NCBI GenBank assembly: GCA_016223085.1 | Contig: JACRPS010000017.1 | Coordinates: 1 to 63,650, forward strand | Length of the DNA stretch: 63,650 bases | Source of the DNA: Chloroflexota bacterium | GTDB taxonomy: Bacteria > Chloroflexota > Anaerolineae > Aggregatilineales > Phototrophicaceae | Direction: 5' to 3' | Shown: positions 1 through 63,650 of the stretch, piece after piece | Layout of the letters: each line of letters starts with the position of its first letter | Position numbering within the stretch: the first letter of the stretch is position 1 | Program-made: the position numbers and the translations under genes | The notes under the pieces: model-generated | The model's database searches: none | Told to the model about the DNA's origin: nothing | The model's input: only the letters and a program-made list of their open reading frames with translations

Positions 1-178
1 AGATTTGCGCTCAGGGAGAACCAATCAGATATTTTCTGCATATCATTGTGAAACAGCGATGTTCGAAAAGTCTGACAGCATTTGATAGCACTCCTTGAGC
101 AGAGAGTATTCGTTAACCATTGTCATGTGCAAAGTCGAGCTTAAAAGCCGCTGGTAGAGTCGTATTGGGAGGATGGGT

Positions 179-403
179 ATGTGCCGGAATATCAGGCCAC
201 TGTATAACTTCGAACCGCCCGCCAGCGAAGACGAAATCCGCGCGGCGGCGTTGCAGTTTGTCCGCAAGATCAGCGGCTATAACCGACCATCACAGGCCAA
301 CGAAGCCGCCTTCTTCGCGGCGGTTGACGAAATTGCCGCCGCTGCCAGCAAACTCCTCAACACGCTTGAAACCAACGCGCCGCCCAAAAACCGCGAGGCC
401 TAG
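179..403 (+). CDS. DUF2277 family small protein
   Basis: Encodes 74 residues beginning MCRNIRPLYNFEPPA and continuing with a region rich in Ala around FVRKISGYNRPS. This is the typical sequence of the DUF2277 family: the MCRNI start, the FEPPA turn, then an AALQFVRK helix and a second Ala-rich helix. Length matches the family. The function of DUF2277 is not known. The start at 179 is preferred over the ATG at 173 because the Shine-Dalgarno GGGAGG at 167-172 is six bases from 179 and abuts 173, and because the family begins at MCRN. It is followed 41 bases later by the AraC-type gene on the same strand, so the two may be cotranscribed. Confidence 0.85.
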   Translation: MCRNIRPLYNFEPPASEDEIRAAALQFVRKISGYNRPSQANEAAFFAAVDEIAAAASKLLNTLETNAPPKNREA

Positions 404-444
404 GCGGTGAAGGCGCGCCGCCGGTCAGCGCAGCGGTTCGCGCG

Positions 445-1176
445 ATGAGCGAGGAGCGAACGCTGCCGTTCACCTCCACAGCCCGGCCATCCGATTCGCC
501 ACTGGTGGAGATGGTCTGGCGCGCCCGCAGCGATCAGGCCGGTCGGTTTACCTCGCAGGCGGCCAGCCATTGGGAGCTGGTCGTCACGCAGTTGCGCGGT
601 AAAACCAGCGTGACGGTGCGCGGGCCGGAAACGAAAGCGACTCTCGCGGACTGCCCGCCGGACGCCGAGTTTTTGGGCATCGTGTTTAAGCTGGGGGCTT
701 TCATGCCGCATCTGCCGGTCAGCCAACTGCTCGACCGGAACGATCTGACACTGCCAGCGGCGGCAGGCCGTTCGTTCTGGCTGCACGGCTCCGCCTGGGA
801 ATTGCCCGGCTTCGACAACGCCGACACCTTCGTTGACCGGCTGGCGCGGGCCGGTCTGCTGGTGCGCGACAACCTGATTGAAGCGGTGTTACAGGGCCAG
901 CCAACCGAATTATCGCCCCGCACGGTGCGGCGGCGCTTCCTGCGCGCCACCGGCTTGACTCCGGGCACGATTCACCAGATCGAACGCGCCCGCCGGGCGG
1001 TGGCGCTGCTGCGCGGGGGAATGTCCATCCTCGACACGGTTTACGAAGCGTGCTATTTCGACCAGCCGCATCTCACCCGGTCGCTGCGGCACTTTTTCGG
1101 CCAGACGCCAGCGCAAATTCTGGCGGCCAGCCGCTCCGAACCCATACCCGCCGAATCGTTTCCGCTCCAGTACTGA
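445..1176 (+). CDS. AraC/XylS family transcriptional regulator
   Basis: A 243-residue DNA-binding regulator. The C-terminal part (about residues 150-235) carries the double helix-turn-helix of the AraC family: SPRTVRRRFLRATGLTPG for the first helix pair, then YFDQPHLTRSLRHFFGQTPAQ, which matches the family signature (acidic/Gln-His, R-F-F-G-x-T-P). The N-terminal 130 residues should be the ligand or partner-binding part; they show no family I can name, though the LAD-CPPDAEFLGIVFKLG region resembles the cupin-like sensor of other AraC proteins. No strong ribosome site precedes the ATG at 445, so the start is not certain. Target genes are unknown; it lies downstream of the DUF2277 gene. Confidence 0.85.
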   Translation: MSEERTLPFTSTARPSDSPLVEMVWRARSDQAGRFTSQAASHWELVVTQLRGKTSVTVRGPETKATLADCPPDAEFLGIVFKLGAFMPHLPVSQLLDRNDLTLPAAAGRSFWLHGSAWELPGFDNADTFVDRLARAGLLVRDNLIEAVLQGQPTELSPRTVRRRFLRATGLTPGTIHQIERARRAVALLRGGMSILDTVYEACYFDQPHLTRSLRHFFGQTPAQILAASRSEPIPAESFPLQY

Positions 1177-1254
1177 CGGCGAATGGGGAGGGGCGACCCT
1201 GCGTGAGATGGTTCAATGCTGCAACTGCCGGAGTATCCCGGCGCGGGAAACAAC

Positions 1255-1278
1255 ATCGGGCAGCGTGGGCTGCCCGAT
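1255..1278. terminator. Bidirectional hairpin terminator
   Basis: Perfect 10-bp stem ATCGGGCAGC (1255-1264), loop GTGG, and GCTGCCCGAT (1269-1278). It lies between the converging ends of the AraC gene (1176, plus) and a small minus-strand gene (1284). The tract following it is only weakly T-rich on either strand. Confidence 0.55.
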
Positions 1279-1283
1279 ACTCG

Positions 1284-1415
1284 CTATTCGTCGAAGCCGT
1301 TCGACGGGGTATGCAGGGGGTGATAGGCAGAGGTCTGGAAACCTTCTTCTGCGTTAATAACGACGGCGTACACCAGCGCGATCACAAACAGCGCCATTAC
1401 GATCAGCCACAACAT
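1284..1415 (-). CDS. Small single-pass membrane protein
   Basis: A 43-residue protein with one hydrophobic segment, MLWLIVMALFVIALVYAVV, followed by a short polar tail rich in His, Pro and Ser. The start at 1415 is chosen because GGAAGGAAGA lies five bases upstream and the hydrophobic segment begins right at it; a longer reading frame upstream has no membrane segment or ribosome site. No family is recognised. It may be an accessory peptide in the cytoplasmic membrane. Its ending abuts the terminator hairpin at 1255-1278. A 7-bp hairpin (CTCCGCC, loop TTTC, GGCGGAG) lies upstream at 1503-1520. Confidence 0.45.
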   Translation of the reverse strand: MLWLIVMALFVIALVYAVVINAEEGFQTSAYHPLHTPSNGFDE

Positions 1416-1635
1416 GGTGGTCTTCCTTCCAACTCGTTCACACTGGTTACTATTGAACCCCGGTTTTGATGCCAATACCTCCGGCAACAGCGGGAATTTT
1501 GTCTCCGCCTTTCGGCGGAGCAGTTCCCCGCCATTTGACGCGCCGATGGGATCGGTATAGGATAAACGCAGGCCAACCGCACGGCAGGTGGCACACGGGT
1601 GGCTGATTTCTGGTGGTTTACTGGGTTATAAACCG

Positions 1636-2640
1636 ATGAATGGCACAAAAGTCTGTTCCAACTGTAACAAGGACATCCCCAACGACGCGTCATTTTGCAG
1701 TTACTGCGGCACAATTCAGGTCGGCCTGCTGCCTCCGCAGACCACCACCCGCGTTCCTGACGAGCCGGTTTTACCCCCGCTGCGGGAGCAGATTGTTCAT
1801 TTAACCGAACTCTACGACGACATGCTGGCCATCCTGATCCCGGATGAGGCGCAGCCAATTCTGGTGCGGGGCGAACAGAAGATTGTGCTGGGGCGCAGCG
1901 GCTTTGTGACCGATCCCGTGCCCACCGTTGATTTAACGCCTTATAACGCTGCCGGTCTGGGCGTGTCGCGCCAGCACGCGGTCATCAGCCGTCCCGGCGA
2001 CCAGTACGTCATTCAGGATTTGGGCAGCACCAACGGCACCTGGGTGAACGAAGTGCGGCTGGCGAAGGACAAGTTCCACGAACTCAACAGCGGCGACGTG
2101 GTGCGGCTGGGACAGCTAACCTTTTACGTTTATTTCAAAACGGCGGCGGCAGAGTCGCCGGTAGATACCCTGTGGCTGAAACACAAACAGCCGGATACGG
2201 CGGTGGCGCGCCTGACGCCTGCCTCGCTGGCGCAGGAGGTCAGCCCCTATCTGCTGGCGCTGGCGGGCTTCCAGACCCTGTGTAATGAAGTGCTGAAGCG
2301 TCCGCCGGGGGTGATTAGTATTGATGCGATTCAGGTGGACGTACCCACCGGCCAGATCAGCGTCCGGCTGCGCGGCGCGAAGGAAGCCCTGAAGCTGGCG
2401 CGGGACTTCTGGGGCCGGCGGCAGCGGCAGGCTGTGCTATCCACCGTACCGGCGACTGCCCCCGAACCCACCAACGGCCTGCGTGCCGATACGCCGGACA
2501 CGCAACTGCTGCTGCCGGGTCTGAAGGAACTGGCGCCGGACTGCGCCGATGACCAGCTTACGGTATACCTTGACCGCTTCCGGCCTCACGTCGCCGCGCT
2601 GGTCAGCAGTTCGCTGCAACTGGAGAGCCGGTCACCGTAA
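1636..2640 (+). CDS. Zinc-ribbon and FHA domain protein
   Basis: A 334-residue cytoplasmic protein. Residues 7-25 form a zinc ribbon with two CxxC knuckles (CSNC and CSYC). An FHA domain follows at about residues 70-165, with the hallmark motifs LGRSG, SRQHAVI and DLGSTNGTWVN, so it should bind phosphothreonine peptides. The remaining 170 residues are not recognised. The start at 1636 (MNGTKVCSNC) is chosen because it begins just before the zinc ribbon; a 16-codon extension upstream has no ribosome site. It sits 48 bases ahead of the giant kinase-STAND-WD40 gene on the same strand. A role as phospho-dependent partner of that kinase is a reasonable inference from this arrangement. Confidence 0.8.
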   Translation: MNGTKVCSNCNKDIPNDASFCSYCGTIQVGLLPPQTTTRVPDEPVLPPLREQIVHLTELYDDMLAILIPDEAQPILVRGEQKIVLGRSGFVTDPVPTVDLTPYNAAGLGVSRQHAVISRPGDQYVIQDLGSTNGTWVNEVRLAKDKFHELNSGDVVRLGQLTFYVYFKTAAAESPVDTLWLKHKQPDTAVARLTPASLAQEVSPYLLALAGFQTLCNEVLKRPPGVISIDAIQVDVPTGQISVRLRGAKEALKLARDFWGRRQRQAVLSTVPATAPEPTNGLRADTPDTQLLLPGLKELAPDCADDQLTVYLDRFRPHVAALVSSSLQLESRSP

Positions 2641-2688
2641 GCCGCCTGCCGGTTCGCGTCGCAGCCCACCATCAGGAGACCGCACGTC

Positions 2689-5600
2689 ATGGCGCAACTG
2701 CCCCCGGAACTGGCCGACTACTCCGGCCAGACGTTAAAAGGTTACGAGCTGCGCGAACTGATCGGCCAGGGGGGGTTTGGCGTCGTTTACCGCGCTTACC
2801 AGCCGGTGATTGACCGCGAAGTGGCGCTCAAGATCATCCTGCCACGTTATGCCAATAACCCGGTTTTTATCCGCCGCTTTGAGACGGAAGCGCGGCTGAT
2901 CGCCAGGCTCGATCACATCCACATCGTGCCGCTGTATGACTACTGGCGCGAACCGGACATCGCCTGTCTGGTGATGCGCTGGCTGCGCGGCGGCAGCCTG
3001 CACGCGCTGCTGGAACGCCAGGGCGCGTTAGAACTGCCGCTGGTCGGCAAGCTGCTGGAACAGATCGCGGGCGCGCTGTCGGCGGCGCACCGCAACGGCG
3101 TTGTTCACCGCGACCTCAAGCCCGCCAATATCCTGCTGGACGAGGAAACCAACGCTTATCTGGCCGACTTTGGCATCGCCAAAATCCTGTCGCCGGACGC
3201 GCCCGCCGTCGTTGACGATGATCGCTACGGTTCGCCTGATTATGTCTCGCCGGAGCAGGTCACGGGCCAGCCAATTTCGCCGCTGACGGATATTTACAGC
3301 CTGGGTGTTGTGCTGTACACCATGCTCACCGGCAAAAAGCCGTTTTCCGACCCCAGCACTACCACCATCATCCGCAAACATTTGTACGAGTCGCTGCCGC
3401 CGCTGCAAACCGAGCGTCCTGACCTGCCGCACGCGCTTAATATCGTGATCTGGCGGGCGACCTCCAAGCAGCCGGAAGCGCGCTATCCCGATGCGCTCAG
3501 CCTGGTGTCGGATTTCCACCGTATCACCCGGTCGCAGGAAACCAGCGCCCGCATTCTGGCGAACCTGGCCGCGCCGCCCCCGCCGGCGCGGGTCCTGTCG
3601 CAGCTACCGCAGCAGACAATTGACCTGAACGTGCCTGCCGACCCGCAAAATCCGTATAAAGGGCTGCGGGCGTTTGAAGAAGCTGACGCCGCCGACTTTT
3701 TTGGTCGCGGCGCGACGGTCGAACGGCTGGTGAAGCGCCTGTCGGAAACGGGCGTCGAGCGCCGCTTTCTGGCGGTGGTTGGTCCCAGCGGCAGCGGCAA
3801 ATCCAGCGTCGTCAAAGCCGGTTTAATCCCCGCGCTGCGCCAGGGGGTACTCTTTGGATCGCAAAACTGGTTGATCGTGGAGCTGGTGCCGGGCGTAGAA
3901 CCGTTTGCCGCGCTGGAAGCGGCGCTGCTGAAGGTCGCCGTCACCGTCCCTGACCGCTTCTCCGAACGGCTGCGTAACAGCGCCGGCGGGCTGACGGAAC
4001 TCATCAACGAGATTTTGCCGGATGGCGTGCCGGAACTGGCGCTGGTGATTGACCAGTTTGAAGAGGTGTACACGCTGACTGCCGATGACGCGGCGCGGGC
4101 GCGTTTCCTCGACAGTCTGGCGCACTTGGTGACCGCGCCGGACAGCCGCGCGCGACTAATCATTACCCTGCGGGCTGATTTTTATGACCGCCCCTTGCAG
4201 CACCCCGGCTTCGCGCCACTGATGCGCGAACAAACCGAGTTAATCCTGCCGATGACGCTGGGCGAAATGGAACGCGCCATCATCAGCCCGGCGGAGCGCC
4301 AGTTTCTGCGGTTTGAACCCGGCCTGGTGGAAGCGATCATCAACGACGTGAACCAGCAGCCGGGCGCGCTGCCGCTGCTCCAGTACGCGCTGACGGAACT
4401 GTTTGAGCGCCGCGAGGGCTTTACGCTGACACAGGCGGCCTACGCTGCCATTGGCGGGGTTTCCGGCGCGCTGGGCCGCCGCGCCGAGGAGATTTACCAG
4501 CAGTTTGACACTGGCGACCGCGACATCGCCCGGCAGGTGTTCCTGCGGCTGGTGACGGTCAGCGCCGAAGGGGAAGCGACCCGCCGCCGGGGGTTGCAGT
4601 CGGAGCTGCTGACGCTATCCACCGACCGCGCGCGCCTGCAGCAGGTGATCGCCGCCTTTGGGCAGGCGCGCCTGCTGACGTTTGATTATGAACCGGTGAG
4701 CCATGCGCCAACTGTTGAGATCGCGCACGAGGCGCTGCTCCGGGTGTGGGAACGCCTGCGCGATTGGCTGGATACCGGGCGCGAGGATTTGCTGGTGCAC
4801 CGGCGGCTGGCGCTGGCCGCGTCCGCCTGGGACGGCGCGCGCCGCGATGCCAGCTTTCTGGCGACCGGCACACAGTTGGCCCAGTACGAACGGCTGATGA
4901 CCAACCGGACACTCACCCTGAACGACAGCGAAATTGGCTATTTACAGGCCAGCCTGGCGGGCCGCCAGCGCGCGGCCCGGCGCATCCGGCTGTTTATCGC
5001 CATCCTGATCGGCTTAACCGCCGCCGCCATCGGCCTGTCGCTGGTGGCGCTCGACCGCGAAGCTGCCGCCGTCGCCGAACGCAACCGCGCCGATGCCGAA
5101 GCCCGCACGTCCCGTTCCCGCGAACTGGCGATGACCGCGCTGGCCGGGGATGTGCCGCCTGATCTGGCGCTGCTGTTAAGCCTTGAAGCCCTCCGGACGG
5201 CGGACACCTTCGAGGCGCGCAACAGTCTGCTGCTGGCACTGCAAGCCCAGCCGCAGTTGTCCCGCTTTTTACACACGGACGCGCCGGTGCGGAGTCTGGC
5301 CTTCAGCCCGGATGGCCGCTGGCTGGTTACAGGCGATCTCAATCACCGGCTAATGGTGTGGGACGCGACGACTGGTGAACGGCTGGCGCAGTCCAATGCC
5401 GGCCACAGCGACCGCATCAACGCCGTCGCCTTCAGCCCTGATAATACGACGATTGCCTCCGCCAGTTCCGACGGCACGCTGCGCCTGTGGCGCGTGGCGG
5501 ATAACGGCGCGGCGCTGGAACTCCAGGGAGAGCCGTTGGTCGGTCACGGCGACGCGGTGTGGGCCGCCGCCTTCAGCCCGGATGGCACGCTGCTGGTGTC

Positions 5601-7206
5601 TGGCGGCGCGGACGGCGCTGTCCGCCTGTGGGACGCCGGCAGCGGGGCGGCGGTGGGGCAGCCGATTGAAACGAACAACGAAACCGTGTACAGCATCGTG
5701 TTCCGGCAGGATGGGCAGATGCTGGTATCCGCTGGCGACAGCGGCACGATTCAGCGGTGGCTGGTCAGCCCGGATGATGGCGCGGCGCTGGAAGCCGCCG
5801 GTGAACCGCTGTCCGGCCACAATAATTGGGTATTGGCAGCGGCCTTTAGCCCGGACGGCCAACGGTTGGCGACCGCCGGCGCCGACCGGCAGATACTGCT
5901 GTGGGACGTGACCTCCAGGCAGGCGGTCGGGCAGATCAGCACCGGCCACGCCGATTGGATCCGCAGTCTGGCGTTCAGCCCGTCGGGGGCGCTGCTGGCC
6001 TCGGCCAGCCAGGACCACACGCTGCGGCTGTGGAGCATGGAAACCGGCGATCTGGTGGGCCAGCCGCTGGCTGCCCACGCGGACGCGGTCTACAGCGCGG
6101 CCTTCCGCCCGGACAGCGACACGCTGGTTTCCGGCGGCGCGGACGGCAGCGTGATTTTCTGGCAGACCAATGTCCGGCAGCCCTTCGAGCAGGTCCTCGG
6201 TACCCACGGTGACCCGGTGCTGGCGGTCGCGTTCAGCCCGGATGGGCGGCAGTTGGCCTCCGGCGGCGGCAGCCTGACCGAACCGGTGTCTGATACCGCT
6301 ATTCGACTGTGGGACGTCACCACCGGGCAGGAAACGCGCGCCTTACAGGGGCAGCAGCGTTATATCACCGCGCTGGCTTACAGCCCCGACGGTACGCGGC
6401 TGGCGTCGGCCAGTGGCGACCAGACGCTTGCGCTCTGGAATCCGGCTGGCGGGCAAGCCGTTCAGACGTGGAACAACCCCAACGGGCGCAAACCGCTGGC
6501 ATTGGCATTCAGCCCGGATGGGCGGCTGCTGGTTGCCGGCGACGATAGTGGCGCGATTGTGTTCCGGGACGGAGCAACCGGGCAGGCGCTCGGCAGTCCG
6601 GTTACGGCGCACCGCGACGAGGTGCTGAGTCTGACGGTCAGCCCGGACGGAAAAACACTCGCCTCTGGCAGCCGGGATGGCACGATTGCCCTGTGGGATG
6701 CGACGACCCGGCAGGCGCGCGTGCAGCCGCAGGCCGCGCACAACGGCACCGTCGCCAGCCTGGACTATAGCCCAGATGGGCGTATCCTCGCTTCCGGCAG
6801 CAGCGATGGCACGGTCGTCCTGCGGGACGCGGCCACGCTACAACCGCTGGGGCAGCCGCTGGTGATTGGTGACGAAGTTTCTTCGGTTGTTTTTAGCCCG
6901 GACGGTACAACGCTGGCGGTCGGCAGCCTGGACAGCAGCATCAGTCTGTGGGATGTCGCCACCGGCCAGCGGCTGGGGCAGCCGTTCATCGGCCACCGCG
7001 ATTGGGTGACGGACGTGGCCTTTGCCCCGGATGGAAACCTGCTGGCCTCCGTCAGCGTTGATCGTTCGGTGGCGCTCTGGGATATGAGTCTGGACTCGTG
7101 GCGCGCCCGTGCCTGCCAGATCGCTCACCGCAATTTTTCGCCGGACGAGTGGGAGCGGTTTTTCCGCGAAGTCCCCTACCGGGAAACCTGCCCGGCTGCG
7201 CGGTAG
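2689..7206 (+). CDS. Ser/Thr protein kinase - STAND NTPase - WD40 protein
   Basis: A 1505-residue multidomain signalling protein. Residues 18-280 are a Hanks-type kinase: glycine loop GQGGFG (26-31), VALK lysine near 48, HRDLKPAN (from 140) and DFG (160-162), so catalysis looks intact. Residues 325-700 are a novel-STAND-type P-loop NTPase starting NPYKGLRAFEE, with Walker A GPSGSGKSS (from 365) and Walker B LALVIDQFEE (Asp 455). One membrane segment follows at about 768-787, then a short Arg/Ala-rich coil, then roughly 13-14 WD40 repeats (860-1470) with repeated AFSPDG and LWD motifs. The layout predicts a cytoplasmic kinase and NTPase with a C-terminal propeller sensor across a membrane. ATG at 2689 is preceded by a purine-rich AGGAGA site. 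Probably in one operon with the FHA gene. Target and ligand unknown. Confidence 0.9.
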   Translation: MAQLPPELADYSGQTLKGYELRELIGQGGFGVVYRAYQPVIDREVALKIILPRYANNPVFIRRFETEARLIARLDHIHIVPLYDYWREPDIACLVMRWLRGGSLHALLERQGALELPLVGKLLEQIAGALSAAHRNGVVHRDLKPANILLDEETNAYLADFGIAKILSPDAPAVVDDDRYGSPDYVSPEQVTGQPISPLTDIYSLGVVLYTMLTGKKPFSDPSTTTIIRKHLYESLPPLQTERPDLPHALNIVIWRATSKQPEARYPDALSLVSDFHRITRSQETSARILANLAAPPPPARVLSQLPQQTIDLNVPADPQNPYKGLRAFEEADAADFFGRGATVERLVKRLSETGVERRFLAVVGPSGSGKSSVVKAGLIPALRQGVLFGSQNWLIVELVPGVEPFAALEAALLKVAVTVPDRFSERLRNSAGGLTELINEILPDGVPELALVIDQFEEVYTLTADDAARARFLDSLAHLVTAPDSRARLIITLRADFYDRPLQHPGFAPLMREQTELILPMTLGEMERAIISPAERQFLRFEPGLVEAIINDVNQQPGALPLLQYALTELFERREGFTLTQAAYAAIGGVSGALGRRAEEIYQQFDTGDRDIARQVFLRLVTVSAEGEATRRRGLQSELLTLSTDRARLQQVIAAFGQARLLTFDYEPVSHAPTVEIAHEALLRVWERLRDWLDTGREDLLVHRRLALAASAWDGARRDASFLATGTQLAQYERLMTNRTLTLNDSEIGYLQASLAGRQRAARRIRLFIAILIGLTAAAIGLSLVALDREAAAVAERNRADAEARTSRSRELAMTALAGDVPPDLALLLSLEALRTADTFEARNSLLLALQAQPQLSRFLHTDAPVRSLAFSPDGRWLVTGDLNHRLMVWDATTGERLAQSNAGHSDRINAVAFSPDNTTIASASSDGTLRLWRVADNGAALELQGEPLVGHGDAVWAAAFSPDGTLLVSGGADGAVRLWDAGSGAAVGQPIETNNETVYSIVFRQDGQMLVSAGDSGTIQRWLVSPDDGAALEAAGEPLSGHNNWVLAAAFSPDGQRLATAGADRQILLWDVTSRQAVGQISTGHADWIRSLAFSPSGALLASASQDHTLRLWSMETGDLVGQPLAAHADAVYSAAFRPDSDTLVSGGADGSVIFWQTNVRQPFEQVLGTHGDPVLAVAFSPDGRQLASGGGSLTEPVSDTAIRLWDVTTGQETRALQGQQRYITALAYSPDGTRLASASGDQTLALWNPAGGQAVQTWNNPNGRKPLALAFSPDGRLLVAGDDSGAIVFRDGATGQALGSPVTAHRDEVLSLTVSPDGKTLASGSRDGTIALWDATTRQARVQPQAAHNGTVASLDYSPDGRILASGSSDGTVVLRDAATLQPLGQPLVIGDEVSSVVFSPDGTTLAVGSLDSSISLWDVATGQRLGQPFIGHRDWVTDVAFAPDGNLLASVSVDRSVALWDMSLDSWRARACQIAHRNFSPDEWERFFREVPYRETCPAAR

Positions 7207-7212
7207 GGATAT

Positions 7213-7262
7213 GGGACAGCCAGGGATTTGAACCTCTGGCGAATGCCGGGTGAAACGCTACC
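7213..7262 (-). pseudogene. tRNA-like 3' half remnant
   Basis: On the minus strand the sequence contains a T-arm-like GAGGTTCAAATCCCTGG followed by CTGTCCC, preceded by GGGTAGCG, which resembles the D-arm end of a tRNA. No matching 5' acceptor strand (GGGACAG) is found upstream and the anticodon stem does not pair, so no functional tRNA can be folded. It may be a decayed tRNA or an old attachment-site scar. The call rests on short similarity only. Confidence 0.25.
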
Positions 7263-7290
7263 CATACGCTGATCTTTACCGGCAACACAT

Positions 7291-7314
7291 GAGGGCAGCC
7301 GTTAAGCTGCCCTC
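7291..7314. terminator. Bidirectional hairpin terminator
   Basis: Perfect 9-bp stem GAGGGCAGC (7291-7299), loop CGTTAA, GCTGCCCTC (7306-7314), with a T-rich stretch (GTATGTTTCTC) on the plus side. It separates the end of the kinase gene (7206, plus) from the end of the SH3b lipoprotein gene (7346, minus). Confidence 0.6.
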
Positions 7315-7345
7315 GTATGTTTCTCTGCTACTGCCACTATCCGCT

Positions 7346-8740
7346 TCACACCGTCGGCGTCAGTTCCGGCGTCACTTCGCTGGTTGGCGGTGGCGTCGTG
7401 CTGTGGCCGGGGGTAGGCCCGGCTGCAAACGAACCGGATGACGATGTTGCCACCTCGGTATCCGTTGGTGAGATACTTGGCGGCGGGCTGTTCGTCGGGG
7501 TATCCGTCGGTACATCGGTTGGCGACGGCGCGACCGTCGGCGTTTCCGTCGGCGCAGCCGTGATCTCCGGCGTAAAGGTAGCCGTCGGCGGCAGCATAAG
7601 CGTGGGCGTTAGCGTGGGTACGTCGGTCGGTGTATCGGTTGGCACCGGCGTGGGCAGCGGTGTGTCGCTGGGCGGCACGGTTGTTGGTGTGGCCGGTATT
7701 GGCGTGGGCAGCACCGGACTGGGCAGGGTGCGAATGATCTCTTTGGGCACGGGCTGCGGTGAGCTGGGCGGCGCGACCGGCGAACTATTGGCGTCAAGCT
7801 GCACGGTGACACTGCTGCCCACCGGCACAGCCTGCTCCACCCCCAGCGCCTCGACATGGACTTCGCCTTCCAGCGTGGTGATGCTCATCGGCCTTTCCGG
7901 TCGCGCCTGCACAAACACGGTGGATTTGAGCCGGATTTTCACTTCGTTAATCCACAGCCGCACTTCGGCTTCACCTTCGGGCGTCTGGATGACCAGCCCA
8001 TCGTTGGGCGTTTCGGCGCAGGTGGTGGCGTTGTTGCCGGTGCGCAGGTAAAACGCCTGCATCGGTTTGGCGTCCGCCAGGTACGGCTGAATTGTGTTCA
8101 GTGTCTGGATGTCCCCCTCCGGCCTGACAACGGACGTATTCACCCAGCCCCGCCCCCGGTTGTCAGGCAGGTCAACATACAGCCACGCGCCATCTTCGGA
8201 GCGGCCCCGTGCGGTGATGACGGTGCCCGGCGGCAGCGTTCCCATCACAAACGCCGTGTCAGCCGGTTCGCGGCGCACGTTGACGTTGCCGGTCAGCGAG
8301 GTGGTGACGTTTAACAGCCGGGCTGCGGGGACGATATTGCGCACTTCGACATCCCCAAACAGCAGCAGCGTCACGTTTTCGCCCGGTGAGGTGTCCGGCA
8401 GATTCGCCTGCAGGCGCATCATGCTGACGCCCCAGGTGCCGGTATTGGTATCCATCGGGCTGAGATGCAGCGACTTCAGCGCGGCCACATCCACTTTTTC
8501 GCCCACTTTTTCAAACCGGAACGAGTCCACCCCCGGCTGCGGTTCCGCCCGCACCAGGGCATGGCCATAACAGGCCTGGTTGCGCCCCGTACCGTCACAA
8601 ATCTCGTTGGTCGCTTCCAGCGCCCGCTTGACGATGGTTGTGCATTCCGGACCACTCGCCTCCATGCCGGACAGCGCCTCACACGAAGTCGCCACCAGGA
8701 TGAGAACGATAGCCAGAAGAAGCATTACAGGATGTTTCAT
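7346..8740 (-). CDS. SH3b/FecR-like lipoprotein with Thr/Pro-rich tail
   Basis: A 464-residue exported protein. It opens with a signal peptide (MKHPVMLLLAIVLILVATSC) whose Cys fits a lipobox (L-V-A-T-S-C shape), so lipid anchoring is likely. An SH3b-type domain sits at about residues 160-210 (NVNVRREP ... GWVNTSVV). A FecR-like stretch follows (ITTLEGEVHVEA ... VPVGSSVTVQ). The last 130 residues are a low-complexity Thr/Pro/Ser linker of the TPTP-V kind, common in surface proteins. Start at 8740 is chosen over a GTG at 8761 because the signal peptide starts there. A TATAAT (minus strand, 8802-8807) may be its -10 element. Function is probably at the cell wall; the substrate is unknown. Confidence 0.75.
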   Translation of the reverse strand: MKHPVMLLLAIVLILVATSCEALSGMEASGPECTTIVKRALEATNEICDGTGRNQACYGHALVRAEPQPGVDSFRFEKVGEKVDVAALKSLHLSPMDTNTGTWGVSMMRLQANLPDTSPGENVTLLLFGDVEVRNIVPAARLLNVTTSLTGNVNVRREPADTAFVMGTLPPGTVITARGRSEDGAWLYVDLPDNRGRGWVNTSVVRPEGDIQTLNTIQPYLADAKPMQAFYLRTGNNATTCAETPNDGLVIQTPEGEAEVRLWINEVKIRLKSTVFVQARPERPMSITTLEGEVHVEALGVEQAVPVGSSVTVQLDANSSPVAPPSSPQPVPKEIIRTLPSPVLPTPIPATPTTVPPSDTPLPTPVPTDTPTDVPTLTPTLMLPPTATFTPEITAAPTETPTVAPSPTDVPTDTPTNSPPPSISPTDTEVATSSSGSFAAGPTPGHSTTPPPTSEVTPELTPTV

Positions 8741-8915
8741 ACGCAACCTACTCACACTCACCTTCGAGCGTCCCAGTCTACAGTGTCGAAGTTTTGTTTC
8801 TATTATAATGCCGGAATTCTCATTTTATGCATCTCTTGAGAAATAATTGAGGAAATATTCAGGAAAGGGTGATCGTTAACCCCCTGTCCCCAACGAATCC
8901 ATGCCCTGCCAGTCA

Positions 8916-9992
8916 CTATACCGGTGGATTGAACGGGAGCTGGCTAAAGAAGCGGTTAAAATCAAACGCTACTTCCCGGTTGCGGGTGATGATAGCGTGC
9001 AGGGTGCGCAGCAGCGGCAGCGCGTCGACAGCGATGATACCCTGGTCGGTCATTTGCTGGATGGCCGGCATGATCGCCACCACCGCGTCCACCCCTTCGA
9101 CCGTTTCGCCCGGCATCTCCTCAACCGCCTCGCTGTACGGCAGCCCTAACCCCAGCAGCCGCCCCATGCGTGAATTCCGCCCGCCCTGGGTGGTGACGTA
9201 CAGATCGCCCGCGCCCGGCAGGCTGTAGACCGTTTCCGGCCCGCCGCCCAGTAGCCGCACCAGATAAGCCATTTCCGCCAAACTTTGGGCGAACAGCGCG
9301 GCGGCGGGATTGTGCATGAACGCGCCGGCGTCGTCCGCGCCACCCTGTTTTTCCAGCAGCCCCGCCACCAGACCCACCGCCAGCGCGTAGGGGTTTTTTA
9401 GCGCCACGCACACTTCCACGCCGACCAGATCGGTTGAAGTCCAGATATGGTAATACGGCGTCTGGAACAACTGGCGCACGCGCGGCAGAATCTCCGCGCT
9501 GCGAGAGACAAACACCACGCTGGTCTCCCGGCGCGCCGCCAGTTCGCCGGCGATGGAGGGGCCGCCGATGGCCGCGTAATACACCTGGTCGCGGATGGCG
9601 TCCGGCAGGCAGCCTGCCAGCACGTCCGGCAGCAGATGCAGTCGGCCATCCGCGCCGCTTTCCAGTCCCTTCGTGACCATCAGGATGATCTGCCCCGGCT
9701 GCAAATGCGGGCCAATCGCTTCCGCCGCCCAGTGCACGCCCCGCGAGTTCACCCCCAGCACAACAACTTCCGCCCCGCGCAGGGCTTCACCCACCTGGGT
9801 GTGCCACATCGGCTGCACCGCGTCCGGGATGGCGCGTTTGAGCCGGGGATGCCAGCGTTGGTCACGGCAGCTTTCGATGATAGACTCGTCCAGGTACGTG
9901 CCGACCAGCCGCACCTCGTGCCCGTTATCGGCAGCCGGAAATGTGATCGCCGTGCCCATCACACCTGCCCCCACGACGGTGATAACTGTCAT
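8916..9992 (-). CDS. gpsA: NAD(P)-dependent glycerol-3-phosphate dehydrogenase-like
   Basis: A 358-residue enzyme of the GpsA type, which reduces dihydroxyacetone phosphate to sn-glycerol 3-phosphate for phospholipid synthesis. The N-terminus has the dinucleotide motif VVGAGVMGTA (residues 5-14). ILMVTKGLE, the GGPSIAGELA segment and the conserved lysine in VALKNPYALAVG (C-terminal domain start) follow, then SLPGAGDLYVTTQGGRNSRMGRLLG near residue 270, all typical of GpsA. Length is slightly above the usual 330-340. The start at 9992 is chosen by the Rossmann motif and the GGAAAGGA site; the upstream in-frame ATG lacks both. It is divergent from the FGGY kinase gene across 132 bases that must hold both promoters. 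A related sugar-phosphate dehydrogenase cannot be excluded. Confidence 0.75.
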   Translation of the reverse strand: MTVITVVGAGVMGTAITFPAADNGHEVRLVGTYLDESIIESCRDQRWHPRLKRAIPDAVQPMWHTQVGEALRGAEVVVLGVNSRGVHWAAEAIGPHLQPGQIILMVTKGLESGADGRLHLLPDVLAGCLPDAIRDQVYYAAIGGPSIAGELAARRETSVVFVSRSAEILPRVRQLFQTPYYHIWTSTDLVGVEVCVALKNPYALAVGLVAGLLEKQGGADDAGAFMHNPAAALFAQSLAEMAYLVRLLGGGPETVYSLPGAGDLYVTTQGGRNSRMGRLLGLGLPYSEAVEEMPGETVEGVDAVVAIMPAIQQMTDQGIIAVDALPLLRTLHAIITRNREVAFDFNRFFSQLPFNPPV

Positions 9993-10124
9993 CGTCCCGC
10001 ATCCTTTCCTACCACTGTGCCCTATGATAACAAATCCCACCCCGAACCATCACGCGAAGGTGATGAAATGGTCTGCCTGCGGTACACTTGCTGCCAGGTA
10101 TCCCTTCCAACGATGAGGCCACCC

Positions 10125-11675
10125 ATGAGCGTTGAGCGCGATCTGGTCATCGGCATTGACAGCAGCACCACCGCCACCAAAGCTATCGCGTGGGACTGTT
10201 ATGGGCGCGCTGTTGCTGACAGCCGGGTGGGGATTGAGATGATGTCACCCCGGCCTGACTGGTACGAGCAGCACGCCGAGGAGTGGTGGCAGGCGCTGTG
10301 TGCCACCCTGCGCGACCTGTCCACGCGGCTGGACCCGCGCCGGTTTGCCGCCGTGTGTATCACCAACCAGCGCGAAACGTTTGTACCGGTGGATGCCGCT
10401 GGCCGCCCGCTGCGGAACGCGCTCCTGTGGCTGGACGCCCGCTCCCGCGCCGAAGTGCAGGCGCTCAACGAGCGTTTTGGCCGCGACACCCTGCACGATC
10501 TGACCGGCAAAGGCCCGTCCACGACGCAGGGATTATCCAAGCTGGTGTGGCTGCAAACGCACGAGCCGGAGGTAGTGCGGCGCACCCACAAGTTTGTTGA
10601 ACCACACGCCTACCTCGTTTACCACCTGACCGGACGCTGGGCCACCAGCCTGGCCTGCGCCGACCCGATGGGCATCGTGGACATGCGCGCCGGCACGTGG
10701 GCGGCTGATCTGCTCCACGCGCTGAATCTCGATACCGCGCAGTTTGCCGAGATCGTGCCCCCCGGCATGGTGATCGGCGAAGTAACCGACGTGGCGGCAA
10801 AGCAAACGGGTCTGCTGGCGGGAACGCCGGTCGTGGCCGGCGCAGGCGATGGTCAATGTGCCAGCCTGGGGGTCAATGTCACGCAGCCGGGGCGCGCCTA
10901 CATCAACCTGGGCACGGCGATGGTCTCTGGCGTGTATTCCGACCGGTACGTTGCTAACCGCGCCTGTCGGACGCAATGCTCGCCGGTGCAGGGCGGGTTT
11001 GTGCTGGAAGAAGTGCTGAACGCCGGCACGTTTCTGGTAAGCTGGTTTGTGGACAGCTTTGGCCCGGATGTGCGCGACCTGAAGCTGCCGCTGTCGGCAG
11101 AAGAAGTGCTGGAAGCGGCGGCCAGCAAAGTGCCGCCCGGCGCGCTGGGACTTATGGTTGTGCCCTACTGGAAAGGCGTGATGCCACCCTACTGGGATGC
11201 CGGCGCGCGCGGCATTACGATAGGCTGGACCGGCGCGCACCGTCAGGAGCATTTTTACCGTGCCCTTCTGGAAGGCATCGCGTTTGAACACCGGCTGGGG
11301 ATGGACGGCATTTGCGCCGCGACCGGACAGCCGGTTAACGAGTTTATCCTGCTGGGCGGCGGTTCCCGCAGCGCGCTGTGGTGCCAGATTTTCGCCGACA
11401 TGACTGGGCAGCCAGTCGTGCGCGCCCGCACCGCCGAAGCGACTAACCTGGGCGCGGGTATTCTGGCGGCCACGGCTGCTGGCTGGTACGCGGACGTGCG
11501 GGACGCGGCCAACGCCATGACCGGAACGGCGCATGTTTTTGAACCGGACGCCGCCACTCACGCCGTTTATGACCGACTGTATCAGGAGGTATATCGCGGC
11601 CTGTTCCTGGCGGTGCAGCCCTACGTTGACCGGCTGACGGCGTTGAATGATGCCGCCGGAGACAGGCTTGTGTAG
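10125..11675 (+). CDS. FGGY-family carbohydrate kinase
   Basis: A 516-residue sugar kinase of the xylulokinase/glycerol kinase superfamily, using ATP to phosphorylate a polyol or ketose. The N-terminal ATPase fold begins VIGIDSSTTATKA (phosphate 1 motif). ITNQRETFVPVD and LLWLDARSRAE follow. The C-terminal half carries the GAGDGQCASLG catalytic-region motif and LLGGGSRSALWCQIFAD with EATNLGAG, the adenosine-binding region. The length fits xylulokinase, but substrate cannot be read from sequence. ATG at 10125 is chosen because the family start MSVERDLVIGID falls there; a long upstream extension of the frame overlaps the divergent gpsA-like gene and has no family similarity. The stop codon TAG at 11673-11675 lies inside a GTAGGGGC palindrome. 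Confidence 0.85.
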   Translation: MSVERDLVIGIDSSTTATKAIAWDCYGRAVADSRVGIEMMSPRPDWYEQHAEEWWQALCATLRDLSTRLDPRRFAAVCITNQRETFVPVDAAGRPLRNALLWLDARSRAEVQALNERFGRDTLHDLTGKGPSTTQGLSKLVWLQTHEPEVVRRTHKFVEPHAYLVYHLTGRWATSLACADPMGIVDMRAGTWAADLLHALNLDTAQFAEIVPPGMVIGEVTDVAAKQTGLLAGTPVVAGAGDGQCASLGVNVTQPGRAYINLGTAMVSGVYSDRYVANRACRTQCSPVQGGFVLEEVLNAGTFLVSWFVDSFGPDVRDLKLPLSAEEVLEAAASKVPPGALGLMVVPYWKGVMPPYWDAGARGITIGWTGAHRQEHFYRALLEGIAFEHRLGMDGICAATGQPVNEFILLGGGSRSALWCQIFADMTGQPVVRARTAEATNLGAGILAATAAGWYADVRDAANAMTGTAHVFEPDAATHAVYDRLYQEVYRGLFLAVQPYVDRLTALNDAAGDRLV

Positions 11676-11704
11676 GGGCAAACCGACGGTTTGCCCACCC
11701 CTAC
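11672..11704. repeat. GTAGGGGC palindrome, copy 1
   Basis: Inverted repeat GTAGGGGCAAACCG / CGGTTTGCCC-ACCCCTAC at the end of the sugar kinase gene, whose stop codon it provides. The right arm has a three-base extra (ACC). Member of the family described at 22654-23297. Confidence 0.75.
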
Positions 11705-11862
11705 CTACCGGATGGCAGCATTATTATTTGCCTGCAAGGAAGCTGTTTTAACATTCGTATCAACGATGTTTAATCCAGTCCGGTTATGGTTAGAAAGGTA
11801 TTGCCTTCCAGACGGTTTGAATCCACTCAAGAATGTTTTTGTAACAAAATCAGGAGACCGTT

Positions 11863-14800
11863 ATGCGTTTATCACCCTCACAGTTGCTGTATCGTCTTAT
11901 TCCCACCCTCGTCCTGCTGTTCAGCCTGCTGTTCAGCCTCGGCGTTGCCCAGTCGGCGGCGGCTGATCTGTTTTTTTCGGAGTACATCGAAGGCTCGTCT
12001 AACAACAAGGCGCTCGAAATTTTCAACGGCACCGGCACGACGATCAACCTGGCGACGGGTGGTTACAACGTGCAGATGTTTTTTAACGGCAGCGCCACTT
12101 CTCCCCTGACGATTAACCTGACCGGCATGGTCGCTGACGGCGACGTGTTTGTGCTGGCGCAGGCCAGCGCGAGCGCGGCCATTCTGGCGCAGGCCGACCA
12201 GACCAACGGCGCGGGCTGGTATAACGGCGACGATGCCGTTGTCCTGCGCAAAGGCACGACTGTGCTGGACGTGATCGGCCAGATCGGCTTTGACCCCGGC
12301 ACGGAATGGGGCAGCGGCCTGACGTCGACGGCGGACAACACCCTGCGCCGGAAATCCACCCTGTGCGCAGGCGATCCCAACGGCGCGGATGCGTTCAACC
12401 CGGCGGTCGAATGGGATGGTTTCGCTACCGATACGTTCGATGGCTTAGGAGCACATTCCGCTGATTGCGGTCCGGCCCCGACCAATCCAACTGCGACCGG
12501 CGCAGCCACACCCAATGCCGTTGAAAGCGGCGAAACCAGCCTGCTGACGGTGTCGGTCACACCCGGCAGCAACCCGACCAGTACTGGGTTAGCGGTTGTT
12601 GCCGATCTCAGCACCATTGGCGGCAATCCTTCACAGTCCTTCTTTGACGACGGCACCAACGGCGACGTGACCGCCGGCGACAACGTTTTTTCGTATCGGG
12701 CCACCGTAACCGGCGCGCCCGGCGCGAAGTCGCTGCTCGTCACTGTCACCGACGCGCAGGGGCGCACGGCCTCGGCCACCATTAACCTGAACCTCATCGC
12801 CGTCATTTCCATCAGCCAGATTCAGGGCAGCGCCCATCTGTCGCCGCTGCGCAACCAGATCGTCACGACGAAGGGCATTGTCACCGCTAAGAGCAATAAT
12901 GGCTTCTGGATTCAAAGCCAGACGCCGGATGGCGACGAGTCCACCTCCGAAGGGCTGTTTATCTTCACCAGCAGCGCGCCGACGATGGTCACAGTTGGCG
13001 ACAGTGTGCGTGTCACCGGGCGCGTGACCGAGTTCCGCCCCGGCGGGTCGAGCAGCGCCAACCTGACCACGACCGAACTTGATCGGTTGGTCTCGATCAC
13101 GGTACTGTCCAGTGGCAACCCCTTGCCCGCGCCGACCGTGATTGGCAGCGGTGGTCGCGTGCCGCCCGGCAGCGTCATCAATGATGACGGCAGCGGCAAC
13201 GTGGAAAACCAGCCGCCCGCGACGTTTGACGCCGTGACTGACGGTATTGACTTCTACGAAAGTCTGGAAGGGATGCGGGTCCAGGTCAACAACGCGGTCG
13301 TGGTTGGCCCGACCAACGGTTTTAACGAGACCTGGGTGCTGGCCGACAACGGCGCAAACGCCGGGCCACGAACGGCGCGCGGTGGTATCTTCATCAGCCC
13401 GACCGACTTCAACCCCGAACGCATCCAGCTTGAGGACACGCTGTATCCGGGTGGCGCGAACGCCTGGCCGGATGTCAGTGTCGGCGCGCGGCTGACCAGC
13501 CCGGCGGTTGGCGTGGTAGACTACAACTTCGGCAACTTTGAAGTGCTGGTTACACAAACGCTGACGGTTGACCGCTCGACCGAAGTGACGCGTGAAGTGA
13601 CGGCGCTGGCCGGGTCGGCTGACCGGCTGACCATCGCCACCTTTAACGTCGAAAATCTGGGCGGGAACGCGGAGGCGGCAGCCTTTGCTTCGCGGGCCAA
13701 CCAGATCGTGAATCACCTCGGTTCGCCGGACATCGTGGTGCTGGAAGAAATTCAGGACAACAACGGCGCGACCAACGACATCGTGACTGACGCGATAGTG
13801 ACCTTTAACACGCTCATCAGCGCCATTCAGGCGGCGGGTGGCCCGGCCTACGCCTTCGCGCAGATCAACCCTGCCGACGATCAGGATGGCGGGCAGCCAG
13901 GCGGCAATATCCGCGTCGGCTTCCTGTACAACCCGGCGCGGGTGACGTTTAACGCCCGACCGGGCGGCGACGCCACCACTGCCAACAGCGTCTTCTGCAA
14001 CACTGGCGCGCCCATGCTCACCTTCAATCCGGGGCGGGTTGACCCGAATAACGGCGCTTTCTTCGAGAGCCGCAAACCGCTGGCAGGGCAGTTTGAATTC
14101 AATGGTGAGCAGATTTTTGTGATCGGAGTACACTTTAACTCCAAAGGTGGCGACAACCCTCTGTTCGGTTTCACTCAACCACCAGTGCTGGTTACCGAAG
14201 CGCAGCGGGTGCAGCAGGCGCAGGTCGTCAACAGCTTTGCCAACAGCATCCTCACCTGCGCGCCGGATGCCAGCGTCATTGTCCTGGGCGACGTAAATGA
14301 CTTCACCTTCTCGCTACCTGTCCAGACCCTGAAAGGCGGTATCCTGCATAATCTGTTTGACCTGCTGCCCGCCAACGAGCAGTACAGCTACGTGTTTGAG
14401 GGCAATTCGCAGGTGCTGGACCAGATGGTGGTCAGCCGCTACCTGTTCAACAACGCCGCGCCCGTTTATGACGTGGTGCACGTCAACGCGGAGTTCACCG
14501 ATCAGGTCAGCGACCACGAACCCAGCGTCGCCATGCTGCGCCCGGTCATCCTGGTTGACATTGACATCAAACCTGGCAGCGACACCAACCCGATCAACCT
14601 CAAGTCGAACGGCAAAGTGCCGGTTGCCATCCTGGGCAGCCTGGACTTCGACGCGGCATTTGTTGACCCCAGCACCGTCACGCTGGCGGGTGCGCCGGTG
14701 GCGAAGCAGGGGCGCCGGCTGATGGTGAGCTTCGAGGACGTGAACGGCGACCGCATCCTCGATATGCTGCTGCACTTTGAAACGAAGCAGTTGAAGCTGA

Positions 14801-15177
14801 CCGAGGCCGATACGCAGGCCATTCTGCTCGGCAGGACGATAGACGGCACTAAACTGCGCGGGTTGGATTCGGTCCGCATCGTCGGCTCGGATGCGCCGGT
14901 GCTGCTCTCGCCCGCCAGCGGCACGACCGTGAACACGGCCGTGCCCGTGCTGGATTGGGACAAGGTGGGCGGCGAGCAGTGTTACCTGATTCAGGTGGAC
15001 GACGAACCCGGCTTCGCTGTGCCGCTGGTGCAGGAAGCCACCGTCGTGCGGGAGACGCATTACACCACGCTCGCGCTGCCCAACGGCACGTATTACTGGC
15101 GCGTCCAGGTGGGCGGCACATGCAACGTCACCCCCGGCCCCTGGAGCGAAACCTGGCGCATCACCGTTGCGCCGTAG
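11863..15177 (+). CDS. Secreted nuclease: lamin-tail plus endonuclease/exonuclease/phosphatase
   Basis: A 1104-residue exported protein of the ExeM-like extracellular nuclease type. Residues 1-35 are a signal peptide ending AQSAAA. Residues 35-200 form a lamin-tail domain (FFSEYIEGSSNNKALEI ... YNGDDAVVLRKG). A calcium/OB-like region follows (TTKGIVTAKSNNGFWIQ). The endonuclease/exonuclease/phosphatase domain runs from LTIATFNVENLGG (about 585) to QVSDHEPSVAML (about 885), containing the expected VVLEEIQD Glu, VLGDVND and SDHEP catalytic residues. Two beta-rich C-terminal modules follow, one beginning VDIDIKPGSDTNPINLKS and one fibronectin-like (YYWRVQVGG). It probably digests extracellular DNA for nutrients or biofilm turnover. 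ATG is preceded by CAGGAG at good spacing. The gene is followed by a hairpin terminator. Confidence 0.85.
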   Translation: MRLSPSQLLYRLIPTLVLLFSLLFSLGVAQSAAADLFFSEYIEGSSNNKALEIFNGTGTTINLATGGYNVQMFFNGSATSPLTINLTGMVADGDVFVLAQASASAAILAQADQTNGAGWYNGDDAVVLRKGTTVLDVIGQIGFDPGTEWGSGLTSTADNTLRRKSTLCAGDPNGADAFNPAVEWDGFATDTFDGLGAHSADCGPAPTNPTATGAATPNAVESGETSLLTVSVTPGSNPTSTGLAVVADLSTIGGNPSQSFFDDGTNGDVTAGDNVFSYRATVTGAPGAKSLLVTVTDAQGRTASATINLNLIAVISISQIQGSAHLSPLRNQIVTTKGIVTAKSNNGFWIQSQTPDGDESTSEGLFIFTSSAPTMVTVGDSVRVTGRVTEFRPGGSSSANLTTTELDRLVSITVLSSGNPLPAPTVIGSGGRVPPGSVINDDGSGNVENQPPATFDAVTDGIDFYESLEGMRVQVNNAVVVGPTNGFNETWVLADNGANAGPRTARGGIFISPTDFNPERIQLEDTLYPGGANAWPDVSVGARLTSPAVGVVDYNFGNFEVLVTQTLTVDRSTEVTREVTALAGSADRLTIATFNVENLGGNAEAAAFASRANQIVNHLGSPDIVVLEEIQDNNGATNDIVTDAIVTFNTLISAIQAAGGPAYAFAQINPADDQDGGQPGGNIRVGFLYNPARVTFNARPGGDATTANSVFCNTGAPMLTFNPGRVDPNNGAFFESRKPLAGQFEFNGEQIFVIGVHFNSKGGDNPLFGFTQPPVLVTEAQRVQQAQVVNSFANSILTCAPDASVIVLGDVNDFTFSLPVQTLKGGILHNLFDLLPANEQYSYVFEGNSQVLDQMVVSRYLFNNAAPVYDVVHVNAEFTDQVSDHEPSVAMLRPVILVDIDIKPGSDTNPINLKSNGKVPVAILGSLDFDAAFVDPSTVTLAGAPVAKQGRRLMVSFEDVNGDRILDMLLHFETKQLKLTEADTQAILLGRTIDGTKLRGLDSVRIVGSDAPVLLSPASGTTVNTAVPVLDWDKVGGEQCYLIQVDDEPGFAVPLVQEATVVRETHYTTLALPNGTYYWRVQVGGTCNVTPGPWSETWRITVAP

Positions 15178-15202
15178 CCCGTAACCGCAGCTATACAGAT
15201 AA

Positions 15203-15235
15203 CAACAGGGAGTCTCCGCGCGGGACTCCCTGTTG
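15203..15235 (+). terminator. Hairpin terminator after secreted nuclease gene
   Basis: Perfect 12-bp stem CAACAGGGAGTC (15203-15214) with GACTCCCTGTTG (15224-15235) around a nine-base loop, 26 bases after the nuclease stop codon. There is no long T tract after it. Confidence 0.6.
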
Positions 15236-15295
15236 TATGACGAGGTATATGCCAAACCTCACCTTCGCATCTGCCCGTATGAAAGGAAAAAGCCG

Positions 15296-16876
15296 ATGAC
15301 CGCCAGCAATGTCCACTGGTTGGAAACGCCGCCACCCGGCGTTATCCCGTTCGAGCAGGCTGCGCTACAACTGCACCCGGATGACGATGTGGCGATTGCC
15401 AAGAGCAATCTGCCGGCAGGCACGCAACTTCAGCGCGCGTCCGCCGACCTCACGTTGCGCCAGTTAGTCGTCAGCGGACACAAAGTCGCTTTACGAAGCA
15501 TCAGCGCGGGAGAAGCAGTGCATCGCTACGGTCAGATCATCGGCTTTGCTACTGCCGCGATTGCCCCCGGCGACCACGTTCACGGTCACAACCTCGGGGT
15601 ACAGGATTTTGCCCGCGATTACGCTTTTGGCAGCGCCGCGCAGCCGGTCGCTGTTGTTCCCGAAGCAGACCTACTGACTTTTCACGGCTACCGCCGCGCC
15701 AGTGGCCGAGTTGGCACGCGCAACTATATCGGCATCATCGCTTCGGTCAACTGCTCGGCGCATACTGTGCGTGAAATTGCACATCACTTCACGCCGGAAC
15801 GGCTGGCGGCATATCCTAACGTGGACGGCGTGACCGCGCTGGCGCATCATGCCGGCTGCGCCGTGCAGGTGGGCGGCGCGGATTACCGGATTTTACAGCG
15901 CACGCTGGCCGGCATGGCGAACCACCCCAACATCGGCGCGTATCTCATCGTCGGCCTGGGCTGCGAGTCCAACCAGATAAGCGACCTGATCGCCAACTAC
16001 CGGCTGGCTGATGGCGGATACAGACCGCCCACGCTGACGATTCAGGACGAAGGCGGCATTCGCAGGACCGTTCAGGCCGGAATTACCGCCGTCGAAGAAC
16101 TGCTGCCCCTGGTGAACCAGTGCCAGCGCACCCCGCAGCCCATCTCGGAACTGATGATCGCGCTGCAATGCGGCGGGAGCGACGGTTGGTCGGGGGTGAC
16201 GGCCAATCCGGTGCTGGGCATGGTGTCGGATGAAATCGTGCGGCAGGGCGGCACACTCGTCCTGGCGGAGACGCCGGAGATTTACGGCGCGGAACATCTG
16301 CTGACGAGCCGCGCCATCAGCCCTGCCATCGGGCAAAAATTGGTCGAAAAGGTGCGCTGGTGGGAACAGCACACCGCGCGCCTGGGCATCGAGATTGACA
16401 ATAACCCCAGCATCGGCAACAAGGCCGGTGGACTGACGACAATTTATGAAAAATCACTGGGCGCAGTTGCCAAAGGCGGCACGACGCCGCTGATGGACGT
16501 GTACGATTATGCGGCTCCAGTCACGGCGCGCGGGCTGACATTTATGGATACGCCGGGTTACGACCCGGTATCAGTTACCGGACAGGTCGCTGGCGGCTGC
16601 AATCTGGTTGTGTTTACGACCGGGCGGGGGTCGGTGTTTGGTTTCAAACCCGCGCCCAGCATCAAAGTTGTGACCAATACCGCGACGTTTGAGCGAATGC
16701 AGGACGATATGGATGTCAACGCCGGCCAGATTCTCGACGGTGTTCCGGCGAAGGTGGTCGCGCAGGAACTCATGAACCGTGTGCTGGCCGTTGCTTCCGG
16801 TGAGCCATCCAAAAGCGAAGCGCAGGGCGTCGGCGAAGCCGAGTTTAATCCCTGGAATCTGGGCGGTATGCTGTAG
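15296..16876 (+). CDS. uxaA: UxaA-family altronate dehydratase
   Basis: A 526-residue enzyme of the altronate/galactarate dehydratase family, which removes water from altronate to give 2-keto-3-deoxygluconate in hexuronate breakdown. The N-terminal SAF domain (about residues 35-110) includes the HDDVAIAK-like LHPDDDVAIAKS and GDHVHGHNLGV. The main domain opens with GYRRASGRVGTRNYIGII, a strong family signature, and continues with LGCESNQI, ALQCGGSDGWSGVTANP (an iron-binding region) and ETPEIYGAEHLL. Length is close to the ~495 of E. coli UxaA. ATG at 15296 follows GAAAGGAAAA; the upstream frame extension comes from the terminator. With the KDPG aldolase at 21970 it outlines part of the uronate route; no 2-keto-3-deoxygluconate kinase is seen here. 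Confidence 0.85.
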   Translation: MTASNVHWLETPPPGVIPFEQAALQLHPDDDVAIAKSNLPAGTQLQRASADLTLRQLVVSGHKVALRSISAGEAVHRYGQIIGFATAAIAPGDHVHGHNLGVQDFARDYAFGSAAQPVAVVPEADLLTFHGYRRASGRVGTRNYIGIIASVNCSAHTVREIAHHFTPERLAAYPNVDGVTALAHHAGCAVQVGGADYRILQRTLAGMANHPNIGAYLIVGLGCESNQISDLIANYRLADGGYRPPTLTIQDEGGIRRTVQAGITAVEELLPLVNQCQRTPQPISELMIALQCGGSDGWSGVTANPVLGMVSDEIVRQGGTLVLAETPEIYGAEHLLTSRAISPAIGQKLVEKVRWWEQHTARLGIEIDNNPSIGNKAGGLTTIYEKSLGAVAKGGTTPLMDVYDYAAPVTARGLTFMDTPGYDPVSVTGQVAGGCNLVVFTTGRGSVFGFKPAPSIKVVTNTATFERMQDDMDVNAGQILDGVPAKVVAQELMNRVLAVASGEPSKSEAQGVGEAEFNPWNLGGML

Positions 16877-16896
16877 AGCGCACTAATACGGGATAG

Positions 16897-16911
16897 CCCG
16901 CCGGGGGCGGG
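16897..16911 (+). terminator. Weak GC hairpin after the altronate dehydratase gene
   Basis: CCCGCC, loop GGG, GGCGGG, 20 bases beyond the stop codon and without a T tract. It could limit read-through into the oppositely oriented DUF1152 gene. Confidence 0.3.
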
Positions 16912-16966
16912 TGATGGCAGGCCGACCGCTTGCCAGCGCGGTTATGATGTACGCCTGCTCCTTGGT

Positions 16967-17851
16967 CTACGTATCCCGCAGCAGGTCAGCATACAGGTTG
17001 CGCCGCAGCACCGCCGTCGCATCGAAAAACCAGTACAGGCTCATCAGGGGTGAGATCAAAATCGGGGTGCGGCGATAATAGGGGTGCAGGTGGAAGTTGC
17101 CAAACTCGCCCTGCACTGCCGGGATGATGCGCGTGCTGATATGGCTGGGGCGGTGGTTGGGCTGATCCCACACGTAGCGGCAGGCCGCCTCAAACTGCTG
17201 GAACGCCGGCATGTCTTTGGTCAGGGCGCAGCTACCCAGGAACGCGCCGTCCTTCATCAGCGCGGCCATGTTTTCCAGCGCATTATAATGACACACGCCT
17301 TCTTCGGCTTCCGCGCCGAAGCCAATGGAGGCCAGAATTTTCACAGGTACGTCCAGGTTGCCCACCGCGATCAGCGTGAGCGTGTCTTCCAACAGCGACC
17401 CCGCGCCTTCCTCGTCGCCGCGCATGAGCGAATCCACCCCGCCATCCACGACGATCACCGCATCCAGCTTAAGGTGTTCGGCCAGGCGTTTGTAAGCCTC
17501 GGTCAGCCGCGCCGCGCCCACATCGGCCAGCATCCAGACCGTGATATCCTCGCCCCGCGTTTCCTTAAACCACTGCGCCAGGTAGGCTTCCGGCAGGTAG
17601 TTGAGCGCGCCGGTCACGCCGCCCGTAGTTGCCATCACCAAATCCTTGACCAGCGTTTCGGTCTGGCACACTTCGCAGGTCAGGTCAAAATCGCAGAAGG
17701 TGTAGTTGGCGAGGTGGACGGTTTTCCCCAGGTCGCGCAGCGTGAAATAAATCGGCAGGCCGGAGAATACATCGAAGCCGCCACCGCCGCCCACGACGAG
17801 GATGCTGCTAGAATCTTTGAGCTGGTCGAGAATCGGCAGGTTAAGCTGCAT
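16967..17851 (-). CDS. DUF1152 family protein
   Basis: A 294-residue cytoplasmic protein of the DUF1152 family. It begins MQLNLPILDQLKDSSSILVVGGGGG, where the glycine-rich loop GGGGGFDVFSGLP suggests a nucleotide- or phosphate-binding site, followed by VVDGGVDSLMRGDE near the middle, a second conserved Asp-rich turn. Function of the family is unknown. Start at 17851 is supported by GAGGAAAA nine bases upstream. It lies 23 bases behind the unrecognised gene ending at 17875, on the same strand, so the two form a likely operon. Confidence 0.75.
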   Translation of the reverse strand: MQLNLPILDQLKDSSSILVVGGGGGFDVFSGLPIYFTLRDLGKTVHLANYTFCDFDLTCEVCQTETLVKDLVMATTGGVTGALNYLPEAYLAQWFKETRGEDITVWMLADVGAARLTEAYKRLAEHLKLDAVIVVDGGVDSLMRGDEEGAGSLLEDTLTLIAVGNLDVPVKILASIGFGAEAEEGVCHYNALENMAALMKDGAFLGSCALTKDMPAFQQFEAACRYVWDQPNHRPSHISTRIIPAVQGEFGNFHLHPYYRRTPILISPLMSLYWFFDATAVLRRNLYADLLRDT

Positions 17852-17874
17852 GGTTCGTTTTTCCTCGATAGTTG

Positions 17875-18897
17875 TTATTTTACCGTATTCGGGTCCACGA
17901 CGTACTGCCACCAGTTGTGGGCGATATTATCCCGATAGCCGGCGACGTGGGGGAAGTGCCGGAACCACCACAGGTGATGCAGGCGGATGTCGCCATTGCC
18001 CCACTCGCGGCAGTCCATCCAGCGGAAGCGGTCGTCGGTGAGAGTCGGGTAATCGTACCAGTCATCGGCGTTGCTTTTGACGGGGCGTGGATTGCCCCAG
18101 TCGTAGTCACGGTCGCTGTTGGGCGCAAAATGCACGTTGCCACATTCGGCCTTGCCGGGGTGCGTCTTGTCGTAGCGGGTGAAACGCTCCCACAGGTTCG
18201 CATTTTTTGGTACGCCATTCCATACCCGGTGCAGCATGGACTCAGCGCGGTGGCCTAAATCTTCCAGCATTTCGCCCACGCCGCGCTCGAAGTTGAAGCC
18301 CATGATGACAAACCGCCGCGCGGCACGTTCCGTGCCCACCAGCGGCGGGGCGTTGCACCAGAACGCGCCCGGCCCGGCCATAATTGACTCGTAGTAGCCG
18401 CCGTAGGGATGCCCGAACAGCCACACCTCGTCAATCGCGCCGTCGTTGATCTTTTCGATCATCTCAAACTCGCGCACCAGCGCCAGGTAATCTACACCGT
18501 CCGGCTGGTGAAACGAGCGATCCCGCCACGCCTGCAAATAGCTGGCTTCGTCATAGCGGAAGCCGTCCGCTTTGACCGGAAACCCGTCTGCCACCATACG
18601 CTCCACAATTACGTAGTTGGCATAGCCATAGCTGGCCCAGCGCACGTCTTCGATGTAATCGGTAGCCAGGTCGTTAGGGTCATTCCATCGAAAATAGTCT
18701 TTTACGGTGCGCCCGCCCTGTGTGTGCAGCACCGGATTGTGCGTGACCATTAGCACCTTGCGCTGTACCGGCTCTGGCAGGGTGGCGGGGTCTGGCTCTG
18801 CGCCAAAGCCGGGGGATGGTTCGCCGCTGCGCATTTCCAGCGGGTGCGGCTGGTCACTGTTGAACAGGCCGCCGAGCAACTTCCGGAGAGCATCCAT
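17875..18897 (-). CDS. Uncharacterised 340-residue protein
   Basis: No family that I can name. The protein is soluble, with no signal peptide or membrane segment. It has a variable N-terminal 45 residues, then KVLMVTHNPVLHTQGGRTVKDYF, a short beta-strand/loop start. Aromatic and His-rich motifs follow, such as IDEVWLFGHPYGGYYESIM in the middle and DIRLHHLWWFRHFPHVAG near the end, which could bind a metal or sugar. The start at 18897 (MDALRKLL) is preferred because AAGGAG lies eight bases upstream; a TTG two codons earlier is the alternative. It precedes the DUF1152 gene by 23 bases, so they probably act together. Confidence 0.6.
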   Translation of the reverse strand: MDALRKLLGGLFNSDQPHPLEMRSGEPSPGFGAEPDPATLPEPVQRKVLMVTHNPVLHTQGGRTVKDYFRWNDPNDLATDYIEDVRWASYGYANYVIVERMVADGFPVKADGFRYDEASYLQAWRDRSFHQPDGVDYLALVREFEMIEKINDGAIDEVWLFGHPYGGYYESIMAGPGAFWCNAPPLVGTERAARRFVIMGFNFERGVGEMLEDLGHRAESMLHRVWNGVPKNANLWERFTRYDKTHPGKAECGNVHFAPNSDRDYDWGNPRPVKSNADDWYDYPTLTDDRFRWMDCREWGNGDIRLHHLWWFRHFPHVAGYRDNIAHNWWQYVVDPNTVK

Positions 18898-18928
18898 CGG
18901 CAAAACTCCTTCGTCGGTTATTATGCCA

Positions 18929-20077
18929 TCATTTGCCAGAACTTACGCCGCGCGTGATCAGCAGCACATACCCCAACCGCTGTGCCGCCCGTTCCAGCAG
19001 TTCCGGCGCGCGGCGCAGGGCTTCGTCCAGCGCCATCGGCCCGGTGACGATGGGCAGCACCGCCTGAAGCCCAGCCTTGTGCAGCAGCGTGTCGTCGGCG
19101 TTCAGGCTGCCGACCAGCGCCACCGTCGGCACGCCGGCCTCGCGCGCCCGCCGCGCCACGCCGATTGGCCCCTTGCCGCCAATGGTCTGCTCGTCCATGC
19201 GGCCTTCGCCGGTAATGACCAGATCAGCGTCGCGCAAATGCCGGTCAAACCCGCGCTGCTGCAAAATCAGGTCAATGCCGGATTCAATGCGCCCGCCGAG
19301 GAACGCCATTAATCCAGCGCTGAACGCCCCGGCTGCGCCGCCGCCTGGCACCTCCAGCACGTCCACGCCCAACCGGTCGCGCACCTTCGTGAAGAAGTGG
19401 CGCAGGCCGCCTTCCAGGATGCGAACCTCGTGCGGGCCAGCCCCCTTCTGCGGCCCAAACACCGCCGCCGCGCCGCGCTCCCCGACCGTGGGATTGTCCA
19501 CGTCGGACGCAATAATCACGTCAATCTCGCGCCAACGCGGATCCAAGCCAGCCGTGTCAATCGTGTACAGGTTGCTTAAGGCATTCCCGCCGCGCGGGAT
19601 ATCCTGCCCGTAGGCGTCCAGCAGGCGCACGCCCAATGCCTGAAGGCAGCCCGCGCCGCCATCCACCGTCGCGCTGCCACCCATGCCCACAATCACCCGC
19701 TTTGCGCCGGCCTTCAGCGCCGCCTGCATCAGCAGCCCCGTGCCGTACGTGGTTGTGACCAGCGGATTCAGTTCGCCCGGTCGCAGCAGTTCCAGCCCCG
19801 AAGCCAGCGCCATTTCGATCACCGCCGTTTCGCCGTCCGTCAGCAGTCCAAAGGCCGCCCGCAGCGGTCGTCCCAGCGGGTCAACGGTTGGCACGGAAAC
19901 CTGCTCCCCGCCGCCGGCCAGAAAAGCGTCCAGCGTGCCGTTGCCACCGTCGGCTATCGGCAGCAGCACCTGTTCTGCATCGAGGCAGGAACGCTGAAGA
20001 CCGCGCGCGATAGCGTCCGCGGCTGCGGTCGCGCTGAGGCTGTGCTTAAACGCGCCGGGGGCAATCAGGATTTTCAT
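18929..20077 (-). CDS. Glycerate kinase (type 1 family)
   Basis: A 382-residue enzyme of the GlxK/GarK glycerate kinase family, which phosphorylates D-glycerate at the end of glycolate or hexarate breakdown. The N-terminus MKILIAPGAFKHSLSATAAADAIARGL is the family signature. DGGNGTLDAFL, VGMGGSATVDGGAGCLQALG and ITGEGRMDEQTIGGKGPIGVA follow in the usual order. Length fits the family. Start at 20077 is chosen by the family start and a GAGGAG site upstream, rather than seven codons earlier. Position 2 versus 3 specificity cannot be told. It may feed carbon from sugar acids together with the altronate dehydratase gene nearby. Confidence 0.9.
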   Translation of the reverse strand: MKILIAPGAFKHSLSATAAADAIARGLQRSCLDAEQVLLPIADGGNGTLDAFLAGGGEQVSVPTVDPLGRPLRAAFGLLTDGETAVIEMALASGLELLRPGELNPLVTTTYGTGLLMQAALKAGAKRVIVGMGGSATVDGGAGCLQALGVRLLDAYGQDIPRGGNALSNLYTIDTAGLDPRWREIDVIIASDVDNPTVGERGAAAVFGPQKGAGPHEVRILEGGLRHFFTKVRDRLGVDVLEVPGGGAAGAFSAGLMAFLGGRIESGIDLILQQRGFDRHLRDADLVITGEGRMDEQTIGGKGPIGVARRAREAGVPTVALVGSLNADDTLLHKAGLQAVLPIVTGPMALDEALRRAPELLERAAQRLGYVLLITRGVSSGK

Positions 20078-20205
20078 TGCTTTCCACTCCTCTATCAAAT
20101 TGATAGTAAATTCAAAATCTTTTTACCTTTTTATTTCCACCCAATTATTTTTTGTGTTAAAATGTTGTCTATCGAAAGGGAGCGAAACGTTCAAGGGAAT
20201 AAGCG

Positions 20206-20610
20206 GTGTTTAACAACATCTGGGCGCTGGTGGTCGAAGACGACGCCCACAGCCTGGTTGCGATTGCTGCCATTTTACGGGAGCTGGGCATCCAGTACAA
20301 ACGCAATACCACCGGCGCGGGTGTCCTGCGCCAGATCAGAGCCATGCAGCCTTGGCCAAACCTGGTGTTCCTTGACCTCGATTTGCCCGGCGGCGACTCG
20401 CTTGTCATCTGTCAGGCCATCCGGGTGCAGCCTGATCTGGGCAACATCCCGATTATCGCCATCGGCCCTGCCAGCATGGTCGCCTATCGGGGGCAACTGA
20501 TGGCGGCGGGTTTCACCGGCCTGATCGTCAAGCCGCTGCCGCGCGTTCGCTTTCCGGCGCTGCTGCAAACCGCGCTGGACGGCAAGCCGATGTGGGAGGA
20601 ACGCCTTTAA
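20206..20610 (+). CDS. Single-domain response regulator
   Basis: A 134-residue receiver protein without an output domain. The acidic pair is E-D-D at residues 11-13, the phosphorylated Asp is D57 in FLDLDLPGG, and the conserved Lys lies in GLIVKPLPR. The usual Thr/Ser before it is in the altered context IAIGPAS. The start is GTG at 20206, with AAGGGAA six bases upstream. Its cognate kinase is not adjacent. The last four bases overlap the converging lipoprotein gene in a shared TTAA. Confidence 0.8.
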   Translation: MFNNIWALVVEDDAHSLVAIAAILRELGIQYKRNTTGAGVLRQIRAMQPWPNLVFLDLDLPGGDSLVICQAIRVQPDLGNIPIIAIGPASMVAYRGQLMAAGFTGLIVKPLPRVRFPALLQTALDGKPMWEERL

Positions 20611-21809
20611 CGCGCCAGCCAGACCAGATCGCTGATCGTCCCCTCCTGATGGAAGGTGATCTGGGTTGGACTGCCGCCGGTGCGGCTGACGACAAACACC
20701 TGGGGCACGGTCAGCCGGTCACGCCCGCCATCCACAAACGCGATCACAGCGGCATCCGGGCTGAACACCGGCTGCGGGTCAAACTTGCTCCCTTCCACCA
20801 CCGGCAGCGATGAGCCGGTTTTTTCGTCCTGCACCCAGATATCGCGCTCCGTTGCCACCAGCAAAAACCGCCCATCCCGGCTGAACTGCAAGCGGCGCGC
20901 CAGCAGTTGCACGCCCCGCAACTCCTGCGGCTGCTTGGCTATCGTCCCCGTGCTGACCGTGAAAACCGTCCCGCCAACCTGTCCGGTGCGGCTGTTGCGT
21001 TCGCTCTTTAAATACACCAGCGTATCCTCGACCGGGCTGTGCGCCGGGCTGCGATTCGGGCCGTAGCCGGTGGCTGGAATCCAGTCCAGATACACCGTGC
21101 CATCGGTCACACTGGCGGCGGACAGCGCCCCATGCGTGAAAAACAGCCAGTCGCCTGCCGGACTCCAGGCAATCGCGTCGAGCTGATTGTCCTCCAGTTG
21201 TGCCACCTGACGTTGGTTGTTGCCCGCCGGGCACTGCCCGCTGCCGGCAATGTCTGCCATATAGATGCCCAGCGGCCCATCGCTGGTCTGCGACGCGGCG
21301 AAAGCCAGCATCCGGCTGTCGAAACTCCACGCCGGTTTGAGCACGCGGGCGAAACCCAGGCACGACACCTGCTGCGTGTACGTCCCGTCCGGGCTGCTGA
21401 CAAACACCTCGCGGGCGCTGCCGCTGCCCTGCGCCGTATACGCCAGCAGACTGCCATCCGGCGCGGCGCTTAAATCCGCTGGCGCGCCGCCCACGTGAAT
21501 CAGGTCTTCCATCCCACCATTGGGCATCAGCCGCGCAATCGAATCGCCGTTGAAGATAAAAAACACTGTCCCTTGTGGCGTGTTTGCCGTTGGCGTGGCC
21601 GCAGTGGTGGCAGTGGCGGGCAGCGTCGGCGGCGGTGATGGCGTCCACGTTGGTGGCAGGGTTGGCAGGCGGCTGGCAGCGGTGGGCGTCGTTTCGGGCG
21701 TGGTTGTGGCCGCAGGCAAGGTAATCAACGTCGGGATAGCATCCTGACCGGTGCGCGCCTGACACGCCGCCAGCAGCAACAGCAGAAGCAAACGATAAAC
21801 AGGTTTCAT
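20607..21809 (-). CDS. Lipoprotein with beta-propeller (PD40/TolB-like) repeats
   Basis: A 400-residue exported lipoprotein. The signal peptide MKPVYRLLLLLLLAAC ends in a clear lipobox (LLAAC, Cys 16). A Thr/Pro-rich linker spans about 30-75. The rest consists of repeated blades with motifs such as APDGSLLAY, SFDSRMLAF, SPAGDWLFF, SRDGRFLLV and SPDAAVIAF, typical of TolB/PD40 propellers. It should be a surface scaffold or sensor outside the membrane; the ligand is unknown. A TATAAT on the minus strand at 21839-21844 lies 30 bases from the ATG. It converges with a response regulator and is divergent from the KDPG aldolase gene. Confidence 0.75.
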   Translation of the reverse strand: MKPVYRLLLLLLLAACQARTGQDAIPTLITLPAATTTPETTPTAASRLPTLPPTWTPSPPPTLPATATTAATPTANTPQGTVFFIFNGDSIARLMPNGGMEDLIHVGGAPADLSAAPDGSLLAYTAQGSGSAREVFVSSPDGTYTQQVSCLGFARVLKPAWSFDSRMLAFAASQTSDGPLGIYMADIAGSGQCPAGNNQRQVAQLEDNQLDAIAWSPAGDWLFFTHGALSAASVTDGTVYLDWIPATGYGPNRSPAHSPVEDTLVYLKSERNSRTGQVGGTVFTVSTGTIAKQPQELRGVQLLARRLQFSRDGRFLLVATERDIWVQDEKTGSSLPVVEGSKFDPQPVFSPDAAVIAFVDGGRDRLTVPQVFVVSRTGGSPTQITFHQEGTISDLVWLAR

Positions 21810-21838
21810 CGTGAACAGACCTTTCGTGAGCCTGTTTG

Positions 21839-21857
21839 ATTATATCCCGGCTATAAT
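21839..21857. promoter_or_regulatory. Back-to-back -10 elements of a divergent promoter
   Basis: TATAAT on the minus strand (21839-21844) faces the lipoprotein gene and TATAAT on the plus strand (21852-21857) faces the aldolase gene. Neither has a good -35 hexamer at 16-18 bases, so the call rests on the perfect -10 boxes and their positions. Confidence 0.4.
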
Positions 21858-21871
21858 CAGCGGACGAAGGA

Positions 21872-21948
21872 GTTGTCAGTTATCAGTCTTCAGTCACCAG
21901 TCTACAGTCATCGGTTTCCAATGACTGACGACTGAAGACTGTAGACCC
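21872..21948. repeat. Inverted heptanucleotide array in the aldolase leader
   Basis: Seven-base units of the CAGTYNN type run forward (GTTATCA, GTCTTCA, GTCACCA, GTCTACA) and then in reverse complement (ATGACTG, ACGACTG, AAGACTG). CAGTCAT pairs with ATGACTG and GTCTACAGTC with GACTGTAGAC, so the mRNA leader of the aldolase gene could form a hairpin. Same family as arrays at 34915 and 52396. Confidence 0.6.
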
Positions 21949-21969
21949 CGCATTAGGGAAGGAGTATTT

Positions 21970-22632
21970 ATGAATACCGACACCGCTTACGGATACGTGG
22001 AACGCTGCGGCCTGATGGCCGGGATGCGCGGCTACTTCCCGCCGGACAACGCCCTGCGCGTAACCGGCGTGCTGCTGGACGCCGGCATCAACGTGTTTGA
22101 GTTTTTGATGAACTCTGAACAGCCGCTTGAAGCGATGCAGGCCGTTAAGCGCGCTTATGGCAGCGACGCCTGCGTTGGCATGGGCACGGTGCTGGACGCC
22201 GATACCGCGCGGCGCGCGCTGGAGGCGGGCGCGGATTTTATCGTATCGCCCGCGTTTCACCCGGACGTGGTGCGGACGGCGCAGGCGGCGGACGTGCTGG
22301 TTGCGCCGGGCGTCATCACGCCGACCGAGTGCGTGGACGCTTGGGCGCTGGGTGTGAAGTTGCTCAAGATTTTCCCGATTGGTCCGCTGGGGCTGGACTA
22401 TTTTAAGGCCATTCGCGCGCCGCTGGACCACATGAAATTTATGTGCAACGGCGGCACCAGCGATCAGAACGTGGGCGACTTTCTGCGGGCGGGCGCGGTC
22501 GCCTGCGGCATGGCGGGCTGGCTGGTCGGCGACGGCCACATGGCGCTGGACGTGATCGGCCAGCGGGCGCGCCGCCTGCGGCAGATCGTGGACGAAGTGA
22601 AACGCGGTGTGAAGGGAACGGTGACGGTGTAG
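21970..22632 (+). CDS. eda: KDPG/KHG aldolase
   Basis: A 220-residue class I aldolase of the Entner-Doudoroff type, splitting 2-keto-3-deoxy-6-phosphogluconate to pyruvate and glyceraldehyde 3-phosphate. The Schiff-base lysine is K133 in VKLLKIFPIGPLG. GMRGYFP supplies the arginine, and the family's VEVT is replaced by FEFLM at residues 43-47, keeping the Glu. GMGTVLDADTARRALEAGADFIVSP and VAPGVITPTE match the family closely, as does CNGGTSDQNVGDFL. GGAAGGAGTATTT precedes the ATG. A related aldolase with different acid substrate is possible because of the FEFLM change. It completes the route that starts with the altronate dehydratase. Confidence 0.85.
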   Translation: MNTDTAYGYVERCGLMAGMRGYFPPDNALRVTGVLLDAGINVFEFLMNSEQPLEAMQAVKRAYGSDACVGMGTVLDADTARRALEAGADFIVSPAFHPDVVRTAQAADVLVAPGVITPTECVDAWALGVKLLKIFPIGPLGLDYFKAIRAPLDHMKFMCNGGTSDQNVGDFLRAGAVACGMAGWLVGDGHMALDVIGQRARRLRQIVDEVKRGVKGTVTV

Positions 22633-22653
22633 CGGTCGGCGAAATGATATGCT

Positions 22654-22682
22654 GTAGGGGCGAACCGTCGGTTCGCCCCTAC
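22654..22682. repeat. GTAGGGGC palindrome, copy 2
   Basis: 14-bp arms GTAGGGGCGAACCG and CGGTTCGCCCCTAC around one central base. It lies between the aldolase stop and the 3' end of the broken transposase and supplies the last in-frame stop of the transposase frame (minus, 22679-22681). Confidence 0.85.
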
Positions 22683-23245
22683 GGTTTCGTTTTTATATTT
22701 ACAGGATTTTCCCGATCAAATGCCCATCTGGTTACGTTATTGAGGATATACTCGCTGGCGGTGTAAAAATCGCGTTCATCACGGATGACGTGTTAGTAAT
22801 AATTGCGCTGCCACATGGGTGAGCCAGGGACGTTGCGGAGGGCGTTGATGCGTTTAGTAACCGCAGATTTAAACGAACGAATAATGGTCGGCAGAGAACC
22901 AGACACAGGGCGACCAAATGATGCGCTGTGGGATTGCAGGGGCACGGCATGCCGTGCCCCTACGGAATTCTTCTCCGCAATAATTACGATGCCATGAAAA
23001 TGATTCGGCATTACGACATATACCCCTAATTCGGCTTGTGGAAAATGCACCGGAACTGCCGTCCAACATGCCTCAACCACCGCCCCATAATCATTCAACC
23101 GCATCACACCGTCCTCGCCCACGCCGCCAAATAAACATTCCCGTTGATAGGCGCACACGGTCACAAAATACGCGCCATTTTGTTTGTAATCGTAATCGGG
23201 TAATCGTATCGAACGGCGGTGACGTGTGTCAGGATTATATTTCAT
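22679..23245 (-). pseudogene. RAYT-type (REP-associated, Y1/IS200-like) transposase, nonsense-mutated
   Basis: The frame from MKYNPDTRHRRSIRLPDYDY reads a RAYT/Y1-type transposase: NGAYFVTVCAYQRECLFG, then VVMPNHFHGIVI with the HxH metal site, then SFKSAVTKRINALR and WQRNYY. Directly after NYY there is TAA (22793-22795). The same frame continues past it as HVIRDERDFYTASEYILNN, the normal RAYT C-terminus with its catalytic-helix region, up to TAG in the palindrome at 22679-22681. The simplest reading is one GAA-to-TAA change, since related proteins have NYYEHIIRDE. The frame also contains an in-frame palindrome (VGARHAVPL, 22938-22961). An upstream ATG in palindrome copy 4 is rejected as start. 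Such enzymes mobilise or shape REP-like palindromes in cis; this copy is probably inactive or only makes a truncated protein. Confidence 0.8.
22938..22961. repeat. GTAGGGGC palindrome, copy 3, inside transposase frame
   Basis: Perfect 24-bp palindrome AGGGGCACGGCA / TGCCGTGCCCCT, read in frame by the transposase pseudogene as GARHAVPL in a variable loop between GIVII and the SFKSAV helix. Confidence 0.9.
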
Positions 23246-23269
23246 AAATGGCCTCAAAACGTGTACACT

Positions 23270-23297
23270 GTAGGGGCACGGCATGCCGTGCCCCTAC
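23270..23297. repeat. GTAGGGGC palindrome, copy 4
   Basis: Perfect 28-bp palindrome GTAGGGGCACGGCA / TGCCGTGCCCCTAC, 25 bases upstream of the transposase start and upstream of proB. With copies 2 and 3 it flanks and lies inside the transposase. Confidence 0.9.
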
Positions 23298-23401
23298 GCA
23301 TCTCCCCTACGGCAAATCCCCCGGCTGGAAATCTTCTGGCATCCTACCCGTCCAGCCCGTATAATGCGCCTCGTTGTTTATTCCATTCTACAGCGAACGT
23401 T

Positions 23402-24505
23402 ATGTCCCCACACCGAATCGTCGTCAAACTCGGAACAAGCACGCTCACCGGCGGCACGCGCCAGATCAACCGCCAGCGGATGCTCGAAATCGTGCAGCAG
23501 GTGGCGCGGCTGCACCAGCACGGCCATGAGATGGTCGTCGTATCATCCGGCGCGGTCACGGCTGGCCGCGAACGGCTGGGCTTCCCCGACCTGGGGCGCT
23601 CCGTGCCCGCCAAGCAGATGTTGAGCGCCGTCGGTCAGGGGCGGCTGATGCACCTGTACGGCGAACTATTTGACATTTTTGACATCGCCGTTGGGCAGGT
23701 TTTGCTCACCCGCGACGATCTGACCGACAGGCCGCGTTACCTCAACGCCCGCGATACGCTGCTGACGCTGATTGAGCGGCGTATCATCCCAATCATCAAC
23801 GAGAACGATACCATTGCCACCGACGAAATCCGCGTCGGCGACAACGATAACCTGTCGGCGCTCGTGGCGAACCTGCTGGAAGCCGACCTGCTGGTACTGC
23901 TGACTGACCAGCCGGGGCTGTTCACCGCCGACCCGCGCAAGGACAGCGCCGCGCAGTTGATCGCGCAGGTCACGCGGATTGACGAGCAGGTGGTCGCGCT
24001 GGCGGGCGGCGCGGGGTCAGGCGTGGGCACGGGCGGCATGGCGACCAAGATTCAGGCGGCGCAGCTTGCCAGCCGCAGCGGCGTGACGACCGTCATCGCC
24101 AGCGGCAAAGAGCCGGACGTGCTGGCGCGCATTCTGGCCGGGGAACGACTCGGCACGCGCTTTGAACCCGCCGTCAGCCATCTTGAAAGCCGCAAACGCT
24201 GGCTGCTGGCCGATAAACCGCGCGGCCTGCTGCGGGTGGATTCCGGCGCGGCCACCAAGCTGCTGAAGGGCGGCGCCAGCCTGCTGCCGGTGGGCGTGAC
24301 TGCCGTCGAAGGTGAATTCCGGCGGGGCGAAGTGGTGGCCGTGTTCGCGCCCGATGGCCGGGAGATCGCGCACGGGCTGACCAGCTACGACAGCGCCGAT
24401 GCTGCCCGCCTGCGTGGGGTGAAATCGGCGCAGATTGTGGAAATTCTTGGCTATACTTATGGCGATGCCGTCATTCATCGCAACAATCTGGTGGTGCTCA
24501 TATGA
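23402..24505 (+). CDS. proB: Glutamate 5-kinase
   Basis: A 367-residue enzyme, the same length as E. coli ProB, that phosphorylates glutamate in the first step of proline synthesis. The amino acid kinase domain has IVVKLGTSTLTGG, VVVSSGAVTAGRERLG, QVLLTRDDL, the IINENDTIATDEIRVGDND catalytic block and GGMATKIQAA. A PUA domain occupies the last 80 residues (GAATKLLKGGASLLPVGV). ATG at 23402 is chosen by homology; a longer frame upstream runs through palindrome copy 4. A TATAAT lies at 23360-23365. Its stop overlaps the next start in ATGA (24502-24505), so translational coupling is likely. proA follows at 26057. Confidence 0.93.
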   Translation: MSPHRIVVKLGTSTLTGGTRQINRQRMLEIVQQVARLHQHGHEMVVVSSGAVTAGRERLGFPDLGRSVPAKQMLSAVGQGRLMHLYGELFDIFDIAVGQVLLTRDDLTDRPRYLNARDTLLTLIERRIIPIINENDTIATDEIRVGDNDNLSALVANLLEADLLVLLTDQPGLFTADPRKDSAAQLIAQVTRIDEQVVALAGGAGSGVGTGGMATKIQAAQLASRSGVTTVIASGKEPDVLARILAGERLGTRFEPAVSHLESRKRWLLADKPRGLLRVDSGAATKLLKGGASLLPVGVTAVEGEFRRGEVVAVFAPDGREIAHGLTSYDSADAARLRGVKSAQIVEILGYTYGDAVIHRNNLVVLI

Positions 24506-25611
24506 GTTCGCTCAAACAACACATTCATTATCCGCTGGCAATTACGATGTGGGATTTTTCCTGGCTGGAGCGCCGCTGGCCGGGCGCGGGTTACGAGGAT
24601 TGGGACGAGGCGCTGGACGAACTCCGGCGGCGCGGTTACGACGCGGTGCGGATTGACGCCTACCCGCATCTGGTTGCCGCCGACCCGGCGCGCGCGTGGG
24701 AACTGCTGCCGGTGTGGAACCAGCAGGACTGGGGCAGCCCGGCGCTGAACCGCGTGCGTGTGCAGCCGCATCTCAACCGCTTCATCGAAAAGTGCGCTCA
24801 GCGCGGCCTGAAGGTCGGCCTGTCCACGTGGTTCCGGGAAGACCGGGACAACATGCGCCTGACGATCAAAACACCGCAGGACTTGGGCAGCGTGTGGAAG
24901 GCCACGCTTGACTCGATCAACGAGGCCGGGCTGCTCGACCATATCCTGTACGTGGATTTGTGCAACGAGTTTCCGCTAACCGTGTGGGCGCTGTGGGTCG
25001 CGCCCGACCAGCCGGAAAAGGGCGTCGTGCGCGCATCAGCAGAAGGCCAACGCTGGATGCGCGACTCGCTTGCCGTTCTGCGCGCGGCCTATCCCGCTCT
25101 CGATTACTGCTTCTCGTTCACGACCGAGTACGAAACGTGGCGGCAGGAAGACGTATCCATGCACGACTTCCTTGAATTGCACCTGTGGATGACCCACTTT
25201 ACCGACTTCTACCAGCAGGTCGGTTACAACTACGAACGGTTTGAGTCCACCGGCTACGAGAACATGGCGCAGAAGGCCGAGGCGCTCTATCGTTCGAATC
25301 CCGACCACTGGAAAGCTGGCTTGCAGACCGGCATTGATCTGTTTGTGGAGTGGTCACGCGTGTCCGGCAAGCCGCTGATGACGACCGAATGCTGGGGCGT
25401 GGTGGATTACAAGGACTGGCCGCTGCTGTCGTGGGACTGGGTGAAAGCACTGTGCGAATTCGGCGTGCGGCAGGCGTCGGCCACCGGGCGCTGGGTGGCA
25501 ATGGCGACCAGCAACTTCTGCGGGCCGCAGTTCGTTGGCATGTGGCGCGACGTGGACTGGCATCGGCGGCTGACGGATGTGATTCACGAGGGGGCGTTGC
25601 CGCGCTGGTAG
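24502..25611 (+). CDS. Clan-A glycoside hydrolase-like (cellulase-like) protein
   Basis: A 369-residue cytoplasmic protein, no signal peptide, with the look of a TIM-barrel clan-A glycosidase of the cellulase-like group: LAITMWDFSWLERRWPG start, RRGYDAVRIDAYPHLVA (beta-3 region), YVDLCNEFPL with the Asn-Glu pair at residues 155-156 after beta-4 (acid/base), and LMTTECWGVVD with Glu 296 on beta-7 (nucleophile). These positions fit the clan-A catalytic pair, but the family name and the substrate are inference. It starts within the proB stop (ATGA) and is followed 64 bases later by a small gene and then proA. Why a glycosidase-like protein lies in a proline operon is unexplained. Confidence 0.6.
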   Translation: MSSLKQHIHYPLAITMWDFSWLERRWPGAGYEDWDEALDELRRRGYDAVRIDAYPHLVAADPARAWELLPVWNQQDWGSPALNRVRVQPHLNRFIEKCAQRGLKVGLSTWFREDRDNMRLTIKTPQDLGSVWKATLDSINEAGLLDHILYVDLCNEFPLTVWALWVAPDQPEKGVVRASAEGQRWMRDSLAVLRAAYPALDYCFSFTTEYETWRQEDVSMHDFLELHLWMTHFTDFYQQVGYNYERFESTGYENMAQKAEALYRSNPDHWKAGLQTGIDLFVEWSRVSGKPLMTTECWGVVDYKDWPLLSWDWVKALCEFGVRQASATGRWVAMATSNFCGPQFVGMWRDVDWHRRLTDVIHEGALPRW

Positions 25612-25614
25612 CGC

Positions 25615-25640
25615 AGTTCCGAGTTCCGAGTTCCGAGTTA
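25615..25640. repeat. Heptanucleotide array AGTTCCG
   Basis: Three exact AGTTCCG units and a partial fourth directly after the glycosidase-like stop codon. Reverse complement of the GGAACTC units at 52468-52496. Confidence 0.75.
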
Positions 25641-25675
25641 AAATACCAACTGTGCAACATGAGTGAGGCACGGTT

Positions 25676-25948
25676 ATGAGGTTTTATGCTTTGACGCTGA
25701 CGGATAAAATCGGGCGCATTGATGGCTTCCCGTCCGAGGCGGAACTGGATGAGTTTGCCATTGAGATGTCCAGTTTTTCGGATGAAGAACGTGCCGAACG
25801 GGAGGCTGAAGGCAACACCTATGGTCCGCCAATTGTGTTTGCGCTCCTCGCTCGTGATCTGGACGCAGTAGAGGAAAATAACTATGAGCGCCCGTTTGCC
25901 GTCTACTTGCGCGGCGAACGATATGATTGCGTGAAACGAGGATCATGA
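25676..25948 (+). CDS. Uncharacterised 90-residue acidic protein
   Basis: No recognised family. The protein is short, soluble and strongly acidic in its middle (FSDEERAEREAEG), with an aromatic, charged C-terminus (NYERPFAVYLRGERYDCVKRG). Start at ATG 25676, after a short stretch with no clear ribosome site (GAGTGAGG at 25661-25668). It lies between the glycosidase-like gene and proA on the same strand, so it may be an operon member. It could also be a free-standing orphan with no function in proline synthesis. Confidence 0.5.
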   Translation: MRFYALTLTDKIGRIDGFPSEAELDEFAIEMSSFSDEERAEREAEGNTYGPPIVFALLARDLDAVEENNYERPFAVYLRGERYDCVKRGS

Positions 25949-25979
25949 ACAGTTCTACTGTCAGTTGAGAAATAACCTG

Positions 25980-26020
25980 CTTTGCGCCTTTGCTTCTTTG
26001 TGCCTTTGCGTTAAGTTTTT
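25980..26020. repeat. Short CGCAAAGGCGCAAAG-type repeat
   Basis: TTTGCGCCTTTGC ... TTTGTGCCTTTGCGTT reads on the minus strand as AACGCAAAGGCACAAAGAAG, an octamer-like repeat in which GCAAAG recurs. The same type occurs at 61473-61495. It lies upstream of proA. Confidence 0.55.
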
Positions 26021-26056
26021 ATCTTTTTCGTACCGTTAATCTTGGGGACTCGATGT

Positions 26057-27349
26057 ATGATTGACCTTCACGATATGGGCAAGCGCGCGCGGGCGGCGGC
26101 GTTACATCTGGCGCGGGCAACGACGGAACAGAAAAACGCGGCGCTGGGGGCGATGGCCGACGCGCTGGAAGCCAACGCCGAAACGATTCTGGCGGCGAAC
26201 CGGCTTGATCTGGACGATGGCCGCGCCAACGGCCTGAGCGCGGCGCTGCTGGATAGGCTCGACCTGCAAAAACGCCTCGGTGGAATCGCGGCTGACGTGC
26301 GCAAAGTGGCCGAACTGCCCGACCCGGTGGGGCAGGTGTTTGACGCGGCGGTGCTAGACAACGGCCTGCGTGTCTCCAAGCGGCGCGTGCCGATTGGCGT
26401 GCTGGGTGTGATCTACGAGGCGCGCCCGAACGTTACGGTCGACGTGGCCGCGCTGGCGCTGAAAACTGGCAACGCCGTGATTCTGCGCGGCGGCTCGGAA
26501 ACCTATCGCAGCAACATGGCGCTGGTGAAAGTGCTGCGCGAGGCGATGACCGCGCACGGTTTCCCCGCCGACGCTTTCCAGTACATCGAAAGCACCGACC
26601 GCAAATACGTTGGTGAAATGCTGCGGCTGCACCAGTACGTGGATATGATTATCCCGCGCGGCGGCAATTCGCTGCATACCTTCTGCCGCGAGAACAGCAG
26701 CATTCCGGTGATTACCGGCGGCATTGGCATCTGCCACCTGTACGTGGATGAAACCGCCGACCAGGACGCGGCACTTAACATCATCCACAATGCCAAGACG
26801 CAGCGGCCTTCGGTCTGCAACGCGCTCGATACCGTGCTGGTCAACCGGCAGATTGCGGCGGATTTCCTGCCGCGCGTGGTGGAACACCTGGGCAAGGACG
26901 GCGTGACGTTTAAGGCTGAAGCCGAAGCCTATACGATTCTTCAAGGCGAAACCGTAGGGGCACGGCATGCCGTGTCCCTACCCAACGGCTATCTAATTGA
27001 CCCCGCCGGGCCGGGCGATTTTGATACCGAATGGCTGTCGCTGGTGCTGGGGCTGAAGGTGGTGGACTCGCTGGACGAGGCGATTGAGCATATCCGCCAG
27101 CACAGCACGCAGCATTCGGACGGCATCCTGACGCAGAACCCGGACGTCGCCAATCGCTTTCTGGACGAGGTGGATTCGGCGGCGGTGTACGTCAACGCCA
27201 GCACCCGCTTTACGGATGGCAGCGCGCTGGGGCTGGGCGCGGAGATTGCGATCAGCACGCAGCGGCTGCACGCGCGCGGCCCGATGGCGCTGGAAGCCCT
27301 GACCACCTACAAGTGGGTGATTGTGGGAGAAGGCCATGTCCGACACTGA
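26057..27349 (+). CDS. proA: Glutamate-5-semialdehyde dehydrogenase
   Basis: A 430-residue NADPH-dependent enzyme reducing glutamyl-5-phosphate, second step of proline synthesis. Family motifs in order: [26 protein letters not shown]-type [40 protein letters not shown] with the catalytic Cys at 254, [38 protein letters not shown] and [18 protein letters not shown] at 26057 is preferred over TTG at 26042 because of GGGGA upstream. Odd: at residue 300 a whole 28-bp palindrome is in frame (VGARHAVSL), in a loop before the FDTEWLSL region that is shorter in E. coli ProA (417). The frame stays open, and all catalytic motifs are kept, so the enzyme is probably active. Confidence 0.93.
26954..26981. 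repeat. GTAGGGGC palindrome, copy 5, in frame in proA
   Basis: GTAGGGGCACGGCA / TGCCGTGTCCCTAC, one mismatch in 14 pairs. The frame starts exactly at GTA and reads VGARHAVSL. Confidence 0.9.
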
Positions 27350-27479
27350 GAGAAACCCCGAAGAAAAGGAAGACGTAGGGGCGTACCGCCGGTACGCCCC
27401 TACACCCGCTACCCTGCTCATCTCCCTGAAGCTGCCGGTGTTTGTGAAAAAGTTAAAACATCTGCTGCTGCCGGCGTAA
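27336..27479 (+). CDS. Putative 47-residue protein overlapping the end of proA
   Basis: A short frame from ATG 27336, overlapping the last 14 bases of proA in another frame. It encodes a charged start ([13 protein letters not shown]), then VGAYRRYAP read from palindrome copy 6, then a hydrophobic/basic end ([20 protein letters not shown]). GGAGAAGG lies just upstream. It might be a real small gene coupled to proA whose frame absorbed the palindrome, or a chance frame. No family is recognised. Confidence 0.3.
27375..27403. repeat. GTAGGGGC palindrome, copy 6
   Basis: 14-bp arms GTAGGGGCGTACCG and CGGTACGCCCCTAC around one C, 26 bases after proA. It may also end transcription of the proline genes. 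Confidence 0.9.
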
Positions 27480-27485
27480 TCACAA

Positions 27486-27514
27486 GGGTTGCTGCACTCT
27501 TTAGGCCGTATAAT
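27486..27514 (+). promoter_or_regulatory. Likely promoter of the receiver gene at 27555
   Basis: Perfect -10 TATAAT at 27509-27514; the best -35 (GGGTTG, 27486-27491, 17-base spacer) is weak. Confidence 0.4.
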
Positions 27515-27554
27515 ACGGATGACAGAGATATTCCGAAGTGCAGGTAACCTGTCT

Positions 27555-27914
27555 ATGGCAAACATTTTGCTGGTTGAAGATAACACCGATATGCGGATGC
27601 TGCTGCGTGAAGTGCTGGAATGGGGCGGCCACCAGGTCGCCTGTGGGCGCTCCGGCGAAGAAGGGCTGCAAACGCTGGTGAGTGCGCCGGCGGCGCCGGA
27701 CCTGATTATCAGTGATTTGATGATGCCAGGGATGGACGGCATCCGGTTTTTGCGGGAAGTACGCGGCAATCCCCACTGGTCGCAGGTACGCTTTGTCATG
27801 ATGAGCGCCAACCCGCACGATGACCGCCTGCAAACGGCGGCCCGGCATGATGGCCTGGACGGCGTGCTGCCGAAGCCCTTCAGCCTCGAAGACCTGGACG
27901 CTTTCCTTAGCTGA
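27555..27914 (+). CDS. Single-domain response regulator
   Basis: A 119-residue receiver domain alone. The acidic pocket is E8-D9, the phosphorylated Asp is D54 in IISDLMMPGMDG, the Ser in FVMMSAN stands at the switch position and the Lys is in GVLPKPF. No output domain. Start at ATG 27555 by family alignment; a longer frame upstream adds unrelated residues. Its end overlaps the end of the converging receiver gene by eight bases. A partner kinase is most likely the hybrid block encoded opposite (28803-30245), but this is inference. Confidence 0.85.
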   Translation: MANILLVEDNTDMRMLLREVLEWGGHQVACGRSGEEGLQTLVSAPAAPDLIISDLMMPGMDGIRFLREVRGNPHWSQVRFVMMSANPHDDRLQTAARHDGLDGVLPKPFSLEDLDAFLS

Positions 27915-28368
27915 GGGCAGCGCGTTTCATTTCGGCGGTGGAGAGTTTAAACTCACGCGGCCCGTACTGGTCAATCACCAGCCGCGGGCCGTTGCGGATT
28001 GTTGTGACATCGCTGGTCATCAACCGCTGGAACAGTTCCATAAAGCCGTGCGGCTTCACCAGAAAAATATGACACCCCTGCCGGAACGACTCCTCGATCA
28101 TCGGGCGGTCGTCGAGCATCGTCGCAACCACCAGACACGCCCCGGGGAAACGCTGGCGCAGTTCCACGATGAGTTGAAGTCCGGTCATATCCGGCAGTTT
28201 CATATCTACCAGCGCCAGCGCTAACGCCGGACGCTCAGCTACAGCGGCCAGCGCCGACTGTCCGGTGGCGGCAGCGATGACCTGAAATTGGGCGCCCCCC
28301 AGCAGCCGTTCCAGAAAATCACGATTGGCGGGCGCGTCGTCCACTACCAGAGCAACGCGGTTCTCCAT
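27907..28368 (-). CDS. Response regulator receiver protein
   Basis: A 153-residue receiver with a 30-residue C-terminal extension (LVIDQYGPREFKLSTAEMKRA) of unknown use. Acidic pair D10-D11, phospho-Asp D55 in ALVDMKLPDMTG, Thr in VVATMLDD, Lys in IFLVKPHGF. Start at 28368 is supported by AAAGGGA eight bases upstream; an ATG six codons earlier has no such site. Third gene of a minus-strand operon, after the histidine kinase (28803) and another receiver (28394), separated by 25 bases. Confidence 0.85.
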   Translation of the reverse strand: MENRVALVVDDAPANRDFLERLLGGAQFQVIAAATGQSALAAVAERPALALALVDMKLPDMTGLQLIVELRQRFPGACLVVATMLDDRPMIEESFRQGCHIFLVKPHGFMELFQRLMTSDVTTIRNGPRLVIDQYGPREFKLSTAEMKRAALS

Positions 28369-28393
28369 CCCAAAATCCCTTTCCATCAAGTCT

Positions 28394-28792
28394 CTACACG
28401 GAACGGTCGAGTCGAGCCGGAGCCTCCTCGGTCTGGCGCGCGGCATACTGCTGGAAGACGTCCACCAGCGCCGCGACCGGCAGCGGCTTGGCGAGATAGT
28501 CATCGCAGCCCGCTTCCAGACAGCGTTCGCGGTCGCCCAGCATGGCATAGGCCGTGAGCGCGATGATCGGCGTCCGGTAGCCTGCCGCCCGCAGCGCCCG
28601 CACCACCTCCAGACCATCACAATGGCCAACCAGTTGCACGTCCACCAGCACCAGGTCGGGCCGGTCGGCGGCGAAATGTGCCAGCGCGCTTGGTCCGTCG
28701 GCGTAGTGTATCACGTCATGGCCGCCCATCCGCGCAATCCGCTGAACGAGAAAGACGTTGGTGTCGTTGTCCTCCACGTACAGGATGCGCAT
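28394..28792 (-). CDS. Response regulator receiver protein
   Basis: A 132-residue receiver protein. Acidic pair E7-D8, phospho-Asp D51 in LVLVDVQLVGHCDG, Thr in IIALTAYAM, Lys in YLAKPLPV. This is the usual form of DivK/CheY-like phosphorelay receivers. Start at 28792 is set by AAGGAGG six bases upstream. It begins 10 bases after the end of the histidine kinase gene, so it should be cotranscribed and phosphorylated by it. Confidence 0.88.
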   Translation of the reverse strand: MRILYVEDNDTNVFLVQRIARMGGHDVIHYADGPSALAHFAADRPDLVLVDVQLVGHCDGLEVVRALRAAGYRTPIIALTAYAMLGDRERCLEAGCDDYLAKPLPVAALVDVFQQYAARQTEEAPARLDRSV

Positions 28793-28802
28793 GGCCGCCT
28801 CC

Positions 28803-30245
28803 TTAATTGGCACTGACGGAAACAGTGGCGGGTGGGGAAACTTCCGCCGGCTTCGGGCAGACCGGCAGCGAAAAGTGGAAGGTAGACCCCTGCCCCGGTT
28901 CGCTCTCCAGCCAGATACGTCCATTCATCAGCGTCAGCAACTGGCGGGCGATTGCCAGCCCCAGCCCAGCCCCGGCGCGGGGGTCGCGCCCAATCTGATC
29001 GGCCTGCTTAAATTCTTCAAACACCAGTTCATGATGTTTGGGGTCAATGCCACAGCCGGTGTCCCGCACGCTGAACTGGACGGTATCACCCACCTGCCGC
29101 ACCGTCAGGGTGATGGAACCGGCATCGGTGAACTTCACGGCGTTGCTGTACAGGTTCATCAACACCTGCCGCAGTCGGTTGGCATCGGCCAGCACGACCG
29201 GCAGCGGGTCGGGCAGGTCACGGCGCAGTTCCACCGGCTTGCTGCCCAGCAGCCCTTCAGCAGTGGAGAGGACTGTATCAATAATCGAACGTGGGTTGAT
29301 CGGCTCAATCCGAATATCCAGCTTGCCGGCGTCCACTTTCGACAGGTCCAGGATGTCGTTGATGAGGTTCAGCAGTTGCCGCCCGCTGTCAAAAATGTAG
29401 TGCAGATCGCCGGCATAGGCTTGCGGCAGCGGCACGCCATCGTACATGGCCGGGAATTTCAGCATCGTTTCGCTGAAACCGATAATCGCATTTAACGGGG
29501 TCCGCAGTTCGTGGCTCATGTTCGCCAGGAACTGCCCGCGAAAATGTTTGGCTTCCTCGGCGGCAGCGCGGGCGGTTTCAAGCTGGACGTTGGCCTCCTG
29601 AAGCTGTTCGCTCAGGGCCTGGCTGCGCAGCAATTCGCGTTGCAGGAGCTGGCGGTTCTCAAACAGGGCCTCGGTGGTGCGGCGCTCGCGCTGGTAATTC
29701 AGCAGCGCCCATTCCGTCACCTGGTACAATTCGCCCGTAACCTGTGCCGCCAGCAGCGCGCTGACGAAGATCAGGCCGATGGCAAATAGCCGGTGTTCCA
29801 GATACATCGTCTGGCCGAGTTCGCTCAGATGTGGGGCGACAAACACGATGGCGGCGGCCAGCACAGCCAGCAGCAGCGTCTGGCGTGGTGACAGCAGCAG
29901 GCCAACCACAAACACAATCACCGGAAACACAAACGGCATGACTTGCAGCGCCAGCCGTTCGCCGCTGGACAGCACTGCCGCGCCGGCGATCAGCCCGCCC
30001 AGTGTATACGACCAGACCGCATAGGGGTAGCGGTCCCGGCGGAGGAAGTGCCGCGCCGCCAGACAGCCCACGCTGAGCACCAGCAGCGCCAGCAGCCAGA
30101 TGATCGCGTTTGAACGGGCGACCATCGCTACGGTTGCCAGCAGCCAGAACAGCGTCAGCGCGCCAATCAGTGTCACCTTCCACAGCACGGCCAGGCGGTC
30201 CGCGCGCACCTCGGTGGCAAAGTCGTGATTGGTGGGTAGGGTCAC
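28803..30245 (-). CDS. Membrane sensor histidine kinase
   Basis: A 480-residue kinase. The first 190 residues hold about six membrane segments (LIGALTLFWLLATVAMV, AIIWLLALLVLSVG and others), with no large external loop, so it probably senses within or near the membrane. A coiled-coil linker (LLQRELLRSQALSEQLQEA) leads to the HisKA domain with the phosphorylated His 245 in NMSHELRTPLNAIIGF. The ATPase domain has N, G1 and G2 boxes (NLYSNAVKF, VRDTGCGID, AGLGLAIARQL). GTG at 30245 is the start, with GGGGA upstream. It heads a three-gene operon with two receivers. Confidence 0.9.
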   Translation of the reverse strand: MTLPTNHDFATEVRADRLAVLWKVTLIGALTLFWLLATVAMVARSNAIIWLLALLVLSVGCLAARHFLRRDRYPYAVWSYTLGGLIAGAAVLSSGERLALQVMPFVFPVIVFVVGLLLSPRQTLLLAVLAAAIVFVAPHLSELGQTMYLEHRLFAIGLIFVSALLAAQVTGELYQVTEWALLNYQRERRTTEALFENRQLLQRELLRSQALSEQLQEANVQLETARAAAEEAKHFRGQFLANMSHELRTPLNAIIGFSETMLKFPAMYDGVPLPQAYAGDLHYIFDSGRQLLNLINDILDLSKVDAGKLDIRIEPINPRSIIDTVLSTAEGLLGSKPVELRRDLPDPLPVVLADANRLRQVLMNLYSNAVKFTDAGSITLTVRQVGDTVQFSVRDTGCGIDPKHHELVFEEFKQADQIGRDPRAGAGLGLAIARQLLTLMNGRIWLESEPGQGSTFHFSLPVCPKPAEVSPPATVSVSAN

Positions 30246-30360
30246 GTTGAACGTCCCCGGAACGGTGTCAGTTTTTTGTGTTTATTATATAACCACTTCT
30301 GGCTGATACGATGAACGTATCCCGTTCAAACGCCGATTTCACAACCGCTGCATCATAGGC

Positions 30361-30606
30361 TTACAGGCGGTAATACAGCCAGGCGGTGCTGGCCATCGCC
30401 ACCGCGATTCCCAGTTCGCGCACCCCGGTCAGGATGCACAGGATCATGGCTGCCGCGCCCACACGGAGCAGAGCCGTGACCAGTTCACGCATGGATGGCG
30501 GTTCGGCGGCAAACCCTGCTGGACCTTCCGGCGTTTCCCATCCGATCATGTCGAAATTGAAGAAATCCGGGTAAGCGTTGTCCCCGGCGGCTGTGGTCTC
30601 GGACAT
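30361..30606 (-). CDS. Small two-segment membrane protein
   Basis: An 81-residue protein. The first 40 residues are polar and Pro/Phe-rich (FFNFDMIGWETPEGPAG); the rest holds two hydrophobic segments (LVTALLRVGAAAMILCILTG and ELGIAVAMASTAWLYY). No family is recognised. Start at 30606 is taken because AGGGGA lies eight bases upstream; the ATG three codons earlier abuts it. It is the nearest upstream gene of the DedA gene's 3' side but reads the same strand. Confidence 0.5.
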   Translation of the reverse strand: MSETTAAGDNAYPDFFNFDMIGWETPEGPAGFAAEPPSMRELVTALLRVGAAAMILCILTGVRELGIAVAMASTAWLYYRL

Positions 30607-30697
30607 CAACCGCATCCCCTGTGAACGACGTGAGGTTTACGCTTAGCGTAACGCGAAAACAGCGTGGCGAACCTTGAGGTGTGGGGAATGTAAGGGG

Positions 30698-31366
30698 TTA
30701 CGCTCCGTCCGCCTCTGGCTGTGTCAGCGCCGCGCGCCGCCCGCGCAGCCAGCGCCGCAGCACCAGCGCCGCCGCCAGCGCCACGACCACCCCAATAATC
30801 GGCAGCAGCACGCCCTGGTAGCGGTTCAGCCCGACCAGGATTTCCGCCCAGTTGTCGCCCAGCACGTAACCAACGCCCACCCAGAAGGCATTGACGATAC
30901 CGGAACTGAGCGCCGTGAACAGCAGAAACACCGGCAGCGACAGGCGGCAGATGCCGGCTACGACTGATACGGTCGGTCGCACCATGGGAATCCAGCGCCC
31001 GATGAACACCAGTCCGCCGCCATAGCGGTTAAACAGCGCCATACCCCGGTCGAGTTCGGTTTCAGAAATGCCGGCGTAGCGCCCGAAGCGCCAGATGATG
31101 CGCCGTACCACCGGCTCGCCCGCCCACTGACCGAGCACGTACAGCAGCAGCGACCCGACGACCGCCCCCAGCGTCGCCGCGCCCCACACCATCACCACAT
31201 TGAACTTGCCCTGTGCCGCCATGATACCGGCCATCGGCATAAACGGCTCGGTCGGGATAGGGGTGAAAATGTTCTCCATGAACATGACGAGGAAAATGCC
31301 GGGGTAGCCCACCGCTACCATTGCGGCTTCCAGCCACCGGGCGATCTGGTCAACAAACTCGGCCAT
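30698..31366 (-). CDS. DedA family membrane protein
   Basis: A 222-residue inner-membrane protein of the DedA/SNARE-associated (VTT) family, whose members include undecaprenyl-phosphate and phospholipid flippases. The signature motifs are MENIFTPIPTEPFMPMAG (re-entrant loop with Glu and Pro), the FGRYAG turn and GRWIPMVRPTVSVVAGICR with the conserved arginines. At least four hydrophobic segments are visible. Length fits the family. A possible function is lipid carrier recycling for the cell wall. A palindrome of the GTAGGGGC type lies 43 bases upstream of its start. Confidence 0.88.
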   Translation of the reverse strand: MAEFVDQIARWLEAAMVAVGYPGIFLVMFMENIFTPIPTEPFMPMAGIMAAQGKFNVVMVWGAATLGAVVGSLLLYVLGQWAGEPVVRRIIWRFGRYAGISETELDRGMALFNRYGGGLVFIGRWIPMVRPTVSVVAGICRLSLPVFLLFTALSSGIVNAFWVGVGYVLGDNWAEILVGLNRYQGVLLPIIGVVVALAAALVLRRWLRGRRAALTQPEADGA

Positions 31367-31408
31367 ACAGCGGGCACTCCGGCATAGTTGAGCGGGCTTG
31401 GAGGTGAC

Positions 31409-31438
31409 GTAGGGGCGGGTTTCACAACCCGCCCCTGT
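31409..31438. repeat. GTAGGGGC palindrome, copy 7
   Basis: AGGGGCGGGTT (31411-31421) and AACCCGCCCCT (31426-31436) around TCAC, an 11-bp stem, between uvrC and the DedA gene. Confidence 0.7.
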
Positions 31439-31507
31439 CTATCTTATACAACACACTACGCAGAAATTCGCAACGCGGTTTCGGTGAAGGTTTCGTGAAT
31501 TCGCTCG

Positions 31508-33394
31508 TTACAGGGACGCTTTAATCGTCTGCGCCAGCGGCTCAGTGATGCCCGGCACAGCGGTGAGTTCGTCCACGCTGGCGGCCTTGATGGCGTCAAT
31601 CGAGTTACCAAACGCTTTCAGCAGCGCCTTGCGCCGCTTGGGGCCGACGCCGGGGATTGTTTCCAGCTTGCTTGCCATGCCGATTTTGGTGCGCTGGTTG
31701 CGGTGCGTCGTGATGGCAAAACGGTGCGCTTCGTCACGGACGCGCTGCACCAGATATAACGCCTGGCTGCGGCGCGGCAGGATGATCGGGTTGGGGTTAT
31801 CCGGCTCGTACAGTTCTTCAAACTGCTTCGCCAGCGCCACCACCGGCACGCGGCCAAACAGGCCGAACTCCTTCAGCACCTCGACACCAACGCCCAACTG
31901 CCCCTTGCCACCGTCAATCATCAGGAGATCGGGCAGCAGACGCCAGGTTTCGTCAGTATCCGTTTTTGCGGGGTCGGTCGGCGCGTCAGCCTGCTGCGCG
32001 TCCTGGTAGCGGTGGAAGCGCCGCGTCAGCGCCTCGCGCATGGACTGGTAATCGTCCGGGCCGGCGTGGCTGACGGTGCGGATGTTAAAGCGGCGGTACT
32101 CGCTTTTGCGCGGCGCGCCGCGCACGAACACCACGCGGCTGGCGACAATCGCCGTGCCCTGCGTTGTGCTGATGTCGTAACACTCGATGCGGTTCGGCGG
32201 CGCCGGCAGCTTCAGCGCTTCCTGAAGTTCGGCCAAGGCCTGCTCGTGTTTGTGAGTATCGGCTTCCCACTGGGCGCGAATCATGCGCAGGGCTTCACTG
32301 GCGTTTTCTTCGGCCATTTTAATCAACGCGTGTTTGTCGCCACGCTGCGGCACGGTGATCGTCACCTTTTGCCCGCCACGTTTGTCCTTCAGCCACTGCT
32401 CGATGATGCGCGCTTCTTCCACCTCGTTCGGCAGGATGATCTCGTGCGGCACTTCGGCCACGTCACTGTAAAACTGCGTCAGAAACTGGCTGAGGATTTC
32501 CTCGTCCGGCTCACCTTCCGCGCCGCCAAGCATCCGCGCGTCGCTGCCGACCAGCTTGCCGTTGCGGATAAACAGGATTTGCACGCAGGCGTCGTTTTTG
32601 TCGCGGGCGACGGCGATCACGTCATGGTCGGTCATCTTCGGGTTCACGACCTTATGCCGCTGGTTGATGTACTCAATCGCCTTCAACTGGTCACGGATGG
32701 CAGCCGCTTTCTCGAACTGGAGGTTTTCGGCGGCCTGCTGCATTTCGTGGTTCAGCCGCGCCATCACCTTCTCCGACCTGCCACTCAGCACGTCCATTAG
32801 TTCAGCGATCATGGCGCGGTACTGCTCCTGATTGACCGCCCCGATGCACGGCGCGTTGCACAGTTTGATGTCGTAAAACAGGCAGGCGCGCTCGTCGTTG
32901 CCCGTAATCACGCGGTCGCACGTCAGATAGGGGAACGCCTTCCGCAGCGTGCGCAGTGTATTTTGCACCGCCCACATCGCCGTATATGGCCCGAAGTAGC
33001 GGCTGCCGTCTTTCTCCACCCGGCGCGTCGTTTCCACCTTCGGGAATGGTTCCTGCCAGTTGACCTTGATGTACGGGTAACGTTTGTCGTCCTTCAACAT
33101 GATGTTGAAGCGCGGCAGGTGACGCTTGATGAGCGTTTCTTCCAGAATCAGCGCCTGGACTTCCGTTTCCGCGACGATCACCTCAATATCGGCGATCTGC
33201 TCGCGCAGGCGCAGCGTTTTGGGGTACGCCTCGGCGCTGGAATTAAAATAGCTGCGGACGCGGTTGCGCAGCTTTTTGGCCTTGCCCACGTAAATGACCT
33301 TGCCCGTTTCGTCTTTCATCAGGTAACAGCCGGGTTTGGTCGGCAGGCTGGCAAGGATATGCTGAATGTGTTCGGAAGGTGTGAAGGCTGCCAT
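31508..33394 (-). CDS. uvrC: UvrABC excinuclease subunit C
   Basis: A 628-residue nuclease subunit that makes both incisions in nucleotide excision repair. The GIY-YIG domain is at the N-terminus (KPGCYLMKDETGKVIYVGKAKKLRNRVRSYF, about 18-50). A UvrB-binding UVR motif lies near 205-240. The RNase H-like nuclease domain begins around RIECYDISTTQGTAIVASRVVF and includes LLMIDGGKGQLGV. The C-terminal helix-hairpin-helix pair reads IPGVGPKRRKALLKAFG. ATG at 33394. Length matches the family. No UvrA or UvrB gene is in this window. Confidence 0.95.
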   Translation of the reverse strand: MAAFTPSEHIQHILASLPTKPGCYLMKDETGKVIYVGKAKKLRNRVRSYFNSSAEAYPKTLRLREQIADIEVIVAETEVQALILEETLIKRHLPRFNIMLKDDKRYPYIKVNWQEPFPKVETTRRVEKDGSRYFGPYTAMWAVQNTLRTLRKAFPYLTCDRVITGNDERACLFYDIKLCNAPCIGAVNQEQYRAMIAELMDVLSGRSEKVMARLNHEMQQAAENLQFEKAAAIRDQLKAIEYINQRHKVVNPKMTDHDVIAVARDKNDACVQILFIRNGKLVGSDARMLGGAEGEPDEEILSQFLTQFYSDVAEVPHEIILPNEVEEARIIEQWLKDKRGGQKVTITVPQRGDKHALIKMAEENASEALRMIRAQWEADTHKHEQALAELQEALKLPAPPNRIECYDISTTQGTAIVASRVVFVRGAPRKSEYRRFNIRTVSHAGPDDYQSMREALTRRFHRYQDAQQADAPTDPAKTDTDETWRLLPDLLMIDGGKGQLGVGVEVLKEFGLFGRVPVVALAKQFEELYEPDNPNPIILPRRSQALYLVQRVRDEAHRFAITTHRNQRTKIGMASKLETIPGVGPKRRKALLKAFGNSIDAIKAASVDELTAVPGITEPLAQTIKASL

Positions 33395-33572
33395 AAGATT
33401 TACAGTAGGTCGGTTTCGAGTTGAATTTTCGTTCTATTGTACCGCGAGGTAAGGCAAGAGGCGAGGGGTGTTATCCAAAAAGATCAATCAGTATCGGCAA
33501 TGCCAGCAGTCGTTAGATGTCCTCACGAAGTATATAATAATCTCAGCAAGCGTATCACTGGAGTGCGTGGTA

Positions 33573-34124
33573 ATGGTTATTCAAAAGAAGGTCATTTCAC
33601 AAGCCGAATACCGGGCGATTGCCGACTTGCCCGAAAACCGCAATAAAATTCTGGAACTCATTGACGGGGAGATTGTTGAAAAAGTGCCGAGTTTTACGCC
33701 ATCTCGCATCGGATACAACATTGGATTCCATGTCAAGTTATATCTTCGAGACAATCCCATCGGCTACGTAACCGGGGAAGCCGGCGGTTACATCATGTCG
33801 GATATAGACACCTTTAACCCCGACGTGGGTTACATCTCGAAAGCGCGGCTGCCGGAAGAACCGGAACGTGAAGCGCCGGTTCCGCCGGATTTCGCCGTTG
33901 AAGTGAAATCACCAACGGACTCCAAACGTGAGATGCGCCGGAAGGCCGAAAAATATATCACCTATGGCACACGGCTGGTGTGGCTGGTGTTCCCGGAAGA
34001 AAAGCAGGTCGAGGTATACCTGTCGAAAGAAGATGTAAAGACGTTGGGCATCAATGATATTCTTGACGGCGCGGACGTGCTGCCGGGGTTCAGCCTCCCC
34101 GTCAGCGCCATTTTTGAAGGATAA
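33573..34124 (+). CDS. Uma2 family (DUF820) endonuclease-like protein
   Basis: A 183-residue protein of the Uma2 group of PD-(D/E)XK nucleases. Visible features: KILELIDGEIVEK at the start, FNPDVGYISK with the active-site Asp, and FAVEVKSPTDSKREMRRKAEKY carrying the E-x-K pair, all in the family order. Function in the cell is unknown; these genes are numerous in Chloroflexota and cyanobacteria. Start at 33573 (MVIQKKV) is by family alignment and CTGGAG upstream. TATAAT at 33533-33538 may be the -10 box. coaX follows six bases after its stop, so they may share an operon. Confidence 0.8.
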   Translation: MVIQKKVISQAEYRAIADLPENRNKILELIDGEIVEKVPSFTPSRIGYNIGFHVKLYLRDNPIGYVTGEAGGYIMSDIDTFNPDVGYISKARLPEEPEREAPVPPDFAVEVKSPTDSKREMRRKAEKYITYGTRLVWLVFPEEKQVEVYLSKEDVKTLGINDILDGADVLPGFSLPVSAIFEG

Positions 34125-34130
34125 ACCCTC

Positions 34131-34910
34131 GTGCTTTTTGCGATTGACATCGGCAACACGAATATTCACTTCGGTCTGTGGCGCGATAATTCTTGGGCGC
34201 TGTCGTGGCGGGCGCGCACCGTGCCGGACAAAATGCCGGACGAATACGCCGTGCTGGTGCGGAATTTCCTCAGTGATGCCGACCTGGGCTACCGCGCCAT
34301 CAGCGGCGTCGTCATCTCCAGCGTCGTCCCGCAGCTTACACCAGTGTTTATCGAACTGGTCGAGCAGTACATCAAACTGCTGCCGCTGGTGGTGACCAAC
34401 CAAACGCCGATGGGGATCAAAATCGCCATTGACCAGCCGGAGCAGGCCGGCGCCGACCGGCTGGTGAACGCGGCGGCAGTCGTGGCGCTCTATGGCGGCC
34501 CAGCGATTGTGATTGACTTCGGCACGGCGACGACGTTTGACGTGATTTCGCGGGATGGCGCGTACAGCGGCGGTGCGATCGCTCCCGGCATCGGTATCGC
34601 GCATGACGCGCTGGTGACACACACCGCCAAGCTGCATAAAGTAGACCTGTGTCCGCCGCCCAGCCCCATCGGCACCAACACGATTCACGCCATGCAGTCC
34701 GGCATCTTCTGGGGTTATGTGGCGCTGGTCGAGGGATTAGTGGGGAGAATTAAGCAGGCAATGAACGATGACCCGATCAAGGTGATCGCCACCGGCGGGT
34801 TAGCGCCGCTGTTTAACCAGCATACCAACGTGATTGAAACCATCGCGCCGGAACTGACGCTCGACGGCCTGCGGATTATTTACGAGATGAACCGGAAGCG
34901 GTCAGAATAG
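34131..34910 (+). CDS. coaX: Type III pantothenate kinase
   Basis: A 259-residue enzyme phosphorylating pantothenate in coenzyme A synthesis. The ASKHA-fold start is FAIDIGNTNIHFGLW. GADRLVNAAAVVALYG contains the substrate region, and VIDFGTATTFDV and YSGGAIAPGIGIAHDALVTHTAKL follow, with the family-specific GTATT phosphate loop. Length is standard. The start is GTG at 34131, six bases after the Uma2 stop; the ribosome site is weak, so coupling to the upstream gene is plausible. Type III enzymes resist feedback by CoA. Confidence 0.93.
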   Translation: MLFAIDIGNTNIHFGLWRDNSWALSWRARTVPDKMPDEYAVLVRNFLSDADLGYRAISGVVISSVVPQLTPVFIELVEQYIKLLPLVVTNQTPMGIKIAIDQPEQAGADRLVNAAAVVALYGGPAIVIDFGTATTFDVISRDGAYSGGAIAPGIGIAHDALVTHTAKLHKVDLCPPPSPIGTNTIHAMQSGIFWGYVALVEGLVGRIKQAMNDDPIKVIATGGLAPLFNQHTNVIETIAPELTLDGLRIIYEMNRKRSE

Positions 34911-34914
34911 TTCC

Positions 34915-34941
34915 CAGTTTTCAGTTGTCAGTTTCCAGTCA
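34915..34941. repeat. Heptanucleotide array CAGTTTT
   Basis: CAGTTTT, CAGTTGT, CAGTTTC and CAGTCAG in tandem, directly after the coaX stop. Confidence 0.7.
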
Positions 34942-35021
34942 GGAAGAACAGAAGACGAGCCGCTGTTTCGTCGTGCTGCTGGCGGGTTGGAGCGGCTTAA
35001 ATGGTCCTTTCTTTCTGGCAA

Positions 35022-35489
35022 CTACCCCATCTTCGCCCGTGATTTCACCCGCACCGCGACCACCTCCCCGCGCGCGCATTCCTGATCGCCGGCCAGGAGC
35101 GACACGCTCACCAGCGCCTTGCGAGGCGTGAGTTCGGTCACGCGTGCGCGCAGCACCAGTTCGGTGTTGATCGGTGTTGGCTTCAGGTAGGATACGTTCA
35201 GATTGCCGGTGACATAAGTGACTTCCGGCTCGCTGCCCGGCGCGCGGCCTTCGGCATGATAGGTGGCTGCGATAGCCGTGCCCATGCTGTGGCAGTCAAT
35301 CAGGCTGGCGATCAAACCGCCGTAGACAAAGCCGGGAAAGGCTGTGTGATAGGGTTTGGGCGTGAACCGCGCCACGCCTTCCTCGCCGTTCCAGTAGGTC
35401 TGAACGTGCAGGCCGTGTTCGTTCAGCCGGCCACAGCCGTAACAGATGGAAACCTCATCGGGGTAAAAATTCTGGATGGGCTGTTCCAT
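35022..35489 (-). CDS. Hotdog-fold thioesterase (PaaI-like)
   Basis: A 155-residue protein of the PaaI/acyl-CoA thioesterase group. The hotdog signature is FPGFVYGGLIASLIDCHSMGTAIA, with VTGNLNVSYLKPTPINTELVLRARV on the following strands. The N-terminus CYGCGRLNEHGLHVQTYW is typical of the subgroup (FGC-N-P form). Substrate is unknown. ATG at 35489 has AGGA five bases upstream. A terminator separates it from the class V aminotransferase gene upstream on the same strand. Confidence 0.82.
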   Translation of the reverse strand: MEQPIQNFYPDEVSICYGCGRLNEHGLHVQTYWNGEEGVARFTPKPYHTAFPGFVYGGLIASLIDCHSMGTAIAATYHAEGRAPGSEPEVTYVTGNLNVSYLKPTPINTELVLRARVTELTPRKALVSVSLLAGDQECARGEVVAVRVKSRAKMG

Positions 35490-35555
35490 GACATCCTGTC
35501 AGGTGTAGATACCAACTCAGTACGTCTGTCATATGCGCAGCACAAAACGAGGATA

Positions 35556-35582
35556 ACAAAAACGCCTCGCCGACGCGAGGCG
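35556..35582 (-). terminator. Rho-independent terminator of the aminotransferase gene
   Basis: On the minus strand: 7-bp stem CGCCTCG / CGAGGCG (35563-35582) with a six-base loop, then TTTTTGTT. It lies 31 bases beyond the stop codon at 35613. Confidence 0.75.
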
Positions 35583-35612
35583 GATTCAACCAATCCAGTG
35601 CGTTCAGCACAA

Positions 35613-37067
35613 TTAGTCCATCACACGCCAGTCCACGAAGGTTTCGGCAAACGCCATGTACCGGTAAACATCGGCAAATGTGGTGGCAAGGCCAATCGAG
35701 GCGCGCAGTGCCCCGGTGGTTTTGCCGTCAATCACGTGCAGGAACTGTTCCAACGTCAGGCGGTCCTTGTTGGCAAAGCAGGGGGCCAGATCGTCTTTCG
35801 TGAAGCCTAACGCCACTTCACGCGCGCCGGGGTTACAGTGGCAGCCCGCTCGCAGCGAGATACCGCGTTCGTTCGCCAGTGCTTCGATGCGGTTACAGTC
35901 CAACAGATTGCCGTCGGGGTCAAAGAAGTTGACCTGAACCGTCCCCCCGCGCCGGTCCGTATTTGGCGGGCCATACAGCCGAATCACGGGACGACCGTTG
36001 CTGTGGCGCAGGTGGATCAACTGGTCAATCAGCCAGCCGGTCAGGCACATTACACGGGTGTGAATCAGATCAATGCCGATGGACTCGATATACTTCAGGC
36101 CGATTTCGACGGCGGGCAGGCTCAGATAATTTACCGTGCCATCCTCAAAACTGGCCGGGCCGGGTGTCAGATAATGATCGAAGGCCACGACTGACGAAAA
36201 GGTGATTGTACCGCCGGCATACCAGGGGCGGCGTAGTTTTTCGATGGCCGCTTTGCGGGCCAGCAGGCAGCCGCTGCCGGTTGGGTAGCCGAAGATTTTA
36301 TAAAACGAGATGTCCACAAAGTCAGGATGCCACCGGCTCAGGTCGAGCCGGTTTGACGGCGCAAACGATGCGGCATCGAGCAATACGTCCCACCCTCTGG
36401 CCTGCGCCTCGGCGATCCACTCCAGCGGATGCTGAACGCCGGAAAAGTTGGACTGCGCCGGATAAGCAAACAGGTTGTTTTTGCCCGGCGTCGCCGCATC
36501 CAGCCCTCTGAAAAGGGCCGCCTCATCAGCGCGCAGGTCGGGCGGCAGTACCGGGATGTAGGTCACGGCGGCGCCGCGCGAACGGGCATACTCGCGGATG
36601 CCATTGACGGAGTTGTGATTATCAAACGTCAGTAGATAGGTATCCCCAGGACCAAACGGATAGGCCTCGCCCACCAGCTTCAGCGCGCCGGTGGAATTCG
36701 GCGTAAAGATGACCAGGTATTCGTCAGGAGAGGCGTTAAAGTATTGCAGCACGTACGCACGGGCGTGCTCAACCTGTTCCGTCATTGCCAGTGAGGTCAG
36801 GTTTTTGGAGTGCGGGTTGCCAAAGACGCTGTTGCTGAGTAGCGCCAGATGGTCGCGCAGTTGTGATTCGGCGTACAGGCCACCCCCCGTATAATCGAGG
36901 TATACGTGCCCCAGCCGGTCGAGACGGGCATACTCGAATGCCCGCAGGTCATCCAGCCGGCGGGTGGAGTCGAAGGCCGGGTAGTCCCGGCGAAACGCCG
37001 CCAATGCCTCGTCCATATGGTGCAGATCATACCGCCCCGTCGTGTTCGCTGCCCTCACGGCGTACAT
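35613..37067 (-). CDS. Class V aminotransferase / cysteine desulfurase-like protein
   Basis: A 484-residue PLP enzyme of the class V aminotransferase fold, close in style to the N-terminal half of molybdenum cofactor sulfurase. Motifs: GHVYLDYTGGGLYAESQL, IFTPNSTGALKLVGEAYPF, LLTFDNHNSVNGIREYA, the PLP lysine K257 in ISFYKIFGYPTGSGCLLAR, and a Cys/His-rich LRAGCHCNPG near residue 425 that fits the sulfur-carrying Cys region. The reaction could be desulfuration of cysteine. Start at 37067 by the GAGGAGGGAG site; a longer frame upstream lacks one. tRNA-Asn with its terminator lies upstream. No MOSC domain is present. Confidence 0.75.
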   Translation of the reverse strand: MYAVRAANTTGRYDLHHMDEALAAFRRDYPAFDSTRRLDDLRAFEYARLDRLGHVYLDYTGGGLYAESQLRDHLALLSNSVFGNPHSKNLTSLAMTEQVEHARAYVLQYFNASPDEYLVIFTPNSTGALKLVGEAYPFGPGDTYLLTFDNHNSVNGIREYARSRGAAVTYIPVLPPDLRADEAALFRGLDAATPGKNNLFAYPAQSNFSGVQHPLEWIAEAQARGWDVLLDAASFAPSNRLDLSRWHPDFVDISFYKIFGYPTGSGCLLARKAAIEKLRRPWYAGGTITFSSVVAFDHYLTPGPASFEDGTVNYLSLPAVEIGLKYIESIGIDLIHTRVMCLTGWLIDQLIHLRHSNGRPVIRLYGPPNTDRRGGTVQVNFFDPDGNLLDCNRIEALANERGISLRAGCHCNPGAREVALGFTKDDLAPCFANKDRLTLEQFLHVIDGKTTGALRASIGLATTFADVYRYMAFAETFVDWRVMD

Positions 37068-37231
37068 AACGCTTCTCCCTCCTCGTCCCTGTAAACCTGT
37101 TGCGTCCCGTGCCGGAAACGGCAGGTAGTTTTGCCGTCCGGCAGGTGATGGCAATATACGGCAGCCGCGTGACAGCATCGTGACAGCCGGCGTGGAAGTG
37201 GCGACGGCAGCAACACGCCGGGAAGGAGCAA

Positions 37232-37261
37232 CAAAAAAGCCTTTCCGGGGTTGGAAAGGCT
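37232..37261 (-). terminator. Rho-independent terminator of tRNA-Asn
   Basis: On the minus strand: AGCCTTTCC, loop AACCCC, GGAAAGGCT (stem 9 bp), then TTTTTTG. Classic form, 10 bases past the tRNA 3' end. Confidence 0.9.
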
Positions 37262-37271
37262 GGCTTCAGCA

Positions 37272-37343
37272 CTCCACAGCCTGGATTCGAACCAGGAACC
37301 CATCGGTTAACAGCCGATTGCTCTGCCGTTGAGCTACTGTGGA
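37272..37343 (-). tRNA. tRNA-Asn(GTT)
   Basis: 72-base cloverleaf on the minus strand. Acceptor stem TCCACAG with CTGTGGA and discriminator G; D-stem GCTC/GAGC; anticodon stem ATCGG/CCGAT around CTGTTAA, anticodon GTT for Asn; variable loop GGGTT; T-arm CCTGG-TTCGAAT-CCAGG. All stems pair fully. CCA is not encoded (TGC follows the G), so it must be added. A strong promoter and terminator flank it. Confidence 0.97.
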
Positions 37344-37356
37344 AGGAATGGTGAAA

Positions 37357-37385
37357 ATGGTAGCAAAGCGGTCGTGGGCTGTCAA
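37357..37385 (-). promoter_or_regulatory. Promoter of tRNA-Asn
   Basis: Minus strand: -35 TTGACA (37380-37385), 17-base spacer, -10 TACCAT (37357-37362), 13 bases upstream of the tRNA 5' end. Near-consensus sigma-70 type. Confidence 0.85.
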
Positions 37386-37426
37386 GGTGAAATTTATCCA
37401 TGACGGCTGAAGTTGTATGCCGTATT

Positions 37427-37455
37427 GTAGGAACATCACGGCGTCATGTCCCTAC
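37427..37455. repeat. GTAGGGGC palindrome, copy 8 (diverged)
   Basis: GTAGGAACATCACG / CGTCATGTCCCTAC around one central base, with two or three mismatches. Lies between tRNA-Asn and the GNAT-like gene. Confidence 0.6.
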
Positions 37456-37545
37456 TGTCTTATGTCGCTGCGGCCAGATTTGCGCCGCTGCTAAAACCGA
37501 GTAACAATTAACGGTCGCCACTGAAACACACCTGAAAGCTGCACC

Positions 37546-38709
37546 ATGAACGCCGTCCAAGTTCGCAAAGTTGAGACTGCCGCCGATTTTAAAGCCTTTT
37601 TTGAATTCCCCTGGACGCTCTACAAGGGCGACCCGAACTGGGTGCCACCGCTGCTTTCGATGCGGCGCGACCTGCTGGATAAACACAAAAACCCAGCCTG
37701 GGCGGAATACATGGAAGGGGATTATTTTGCGGCCTGGCGCGGCGACCGAATCGTTGGGACGATTGCCGCTTTTATCAACCACCGCCATAACCAGTTCCAC
37801 AACGAACATGTCGGTTGGTTTGGCGCGTTCGAGGTTTATGACGACCCCGAAGCCGCCACCGCGCTGCTGAATACCGCCGCCGACTGGGTGGGAGCGCGCG
37901 GTTATGACGCGATTCGTGGGCCGCAGACCTTCACCACTCACGAGGACTGCGGCATCCTGGTGGATGGCTTCACCCGCCCGGTGCTGCTGATGCCATACAA
38001 CTATCCCTATTATGGACGGCTGGTGGAAAACGCCGGCTTCCACAAGGCGATGGACTTGTACAGCTTCCACCTCAGTCGGCAGGGCGCGGCAGAACACAAG
38101 ACTGGCGAGCGCCTGAAGCGCCTGACCGATGCCGTGATGAAACGCAACAAAATCACGGTGCGTAAGATTGATGCCAAAAACCTGAAAACCGAGTTTGCGC
38201 TGTTTAAGGAACTGTACAATGCGGCCTGGGACAAAAACTGGGGCTTTGTGCCAATGACTCCCCGTGAGCTGGACGCGATGGTGGACAGCCTGGGGCAGTT
38301 CTTTGATGCCGACAAGGCGTTTTTTGGCGAGGTGAACGGCCAGCCAGCGGGCTTTGTGATGGCGGTGCCGGACTTCAACCAGGTGCTGCACAAGGTCTAT
38401 CCCCGCCCCGGCGTGCCGGAGGTGGTCTCGCTGCTGAAGGCGCTGTGGTACTGGAAGATCAGGCCGGTGATTGACACGGCGCGTATCCCGCTGATGGGGG
38501 TCAAGGAGGAGTTCCGCGACAAGGGGGTGGCTGCCGTGCTCTATTATCACGTGCTGGAAGCCCTGCTGGCCGACCCGCATATCCAGCATTCCGATTCAGG
38601 CTGGATTCTGGAAGCGAACGAAAACATGGTCAGCATCGCGCTCAGTTTTGGCTCAACCATCTACAAAACGCACCGGATTTACGAGAAATCGTTCGCAGGC
38701 TTGCCCTGA
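37546..38709 (+). CDS. GNAT-like acetyltransferase-fold protein (YghO-like)
   Basis: A 387-residue cytoplasmic protein resembling the YghO family, a duplicated GNAT-like fold. The first part has DFFEFPWTLYKGDPNWVPPL-type sequence (FEFPWTLYKGDPNWVPPLLS), DYFAAWRGDRIVGTIAA and GPQTFTTHEDCGILVDGF; the second has KAFFGEVNGQPAGFVMAVPDFN and GVAAVLYYHVLEALL, each a beta-strand/loop of the acyl-CoA-binding kind. The end GWILEANENMVSIALSFG fits the C-terminal GNAT region. Biochemical role unknown. Clear ATG start. No operon partner; a receiver gene follows at 38786 after its own promoter. Confidence 0.72.
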   Translation: MNAVQVRKVETAADFKAFFEFPWTLYKGDPNWVPPLLSMRRDLLDKHKNPAWAEYMEGDYFAAWRGDRIVGTIAAFINHRHNQFHNEHVGWFGAFEVYDDPEAATALLNTAADWVGARGYDAIRGPQTFTTHEDCGILVDGFTRPVLLMPYNYPYYGRLVENAGFHKAMDLYSFHLSRQGAAEHKTGERLKRLTDAVMKRNKITVRKIDAKNLKTEFALFKELYNAAWDKNWGFVPMTPRELDAMVDSLGQFFDADKAFFGEVNGQPAGFVMAVPDFNQVLHKVYPRPGVPEVVSLLKALWYWKIRPVIDTARIPLMGVKEEFRDKGVAAVLYYHVLEALLADPHIQHSDSGWILEANENMVSIALSFGSTIYKTHRIYEKSFAGLP

Positions 38710-38721
38710 CTATAGTCCTGT

Positions 38722-38750
38722 TTGAAGGGAAGCGGGTCATTCGCTACACT
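38722..38750 (+). promoter_or_regulatory. Promoter of the receiver gene at 38786
   Basis: -35 TTGAAG (38722-38727), spacer of exactly 17 bases, -10 TACACT (38745-38750), 35 bases before the ATG. Confidence 0.6.
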
Positions 38751-38785
38751 GCGTTTGAGTCCGCTTACAAACGGAAAACTAACTA

Positions 38786-39148
38786 ATGGCAAAAGTGCTG
38801 GTTGTAGACGACGAACACCTGACCGTTGAAATGTTAAGCACCTTTCTCAGTCTGATCGGCCACTGCCCGGTAGGGGCGTTCTCCGGTCGGCAGATGTGGG
38901 ATAAGCTGGCGTATGAGGAACCTGAGGTTATTCTGCTGGACATCATGCTACCGGACGCCAACGGGCTGGAACTCTGCCGCGAACTGCGCCAGAAAGACCA
39001 GACGCGCGGCGCGCGGATTATCATGATCTCCGCTTTTTCGCCGCCCATGACGAAAGAGGCGGAAGCCGCCGGCGCCGATGGCTATTTGACCAAGCCGATC
39101 AACCTCGACAAGCTGACCAGCGCCCTGAACCATGCCAGCGTGCGCTAA
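38786..39148 (+). CDS. Single-domain response regulator
   Basis: A 120-residue receiver protein. Acidic pair D8-D9, phospho-Asp D52 in VILLDIMLPDANG, switch Ser in IIMISAFS, and Lys in GYLTKPINL. No output domain. ATG at 38786 is preceded by AACTAACTA without a good ribosome site. It converges with the solute-binding lipoprotein gene with only one base between stops. A kinase partner is not adjacent. Confidence 0.85.
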   Translation: MAKVLVVDDEHLTVEMLSTFLSLIGHCPVGAFSGRQMWDKLAYEEPEVILLDIMLPDANGLELCRELRQKDQTRGARIIMISAFSPPMTKEAEAAGADGYLTKPINLDKLTSALNHASVR

Positions 39149-40447
39149 TCAGCCGGAGAGCTGGTTCAGCGCGTCCTGCGCCGCTTCCTCTGCCGTGCGC
39201 TGGCCGTTGAGTACTGCAACCAGCGCATCCTGTAACACCCGCGCTGTCGCCGACCCGGATGCTTCCGGTAGTGGCAGCACGGCATTTCCCAGCAACTGCG
39301 TTACAAAATCGGCATAAGCAGCGTTAATCCCGGCCTGCCGCAGCGAAGCCCGCAGCGAGGGCAGCATGTGCGCCGCCTGGCTGTACTGGCTCTGGCGGGT
39401 TACGTCCAGCATCCAGTTCAGGAAATCGGAGGCAACCGCCTGCCGATCGGTGTTGGTGGTAGTCAGCACCCACATCCAGCCGTTCAGGATGGTTGTCGGC
39501 TGGCTGGCCGGCACGGGAATCGGCGCAAAGGCCAGCGGCTGCCCGTTGACGCCCAACTGGAGGTAGGTGGTAGATGAAACTACGCCTGCCGGGATGGTCC
39601 GGCTTTGCAGTGCCACCAGGTAATCGTTGGCCGAGGTGTAGTTTAAGACAACCGGATCAATGATACCGGCGGAAACAGCCTGTTCGTAAAAGCGCAGCAC
39701 GGCCCGCAGCGCGTCGGCATTCACCTCGCCAACGCTCAGGTCGGCCAGGCTGCCGCCGGCAGACAGATATTGCAGCAGGAACACGGGGCTGATACCCGTA
39801 CTGGCACTGGCCGCAAAAGCATATGATCGCCCGCGTTCCAGCACCGTGTCGAAGGTGGCAAAGTCCCCGCTGGGGAAATCCCCCCAGTAAGCGATGTGCT
39901 GCACGTCCAGCACGTAAGGCAGCCCGTAAAGCTGGCCGTTCACCTGGCCGAGTTCCAGCGCCGCCGTGTACAGGTTTCCGATGATCGCCGACGATACGCG
40001 GCCTTCCAGCGGCTGCACCAATCCCATCTGCACGGCTTCCAGCAGGTCTTCGCGGCGCAGCAGGGTTAAATCGGGCAGCGCGCCGGGCGCGACCGCGCTC
40101 GCCGTGCGCAGCGTCTCCATGATGCCGCCCAGATCGCGCGGCTTCTTCAGGCGCGTTTCGACCACAACCCCGGCGGACTGCGCTTCAAAGGCGGCGGTCT
40201 GCTCCGATAAAACGGTAGACACGCGGAGATCATCTACCGGCGACAGCGGCTCCGGCCACCAGATTGCCAGAGTCAGCGGCGCAGTGTTGGTGACTTCCAG
40301 CGTAGGGGCCAGCGTGGGCACGGTGACAGTTGGCGCCGGTGTGGGCGAGATGAGAGGTTCGCGAGTGATCTGGACCGCACTTCCGGCAGGCGCGCAGGCT
40401 GCCAGAAGCATGACCAGCACCACCAGCGCACAGCGAAACAGGTGCAT
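39149..40447 (-). CDS. Extracellular solute-binding lipoprotein (orphan)
   Basis: A 432-residue exported lipoprotein. Signal peptide MHLFRCALVVLVMLLAAC ends in a lipobox (LLAAC). A short Thr/Pro-rich linker is followed by a solute-binding protein fold: LTLAIWWPEPLSPVDDLR, LLEAVQMGLVQPLEG, NGQLYGLPYVLDVQHIAYW, and an end with DFLNWMLDVTRQSQYSQAA, typical of sugar ABC transporter receptors. No permease or ATPase gene is nearby, so it may be an orphan receptor or sensor. Next to it upstream on the minus strand lie only gene fragments. Confidence 0.75.
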   Translation of the reverse strand: MHLFRCALVVLVMLLAACAPAGSAVQITREPLISPTPAPTVTVPTLAPTLEVTNTAPLTLAIWWPEPLSPVDDLRVSTVLSEQTAAFEAQSAGVVVETRLKKPRDLGGIMETLRTASAVAPGALPDLTLLRREDLLEAVQMGLVQPLEGRVSSAIIGNLYTAALELGQVNGQLYGLPYVLDVQHIAYWGDFPSGDFATFDTVLERGRSYAFAASASTGISPVFLLQYLSAGGSLADLSVGEVNADALRAVLRFYEQAVSAGIIDPVVLNYTSANDYLVALQSRTIPAGVVSSTTYLQLGVNGQPLAFAPIPVPASQPTTILNGWMWVLTTTNTDRQAVASDFLNWMLDVTRQSQYSQAAHMLPSLRASLRQAGINAAYADFVTQLLGNAVLPLPEASGSATARVLQDALVAVLNGQRTAEEAAQDALNQLSG

Positions 40448-40495
40448 GGCGTCAAAACTCCACGTAAAAAGCCGCCCTGATTATACACCATGCGC

Positions 40496-40654
40496 TCAAA
40501 CGTCCGGCTGGCTGCCGTCCGAACCATGCCGCCCGGCCTCCACCCGCTGCTTCACAAACCGCACTTTGGAGACGCGCATCCCATCCATCGCCTGCACAAT
40601 TACGTCGTAATTGCCGAACGTCACTTTGTCATGCACCGCCGGGATGGCGAACGT
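40496..40654 (-). pseudogene. C-terminal fragment of a HlyC/CorC-type protein
   Basis: On the minus strand, an open frame after an in-frame TGA at 40655-40657 reads [20 protein letters not shown] then QAMDGMRVSKVRFVKQRVE, matching the transporter-associated C-terminal domain of the HlyC/CorC (UPF0053) family (IP-x-G-D-x-V ... M-D-G-x-R-V-x-x-V). Only about 53 codons remain, with no start or upstream body. A decayed remnant. Confidence 0.45.
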
Positions 40655-40708
40655 TCATTCAGCCGCACGGGATAGCGTTGTATCGCCTGAAGCAGGCGGT
40701 GTTGTTTT

Positions 40709-41043
40709 GATCGTGCTCTCGCTGCTGGTGTATGGCTACCCCGTGCAGGTGGTGAATGCGATGTATGGCTTGAGTGACAAGACGGTGCGCGGCGGCGTGG
40801 GGCTGGCCGGGCTGCATGGCGGGATGTGTGATTCGTTCCGCAATGAACCGGATTACCAGTTTATGACCGGCAGCCAGTGGGTGGCACACCCGGGCAACGA
40901 CGGTGTGAAATACACGGTTTATACGGTGGGGCGAGGGGCGGGTGTTTTATTGCAGCCTCGGCCACCAGCCGAACATCGTGCAGATGCCGCAGACGCTGGA
41001 ACTGATGCGGCGCGGCATGATGTGGGCGGCGCGGTGCCTGTAA
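40709..41043 (+). pseudogene. Degenerate ThuA-like gene remnant
   Basis: One frame reads [20 protein letters not shown] and then [20 protein letters not shown], the centre of ThuA-like proteins (trehalose utilisation, glutamine amidotransferase-like fold). At about 40925 the homology jumps to another frame, [20 protein letters not shown] then [18 protein letters not shown], ending at TAA 41041-41043. The part that normally carries EQYYMHVDP is missing, as is the N-terminus. Thus a deletion with frameshift has removed the middle. Clear loss of function. Confidence 0.7.
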
Positions 41044-41049
41044 CGGGAT

Positions 41050-41077
41050 GTAGGGACACGGTATACCGTGTCCCTAC
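41050..41077. repeat. GTAGGGGC palindrome, copy 9
   Basis: Perfect 28-bp palindrome GTAGGGACACGGTA / TACCGTGTCCCTAC, six bases after the ThuA remnant and just beyond the end of the PBP gene. Confidence 0.85.
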
Positions 41078-41089
41078 GATTTCGGTGTC

Positions 41090-44000
41090 TTACGGCGGCG
41101 ATACCGGCTCGAACGGCAGCGGCGTGATCTGCTCAAACGGGATGGTCGGCGGGATGACCACCGGCGGCTGCGTCGGCTGCACCGGCACAAACGGCGTCGG
41201 CGTGGGTGTTGGCGGGACGTTGACCACGTTCACCGTTACCGTGCGGTACAGGAACCCGCCGTTATTGGCGAACATCGCCAGCCGCAGGGTGTAGGTGCCG
41301 TTCGGGAAGCGCGTGGTATCCCACGTCCCCAGCACGCCGGACGTTTGCGGCGTCGTGGTTGGCCCGGACACGATGGTGAAGTTGTTCGTTCCTGTGGTTG
41401 CCACCTCAAGCTGGTAGCGGTTCAGCGTGCTGGCGGAGGCCGACCCCGTCACCTGCACCACGCCGCTGACCTGCTGGCCTTCTGCCGGCGAGGTGATGCG
41501 GGCAATCGGGATTTCGGTGTTCAGGTCGCAGGCTGCCGGTGGGACGGTTTCAATCGTGCCGCCGGTCACACCCAACTGGCGCAGGTACGCCTGTCCGGCA
41601 GGGGTGTTCAGCCAGGCAACCGCCGTCGGGTCGTCAATGTTGATGTACGTGCCAACGACCTGATTGTCCGGGCAGTACTGGTTGGCCTGCAAGCCGGTCC
41701 AGGTGTCAATCGCCACCTGCCGCACAAATGATTGCTCGGCGGGCAGCGGCGGCTGGTTCGCCAGGAACAGTTCGTTGCGCAGCGACGGGCAGTTGGGCGT
41801 CGGCAGCGTGCCGGTCAGCGGGCAGATTTGCACTTCGACCACGCCGCCGGGGTTGGTAAACGGCTGCGGCGCGGGCATCGTCCGCAGCGTGGCCTGCATC
41901 ACTTCGTTCCACAGCGGCGCGACCACCGCATAACCGCCGCCCTGCACAAAGGTGGGCGCGTCGTCAGGCCGGCCCAACCACACGCCGACTACCGCATTGC
42001 TGGTAAAACCGACCGTCCACAGATCGCGGTTCTGGTTGGTCGTGCCGGTCTTGGCAGCGACGTAATTGGTGCGCGGCAGCCCCTGTACCGTCAGTGGGCC
42101 GCCTTCGCCGAAGGTCGAACCGGCGCGGGCGGTATCGTCGCTAAGGATATTCTGCATCAGGAAGGCCACTGACGGCTGTACCGCCTGCACCGGCGTGGGA
42201 CGATCCGGCAGGGGAACCGGCGTGCCGTTCGAGTCGGTGATGCTTTCGATGGCGTACAGCGGCACACGCTGGCCGTCGTTCGCCAGCGTGCCGTAAGCGA
42301 TCATCATGTCGTACAGCGTGACTTCCACCGCACCCAGCGCCGTCGCCAGTCCGAACTGCGCGTTCTCCGGGAAGCGCAGCCCCAGCCGCCCCGCCACGTC
42401 CTGGAACTTGGCGACGCCGATGAAGTCAAATACCTTCACCGTCGGTACGTTGACGCTGCCCTGCAGCGCATACCGCAGCGGCACCGGCCCCCGGAACTGG
42501 CCGTCGAAGTTGACCGGCGCATACGGCGGGGTGGTGTTAAACGTGGTGGGCACATCCCACAGAATCGTTGCCGGAGTCATATAGCGCGCCTGGCCGGTGT
42601 TGGGGTCTACTATGCCTTCCAGTGCGCCCAGATAAACTACCGGCTTGATGGCGGAACCGGGCTGCTGCCAGGTCAGCGCGCCGTTCACCTGGCCGTCAAT
42701 CTGCTCGTCGTTGAAGTCCGGGCTGCCCACCATCGCCCGAATCGCGCCGTTGCGCGGGTCGGTCACCATGACCGAGCCGGTGTTGACGCCGGTGTTCACA
42801 ATCTGCGCCAGCCGGTTTTCGAGCGCGGTTTCGGCCACGTTTTGAATCGCCGGGTTGAGCGTGGTGCGGATAACAAAGCCGCGCCGGTACATTTCGCCGG
42901 GGCCGTAGTTGCGTTCCACCATCTGCTGCACAAACTGGACGAAGTGCGGATATTTAAAGCTCACGTCGCGCGGGCGGTAGTTGCGCGCTTCGACGGCAGC
43001 TTTCTGGGCGGCGGCCTGCTGGACGACGGCGGGTGTGATGCAGAACGGCTCATTGAGGTACGGCGCGTGCTGGAACTGCAGGCAGCCAACTTCCACCATT
43101 TTGGCGATCACGCTGTCCATACGGTCGAGCGTGGCTTCACGCCGAACGCTGTAGGTGGCGAGGTCCTCGCCGCCGTGCCGCACCGGGTCATAGGTGGCAG
43201 GCGCGGCGATCATGGCGGTCAGCAGCGCCGCTTCCGGCAGGTTCAGGTCGTTGGCGCTGTGGTCAAAATAGAACTGCGAGGCCGCTTCCACCCCGTAATT
43301 CTGGTTGCCGAAGTAAATCTCGTTCAGGTATAGTTCCAGGATGTCGTTTTTGCTGTACTGCTGCGCGATCTGCGACGCGATCACGATTTCTTCCAGCTTG
43401 CGCTGCGGTGAAACCGTTGAGTCGTGCAGCACCAACTGCCGCGCGATCTGCTGCGTGATGGTGCTTGCGCCGGATTCCACCTGCCCGGAACCGAGGTTCT
43501 GCAAAAAGGCGCGGAAGATCGCCACCCAGTCCCAGCCGGGGTCTTCAAAAAAGCGCTCGTTTTCCTGGGAGACAACAGCGTGAATCATAAACGGCGAAAT
43601 TCGCTCCAGCGGCACGTCGGTGCGCGCGCCGCCCTGCTGGCTGGTCAGCGTGGTGATGAGGTCGCCGTTGACATCCAACACCCGAACGGTCTGGAATTCC
43701 GGCTGGTAGTTTGCCAGCGCCGCGATCTGCGCCTGATACTGGTTGGCGATATTGGAATACTGCACCAGGATAAAACCGATACCGCAGGCGAACAGCAGCA
43801 GCACCGCCGCAACGCCGACCAGCGCGAAGCGCAGGATGTTCATCGCCGTGCGCTGACGGGCGCGGGCGACGACTTCCTCCGCCGTCGGCGCGGCAGCTTC
43901 CACATCGTAGAGCGGTTCAGCGCCAGCAGGCGCGGGCGCGGGAATCGAACTGTATACGCTGACGCGCGGGTTGGGCACCGTCTCCTGCCCGATCCCGGCG

Positions 44001-45325
44001 GCGGGGATGGTTTCCGCTTCAAAGTCGCGCACGGGGTCGAGGTACGCGCCCGCTGTGCCCACGACGGTGCGGTCGGGGTCCTGAATCGGTACGGCGCGGG
44101 GCAGCGGGCTTTCATCCACGCTGAATTCGTCGGCAGGCGAACGGAACGCGGCACTGGGCTGGGTGTAATCCATGCTCACGCCGGGCGCGGGCGAAACCTC
44201 CTGGCCGGGTGTAAATTCAGTCATGCCCACCGCCGGGCTGTAGCCTTCCGCGCGGGGCATGACGCCGGTATCGCTCAACGGCACAGGCGGCGTTGCCACC
44301 ACCCATTGGCCGTTTTCAAACCGGTACCAGGTATCGGTTTCCAGCCCCATCATCCACCAGTTGCGGTTGTTGTCGAGAATCATCAACTGGCGCAGTTGCG
44401 CCTGAAGCTGGTCACGGGTGATCTGGCCGTTCTGATACTGCTGCCGCAGCACCCGAACCTGCTCCTGTGTTTCGCGGAAGCGCCGGGACAGGTCCTGTTC
44501 TTCGGGGGTCAGCGGCGCGGCTGCCGGTGCGGGCTGCGCGCCGGTCACAGCAGCACCGGTGATGCCCAGTTCCTGCAGCCGCTGGCGGGCATAGGCCGCC
44601 GGGTCCTCCTCGGCTTCAGCCGCTGCTGCCGCCGGCTGGGCGCCGGTAGCGGCGGGCTGCACGCCCGGTTCGGCGGAAAGCTGCTCCAACTGGCGGCGGG
44701 CGTATTCCGCCGGGTCAAGCGCCTGCTCCTCCGTGACTGGCGTGATCGGCTCGGTCGCCGGGCGCGCGCCGGTGTCCGACAGCGACGGCGCGGGCGATAC
44801 CCCCGGCACAATTGTCGCCTTCGGTGGCTGCTCCACCAGACTCGCCAGCGCCATGAGTTCGCTCATGCTGAAGGCGTCTTCATCTTCTTCCGCGGGTTCA
44901 AGTGCCGGCGTGGCGGCTTCCCCGGCGGACGCCTGTTCCAGTTGCAGCAGGCTCTGTGAATCCGACAGATCGAAATCTTCCGGCGGTGGGGCCGGTTTGG
45001 CTGCTTCGGCTGGGGTAGCCGGCACAGCGCCGGATTGGGCGGCTTCAATCAACGCCAGTTCGTCGGGGCGTTCCTCGGTGGGCGCGGGCGGCGCTGGCGC
45101 TTCCGCTTCGGCCACTCCCAGCGCGTCTTCGGGCCGGGGCAGATGCCAGCCGCCCTGAGTAGTCGGGGCGGTCTGGAGATTCTTCACGGTGGCCGTCCGC
45201 CGCCAGGCCGGTTCTTCGCGCCGCCGGACCGGGCGCCACGTGCCCGGTAGCTGCGGCTTGCGCCAGCCGCCGGTAAATTCCGGCTCATCCGGGATAATGT
45301 TATTTTTTGGTGGGCGATCAGCCAT
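41090..45325 (-). CDS. Class A penicillin-binding protein (PBP1-type)
   Basis: A 1411-residue peptidoglycan synthase, much longer than usual (700-900). The first 490 residues are a low-complexity cytoplasmic region rich in Ala, Pro and Glu with repeated [13 protein letters not shown]-type runs. One membrane segment lies at about 499-522 ([18 protein letters not shown]). The glycosyltransferase domain has the catalytic Glu 588 in [16 protein letters not shown] and [13 protein letters not shown]. The transpeptidase has Ser 891 in PGSAIKP, S957-V-N and KTGT from 1092. A C-terminal Ig-like module ([20 protein letters not shown]) and a Pro/Thr tail end it. Start at 45325 (MADRPPKNN). It builds the wall strands outside the membrane. 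Confidence 0.92.
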
Positions 45326-45476
45326 ACAGCCCAATCCTTAAGGTTAATAAACCGTTTGTCCACGCAGGTTCGATTATACAACACTTCTGAAAGAAGCGCG
45401 CTTATCCGAGGGTGACGCGGCGGCGCCGTGCCACTGCATAACACCAACGCAGTTTACGGTTATTTTCCGCAGGCGG

Positions 45477-46214
45477 TTAGATGGCGGCGAAGCGGTAAAC
45501 TCCCAGCAGACATTCGCTAAGATATAGCGACTGTGGCAGGGTATAGACCACGCCGGCGTCACCGGTGTGGTACTGGCGGTGTGTGTCCAGATCAGCCGGG
45601 GAGTAAAAAGCGTTGATGCGGGGGCGCAGGCGGTAAAAATCCGGGTAGGCGTCGGTCGCGGGCGTATCCGGTAGCGGCAGCCACACGCGCCAGTCCTGGA
45701 ACGGTGTATCGGCTTCCAGCCGGAAATCCTCGGTCATCCGCACGCGGAACGACAGCGTTTCACCACTGCGGGGGCATTTGCTGGCGCAGGTCAGCCACAC
45801 GTTGGGGCCGTAAATCAGCAGCGTCAGCGGCATATCCAGAAACGAACAGGTGTAACTGCGGTCCCAGCCAAATGCTTTGACCTCGTGCGCCGTGTGCAGC
45901 ACGGAAAACGGCGGGCATTGCAGGATGGCGCGCAGGTCATCGTCAAACCACAGCAGTTTGCAGGCGTTCAGGTGGATGATAATCTGCTGCACGCGGTGTA
46001 CCGTCTGCCCCGGCTGAAGCAGCGACCGCGCCACCACCGGCGCGTTATGCCGCGCCATCTGCTTCCAGGTGTGGCGGTACAGCGCCAGTTCATCACCGGA
46101 CAGGGTTTCCAGCAGCAGCACGTACTGCGACAGCAGCGCCTCGACCCAGGCGGCCTGGCCGTCTGGTAAACGCCGGTCGTCTACCGGCTCAACGCGAAAA
46201 GTGACACCAGTCAT
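45477..46214 (-). CDS. MerB-like (alkylmercury lyase-fold) protein
   Basis: A 245-residue protein. Residues 105-180 resemble the catalytic part of organomercurial lyase: LHTAHEVKAFGWDRSYTCSF, then a central strand region ending VWLTCASKCPRSGETLSFRV, where the second Cys and the T/S-G turn fit MerB. But the catalytic Cys-x-x-Asp of MerB is Cys-x3-Asp here (TCSFLD), so lyase activity is doubtful. An N-terminal helical part could be a winged helix. Its ATG directly follows the PP2C stop codon (TAA then ATG), so the two are cotranscribed and probably coupled. Family call is tentative; a regulatory or binding role in the signalling locus is equally possible. Confidence 0.45.
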   Translation of the reverse strand: MTGVTFRVEPVDDRRLPDGQAAWVEALLSQYVLLLETLSGDELALYRHTWKQMARHNAPVVARSLLQPGQTVHRVQQIIIHLNACKLLWFDDDLRAILQCPPFSVLHTAHEVKAFGWDRSYTCSFLDMPLTLLIYGPNVWLTCASKCPRSGETLSFRVRMTEDFRLEADTPFQDWRVWLPLPDTPATDAYPDFYRLRPRINAFYSPADLDTHRQYHTGDAGVVYTLPQSLYLSECLLGVYRFAAI

Positions 46215-47342
46215 TTATTGTTCAGGCATCAGGTTATCGCGGCCTTCACCCTGCTTTCCCTGTCTCCGGTCGGGTGGCGGTGCGCGATGCTCATAAAGGG
46301 TCTGGTCGCTGCGGGACTGCCAGGCACGGTCCAGGACCGGCAGCGTATTGGGATCGTCCGGGTCTTCGTCGTCGCTCAATCGCTCGGCGCTCATTTTGCG
46401 CTCGTCCGGCGGTGTGTCCGACGGGGGTGTACCGGGCGTCAGCTTCGTTTCGCTGGTTGTCTCCTGCCGGCGCTTGCGGACTTCCACCCGGTTTTTCAGA
46501 ATCAGCGTTTCTTCCTCGTCTTCAATCGCCATCGCGTTTTTGGGTGGGTTGGGGGGCGCGCTGGCCTCCACTGCGATCACAATCACGCTGACGTTATCTT
46601 CGCCGCCACGTTCGTTTGCCAGGTCAATCAAGCGCTGGCTGGCGGCATCCGGGTTCTGCTGCTCCAGCGCGATGCGCGCGATCTCATCCGGCTTGACGTG
46701 GCGCGTCAGGCCATCGGAGCACAGCACCAGCCGGTCGCCCACGTGCAGGTGTTTGTAATACAGATCAATGTCAACGTCTTCGGCCTGCCCCAGCGCCCGA
46801 TATAGGACATTCCGCATCGGATGTTCTTCAGCCTGCTCACGGGTGATATGCCCGGCGGTCAGCAGCGCCTCAACAAAGCTGTGGTCAGACGTAATCTGGG
46901 TGATGCGGCCATCGTCACCATCAACCAGATAGGCGCGGCTGTCCCCCACGTGGGCAAACGCGGCGGACGTGCCGCGTACAAACGCCAGCGTGACAGTCGT
47001 GCCCATGCCGCGGAACTCCGGTGCGGACTGCGCCTTTTCAACAATGCGGTCGTTGGCTTCCTGTATCGCCTGCCGCAGGTGGTACGCCAACTGGTCGTCG
47101 CCCAGCACTTCCAGCGTTTCCTGCCGGGGGACATCGCCAACCAGGCCGCTGCCAATCGCTTCCACCGCCAGCCGGCTGGCTTCTTCGCCGGCAGCCGCGC
47201 CGCCCATGCCGTCCGCAACAACGGCCAGGACATACGGCCCACGCGCCCACAGATGGATGTTATCTTCGTTGTTTTCGCGCACCTGGCCGGTGCTGGTACG
47301 GGCGCTGCTGCGTAAGCGAACGGACGGCCCCGGATTCCCCAT
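46215..47342 (-). CDS. PP2C-family Ser/Thr phosphatase
   Basis: A 375-residue metal-dependent phosphatase (PrpC/Stp type). Motifs: GQVRENNEDNIHLW (metal-binding Asp), VVADGMGGAAAGEEAS, GMGTTVTLAFV, FAHVGDSRAYLV, ITSDHSF, LVLCSDGLTRHV and GGEDNVSVIVI. All metal-ligand aspartates are present. The C-terminal 110 residues are polar, acidic and disordered. The start at 47342 (MGNPGPSVRLRSS) is chosen because AGGAG is nine bases upstream and the promoter -10 TATAAT overlaps the upstream candidate ATG (47378). It should reverse the kinase encoded divergently at 47549, or others in this cell. Confidence 0.88.
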   Translation of the reverse strand: MGNPGPSVRLRSSARTSTGQVRENNEDNIHLWARGPYVLAVVADGMGGAAAGEEASRLAVEAIGSGLVGDVPRQETLEVLGDDQLAYHLRQAIQEANDRIVEKAQSAPEFRGMGTTVTLAFVRGTSAAFAHVGDSRAYLVDGDDGRITQITSDHSFVEALLTAGHITREQAEEHPMRNVLYRALGQAEDVDIDLYYKHLHVGDRLVLCSDGLTRHVKPDEIARIALEQQNPDAASQRLIDLANERGGEDNVSVIVIAVEASAPPNPPKNAMAIEDEEETLILKNRVEVRKRRQETTSETKLTPGTPPSDTPPDERKMSAERLSDDEDPDDPNTLPVLDRAWQSRSDQTLYEHRAPPPDRRQGKQGEGRDNLMPEQ

Positions 47343-47376
47343 GCCGATGGACTCCTGCCACAGACGGATTTTTTCC

Positions 47377-47403
47377 ATTATAGTGCAAATCCGGCGCTGG
47401 CAA
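47377..47403 (-). promoter_or_regulatory. Promoter of the PP2C gene
   Basis: Minus strand: -35 TTGCCA (47398-47403), 15-base spacer, -10 TATAAT (47377-47382). The -10 overlaps the alternative ATG at 47378, which argues for the downstream start at 47342. Confidence 0.55.
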
Positions 47404-47498
47404 CACTGAAGGCTGTTAACGTTTCTGGACTGAAACGTCGCGGAAACGGTGGACAAAATGCCCTGTTCGATTGGCAGTGAACGTGGTAGAGTCCGTTA

Positions 47499-47528
47499 TA
47501 TCCCAAAATATCCCTGGAATTTGGGATA
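47499..47528. promoter_or_regulatory. Inverted repeat, possible operator
   Basis: Perfect 9-bp arms TATCCCAAA (47499-47507) and TTTGGGATA (47520-47528) with a 12-base spacer, 21 bases ahead of the kinase-like ATG in the divergent region. The arm spacing suits a dimeric regulator, but no regulator gene is adjacent. It could instead be a leader hairpin. Confidence 0.5.
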
Positions 47529-47548
47529 AATGCACATGGACACAGGAC

Positions 47549-48673
47549 ATGCCCAATCTGGTTGACATCTACCGCGTGGATAACTTCAACGACACTTTCG
47601 CGCTCGGCCACTACGCGCGCGTGCTGGACGCGCTGGACCGGCGGGTAGGCCATCTGGTAGCGCTGAAGGTCATGCGCGCGGAGCATCTTTCTGCGGACGG
47701 CGACATCCGTTGGGAATACCGCGCCTTCGCCAATGAGGCTGACCTGCTGACCAAGCTGGCGGATAACCCCTATGTCGTTGATCTGCTGGACTGCGGCTAC
47801 CTGTCCAACACGCAGGAATTCCCGACCGACGGCGAGTTAAAAACCTTCCAGCGCGACGTGCTTGGTTTTGTGCAGGCCATGCCGGACTATGCCGGGCGCG
47901 GCTGGCGGCCTTATCTGGCGCTGCAAAATCTGCCGCGCACCAACAATCTGCTGTACCTGATGAAGCCGAACCAGGCCGGCTCGCGCTGGCGGCTGCCCAG
48001 CGAAGAAGGGCTGGCGCTGGCGCTCCAGTTTGCCGAAATCCTGCGCGCCGCCCACATCAAACACATTGTCTACCTCGACCACAAGCTGGAGCACGTCTAC
48101 TGGGACGGTACGCAGCTTCATATCATTGACTTCAACAGTTCGCGCCAGCTTGACCCGCATAACGGCAGCGACCGCCAGTTCTACCGCATGGACATTCACA
48201 ACCTGTGCGTGGGCATCCTGTACCCCATTTTCACCGGCCTGTCGCCCCTCAAAACCACGCTGCGCCCGCAGCCGGGCAACATCACGGACGCGGAAGCCCG
48301 CTACCGCGACATCACGCAGTTGGACTTTGGCATCGAGCCGACTCTCAGCGGCGCGCTTAAAGAACTGCTCCAGGCGGGCGCGGCAATGGAAATTGACCAT
48401 ATCGAAGACTTTATTTCGGCCTTGCAGCAGGTGGCTTCGCTGCATGGCTGGGATTTCCCGCAGCACTATACCAGCCCGGCCAGCCGCGACGCGCGGTCGC
48501 AGATGCGCGCCGGTCTGACACGGCTGCGGCGTGGGCAGGCCGACCTGCGCGAAGCCCGCGATCTGTTCCGCGAGGCGGCAATTCAGGATGGCATCACCGA
48601 GGATTTGGAGGCCGAACTGCGGCGGCTGGTGAAGGCCGTTAATGACATGCTCAACAATCGCGTCATTCCGTAA
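47549..48673 (+). CDS. Divergent protein kinase-like protein
   Basis: A 374-residue cytoplasmic protein with a kinase-like fold. VALKVM has the ATP-binding Lys (K40). The catalytic loop is YLDHKLEHVYW (Asp 177) where the usual HRDLKPEN Asn is replaced by His, and DFG reads DFN (Asp 194, IIDFNSSR). So key residues remain but the metal-binding Asn and the DFG Gly are altered. The region after about residue 300 is helical with a coiled look (AGLTRLRRGQADLREARDLF). The ATG at 47549 has GGA only two bases away, so the start is uncertain. It is divergent from the PP2C gene, the usual pairing of kinase and phosphatase. It may be a weak or pseudo kinase. Confidence 0.6.
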   Translation: MPNLVDIYRVDNFNDTFALGHYARVLDALDRRVGHLVALKVMRAEHLSADGDIRWEYRAFANEADLLTKLADNPYVVDLLDCGYLSNTQEFPTDGELKTFQRDVLGFVQAMPDYAGRGWRPYLALQNLPRTNNLLYLMKPNQAGSRWRLPSEEGLALALQFAEILRAAHIKHIVYLDHKLEHVYWDGTQLHIIDFNSSRQLDPHNGSDRQFYRMDIHNLCVGILYPIFTGLSPLKTTLRPQPGNITDAEARYRDITQLDFGIEPTLSGALKELLQAGAAMEIDHIEDFISALQQVASLHGWDFPQHYTSPASRDARSQMRAGLTRLRRGQADLREARDLFREAAIQDGITEDLEAELRRLVKAVNDMLNNRVIP

Positions 48674-49136
48674 GCGGTACGGAATGGGGCTACCGGTTTC
48701 CAGTTGCCAGAGGGGTGTGCATAAATCATTTTGACCTGTTTTAACCCCTCCCTAAATCCCCCGCACGCAGAGAGGGACTTCAAGCCGGGGAACCGGTTTT
48801 TGGTTGGTCATCGCCTGGGTCTCCGCCGATTCTCCCGTATTACAGCATGAACCGCCCGGCGGCCTTTTCCGCCATAGCTGGTAATGTGCCATCCAGTCGT
48901 ACTCAATAAATATTTGTGTGTCATTTACAGGAAGTACAAATTGCTCATTTACAGATTAAGGGAAGCATGTAATAATGGTGTTTAGCGAGGTACAAAATCG
49001 CCTTAGCCGACTGTACGACGTGCTCCTGATTGCCTTTCTTTGGCAACTTTATCTACTCTCCCGGTTGCCGGTTGACGGATTATAGGGATGCTGCCGGAAA
49101 GTTGCTTACCCAATCTGTAATAAAAGTGAGTATTGT
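48674..49136. other. 463-base intergenic region with repeats
   Basis: No gene is seen. TAACCCCTCCCTAAATCCCCC at about 48742 with GAGAGGGACTT beyond it resembles a second kind of dispersed repeat. Two exact copies of TCATTTACAG start at 48921 and 48945, 24 bases apart, the second overlapping a possible -35 TTTACA that is 16 bases from TAATAA (48970). These could be binding sites for a regulator of the two small genes downstream. Confidence 0.35.
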
Positions 49137-49331
49137 ATGAATCTGGATTCACTGTCTGACAAACACCTACGCGCTCTGGAGCAGTTGTCTCAGGAACTGC
49201 TGGCCGTCCTGCGCCAGGCTAAACTGAGAGATGAACCGGTTGTAGAGGCGCTGCGTCAACTGGAACAGGAAGCCAGCCGGGTACGGCGGGAACGATTTGA
49301 TGTTGCCAACCCGGAATTTCGCGGCTACTAG
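49137..49331 (+). CDS. Small 64-residue helical protein
   Basis: No family is recognised. The sequence is mostly one long amphipathic helix (LRALEQLSQELLAVLRQAKL ... ALRQLEQEASRVRRERFD) of coiled-coil type, suggesting an oligomerising or adaptor peptide. The ATG at 49137 lacks a clear ribosome site. It lies 24 bases ahead of another small gene on the same strand and upstream of the FHA-SH3b gene. Confidence 0.5.
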   Translation: MNLDSLSDKHLRALEQLSQELLAVLRQAKLRDEPVVEALRQLEQEASRVRRERFDVANPEFRGY

Positions 49332-49355
49332 CGATGGATTGTTACAGTCACGGCT

Positions 49356-49601
49356 ATGGGGGATAAGACTGCTTTGCCCTACGATGCGCGAGGGCTGGCT
49401 GCCGCGCTAACCACGTTAAGCATGGCAGACATCCAGACCATGCTGCTACACATTGCCGCACTCGAAGCGCAGTTGACCAAACTGGATGCTGCCGGACAGG
49501 ATGATGCGATGCTGCGCCGTGTAACGGACAGTCTGCGCCTACTAACCTATCTCCTCGACGCGGTCCAACGGCATAAGGAAGACACTGGCGACAGCCGTTA
49601 A
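49356..49601 (+). CDS. Small 81-residue helical protein
   Basis: No family is recognised. Helical with heptad-like hydrophobic spacing (MADIQTMLLHIAALEAQLTKL, LRRVTDSLRLLTYLLDAVQRH). Close to the 64-residue gene at 49137, with which it may form a complex. Codon use and composition match the neighbours. The frame ends at 49601 and the next promoter begins at 49657. Confidence 0.5.
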   Translation: MGDKTALPYDARGLAAALTTLSMADIQTMLLHIAALEAQLTKLDAAGQDDAMLRRVTDSLRLLTYLLDAVQRHKEDTGDSR

Positions 49602-49656
49602 TCCCACACCTCCCCACCGACCGCACAACGCTTCTCCGACGTTGGCCGCGTACACT

Positions 49657-49684
49657 TTGCTTATACCCGCCTGCGGGCTACAAT
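49657..49684 (+). promoter_or_regulatory. Promoter of the FHA-SH3b gene
   Basis: -35 TTGCTT (49657-49662), 16-base spacer, -10 TACAAT (49679-49684), 38 bases before the ATG at 49723. The spacer holds the small hairpin CCCGC-CT-GCGGG, which might affect strength. Confidence 0.6.
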
Positions 49685-49722
49685 GAGTCGCGTAACCGGA
49701 ACACAGTCGGAGTAATCAGGGT

Positions 49723-51690
49723 ATGGCGTATGGGCGTCTGGATGTTTTCTGGCCTGATGGCCTGTTTATGACGTTCCCGCTGGTAGAGAATAACGTCTCG
49801 ATTGGACGTTCCAGCGGCAACACCATTGTGCTGGACACCTCCACCATTTCGCGCTATCACCTGACCATCACCCATGACGGCGAGCAGGTGTTGATAACTG
49901 ATCTGGATTCGGTCAATGGCACGTTTGTGGATGGCGTTAAACTGGAAACCAATCAGCCGCGCCCGATTTACGGCGGCGAAGAAATCCAGATCGGCCACCT
50001 GCGCCTGATTTACCACCACATCGAAGAACAGGCGACGCAGCCGATTGAAGCGGTGGACGAAACCACCCAGCGCATCGAACTGCAACTGCCGGCCTTCCGC
50101 ATTGATGTGATTAACCCGGATATTCCGGTGTCCCCCGGCGCGCATACCACCGCCGAAATTGCGATCACCAACACCAGCACGGAACAATGCAGCTATATCG
50201 TCAGCGCCAGCGGCATGCCCACCGAATGGGTGCGGATTGACCGCCCGCGCCTGACGATCAACCCCGGCGAAACGTCGCAGGTGCTGATTAACTTCCGCCC
50301 GCTACGCCGCCCGGAAAGCAAGCCGGGTGATTACCCGATCACGGTACGGGTGGCGCAGAGCGACGACCCGGACGCCCACCTGGACGCGCAGTTTACGGTG
50401 CGGATTCTGCCCTACGCCGGCTTTGGTATGGCGCTGGACTCACGCCGCGTGCGCAGCAGCGAACGCTTTCGCCTGCATCTGCACAACCAGGGCAGCGCCG
50501 TGCTGCCGCTGTCCATCAGCGGGCGCGACCCGAACGACCGGCTGCGCTTTAACATCCTCGTGCCGCAGGTAGCGTTAGCGCCCGGCCAGCGGCTAACGGT
50601 GCAGGGGGAAGTGAAGCCGAAAAATCCGGCGCTGTTTGGCAAGCCGCGCCAGTATCCCTTCGATGTGGTAGTACGGTCAAATGACGCTGCGCGGTTCCTG
50701 GTGGCGGAACGCGGCCAGTTTATCGAACGCCCGGCGCTGCCCACGTGGACGCCCTTCGCGCTGGTGGGTTTGCTGGGTGCGGTTCTGGTTGTGGGGGTGA
50801 TCGTCGGGTTAATCCTGTTTGGGCGGCCATCGCCGCAGCCGCGTATCCTTAGTTTCAGCGTCAGCAGCACGCAGGTGGCGCGGGGCGATGTGGTGGACAT
50901 CAACTGGTCGGCGCAGAACGTGAACGATTTAAGTCTGGCGGTAGACGGCACACCGGTGCTGACCAACGCCGGTGGCCTGTCGTCGGGCGTGCCGCTGAAC
51001 ACGGAAAACCTGACCGGCAGCGTGGTGCTGTCGCTGACCGGCAGAAACGGCAGCCAGCAGGCGGTTGCCACCCAAACGCTGTACGTGTACGAACCGCTGG
51101 GAGAGGGCTTTTTTACGACTTCACCGACCCAGTTAGTGCGTTACGTGGTGCAAACGCTGGATATTAGCTGGGATGTCCCCGGCGCGGTGCGGACGAGCTT
51201 AAGCGGACTGGAAGCCTTCAGCAACGCGCCGATTCCCCCCAGCTTCGGCCCGCAGGCCAATCTCACAGGTATCAGCGGCATCCCGGTGCAGCCATTCACG
51301 CTGACTCTGACCGCCGAAGATGAAGTCGGCCACACGCGCCAGCAAACGCTGAATATCGCGGTCATTAACCCGGAATGTGCCGCGTCCCGCGGCGAAGTAA
51401 CCCTCCACGCCGGCCCGGACGCGCGCCTTCAGGTGGTAGGCACGGTGCCACGCGGTGTGTCTGTCGTCGTGGACGCGCAGGATGGCAGCGGTCGCTGGCT
51501 GCGGGTGCAGCTCCCTGGCGGGCAGTCCGGTTGGGGCGAACGGCGGCAGTTTTCGTGCAGTTCCCTGTTTAACCCGGATAACCTGTACAAGGAACTGAAT
51601 GTCGCCACCCTGCCTCCGCCAACGGCTACGCCCCGTTCGGCAACGCCACCCGCGCCGACCCGCGCGCCAACCGCCACGCCATTAGGGTAA
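49723..51690 (+). CDS. FHA - Ig-like - membrane - SH3b protein
   Basis: A 655-residue protein. The N-terminal FHA domain (about 1-95) has VSIGRSSGNTIVLDTSTISRYHLTI and LDSVNGTFVDG, for phosphothreonine binding. Two beta-rich regions follow (120-330). A single membrane segment is at about 345-368 (ALVGLLGAVLVVGVIVGLIL). An Ig-like region and a C-terminal SH3b domain (EVTLHAGPDARLQVV ... SGWGERRQFSC) lie outside, then a short Pro/Thr tail. It could couple internal kinase signalling to the cell wall. Two GTAGGGGC palindromes lie after its stop. A member of the phospho-signalling and envelope block. Confidence 0.8.
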   Translation: MAYGRLDVFWPDGLFMTFPLVENNVSIGRSSGNTIVLDTSTISRYHLTITHDGEQVLITDLDSVNGTFVDGVKLETNQPRPIYGGEEIQIGHLRLIYHHIEEQATQPIEAVDETTQRIELQLPAFRIDVINPDIPVSPGAHTTAEIAITNTSTEQCSYIVSASGMPTEWVRIDRPRLTINPGETSQVLINFRPLRRPESKPGDYPITVRVAQSDDPDAHLDAQFTVRILPYAGFGMALDSRRVRSSERFRLHLHNQGSAVLPLSISGRDPNDRLRFNILVPQVALAPGQRLTVQGEVKPKNPALFGKPRQYPFDVVVRSNDAARFLVAERGQFIERPALPTWTPFALVGLLGAVLVVGVIVGLILFGRPSPQPRILSFSVSSTQVARGDVVDINWSAQNVNDLSLAVDGTPVLTNAGGLSSGVPLNTENLTGSVVLSLTGRNGSQQAVATQTLYVYEPLGEGFFTTSPTQLVRYVVQTLDISWDVPGAVRTSLSGLEAFSNAPIPPSFGPQANLTGISGIPVQPFTLTLTAEDEVGHTRQQTLNIAVINPECAASRGEVTLHAGPDARLQVVGTVPRGVSVVVDAQDGSGRWLRVQLPGGQSGWGERRQFSCSSLFNPDNLYKELNVATLPPPTATPRSATPPAPTRAPTATPLG

Positions 51691-51724
51691 TGGCAGTTTG
51701 TATGCAACCGTGCTGGATAACGAT

Positions 51725-51792
51725 GTAGGGACATGGCATGCCGTGTCCCTACGGCTCAGATGGTGTAGGGGCGCACGGCGGTGCGCCCTTAC
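51725..51792. repeat. Two GTAGGGGC palindromes, copies 10 and 11
   Basis: Copy 10 at 51725-51752, GTAGGGACATGGCA / TGCCGTGTCCCTAC (one mismatch). Copy 11 at 51765-51792, GTAGGGGCGCACGG / GCGGTGCGCCCTTAC with small differences. The pair is only 12 bases apart. Confidence 0.8.
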
Positions 51793-51821
51793 AGGAATGG
51801 TAACAAGAAGGAAGTATCATC

Positions 51822-52379
51822 ATGACGATCAACGAACAAACGCTGGCCGAACTGCTGCAACTGGGCGGGCAGTATTTGCTGCCGGTGGCGGCGCTGCTGC
51901 GGGCGCTGTACGCCGGCGTGCGGGGCCGCCTGCCGGATGGCTTCCGCCAGATCACGCTGGCGGGCATCTTCGCCGGGATTGTCGCGGCTGTCACTGGCGA
52001 ACCGATTAACGTACAGGCGGCGATCACGGCCATTCTGGGTAACACCGTCTTCACCGTCGGCCTGCTGGCATTTATCATCATGTACCTGCTGCGGATGCCC
52101 AATCGTGGTCTGGTTGTGGATGGTATCGTCGGCGGGGTGATCGGCGTGATCGTGTGGTTGTTCACCGTGTACATCCTGGGCGAACCCTGGCCCTGGTGGT
52201 TCATCCCGCTGCTGATCGCCGGTGGCGCGGCTGGCTTTATCGCGCTGCGGTTCGCACTGCGGCAGATCGCGCGGCTGATGCGGCTTGCCACCTATCTCAT
52301 CATCATCGGCCTGATTCTCGTCGTCGGCGCGGGCGCGTTCCTGCTGCTGCAAACGGTTACGCAAACGCCGGTTGGATGA
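51822..52379 (+). CDS. Multi-pass membrane protein of unknown function
   Basis: A 185-residue integral membrane protein with about four hydrophobic segments: ITLAGIFAGIVAAVTG, NTVFTVGLLAFIIMYLLRM, GLVVDGIVGGVIGVIVWLFTVYIL and LATYLIIIGLILVVGAGAFLLL. No family is recognised; the first 40 residues are soluble and helical. AGAAGGAAG precedes the ATG. It lies between the FHA-SH3b gene and a lipoprotein gene, so it may belong to the same envelope group. Confidence 0.6.
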   Translation: MTINEQTLAELLQLGGQYLLPVAALLRALYAGVRGRLPDGFRQITLAGIFAGIVAAVTGEPINVQAAITAILGNTVFTVGLLAFIIMYLLRMPNRGLVVDGIVGGVIGVIVWLFTVYILGEPWPWWFIPLLIAGGAAGFIALRFALRQIARLMRLATYLIIIGLILVVGAGAFLLLQTVTQTPVG

Positions 52380-52395
52380 CGTTCGCTCAGCGGGA

Positions 52396-52535
52396 AAGTT
52401 ATCAGTATGGGAAAGTTACCAGTCATCAGTTCTCAGTTTTCGGTTTTCAGTTTTCAGTTTTTCAAATTCGGAACTCGGAACTCGGAACTCGGAACTTGCT
52501 TATCACTCATACCTCGTACCTCATACCTCATCGCT
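52396..52535. repeat. Three adjoining heptanucleotide arrays
   Basis: CAGTTTT-type units (CAGTTCT, CAGTTTT, CGGTTTT, CAGTTTT, 52396-52472), then four GGAACTC-type units (CGGAACT, 52468-52496), then CATACCT, CGTACCT, CATACCT (52505-52535). Each has period seven. They coincide with the first 45 codons of the lipoprotein gene. Confidence 0.85.
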
Positions 52536-53327
52536 CTCGCCCTCCTCGCCGCTTGCGCGCAGGCTGCGCCAACGCCGACCGGCCAGCCCACCCGCGTCGC
52601 TTCGCTGACATCCACGCCCGATATTCAGGGCGCGGTGGCAAGCACGTTAACGGCTCAGGCGCCTACTGCCGGACCCGGTACCACGACCGCCACGACGATC
52701 GTCACCGCCACGCCAAGGGCGACGGAGACGCCAATTGTGGTCACACTGCCGGCGCTGGCGGGCGAACGGATTCCTCCGCCGCTGGACATCACGCTGCCAG
52801 AGGGTTGGCGTACCGTCGGCTACGACGTGCTGGTGCTAAACGATGTCGGTGCGATTCGCGGCGTGCCGGTAGCGGTGTACCAGGGCAACGTGACCGGAGG
52901 CCGGGGTACGATTGTGGTGCTGTGGGGCTTCCCGAACATCAGCGACCCGTTTCCGGACGGCGGCGCCTCCGGTGCGCCCGATTTGTGGTCGGACGGGCTG
53001 CGTCTGCTGCGGCTGGCGGTGCTGGAACAGGGCTGCAATATCGGCACGGGCGACCAGCGCAGCTACCGCGTTGGCCTGCTGTCGGCGGTCGGAACGCAGT
53101 TTTCGGCGGTGGAATGCCCGGAACTGGAGCCGACACGCGGCTGGTTCGCCGGGGTGCAGGAAGGCGGCCTCAACTTCGTTTTTTATGCCTATGCCGAAGG
53201 CGAACCGGTGGTTGACCCGCAGCGCGTGGACGTGTTTAACGCTGCCAGCCAAGAGATGCAGGCCATCCTCGACAGCGTGCGCTTCCGCGTGCCGGAAGCC
53301 ACGCCGGAAAGCACTGCCATGCCGTAA
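52407..53327 (+). CDS. Lipoprotein whose N-terminus is built from repeats
   Basis: A 306-residue exported lipoprotein. A lipobox (ALLAAC) ends a signal segment at about residue 48, followed by a Thr/Pro-rich linker (QPTRVASLTSTPDIQG) and a beta-rich domain with LPEGWRTVGYDVLVLND and IVVLWGFPNIS of unknown family. Odd: before the hydrophobic segment the first 40 residues, SSQFSVFSFQFFKFG and onward, come from heptanucleotide arrays. No other ATG, GTG or TTG in frame lies between 52407 and the lipobox. The original start may have been displaced by the arrays. GGGAAAG precedes the ATG at 52396-52403 region. Function unknown. Confidence 0.65.
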   Translation: MGKLPVISSQFSVFSFQFFKFGTRNSELGTCLSLIPRTSYLIALALLAACAQAAPTPTGQPTRVASLTSTPDIQGAVASTLTAQAPTAGPGTTTATTIVTATPRATETPIVVTLPALAGERIPPPLDITLPEGWRTVGYDVLVLNDVGAIRGVPVAVYQGNVTGGRGTIVVLWGFPNISDPFPDGGASGAPDLWSDGLRLLRLAVLEQGCNIGTGDQRSYRVGLLSAVGTQFSAVECPELEPTRGWFAGVQEGGLNFVFYAYAEGEPVVDPQRVDVFNAASQEMQAILDSVRFRVPEATPESTAMP

Positions 53328-53392
53328 AGGACGATTGTCCTACGCGGCTTGCGGACGTGGGGTAGAGGCGGCACAATCTGATACGGAAATTT

Positions 53393-53421
53393 GTAGGGAC
53401 ATGGCGACGTCATGTCCCTAC
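53393..53421. repeat. GTAGGGGC palindrome, copy 12
   Basis: GTAGGGACATGGCG / CGTCATGTCCCTAC with one mismatched pair around the centre. Its right arm contains an ATG (53412) in frame with the M23 gene. Confidence 0.8.
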
Positions 53422-53441
53422 GTTGTGTGGAGTCAGGTTTT

Positions 53442-54425
53442 GTGAAACGAACGCTGTTATGGATTATGATCGCCCTGTGGCTGTTACCGGCGCTGGCGCT
53501 GGCGCAGGAACCCGCCGGTGAAACGCTGGACCCGACCACTCCCGTGCCGGTATTCACGCCGACACCCACGCTGACGCCGATTCCACGCCCCCTGCCAACC
53601 AGCACGGTTGCGGGCGACCGGGCGACGGTGGAACTGTTTTTTACGACGATCAACCAGGGCGGAACGGGACTGCTGCACATCACCGGCGTCGGGCTGGCCG
53701 GGTGCAGCACCCGGTTTATCGTGCAGGTCGTGGATTGCTTCCCTGTAGCAAACGACGGCTTTTACGCGCTGATCTCCACCAATATGGAGCAGAACCCGCG
53801 CAAGTATCCGCTGGATATTTTTACCTGGTACGACGATACCCGGCGGCAGACGGTTAATACGCAGGTGGAAGTGACCGGCGCGGGTTTTATCAAGCAGAAT
53901 GTGAACCTCGCGCCCGATAAAACCTATCTGATTGACCCGGAAGTAGAACGCACCGAGTTCGCCCGGCTGGAAAGCATCTTCGGCACGGTGACGCCGGAAA
54001 TGCTGTGGGCCGGGCAGGGCTTCCAACTGCCGATTCTGGGGTCGGAGCTGACCTCGCCGTTTGGGGCGTTCCGCACCTTCAACGAGTCGTTCCAGACGCG
54101 CCACACCGGCTGGGACATCAAAGCCACGCTGGGGCAGCCGATCATGGCAAGCGGCACGGGCAAGGTCGCTTTTGCCGGCTTCCTCGACATTCGCGGCAAT
54201 ATCGTCATCATCAATCACGGCTACGGCGTGTATTCCACCTACTCGCACCTGTCGCAGGTCCATGTCACACGCGGCCAGAGCGTGCGCGCCGGGCAGATCA
54301 TCGGTACGGTGGGCAGCACCGGGCGTACCAGCGGCGCGCATTTCCACTGGGAGATTGTGGTTAACGGCTTTTTTGTCGATTCGGTTGAATTTATCAATCT
54401 GTGGCTGCCGGGTATGGGGAGTTAA
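53442..54425 (+). CDS. M23-family metallopeptidase (LytM type)
   Basis: A 327-residue exported peptidase of the LytM/NlpD group, likely a cell wall endopeptidase. The signal peptide VKRTLLWIMIALWLLPALALAQ ends at AQE. A Thr/Pro-rich region and a beta domain follow. The zinc domain at the end has the H-x3-D motif in TRHTGWDIKA and the H-x-H motif in SGAHFHWEIV, both intact, with GNIVIINHGYGVYSTYSHLS between. The start is GTG at 53442, with GGAG nine bases upstream; an ATG ten codons earlier lies within palindrome copy 12 and is rejected. It may help to split septal wall. Confidence 0.85.
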   Translation: MKRTLLWIMIALWLLPALALAQEPAGETLDPTTPVPVFTPTPTLTPIPRPLPTSTVAGDRATVELFFTTINQGGTGLLHITGVGLAGCSTRFIVQVVDCFPVANDGFYALISTNMEQNPRKYPLDIFTWYDDTRRQTVNTQVEVTGAGFIKQNVNLAPDKTYLIDPEVERTEFARLESIFGTVTPEMLWAGQGFQLPILGSELTSPFGAFRTFNESFQTRHTGWDIKATLGQPIMASGTGKVAFAGFLDIRGNIVIINHGYGVYSTYSHLSQVHVTRGQSVRAGQIIGTVGSTGRTSGAHFHWEIVVNGFFVDSVEFINLWLPGMGS

Positions 54426-54490
54426 CCGACGCTTTTCTTACGGAGGCCGGGTTACAGTGGCGTTACCGGAAGCAAAGCGTGGAGGAAACC

Positions 54491-54796
54491 ATGTCCGACA
54501 GGCCGGAAGATCGTGAATGGAAAGAGAACGTCGGCGAACGGCGTCACGGGCGCAACTGGATTGCCGATCACGAAAGCCCGACGGAGAACCCGGACGAACT
54601 GGCGCGCTACGGTGATGAGCGCGACGAAGCCTTTGAAGCGGATGAAACGAGCGAACCGGGCAGCCTGAGTCCTGAAGACGCGAGGCCACACCCGGCAGAT
54701 CGGGGCCAGCCCTGGCAGGTCGGTCAGCGTGACGGTACGGCGGTAATCGCGAAAGGCGACGCCGAAAACGTGCCCATCCCGCGCAAGGATGACTAA
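54491..54796 (+). CDS. Small acidic hydrophilic protein
   Basis: A 101-residue cytoplasmic protein with a very high content of Asp, Glu, Arg and Pro and almost no hydrophobic core (RPEDREWKENVGERRHG, DEAFEADETSEPGS). No family is recognised, and it is probably disordered. GGAGGAAACC lies just before the ATG at 54491. Separated from the M23 gene by 65 bases. Possibly an adaptor or stress peptide, but this is only a guess from its composition. Confidence 0.6.
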   Translation: MSDRPEDREWKENVGERRHGRNWIADHESPTENPDELARYGDERDEAFEADETSEPGSLSPEDARPHPADRGQPWQVGQRDGTAVIAKGDAENVPIPRKDD

Positions 54797-54817
54797 GTAT
54801 CTATCCATAATCCCTTC

Positions 54818-54845
54818 GTAGGGGCACGGCATGCCATGCCCCTAC
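54818..54845. repeat. GTAGGGGC palindrome, copy 13
   Basis: GTAGGGGCACGGCA / TGCCATGCCCCTAC, one mismatch. In the gap after the acidic protein gene. Confidence 0.85.
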
Positions 54846-54895
54846 CGGCAGATAAAAGCGGTTTACGGATAGCTTCTAAATCTATTTGGTATTCT

Positions 54896-54925
54896 GTAGG
54901 AACGGGTTTGTAAACCCGTCCCTAC
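54896..54925. repeat. GTAGGGGC palindrome, copy 14
   Basis: GTAGGAACGGGTTTG / TAAACCCGTCCCTAC with small differences. At the 3' end of the MFS gene, four bases before its stop, so it may act as the terminator. Confidence 0.75.
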
Positions 54926-54928
54926 AAT

Positions 54929-56326
54929 TTATCCCTGTGCCACCGGCGCGACCACTTCCACCGGAACCGGCGGCGCGGCAGGCTGGGCGTCGTGGTCGGG
55001 CAGGATGTCCTCGGCGTTGCGCACCGCTGGAACAAAGTACGCGCCGAACGCAATTGCAGTCGCGCCCAGCGACGCCAGCACGATAATCAGCGCCATGCCT
55101 GCGCCCGGTCCCACGCCGACTAACCAGCCGAACGCGCCAGTCAGCGTACCCCCTTCGCGCATGGCCGGTTCCAGCGCGTTATCGGCCAGCGGTCCAACGA
55201 TTAAGGCCGCCAGTGGGTTCACCAGCCAGGCGATCATACGGCGGGCGGAAAACACCTTGCCCTGGATGTCCGGCGGCACTTTGGCCTGCCAGATGGACTG
55301 GTTTGAACCGTTGATGGTCGGCACCAGGAACGACGACACAAACGCGCCAATCACCCACACCAGCAGCCCCGTTCCCAGACCGAGCAGCAGCATCCCGCCC
55401 AGACTGGATAAAATCCACCCGGCCAGCACGCCATGCACGCGGCGTTTCGGCCCACCCCAGGCGGTCAGGAACAGGCCGCCAACCACGCCTCCGATGCCAA
55501 AAACCGACTGCACCAGACCGAGAATCTGTTCATTATTGCCGGTGCGGGACAGCAGCATCGGGGTGAGCAGGGTAAAAGCGGCGCTGGCGAAGAAGTTCCC
55601 GCCCATAAACACCAGTTGCAGACCGAGCAGGCTGGGGCGCGCGAAGATGTAGCGGAAGCCGTAGACAGCCTCGTTCACCAGGCTGCCCTGCGCCTGTTCC
55701 CCGGCGGCGGAGCGTTCCGGCTGGGGCACGACGATCACCAGCAGCGCACCGATGGCGGCCACAAACGTGATGATGTCAATCATCAGGATACCACCCACAC
55801 CCAGACCGGGCAGCAGCGTGCTGGTGCCGATGACCACGCCCGCCAGCAGACCGGCGGCCAGGCTGGGCGCAAGGATGCCGGAGGCGCTTTCCGCCAAACC
55901 GTACAGGGCGTTGGCGCGGGTGTACTGTTCCTTCGGCACCATCATGGCAATCGCGGCGGAGTAGGCCGGCCACTGGAACGTCTGGAATGCGCCGGTGATA
56001 ACGGCGGCCACGTACAGGTGCCAGATTTCCAGCGCGCCGGCGCTGTACAGCAGGAAGATGGCGATAGTCGCCACGCCCGCGCCCAGATCACTGAGCATCA
56101 TTACCAGCTTGCGATTCCAGCGGTCTACCAGCGCCCCGGCGACGGGACTGAGCAGAATTAACGGCACCAGACCAAACACGTTCACCAGCGCCAGGGCAGT
56201 GGCCTGGCCGGTTTCCTCCCAGGCCCAGATGCTGAGGGCGAATTGGCTCATGGCCGTGCCGGTCAGCGATACAAACTGACCGACGGCGACCAGCAAAAAG
56301 GCTTTCATCCCGCTAAGACTGGTCAT
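54929..56326 (-). CDS. Major facilitator superfamily transporter
   Basis: A 465-residue inner-membrane transporter with about 12 membrane segments, of the EntS/MFS_3-like group (drug or siderophore efflux style). Features: MKAFLLVAVGQFVSLTGTAMSQFAL at the start, ALVDRWNRKLVMMLSDL (the conserved loop 2-3 motif with D-R-x-x-R-K), and IQGKVFSARRMIAWLVNPLAALIVGPLAD late in the protein. The C-terminus is a Pro/Val-rich tail. ATG at 56326 is a clear start. No regulator sits next to it. Substrate cannot be assigned. Confidence 0.87.
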   Translation of the reverse strand: MTSLSGMKAFLLVAVGQFVSLTGTAMSQFALSIWAWEETGQATALALVNVFGLVPLILLSPVAGALVDRWNRKLVMMLSDLGAGVATIAIFLLYSAGALEIWHLYVAAVITGAFQTFQWPAYSAAIAMMVPKEQYTRANALYGLAESASGILAPSLAAGLLAGVVIGTSTLLPGLGVGGILMIDIITFVAAIGALLVIVVPQPERSAAGEQAQGSLVNEAVYGFRYIFARPSLLGLQLVFMGGNFFASAAFTLLTPMLLSRTGNNEQILGLVQSVFGIGGVVGGLFLTAWGGPKRRVHGVLAGWILSSLGGMLLLGLGTGLLVWVIGAFVSSFLVPTINGSNQSIWQAKVPPDIQGKVFSARRMIAWLVNPLAALIVGPLADNALEPAMREGGTLTGAFGWLVGVGPGAGMALIIVLASLGATAIAFGAYFVPAVRNAEDILPDHDAQPAAPPVPVEVVAPVAQG

Positions 56327-56357
56327 AAATGAATCCTTATGTTACCCATAAAAACCC

Positions 56358-56385
56358 GTAGGGGAGGGTCTGAGACCCTCCCCTA
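56358..56385. repeat. GTAGGGGC palindrome, copy 15
   Basis: TAGGGGAGGGTCT / GAGACCCTCCCCTA, close to perfect. Just upstream of the MFS start. Confidence 0.8.
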
Positions 56386-56386
56386 G

Positions 56387-56577
56387 ATGATAATACGCGA
56401 AAAATGGCGGATTGTTCAAACAGACGATCAGCGGCGACGGAGAGAGAGGGGTGCGCTGCTGCTGAGATCGCTGAGTTTGCGGAGATTGCAGAAGAAGCAG
56501 GGGAAAAACGGCGGCGAACGAGGCGGGCGGCCCGGAGGAGAAAGGCCGCCCCGCCGGTTCGCAGGGCCGGTTGACGC
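56387..56577. other. Intergenic stretch with no feature seen
   Basis: GC-rich 190 bases between the palindrome and the SWIM gene. I find no conserved gene and no hairpin of note. A 134-residue frame on the plus strand is low-complexity, Arg-rich and overlaps the SWIM gene, so it is not taken as real. Confidence 0.4.
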
Positions 56578-56940
56578 TTATGAGGCGCGGCTGGTAATCC
56601 AGATGCCGTCATCGTCGCGGGTATCGGCGGACAGGAAGAAGATACGGCGCTTCTGGCGCTGCGCTTCTTCGCGGCTGGGCCAGAAGCTGAGACGCCGCCC
56701 GCGTATCTCCGCCAGATGTTCCAGCGCGGCCATCACGTGCGAGCAGCCGACGCCGCCGTTGATTGCCCAGGGGCAGGTGCAGCGGGCGTGAATTTTGCCG
56801 TCCGGCTGGTAAGTGACGGTCACAACATGACTTGCCATTGGATTCGAGGTGCTTTCCACCACGACCAGATTGGGATTCAGGATATAGGCTCGGAGTTCAC
56901 GACCCCGGTTTTGCAGGTTTTTGAGGTTCTTCGGCTTCAT
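56578..56940 (-). CDS. SWIM zinc-finger protein
   Basis: A 120-residue protein with a single SWIM-type zinc finger: CTCPWAINGGVGCSHVMAAL, i.e. C-x-C-(about 10)-C-x-H. SWIM domains bind zinc and often DNA or proteins. The N-terminus is basic (MKPKNLKNLQNRGRELRAYIL) and the C-terminus is Arg-rich. Small SWIM-only proteins are common in this kind of genome; targets are unknown. ATG at 56940 is a clear start. Its upstream region faces the PAS kinase promoter. Confidence 0.75.
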   Translation of the reverse strand: MKPKNLKNLQNRGRELRAYILNPNLVVVESTSNPMASHVVTVTYQPDGKIHARCTCPWAINGGVGCSHVMAALEHLAEIRGRRLSFWPSREEAQRQKRRIFFLSADTRDDDGIWITSRAS

Positions 56941-57040
56941 GTTCCACCACCGGAGTATACATTTGTTCTAATTATACCATTAGAATTTGCGTTCGTAAAG
57001 AGGGTGGACATTAAAAATCTGTTGTTTTCCGGTAGGTGTA

Positions 57041-57068
57041 TAGACACAATCTGGGCGCGGGCTATAAT
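57041..57068 (+). promoter_or_regulatory. Promoter of the PAS kinase gene
   Basis: -35 TAGACA (57041-57046), 16-base spacer, -10 TATAAT (57063-57068), 29 bases before the GTG start at 57098. Confidence 0.65.
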
Positions 57069-57097
57069 AATGGAAACCAAAACATCCGGGAGCCTGT

Positions 57098-58645
57098 GTG
57101 AAATCTCTGCTCAGTCCTGCCAACACCGGCGGTCAGCCAGGCCTGGCCGAGGCGGAAGGCTTTGTGAAGGCCGCGCTTGATGGTTTGACCGCCCATATCG
57201 CCATCCTCGACGATACTGGCACGATTATCCACGTCAACAAAGCCTGGCGGCAGTTCGGGGACGACAACCATTTTGATGATCCCAACTACGGCATCGGCAG
57301 CAATTACCTGACAGTGTGCGACCGCGCCGGAACGCCGGACGCGCTCGCGGTGGTGGACGGCATCCGCCAGGTGCTGGCCGGGCAGGCCGACGAGTTTTCG
57401 CTGGAGTACCCGTGCCACAGCCCCCACGAACGGCGCTGGTTTATCATTCAGGTGACCCGGTTTAACTGGCGCGACTACCAGCGGCTGATTATCGCTCACC
57501 AGAACGTCACCGAACTGAAGCGGAGCCAGATCGAACAGCGCGACAGCAAACGCCGGCTGGAAGCGATTCTCGACAATCTGGTAGATGGTATCATCACCTT
57601 CGACCGGCACGGCATCATTGAGACGATCAATCCGGCGGGCGCGGTAATTTTTGGCTATGCCCGGCAGGAACTGATCGGCCAGCACGTGCGCTGTCTGGTG
57701 CCGGCGTTGGACGAATACGCCGACAACGGAACGCTGGAAGCCTTTGTGGAACGGCTGGGCAGCCTGGGGGATGAGATCGCCGGGCGGCGCAAGGATGGCA
57801 CGCTGTTCCCGATGTACTTCGCGGTGAACCAACTGAAGCTGGATAACAAGCGGCTGTATACCGCCATCATTCAGGATTTCACCGAACGTAAGTTCCTCGA
57901 ATCGCAACTGCTGGAAAAAGAACGCCTGAACGTGGCGCTGGAAAAAGAACGCGAACTGCGCGACCTGAAGAACCGCTTTATCTCGATGATGTCGCACGAA
58001 TTGCGGACACCGCTGGGGGCGATTCAACTGGCGAGCAGCATGTTACGCAGCTATGGCGACCGCCTGACGGAGCACGAAAAGCGCGAGGCCTACGATACGA
58101 TTGATACGCAGGTCGCCTATCTGGCCGAAATGATTAACGACGTGATGACCATCAGCAAGACGGATTTCACGGACGTGGCGTTCGAGCCGGAGATTATTGA
58201 TCTGGAAACCTACCTGCGCGACATCATTGAAGAAATCCAACTGGCCTACCGGATGCAGTGCTGCATGGATTTCGTCGGCACTGACCGCCGTGTGGAAGCG
58301 CCGGTTGACCGTAAGCTGCTGCGCCGTGCCATCACCAATCTGCTGACCAACGCCATCAAATACTCACCGCCGGAAGCGCCGATTGAAGTTTCGCTGGCCG
58401 TTGAAGGCGATGAAGCGGTGATCCGCGTGCAGGATCACGGCATCGGCATCCCGGAAGATGATCTGAAGCGCCTGTTTGAACCCTTCCACCGAGCTTCAAA
58501 CGTCGGGCAGATTCAGGGTACAGGGCTGGGGCTGGCGATCACCAAACAGGCCATCGAGAAACACGGCGGCACGATCAGCGTGGACAGCCGCGTGGGCGAA
58601 GGCACGGCGTTCACGGTACGGCTGCCATTGATAAGCCCCCAATAA
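57098..58645 (+). CDS. PAS domain sensor histidine kinase
   Basis: A 515-residue soluble kinase with no membrane segment. Two PAS domains (about 20-145: GLTAHIAILDDTGTIIHVNKAW; 150-270: ILDNLVDGIITFDRHGIIE) could sense redox, light or small molecules. A short coiled linker leads to HisKA with His 300 in MMSHELRTPLGAIQLA. ATP-binding N and G boxes are NLLTNAIKYS, VQDHGIGIPE and GTGLGLAITK. The start is GTG at 57098 with GGGAG six bases upstream. No receiver gene is next to it; the single receivers elsewhere in the window could be partners. Confidence 0.9.
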   Translation: MKSLLSPANTGGQPGLAEAEGFVKAALDGLTAHIAILDDTGTIIHVNKAWRQFGDDNHFDDPNYGIGSNYLTVCDRAGTPDALAVVDGIRQVLAGQADEFSLEYPCHSPHERRWFIIQVTRFNWRDYQRLIIAHQNVTELKRSQIEQRDSKRRLEAILDNLVDGIITFDRHGIIETINPAGAVIFGYARQELIGQHVRCLVPALDEYADNGTLEAFVERLGSLGDEIAGRRKDGTLFPMYFAVNQLKLDNKRLYTAIIQDFTERKFLESQLLEKERLNVALEKERELRDLKNRFISMMSHELRTPLGAIQLASSMLRSYGDRLTEHEKREAYDTIDTQVAYLAEMINDVMTISKTDFTDVAFEPEIIDLETYLRDIIEEIQLAYRMQCCMDFVGTDRRVEAPVDRKLLRRAITNLLTNAIKYSPPEAPIEVSLAVEGDEAVIRVQDHGIGIPEDDLKRLFEPFHRASNVGQIQGTGLGLAITKQAIEKHGGTISVDSRVGEGTAFTVRLPLISPQ

Positions 58646-58685
58646 GACGTTCGCCCCACGTTTACCCCGCGCTTTCGCTGGTCGT

Positions 58686-58714
58686 TTGTGACCCATCTCC
58701 GACCCGCATATAAT
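58686..58714 (+). promoter_or_regulatory. Promoter upstream of the TIR-WD40 gene
   Basis: -35 TTGTGA (58686-58691), exactly 17 bases, -10 TATAAT (58709-58714). If used, it gives a leader of about 330 bases that contains several hairpins. Confidence 0.6.
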
Positions 58715-58777
58715 CAACGATAGGGCGAGACACACTTTGCTCGATCCGTAATAGATAAGGGTTTTGCGCCGCTAACC

Positions 58778-58921
58778 GCCAGGGGTTCAAAACCCCTGGC
58801 TGAACCGGGCAGCCTGAAGGCTGCTGGAAGCCTACTAAAGGGGCTGTTAAGAGAGACGTATGTCCGTTCCTTGCCCTTTCAGTGGGCTTGGCACTCTTGC
58901 AGCCGGACGTTGAAACGTCCG
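58778..58921. repeat. Hairpin-rich intergenic region ahead of the TIR genes
   Basis: Three perfect short hairpins: GCCAGGGGTT-CAA-AACCCCTGGC (58778-58800), GCAGCC-TGAA-GGCTGC (58809-58824) and CGGACGT-TGAA-ACGTCCG (58904-58921). No gene is seen across 58646-59047. It may be a dispersed repeat of another family, or a structured leader of the TIR transcript. Confidence 0.5.
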
Positions 58922-58986
58922 ACGGTGCGAACCGAAGCGTTAACTATGTGGACAGGGCGCGCCTGTACGGGCACGCGAGTAATGAT

Positions 58987-59014
58987 GTAGGGGTGAGGCG
59001 CGCCTTTCCCCTAC
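58987..59014. repeat. GTAGGGGC palindrome, copy 16
   Basis: GTAGGGG-TGAGGCG / CGCCTTT-CCCCTAC, 28 bases with two mispairs, ending 33 bases before the TIR-WD40 start. Confidence 0.8.
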
Positions 59015-59047
59015 GGTATTCCCAATACCAATCAAAGGCGGTGATTG

Positions 59048-61471
59048 ATGGCGGAAGTATTCATCTCCTATTCGCGGAAGGATACGGACTTCGTGCGCCG
59101 CCTGCACACGGCGCTGGCCGCGTTAAACCGCGATACCTGGGTGGACTGGGAGGACATTCCGCTGACCGCCGACTGGTGGCGCGAAGTGCAGGGCGGTATC
59201 GAGGCGGCCAATGCCTTTGTGTTTGTCATCTCGCCAGACTCGATTCGGTCGGACATCTGCCGTCAGGAAATTGAACACGCCGTCGCCAACAACAAACGTA
59301 TCATCCCGCTGCTGCGGCGGGAAGTCACCGACCCCGCCGACCGGAAAGCGATGCACCCGGCGATCAGCACGCATAACTGGATTTTTTTCCGGGAAGGCGA
59401 CAATTTTGACACGGCTTTCCAGGCGCTGATTAACGCGCTGAACACCGATTTAAGCTACGTGCGCCAGCACACGCGGCTGCTGGTGCGCGCCCGTGAGTGG
59501 GAGAACAACGGCAACAATCCCAGCTTCCTGCTGGGCGGCGACAACCTGCGCGACGCCGAACACTGGCTGGCGGAAGCGGTCGGCAAGGAGCCGCAGCCGC
59601 TGCCCGTCCACGCCGAATACATCACTGCCAGCCGCACCGCCGAACGGCGGCGGCAGCGGGCGCTGCTGGCGGGGGTATCGGTCGCGCTAGTGGTGTCGCT
59701 GGCGCTGGCGGTAATGGCGCTGCTGCTGTACGGCGAGGCCAACAATCAACGCGCGATTGCCGATCAGGCCGCCGCCACCGCGATTTCCGCCCAGAACGAA
59801 GCACTCAACCAGGCCGGAATCGCGCAGACGCAGGCGGCCATTGCCGCTACTGCCCAGACCGACGCCGAAGCACAGCGCAACATTGCGCTGGCGCAGGCCA
59901 CGACCGTCGCCCGCGAACGCGATCGGGCACAGTCCATCGGGCTGTCGGCTTACGCCCAGGTGGAGCAGTCCGGCCCACAGCCGGAACGCGGCGTGCTGCT
60001 GGCGCTGGAAGCCCTGCAAAACTTCGCCTACACGTGGCAGGCGGAACGGGCGCTGGCGCTGGCTGTACAGGGCGAGTTTAACCATCAAACGCTGGACCGG
60101 CACCGGATGGCAGTGTATTCGGCGGTCTGGTCGCCGGACAGCGCGCGGCTGGTCACGGCCAGCGCGGACGGCACGGCGCGGGTATGGACGGCGGACGGCG
60201 AGGTACAGCATACGCTCCAGCACGGTGATGTCGTTAACCGGGCGCTGTGGTCGCCGGACGGAACGCGCATCACTACCGCCAGCGCCGACCGGACGGCGGC
60301 GATCTGGGACGCAAATACCGGCGATCTGGTTGTCCGCCTCAGCGGACATCAGGGCAACGTGTATGTCGCTGTCTGGTCGCCGGACGGCAGGCTGATTGCC
60401 ACGTCGAGCGCCGACCGCACCGCCCGCATCTGGGATGCCATCAGCGGCAGCCTGCTGCACACGCTGACCGGGCATAACGGCAGCGTCAACAGCGTCGTGT
60501 GGTCGCCGGATGGCAAGCGGCTGGTCACGGCCAGCGACGACACCACCAGCATCATCTGGGATGCCGCCAGCGGCCAGCGGGTGCTGACGCTGATCGGCCA
60601 CACGCGCAACGTCAACCGCGCCGCCTGGTCGCCGGATGGGCGCGCTATCGCCACCGCCAGCGCCGACCGCACCGCCCGCATCTGGGACGCGGCCAGCGGC
60701 CAATCGCTGGTTCTGCTGTCGGCGCATCTGGGCAGTGTCACGCGCGTGGCGTGGTCGCCGGACAGCCGGCGTCTCGTCACCACCAGCACCGACGATACGG
60801 CGCGTATCTGGAACGCCCGCAGCGGCGAACTGCTGTTTACGCTGTTCGGCCACACGGATGATGTGCTGGGTGTCACCTGGTCGCCGGGCGGGCGGCGCAT
60901 CGTCACCACCAGCCGCGATATGACCGCGCGCCTGTGGGACGCCGACAGCGGCGCGCAGATGACGGTGTTTACCGGCCACGCCGACATGGTGTACAGCGTG
61001 GACTGGTCACAGTCCGGCGAGCTGCTGGCGACGGCCAGCGAGGACAGCACCGCGCGCATCTGGCAGACGTGGACCACCGCCCAAAAGCTGATTTCGTTCG
61101 CGCGGCGCTGCTGCGTCGAGCGCCTGCTGACCGACGAGGAACGCCAGCAGTTCGGGCTGCCCCGCCCCACCAGCGTGCCGCCGCCGGCGCAGATCGCCAG
61201 TTGCCCGAACACGCTGCCCTCGCGGCTGTACCCCAACACGCGCGGCCAGGTGACGGATGAAGATGAAACGGCGCTGCGGGTGCGCTCCGGCCCGGGGTTA
61301 GGCAACCCGATCATCGCGCAGATTCCGCCGCGCCAGACGTTCTGGGTACTGGACGGGCCGCAGTGCGCCGATGGTTATGCCTGGTTCCGTGTGATTTTTG
61401 GTATCAACGCGGTGCAGGGCTGGGTGGCCGAAGGCGGCGATGGGAAATATTTCACCGAGCCGGTGGGATAA
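59048..61471 (+). CDS. TIR - WD40 - SH3b protein
   Basis: An 807-residue protein. The N-terminal TIR domain (1-130) has MAEVFISYSRKDTDF, WVDWEDIP and SDICRQEIEHAV, in which Glu 74 sits in the C-x-x-E position of NAD-cleaving TIRs. A single membrane segment follows (about 210-232, LLAGVSVALVVSLALAVMALLL), then a long Ala/Gln-rich coil, then eight or nine WD40 repeats (about 350-680) with AVWSPDG and ARIWD units. The end is an SH3b domain (LRVRSGPGLGNPIIAQI). ATG at 59048 follows AAGGCGG. So a TIR effector is joined to a propeller sensor and SH3b across a membrane. Function in surveillance or antiphage defence is inference. Next gene is a second TIR protein. Confidence 0.85.
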   Translation: MAEVFISYSRKDTDFVRRLHTALAALNRDTWVDWEDIPLTADWWREVQGGIEAANAFVFVISPDSIRSDICRQEIEHAVANNKRIIPLLRREVTDPADRKAMHPAISTHNWIFFREGDNFDTAFQALINALNTDLSYVRQHTRLLVRAREWENNGNNPSFLLGGDNLRDAEHWLAEAVGKEPQPLPVHAEYITASRTAERRRQRALLAGVSVALVVSLALAVMALLLYGEANNQRAIADQAAATAISAQNEALNQAGIAQTQAAIAATAQTDAEAQRNIALAQATTVARERDRAQSIGLSAYAQVEQSGPQPERGVLLALEALQNFAYTWQAERALALAVQGEFNHQTLDRHRMAVYSAVWSPDSARLVTASADGTARVWTADGEVQHTLQHGDVVNRALWSPDGTRITTASADRTAAIWDANTGDLVVRLSGHQGNVYVAVWSPDGRLIATSSADRTARIWDAISGSLLHTLTGHNGSVNSVVWSPDGKRLVTASDDTTSIIWDAASGQRVLTLIGHTRNVNRAAWSPDGRAIATASADRTARIWDAASGQSLVLLSAHLGSVTRVAWSPDSRRLVTTSTDDTARIWNARSGELLFTLFGHTDDVLGVTWSPGGRRIVTTSRDMTARLWDADSGAQMTVFTGHADMVYSVDWSQSGELLATASEDSTARIWQTWTTAQKLISFARRCCVERLLTDEERQQFGLPRPTSVPPPAQIASCPNTLPSRLYPNTRGQVTDEDETALRVRSGPGLGNPIIAQIPPRQTFWVLDGPQCADGYAWFRVIFGINAVQGWVAEGGDGKYFTEPVG

Positions 61472-61472
61472 A

Positions 61473-61514
61473 GACTCAACGCAAAGACGCAGAGGGGCAA
61501 TCCCGCAAGCGGGA
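61473..61514. repeat. CGCAAAGACGCAGAGG-type repeat and hairpin
   Basis: GACTCAACGCAAAGACGC with GCAGAGG (61473-61495) is the same repeat type as 25980-26020. TCCCGC-AA-GCGGGA (61501-61514) is a small perfect hairpin. Both lie between the two TIR genes. Confidence 0.55.
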
Positions 61515-61549
61515 GGCTTTCGCACAGTCGCAAAGGCAGGAAGGACAGC

Positions 61550-63650
61550 ATGACCAGACGGATTTTTATCTCTTACGCGCGCGCCGACGACGAGGCGTTC
61601 GTGCTGAAACTCTACAACGCGCTCAAAACGATGGGCTTCGACCCCTGGTACGACCGCGAAAACATGACCAACGACGGCTCGCCCTTCACCCAGGCCATCG
61701 GCGATGCCATCCGGGACTGCGAGCGGCTGCTGTTTGTGGTTGGGCCGCGCAGCGTGGCCTCGCCCTACTGCGCCGGCGAATGGAAGCTGGCGCTCAAGCT
61801 GTGCAAGCCGGTCGTGCCGCTGCTGCGACTGGGCGATTACAACCTCATTCCGCCCGCCATCGGCAAAGGCCACGCCATAGACTGCCGCGAGGCGCGCGAC
61901 TACGGCGCGGCGCTGAATGAGATCATCCGCATCATCAGCGACCCGGCGCGCGACCCGATTGAACCAAACGGCGCGCCGGCGCTGCCGGACTGGTACATCG
62001 AGCGCCCGCAGTATCTTGAACCGCTCAAGGCCGCGCTGCGAACCGGCGACCCGCTGCTGACCATCACTTCCCGGCAGGAATCGGCGGCGCTGGTCGGCAT
62101 TGGTGGTATCGGCAAAACCACGCTGGCCGCCGCCCTGTGCCTGGACTGCGAAACCCGCCGAACCTTCGACTATATCTTCTGGCTGGAAGCCGGATCGAAC
62201 CGCCGCAAAGCCGACGCCCCGACGTTGATGTACGCCGTTGGCAGCGTCTTTGGCGACCCGTCCGACCCCTACCAGGACCTTAACAGTGCCCGCGCCGTGC
62301 TGTCGAACCACCTGCGCGGGCACAAAACGCTGATCGTGCTGGATGACGTGTGGGACGGCGGCCTGGTCGAAGCCTTTCAGTTTGGCGGCGTGGACTGCCG
62401 CCTGCTCATCACCACCCGACAGAAAGGCATTGCGGGGGAACATGGACAGGCGGTGGATAAGCTGAACCCGACCGAAGGCGCGGCGCTGCTGAACGCCCGC
62501 GCCGGGCGCATTCTGGACTCCGGGGACGCGGAGGCGATTGTCCGGCTGCTGGATGGGCATACCCTGGCGATCACGCTGGCCGCCGCCTGGCTGAAATCCC
62601 GCCCCGGCCAGACCTCCCGCGATCTGCTGGACGACCTGCGCGACGGGTACACCTTCGACGACCTGAACATGAGCGAAACCGACAAAAATAAGAACCTGGA
62701 ACTATCGCTGCGCCTGAGCTACGACAGCCTGACGGATGAGCAGCAGGCGCGCTTCCGGGCGCTGGGCGTGCTGGCCGCCGATGCCACTTTTGACGCGGCG
62801 GCGGCGGGCGCGCTCTGGGGCGATGACCCCGCCAACCGCGCCGGCGCGCGCAAACGCGAGGCTACCCTGGCGCTGCTGCTGGACGCTGGGCTGATAGAAA
62901 CCGTCACCCCTGCTGCCCTCACCCCCGGCCCCCTCCCCGTACACGGAGAGGGGGAGAAGCCTGACGCTGTAGGGGCGCAGCATGCTGCGCCCGATTCGGA
63001 CACATCCCCCCGTTACGGCCAGCACCGGCTGCTGCGCGCCTACGCGTGGGCGCTGCTGGAACGCGCCGGCGAGAGCGACGCCGTTTTCACCCGCTGCGCC
63101 GAGCATTTCATCACCCTGGCGGAAGGCTTCAACACGCTGCCGCCCGAAGCCTGGGGCGCGCTGGAACAGGACGCGCTCAACCTCCAGGCGGTGGGCGACG
63201 AACTGGTACGCCAATGGCGCGCCGGCAACCCGACGCCGGAACTGGCCGACCGCTGCGGGCGCTTTGCCTCGAATATCACCCGCTATCTGGCGAACCGCCG
63301 CGAGGTGCGCCGCCTGGATTGGCTGGAGATAGGATTGGAAGCCAGCCGCCGGGCCGCCGACTCCCGCCGCGAGGCGTTGTTTCTGAATGAAATCGGCTTG
63401 GCGTGGTCGGCGTTGGGGGAGAAACGTAAGGCGCTGGCCTACTACGAGCAGGCCTTGCCGCTGTATCGGGCGGTGGGCGACCGGGGCGGCGAGGCGACGA
63501 CGCTGAACAACATCGGCGGGGCGTGGGATGATTTGGGGGAGAAACGCCAGGCGCTGGCCTACTACGAGCAGGCCTTGCCGCTGTATCGGGCGGTGGGCGA
63601 CCGGGGCGGCGAGGCGACGACGCTGAACAACATCGGCGGGGCGTGGGATG
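61550..63650 (+). CDS. TIR - NB-ARC (STAND) - TPR protein, 3' end beyond the window
   Basis: 700 residues visible. Residues 1-140: TIR domain, MTRRIFISYARADDEAF, DPWYDRENM, and ASPYCAGEWKLAL with Glu 77 in the C-x-x-E position. Residues 175-420: NB-ARC ATPase with Walker A GIGGIGKTT (from 183), Walker B LIVLDDVWD (Asp 265-266), and RLLITTRQ. A winged-helix-like part follows. TPR units of 40 residues start near 620 and are almost identical (ALAYYEQALPLYRAVGDRGG), two visible. Odd: at residues 455-485 there is a run from two repeat families (ALTPGPLPVHGEGEK and palindrome VGAQHAAPD). AAGGCAGGAAGG precedes the ATG. Architecture equals a bacterial NLR-like protein. Confidence 0.9.
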   Translation, partial: MTRRIFISYARADDEAFVLKLYNALKTMGFDPWYDRENMTNDGSPFTQAIGDAIRDCERLLFVVGPRSVASPYCAGEWKLALKLCKPVVPLLRLGDYNLIPPAIGKGHAIDCREARDYGAALNEIIRIISDPARDPIEPNGAPALPDWYIERPQYLEPLKAALRTGDPLLTITSRQESAALVGIGGIGKTTLAAALCLDCETRRTFDYIFWLEAGSNRRKADAPTLMYAVGSVFGDPSDPYQDLNSARAVLSNHLRGHKTLIVLDDVWDGGLVEAFQFGGVDCRLLITTRQKGIAGEHGQAVDKLNPTEGAALLNARAGRILDSGDAEAIVRLLDGHTLAITLAAAWLKSRPGQTSRDLLDDLRDGYTFDDLNMSETDKNKNLELSLRLSYDSLTDEQQARFRALGVLAADATFDAAAAGALWGDDPANRAGARKREATLALLLDAGLIETVTPAALTPGPLPVHGEGEKPDAVGAQHAAPDSDTSPRYGQHRLLRAYAWALLERAGESDAVFTRCAEHFITLAEGFNTLPPEAWGALEQDALNLQAVGDELVRQWRAGNPTPELADRCGRFASNITRYLANRREVRRLDWLEIGLEASRRAADSRREALFLNEIGLAWSALGEKRKALAYYEQALPLYRAVGDRGGEATTLNNIGGAWDDLGEKRQALAYYEQALPLYRAVGDRGGEATTLNNIGGAWD
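62916..62955. repeat. CCCTCACCCCCGG...GAGAGGGGG repeat in coding DNA
   Basis: CCCTCACCCCCGGCCCCCTC and CGGAGAGGGGGA, an imperfect inverted repeat of a widespread kind, read in frame as ALTPGPLPVHGEGE in the TIR-NB-ARC gene. Confidence 0.6.
62969..62996. repeat. GTAGGGGC palindrome, copy 17, in frame in the TIR-NB-ARC gene
   Basis: GTAGGGGCGCAGCA / TGCTGCGCCCGATT; the inner 20 bases are perfect, the right end is diverged. Read from residue 474 as VGAQHAAPD, in the same phase as in proA. Confidence 0.8.
63421..63650 (+). repeat. Near-identical 120-base tandem TPR repeat
   Basis: Bases 63421-63530 and 63541-63650 differ at only two positions in 110 compared. Each 120-base unit codes for one 40-residue TPR. 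The array continues beyond the window. Confidence 0.9.

Follow-up and report, generated by a model that had tools for sequence, protein, structure and literature searches.

A probably decayed RAYT gene with its cognate palindrome in a Chloroflexota genome, and the covariation of palindrome cores with two segments of RAYT proteins

The stopped RAYT gene and its palindromes

The initial annotation of a 63,650-nucleotide stretch of DNA from a Chloroflexota bacterium (GCA_016223085.1, contig JACRPS010000017.1), hereafter the window, pointed to a RAYT-type transposase stopped by one codon, with palindromes around and inside it. This raises the question of whether the gene made these palindromes and, if so, which parts of the enzyme would recognise them. 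The features of the locus are as follows.

22633..23401, no strand: interval holding the unit, between the upstream gene (21970-22632) and a proB-like gene (AA_kinase and PUA), from comparison with genome G016
22793..23245, minus strand: RAYT/TnpAREP open frame of 150 aa, from translation and a match to profile A1 over positions 1-181 with one TAA
22679..22792, minus strand: rest of the frame past the stop, which encodes the helix of the catalytic tyrosine (Tyr codon 22748-22750) and runs to a TAG that falls within the downstream palindrome, from translation and alignment
22994..23002, minus strand: HUH motif, the H-F-H of MPNHFH (22994-23011), with M, P, N and both H invariant in A1
23042..23080, minus strand: putative specificity segment 1, end of helix B, VVEACWTAVPVHF, from covariation with the palindrome core
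22859..22903, minus strand: putative specificity segment 2, helix C, SGSLPTIIRSFKSAV, from covariation with the palindrome core
22936..22963, no strand: in-gene palindrome, core ACGGCA, a 28-mer with one foot letter changed, translated VGARHAVPLQ, from the palindrome scan
23270..23297, no strand: upstream palindrome, core ACGGCA, a perfect 28-mer of the cognate family, from the scan and the learned correspondence
22654..22682, no strand: downstream palindrome, core GAACCG, a 29-mer of another family, non-cognate by the learned correspondence, from the scan and the correspondence

Translation bears out the proposed frame from 23245 to 22679 (minus strand) with TAA at 22793-22795: ATG at 23245 opens it, 150 codons lead to the stop, and the C-terminus continues in frame beyond it, as had been noted, with HVIRDERDFYTASEYILNN up to the TAG at 22679-22681 within the downstream palindrome. 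That the protein is of RAYT type is likewise supported, by the match to profile A1 (built on 29 rows, the window's own protein among them), by a match of the stopped frame to NCBIfam NF047646 REP_Tyr_transpos that lies under the cut-off (33.9 bits for a cut-off of 80), and by the fold of a model of a relative, L069, whose best Foldseek match is 4er8, a structure of the E. coli RAYT with a REP hairpin bound (E 1.6e-7, 20% identity). The stopped frame gave no match to Pfam PF01797 Y1_Tnp. Comparison of the translation with A1 places the HUH motif in the conserved core.

When aligned by profile with E. coli TnpAREP (PDB 4er8), the window gene has its TAA at the position of E100, upstream of the catalytic Y115 and N119. 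The alignment with relatives that the initial annotation had called for, extended to 240 RAYT genes, has E (191) or D (48) in this column in 239 of them and H in the remaining one. The catalytic Y and N (SEYILNN, the N four residues after the Y), which never vary among the 28 open relatives of A1, are present in the window DNA but past the stop; among the residues that contact the GTAG guide, W94 and Q95 are translated, the E100 position is the stop and R104 lies beyond it. At columns conserved in at least 90% of the genes, the window gene departs from the consensus only once besides the stop, by a valine after it where 97% of relatives have proline (valine in 2 of 239). The TAA is the sole clear lesion of the gene, yet not its sole oddity, and a recent loss of this RAYT is plausible.

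Palindromes were confirmed on both sides of the frame and within it (22654-22682, 22936-22963 and 23270-23297), and our own criterion also gives 17 footed palindromes in the window, where at least 17 had been counted; five 3-mer shuffles gave 0, 1, 0, 0 and 0, and GTAGGGGC occurs 16 times against 1.65 expected. They are of the double-foot REP type GT[AG]G ... C[TC]AC, present in many copies, and as their foot is GTAG, the CGTC foot of rickettsial RPE and of CGTC repeats is not matched. In the whole genome (6.03 Mb in 37 contigs, 97.85% complete, 4.44% estimated contamination) GTAGGGGC-N10..16-GCCCCTAC occurs at 333 places, with 0 for the reversed control. This corresponds to a mean of about 3.5 such places per window length, and the window has 4, so that its palindrome density is not unusual for the host genome. 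The ACGGCA 28-mer is found at 229 places with at most 3 mismatches, the wider ACG[AG][CT]A group at 202 double-foot places, and the G[AT]ACCG group in 81 copies, the reversed controls being 0 in each case; the ACGATA 28-mer has 76 exact copies, all within the ACG[AG][CT]A group. The two flanks of the window gene differ, the upstream palindrome being cognate and the downstream one from a different family. The idea that the window RAYT made all three palindromes is not supported, since among 51 cores the downstream one comes only 41st for it. Palindromes of 29 bases of the G[AT]ACCG group lie at 22654-22682 and 27375-27403, and among the RAYTs found none is predicted to recognise them.

A second RAYT lies on contig C12 and is more decayed than the window gene, its frame being changed and holding two TGA codons. 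Inside it sits one of the 76 ACGATA copies (C12:1193867-1193894). A search of the genome with the window protein as query (33 of 33 candidates scored) found these two RAYT loci and no intact RAYT of the window kind; a profile search with 150 of 280 candidates scored returned the same two. The search for an intact copy that had been suggested as a check thus found, besides the window gene, the C12 relic. An ACGGCA palindrome also lies 20-30 bp from each of two open Y1_Tnp frames of the same genome, at C8:13469 and C10:5821 (L001 1407-1428 and L002 1930-1957).

The unit lies between the gene at 21970-22632, which we take to be aldolase-like, and the proB-like gene. In the same-genus genome G016, 47 bp separate the end of the upstream gene's match from the proB-like gene, compared with 793 bp when counted from that residue in the window, a spacing that would fit insertion of the RAYT unit. 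The neighbouring proA also contains a palindrome (26954-26981, translated VGARHAVSL). It is absent from all six aligned same-genus proA, one of them 90% identical, and the window proA is 30 bases longer, in frame, than four of these and 33 and 39 longer than the two others.

Across genomes, the association between this RAYT and palindromes foreseen in the initial annotation was recovered in part. An N-terminal piece of the protein matched in 71 of 151 genomes searched, its own included; the median number of palindromes per genome was 4 with a match versus 0 without, and any palindrome was present in 58 of 71 versus 36 of 80 genomes (one-sided Mann-Whitney p 4.5e-7, kinship and completeness being ignored). 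Two palindrome-rich genomes, G036 (237 palindromes) and G135 (143), do not conform: neither search detected a RAYT in them, their assemblies being 85% and 80% complete and 150 of 274 candidates having been scored for G036. These two are same-family and same-order genomes.

Palindromes inside RAYT genes

Palindromes inside genes were scanned for in a set of 290 loci, of which 9 were skipped beforehand (three Y1_Tnp loci, three window copies, two relic pieces and one stopped frame). The genes retained were 240 distinct ones of nearly full length in which the HUH and W motifs could be recognised; they come from Chloroflexota and, going by record titles, from many other phyla. A footed palindrome lies between the HUH and W-Q motifs in 103 of the 240, and 137 have no in-gene palindrome by our criterion. 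Palindromes reach 2.37/kb in the loop, compared with 0.017/kb for the N part of the gene and 0.27/kb for its C part. A chance property of the loops is ruled out by ten codon shuffles, which left 0-1 of 240 genes with a palindrome. The idea that the loop is simply richer than the flanks was also discarded, the excess being gone when only the 50 bp adjoining the gene are compared (2.43/kb upstream, 3.19/kb downstream); with loop and near-flank densities about equal, local insertion and tolerance are enough as an explanation. In 54 genes there is a palindrome inside and none within 250 bp outside.

Among in-gene palindromes with an exact coding-strand foot, 57 are read in the V-G-A frame, 25 in the other open frame and 0 in the third, which would place a TAG in frame. 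Five cores occur in both open frames, which suggests repeated insertion. In the window gene, the loop between beta3 and helix C carries the REP in frame; the loop was placed with the model of L069, a Nitrosomonas halophila gene whose in-gene 28-mer equals the upstream palindrome of the window gene and whose loop is predicted to be disordered (pLDDT <50 at residues 95-102, model mean 85.4). The initial annotation had described the frame as pierced by a palindrome. A reading of this as damage is not sustained, the palindrome lying in the same loop in 103 of 240 RAYT genes and REP insertions inside subclass 2.4 genes being already described in the available text of Quentin et al. (2018, PMC6006769).

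Several other palindromes at RAYT genes deserve mention. The loops of L104, L105 and L141 contain short tandem peptide repeats, e.g. RAGLE in L105, which look as if palindrome-coded peptides had expanded. For 8 of 75 downstream palindromes (L031, L149, L090, L158, L097, L086, L178 and L110) the GTAG provides the stop codon of the RAYT, and the window frame, past its own stop, likewise ends in a palindrome TAG. Downstream of the RAYT of L110, four GGGATGCAATTCTATTGCATCCC palindromes lie within about 210 bp.

Covariation between palindrome core and protein segments

A gene that carries its own target is a labelled enzyme-target pair, and many subclass 2.4 genes qualify. In the 54 genes with both an in-gene and a flanking palindrome (within 1 kb), the in-gene core is identical to that of the best-matching flank palindrome in 38 and is one base off in 7 more, i.e. 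agreement is at least 5/6 in 45 of 54, with a mean of 5.22/6 against 2.19 (maximum 2.81) when permuted. When the distance between in-gene cores was compared with that between protein windows in the 103 genes, leaving out the loop columns because the loop encodes the palindrome, two segments stood out, helix C with r 0.39 and the helix-B end with r 0.28; other windows gave about 0.1 or less, and 95% of the permutation maxima were below 0.10. With flank cores in their place (n=80), the peaks again fall in these two regions (0.35 and 0.22, limit 0.13). In the 29 genes having flank palindromes only, the two segments are the two highest peaks (0.49 and 0.38, limit 0.26), and columns 144 (0.32) and 164 (0.27) also exceed this limit. 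The core thus covaries with the end of helix B and with helix C.

Single columns follow single bases. At core position 6, R at column 66 goes with G in 41 of 42 genes and F with A in 30 of 32, and at column 62 T accompanies G in 32 of 32 and I accompanies A in 31 of 35. For column 121 and core position 3 the pairs are T-G (20/23), S-A (15/17), E-G (11/12) and R or K-T (11/11). Column 152, the E100 position, lies outside both segments and reaches a z of 11; values inside the segments go up to 25.

That helix C covaries through linkage with the in-gene palindrome beside it was considered and set aside, a second peak lying across the HUH strand and both peaks recurring in the flank-only genes, which argues against it. 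Whole-protein phylogeny was rejected as well: with in-gene cores other windows stay at about 0.1 or less, the C-terminal part alone gives 0.04 (a test run without L110 and L051 and with three cores set by eye, cores being later extracted by rule), and 12 control columns fail the tree contrasts (p 0.25 to 1 against position 6). The rest of the protein taken as a whole gives r 0.19, over a stretch that still includes the helix-B segment.

Contrasts between independent pairs were drawn on a tree that leaves out the segments and the loop and has few supported deep branches. They went in the expected direction for column 66 in 20 of 20, column 62 in 21 of 22, column 125 in 12.8 of 13, column 121 in 10 of 12, column 120 in 19.5 of 27 (7.5 without difference) and column 124 in 19 of 25 (0.7 opposite); when confined to supported branches, at most 2 independent pairs are left among the traits listed.

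The core can also be predicted. When nearest neighbours were chosen by the segments among genes at most 60% identical elsewhere, at least 5/6 of the core was recovered in 59% of cases, against 2% with the rest of the protein; at most 50% identity elsewhere, the values are 22% and 3%. Training on 66 Chloroflexota genes gave a mean of 4.41/6 for 37 genes from other phyla, with 20 at 5/6 or better and 5 exact, while control columns reached a mean of 1.89 (1 of 37 at 5/6 or better) and the commonest core 2.38. For this hold-out only the training set was used to choose the columns, 23 out of 24 of which lay within the two segments; for named loci, the split between Chloroflexota and other phyla was judged from record titles. 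Leave-one-out over the 103 genes, with columns chosen on all of them, gave 35 exact predictions and 67 at 5/6 or better. Flank-only genes are less well predicted (mean 3.66/6, 10 of 29 at 5/6 or better, 6 exact), and residue 121 alone, with columns taken from the full set, is right about core position 3 for 8 of 26 such genes. A flank palindrome may be non-cognate, the downstream one of the window gene being an example, but the lower success with flank-only genes is still a weakness. Viral contigs (3 loci) and plasmids (5 records) are too few for an independent test.

The two relics of the host genome, both outside the 103 training genes, were decoded in this way. For the window gene the prediction is ACGGCA, exactly its in-gene core, and it is still ACGGCA with training genes at most 55% identical elsewhere; a simple nearest neighbour left it tied between one GAGGCA and two ACGGCA genes. 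The C12 relic is predicted to read ACGATA, again exactly its in-gene core, with a support of 0.44 for the first base. A link between the window enzyme and one palindrome family is supported, the correspondence drawn from other genes predicting the exact core. GAACCG ranks 41 for the window gene and 49 for the C12 relic among 51 cores. Given the exact predictions for the relics and the low rank of GAACCG, the two relics match two abundant families, and G[AT]ACCG is an orphan whose maker is lost or unseen.

From this covariation we infer direct reading of the DNA by the two segments, and we consider it likely that the end of helix B (columns 62 and 66) and helix C (columns 120, 121, 124, 125 and 128) form a modular, transferable code for the tip base and the stem bases.

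Origin of the palindromes and significance

HUH-Y enzymes cut folded single-stranded DNA. The locus is very probably a decayed REPtron, i.e. a TnpAREP of the subclass 2.4 type that has its cognate REP both upstream and in a tolerant surface loop, between the presumably aldolase-like gene and proB. The intact enzyme would have bound the palindrome in its folded, single-stranded form, with the guide-contact region, the end of helix B and helix C reading the stem core and the hairpin tip; the tyrosine would then have cut and joined the DNA, spreading ACGGCA-core palindromes. The stop removes the tyrosine helix, and the palindromes would thus outlive their maker, no new ACGGCA copies arising once the enzyme broke, if events took place in this order.

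Other explanations have to be weighed against a decayed REPtron. The in-gene palindrome might be a working part, serving autoregulation through its own message or gene or kept as a resident copy for spreading, and not a mere tolerated insertion. The palindromes inside 103 genes, 54 of which have none within 250 bp outside, and the five cores found in both open frames, pointing to repeated insertion, speak for it; given that the loop is no denser than the adjoining 50 bp, that the L069 loop is predicted to be disordered and that 137 of 240 genes do without an in-gene palindrome, we regard it as unlikely. As for the stop, it could stem from faulty sequencing or assembly, or represent a minority allele if the assembly is mixed, the genome being in 37 contigs with 4.44% estimated contamination; this is quite improbable, the second RAYT being broken too, which fits decay in this lineage, and the proline-to-valine change beyond the stop fitting relaxed constraint.

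It is highly doubtful that another agent spread the palindromes and that the RAYT merely sits among them. The two open-frame Y1_Tnp transposases, presumably of class 1, would be candidates, having an ACGGCA palindrome 20-30 bp from each frame (C8:13469 and C10:5821), and there are palindrome-rich genomes with no RAYT detected. Yet the core tracks RAYT residues across phyla and each relic is predicted to match one abundant family exactly, for which reason the two transposases were rejected as sole makers. A truncated 150-residue protein might still be made and bind palindromes without cutting, e.g. as a repressor or a chromosome-structuring protein. It would keep the HUH face and both specificity segments, which still fit the main family of the genome, and the sole off-consensus residue at the columns conserved to at least 90% lies after the stop. 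This reading is very improbable, as the stop falls at the E100 equivalent, in a region described as contacting the GTAG guide in the available text of PMC6006769 and PMC8266576, so that binding should suffer; moreover, 12 RAYT frames, the window's included, have one internal stop, which makes decay not rare.

The window gene is assigned by its features to TnpAY1 subclass 2.4. As far as the accessible text of Quentin et al. (2018, PMC6006769) goes, it shares with this subclass the in-gene REPs between the HUH and Y motifs with the frame kept, long and double-foot REPs, the variable loop between beta3 and helix C and a broad taxonomic scatter; it differs in being stopped before the tyrosine and in having a downstream palindrome of another family. 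The same text holds no residue-to-core correspondence. E. coli TnpAREP (PDB 4er8) matches the modelled fold of the relative L069, and its W-Q guide region and Y115/N119 spacing align with profile A1, whereas the E. coli REP has a bulged stem, as described in the sections available of PMC8266576. These sections report that E. coli TnpAREP contacts the REP through the DNA-binding helix alpha3 and the guide region, and a contact between helix alpha3 and the REP in one enzyme group was there only speculated upon (Corneloup et al. 2021, PMC8266576). The GTAG-tagged REPs of Di Nocera et al. (2013, PMC3733652) have in common with those of the window the GTAG foot, the high copy number, the occurrence inside genes, the use of the REP TAG as a stop codon and a presence in Chloroflexi; REPs within RAYT genes are not described in the portion of that paper at hand. 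Nunvar et al. (2010, PMC2817692), in its available part, reports RAYT-REP coevolution at the level of trees and a link between rayt and REP abundance, with no residue-level mapping. A literature search by titles and the beginnings of abstracts brought up no recognisable residue-level RAYT-REP correspondence, and a text search with the letters of the window palindromes returned unrelated texts alone. What is new here is the residue-to-base correspondence, the in-gene REPs of subclass 2.4 being known since 2018.

This correspondence makes the recognition by a RAYT of its own REP directly testable. Fossil enzymes can be matched to palindrome families, and orphan families are exposed, such as the 81 G[AT]ACCG copies. 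If the modular code is true, public genomes would amount to a self-labelled library of enzymes and targets, since each gene repeatedly receives the cognate palindrome in its own loop; dead enzymes could then be decoded, and HUH enzymes might, in laboratory strains, be retargeted.
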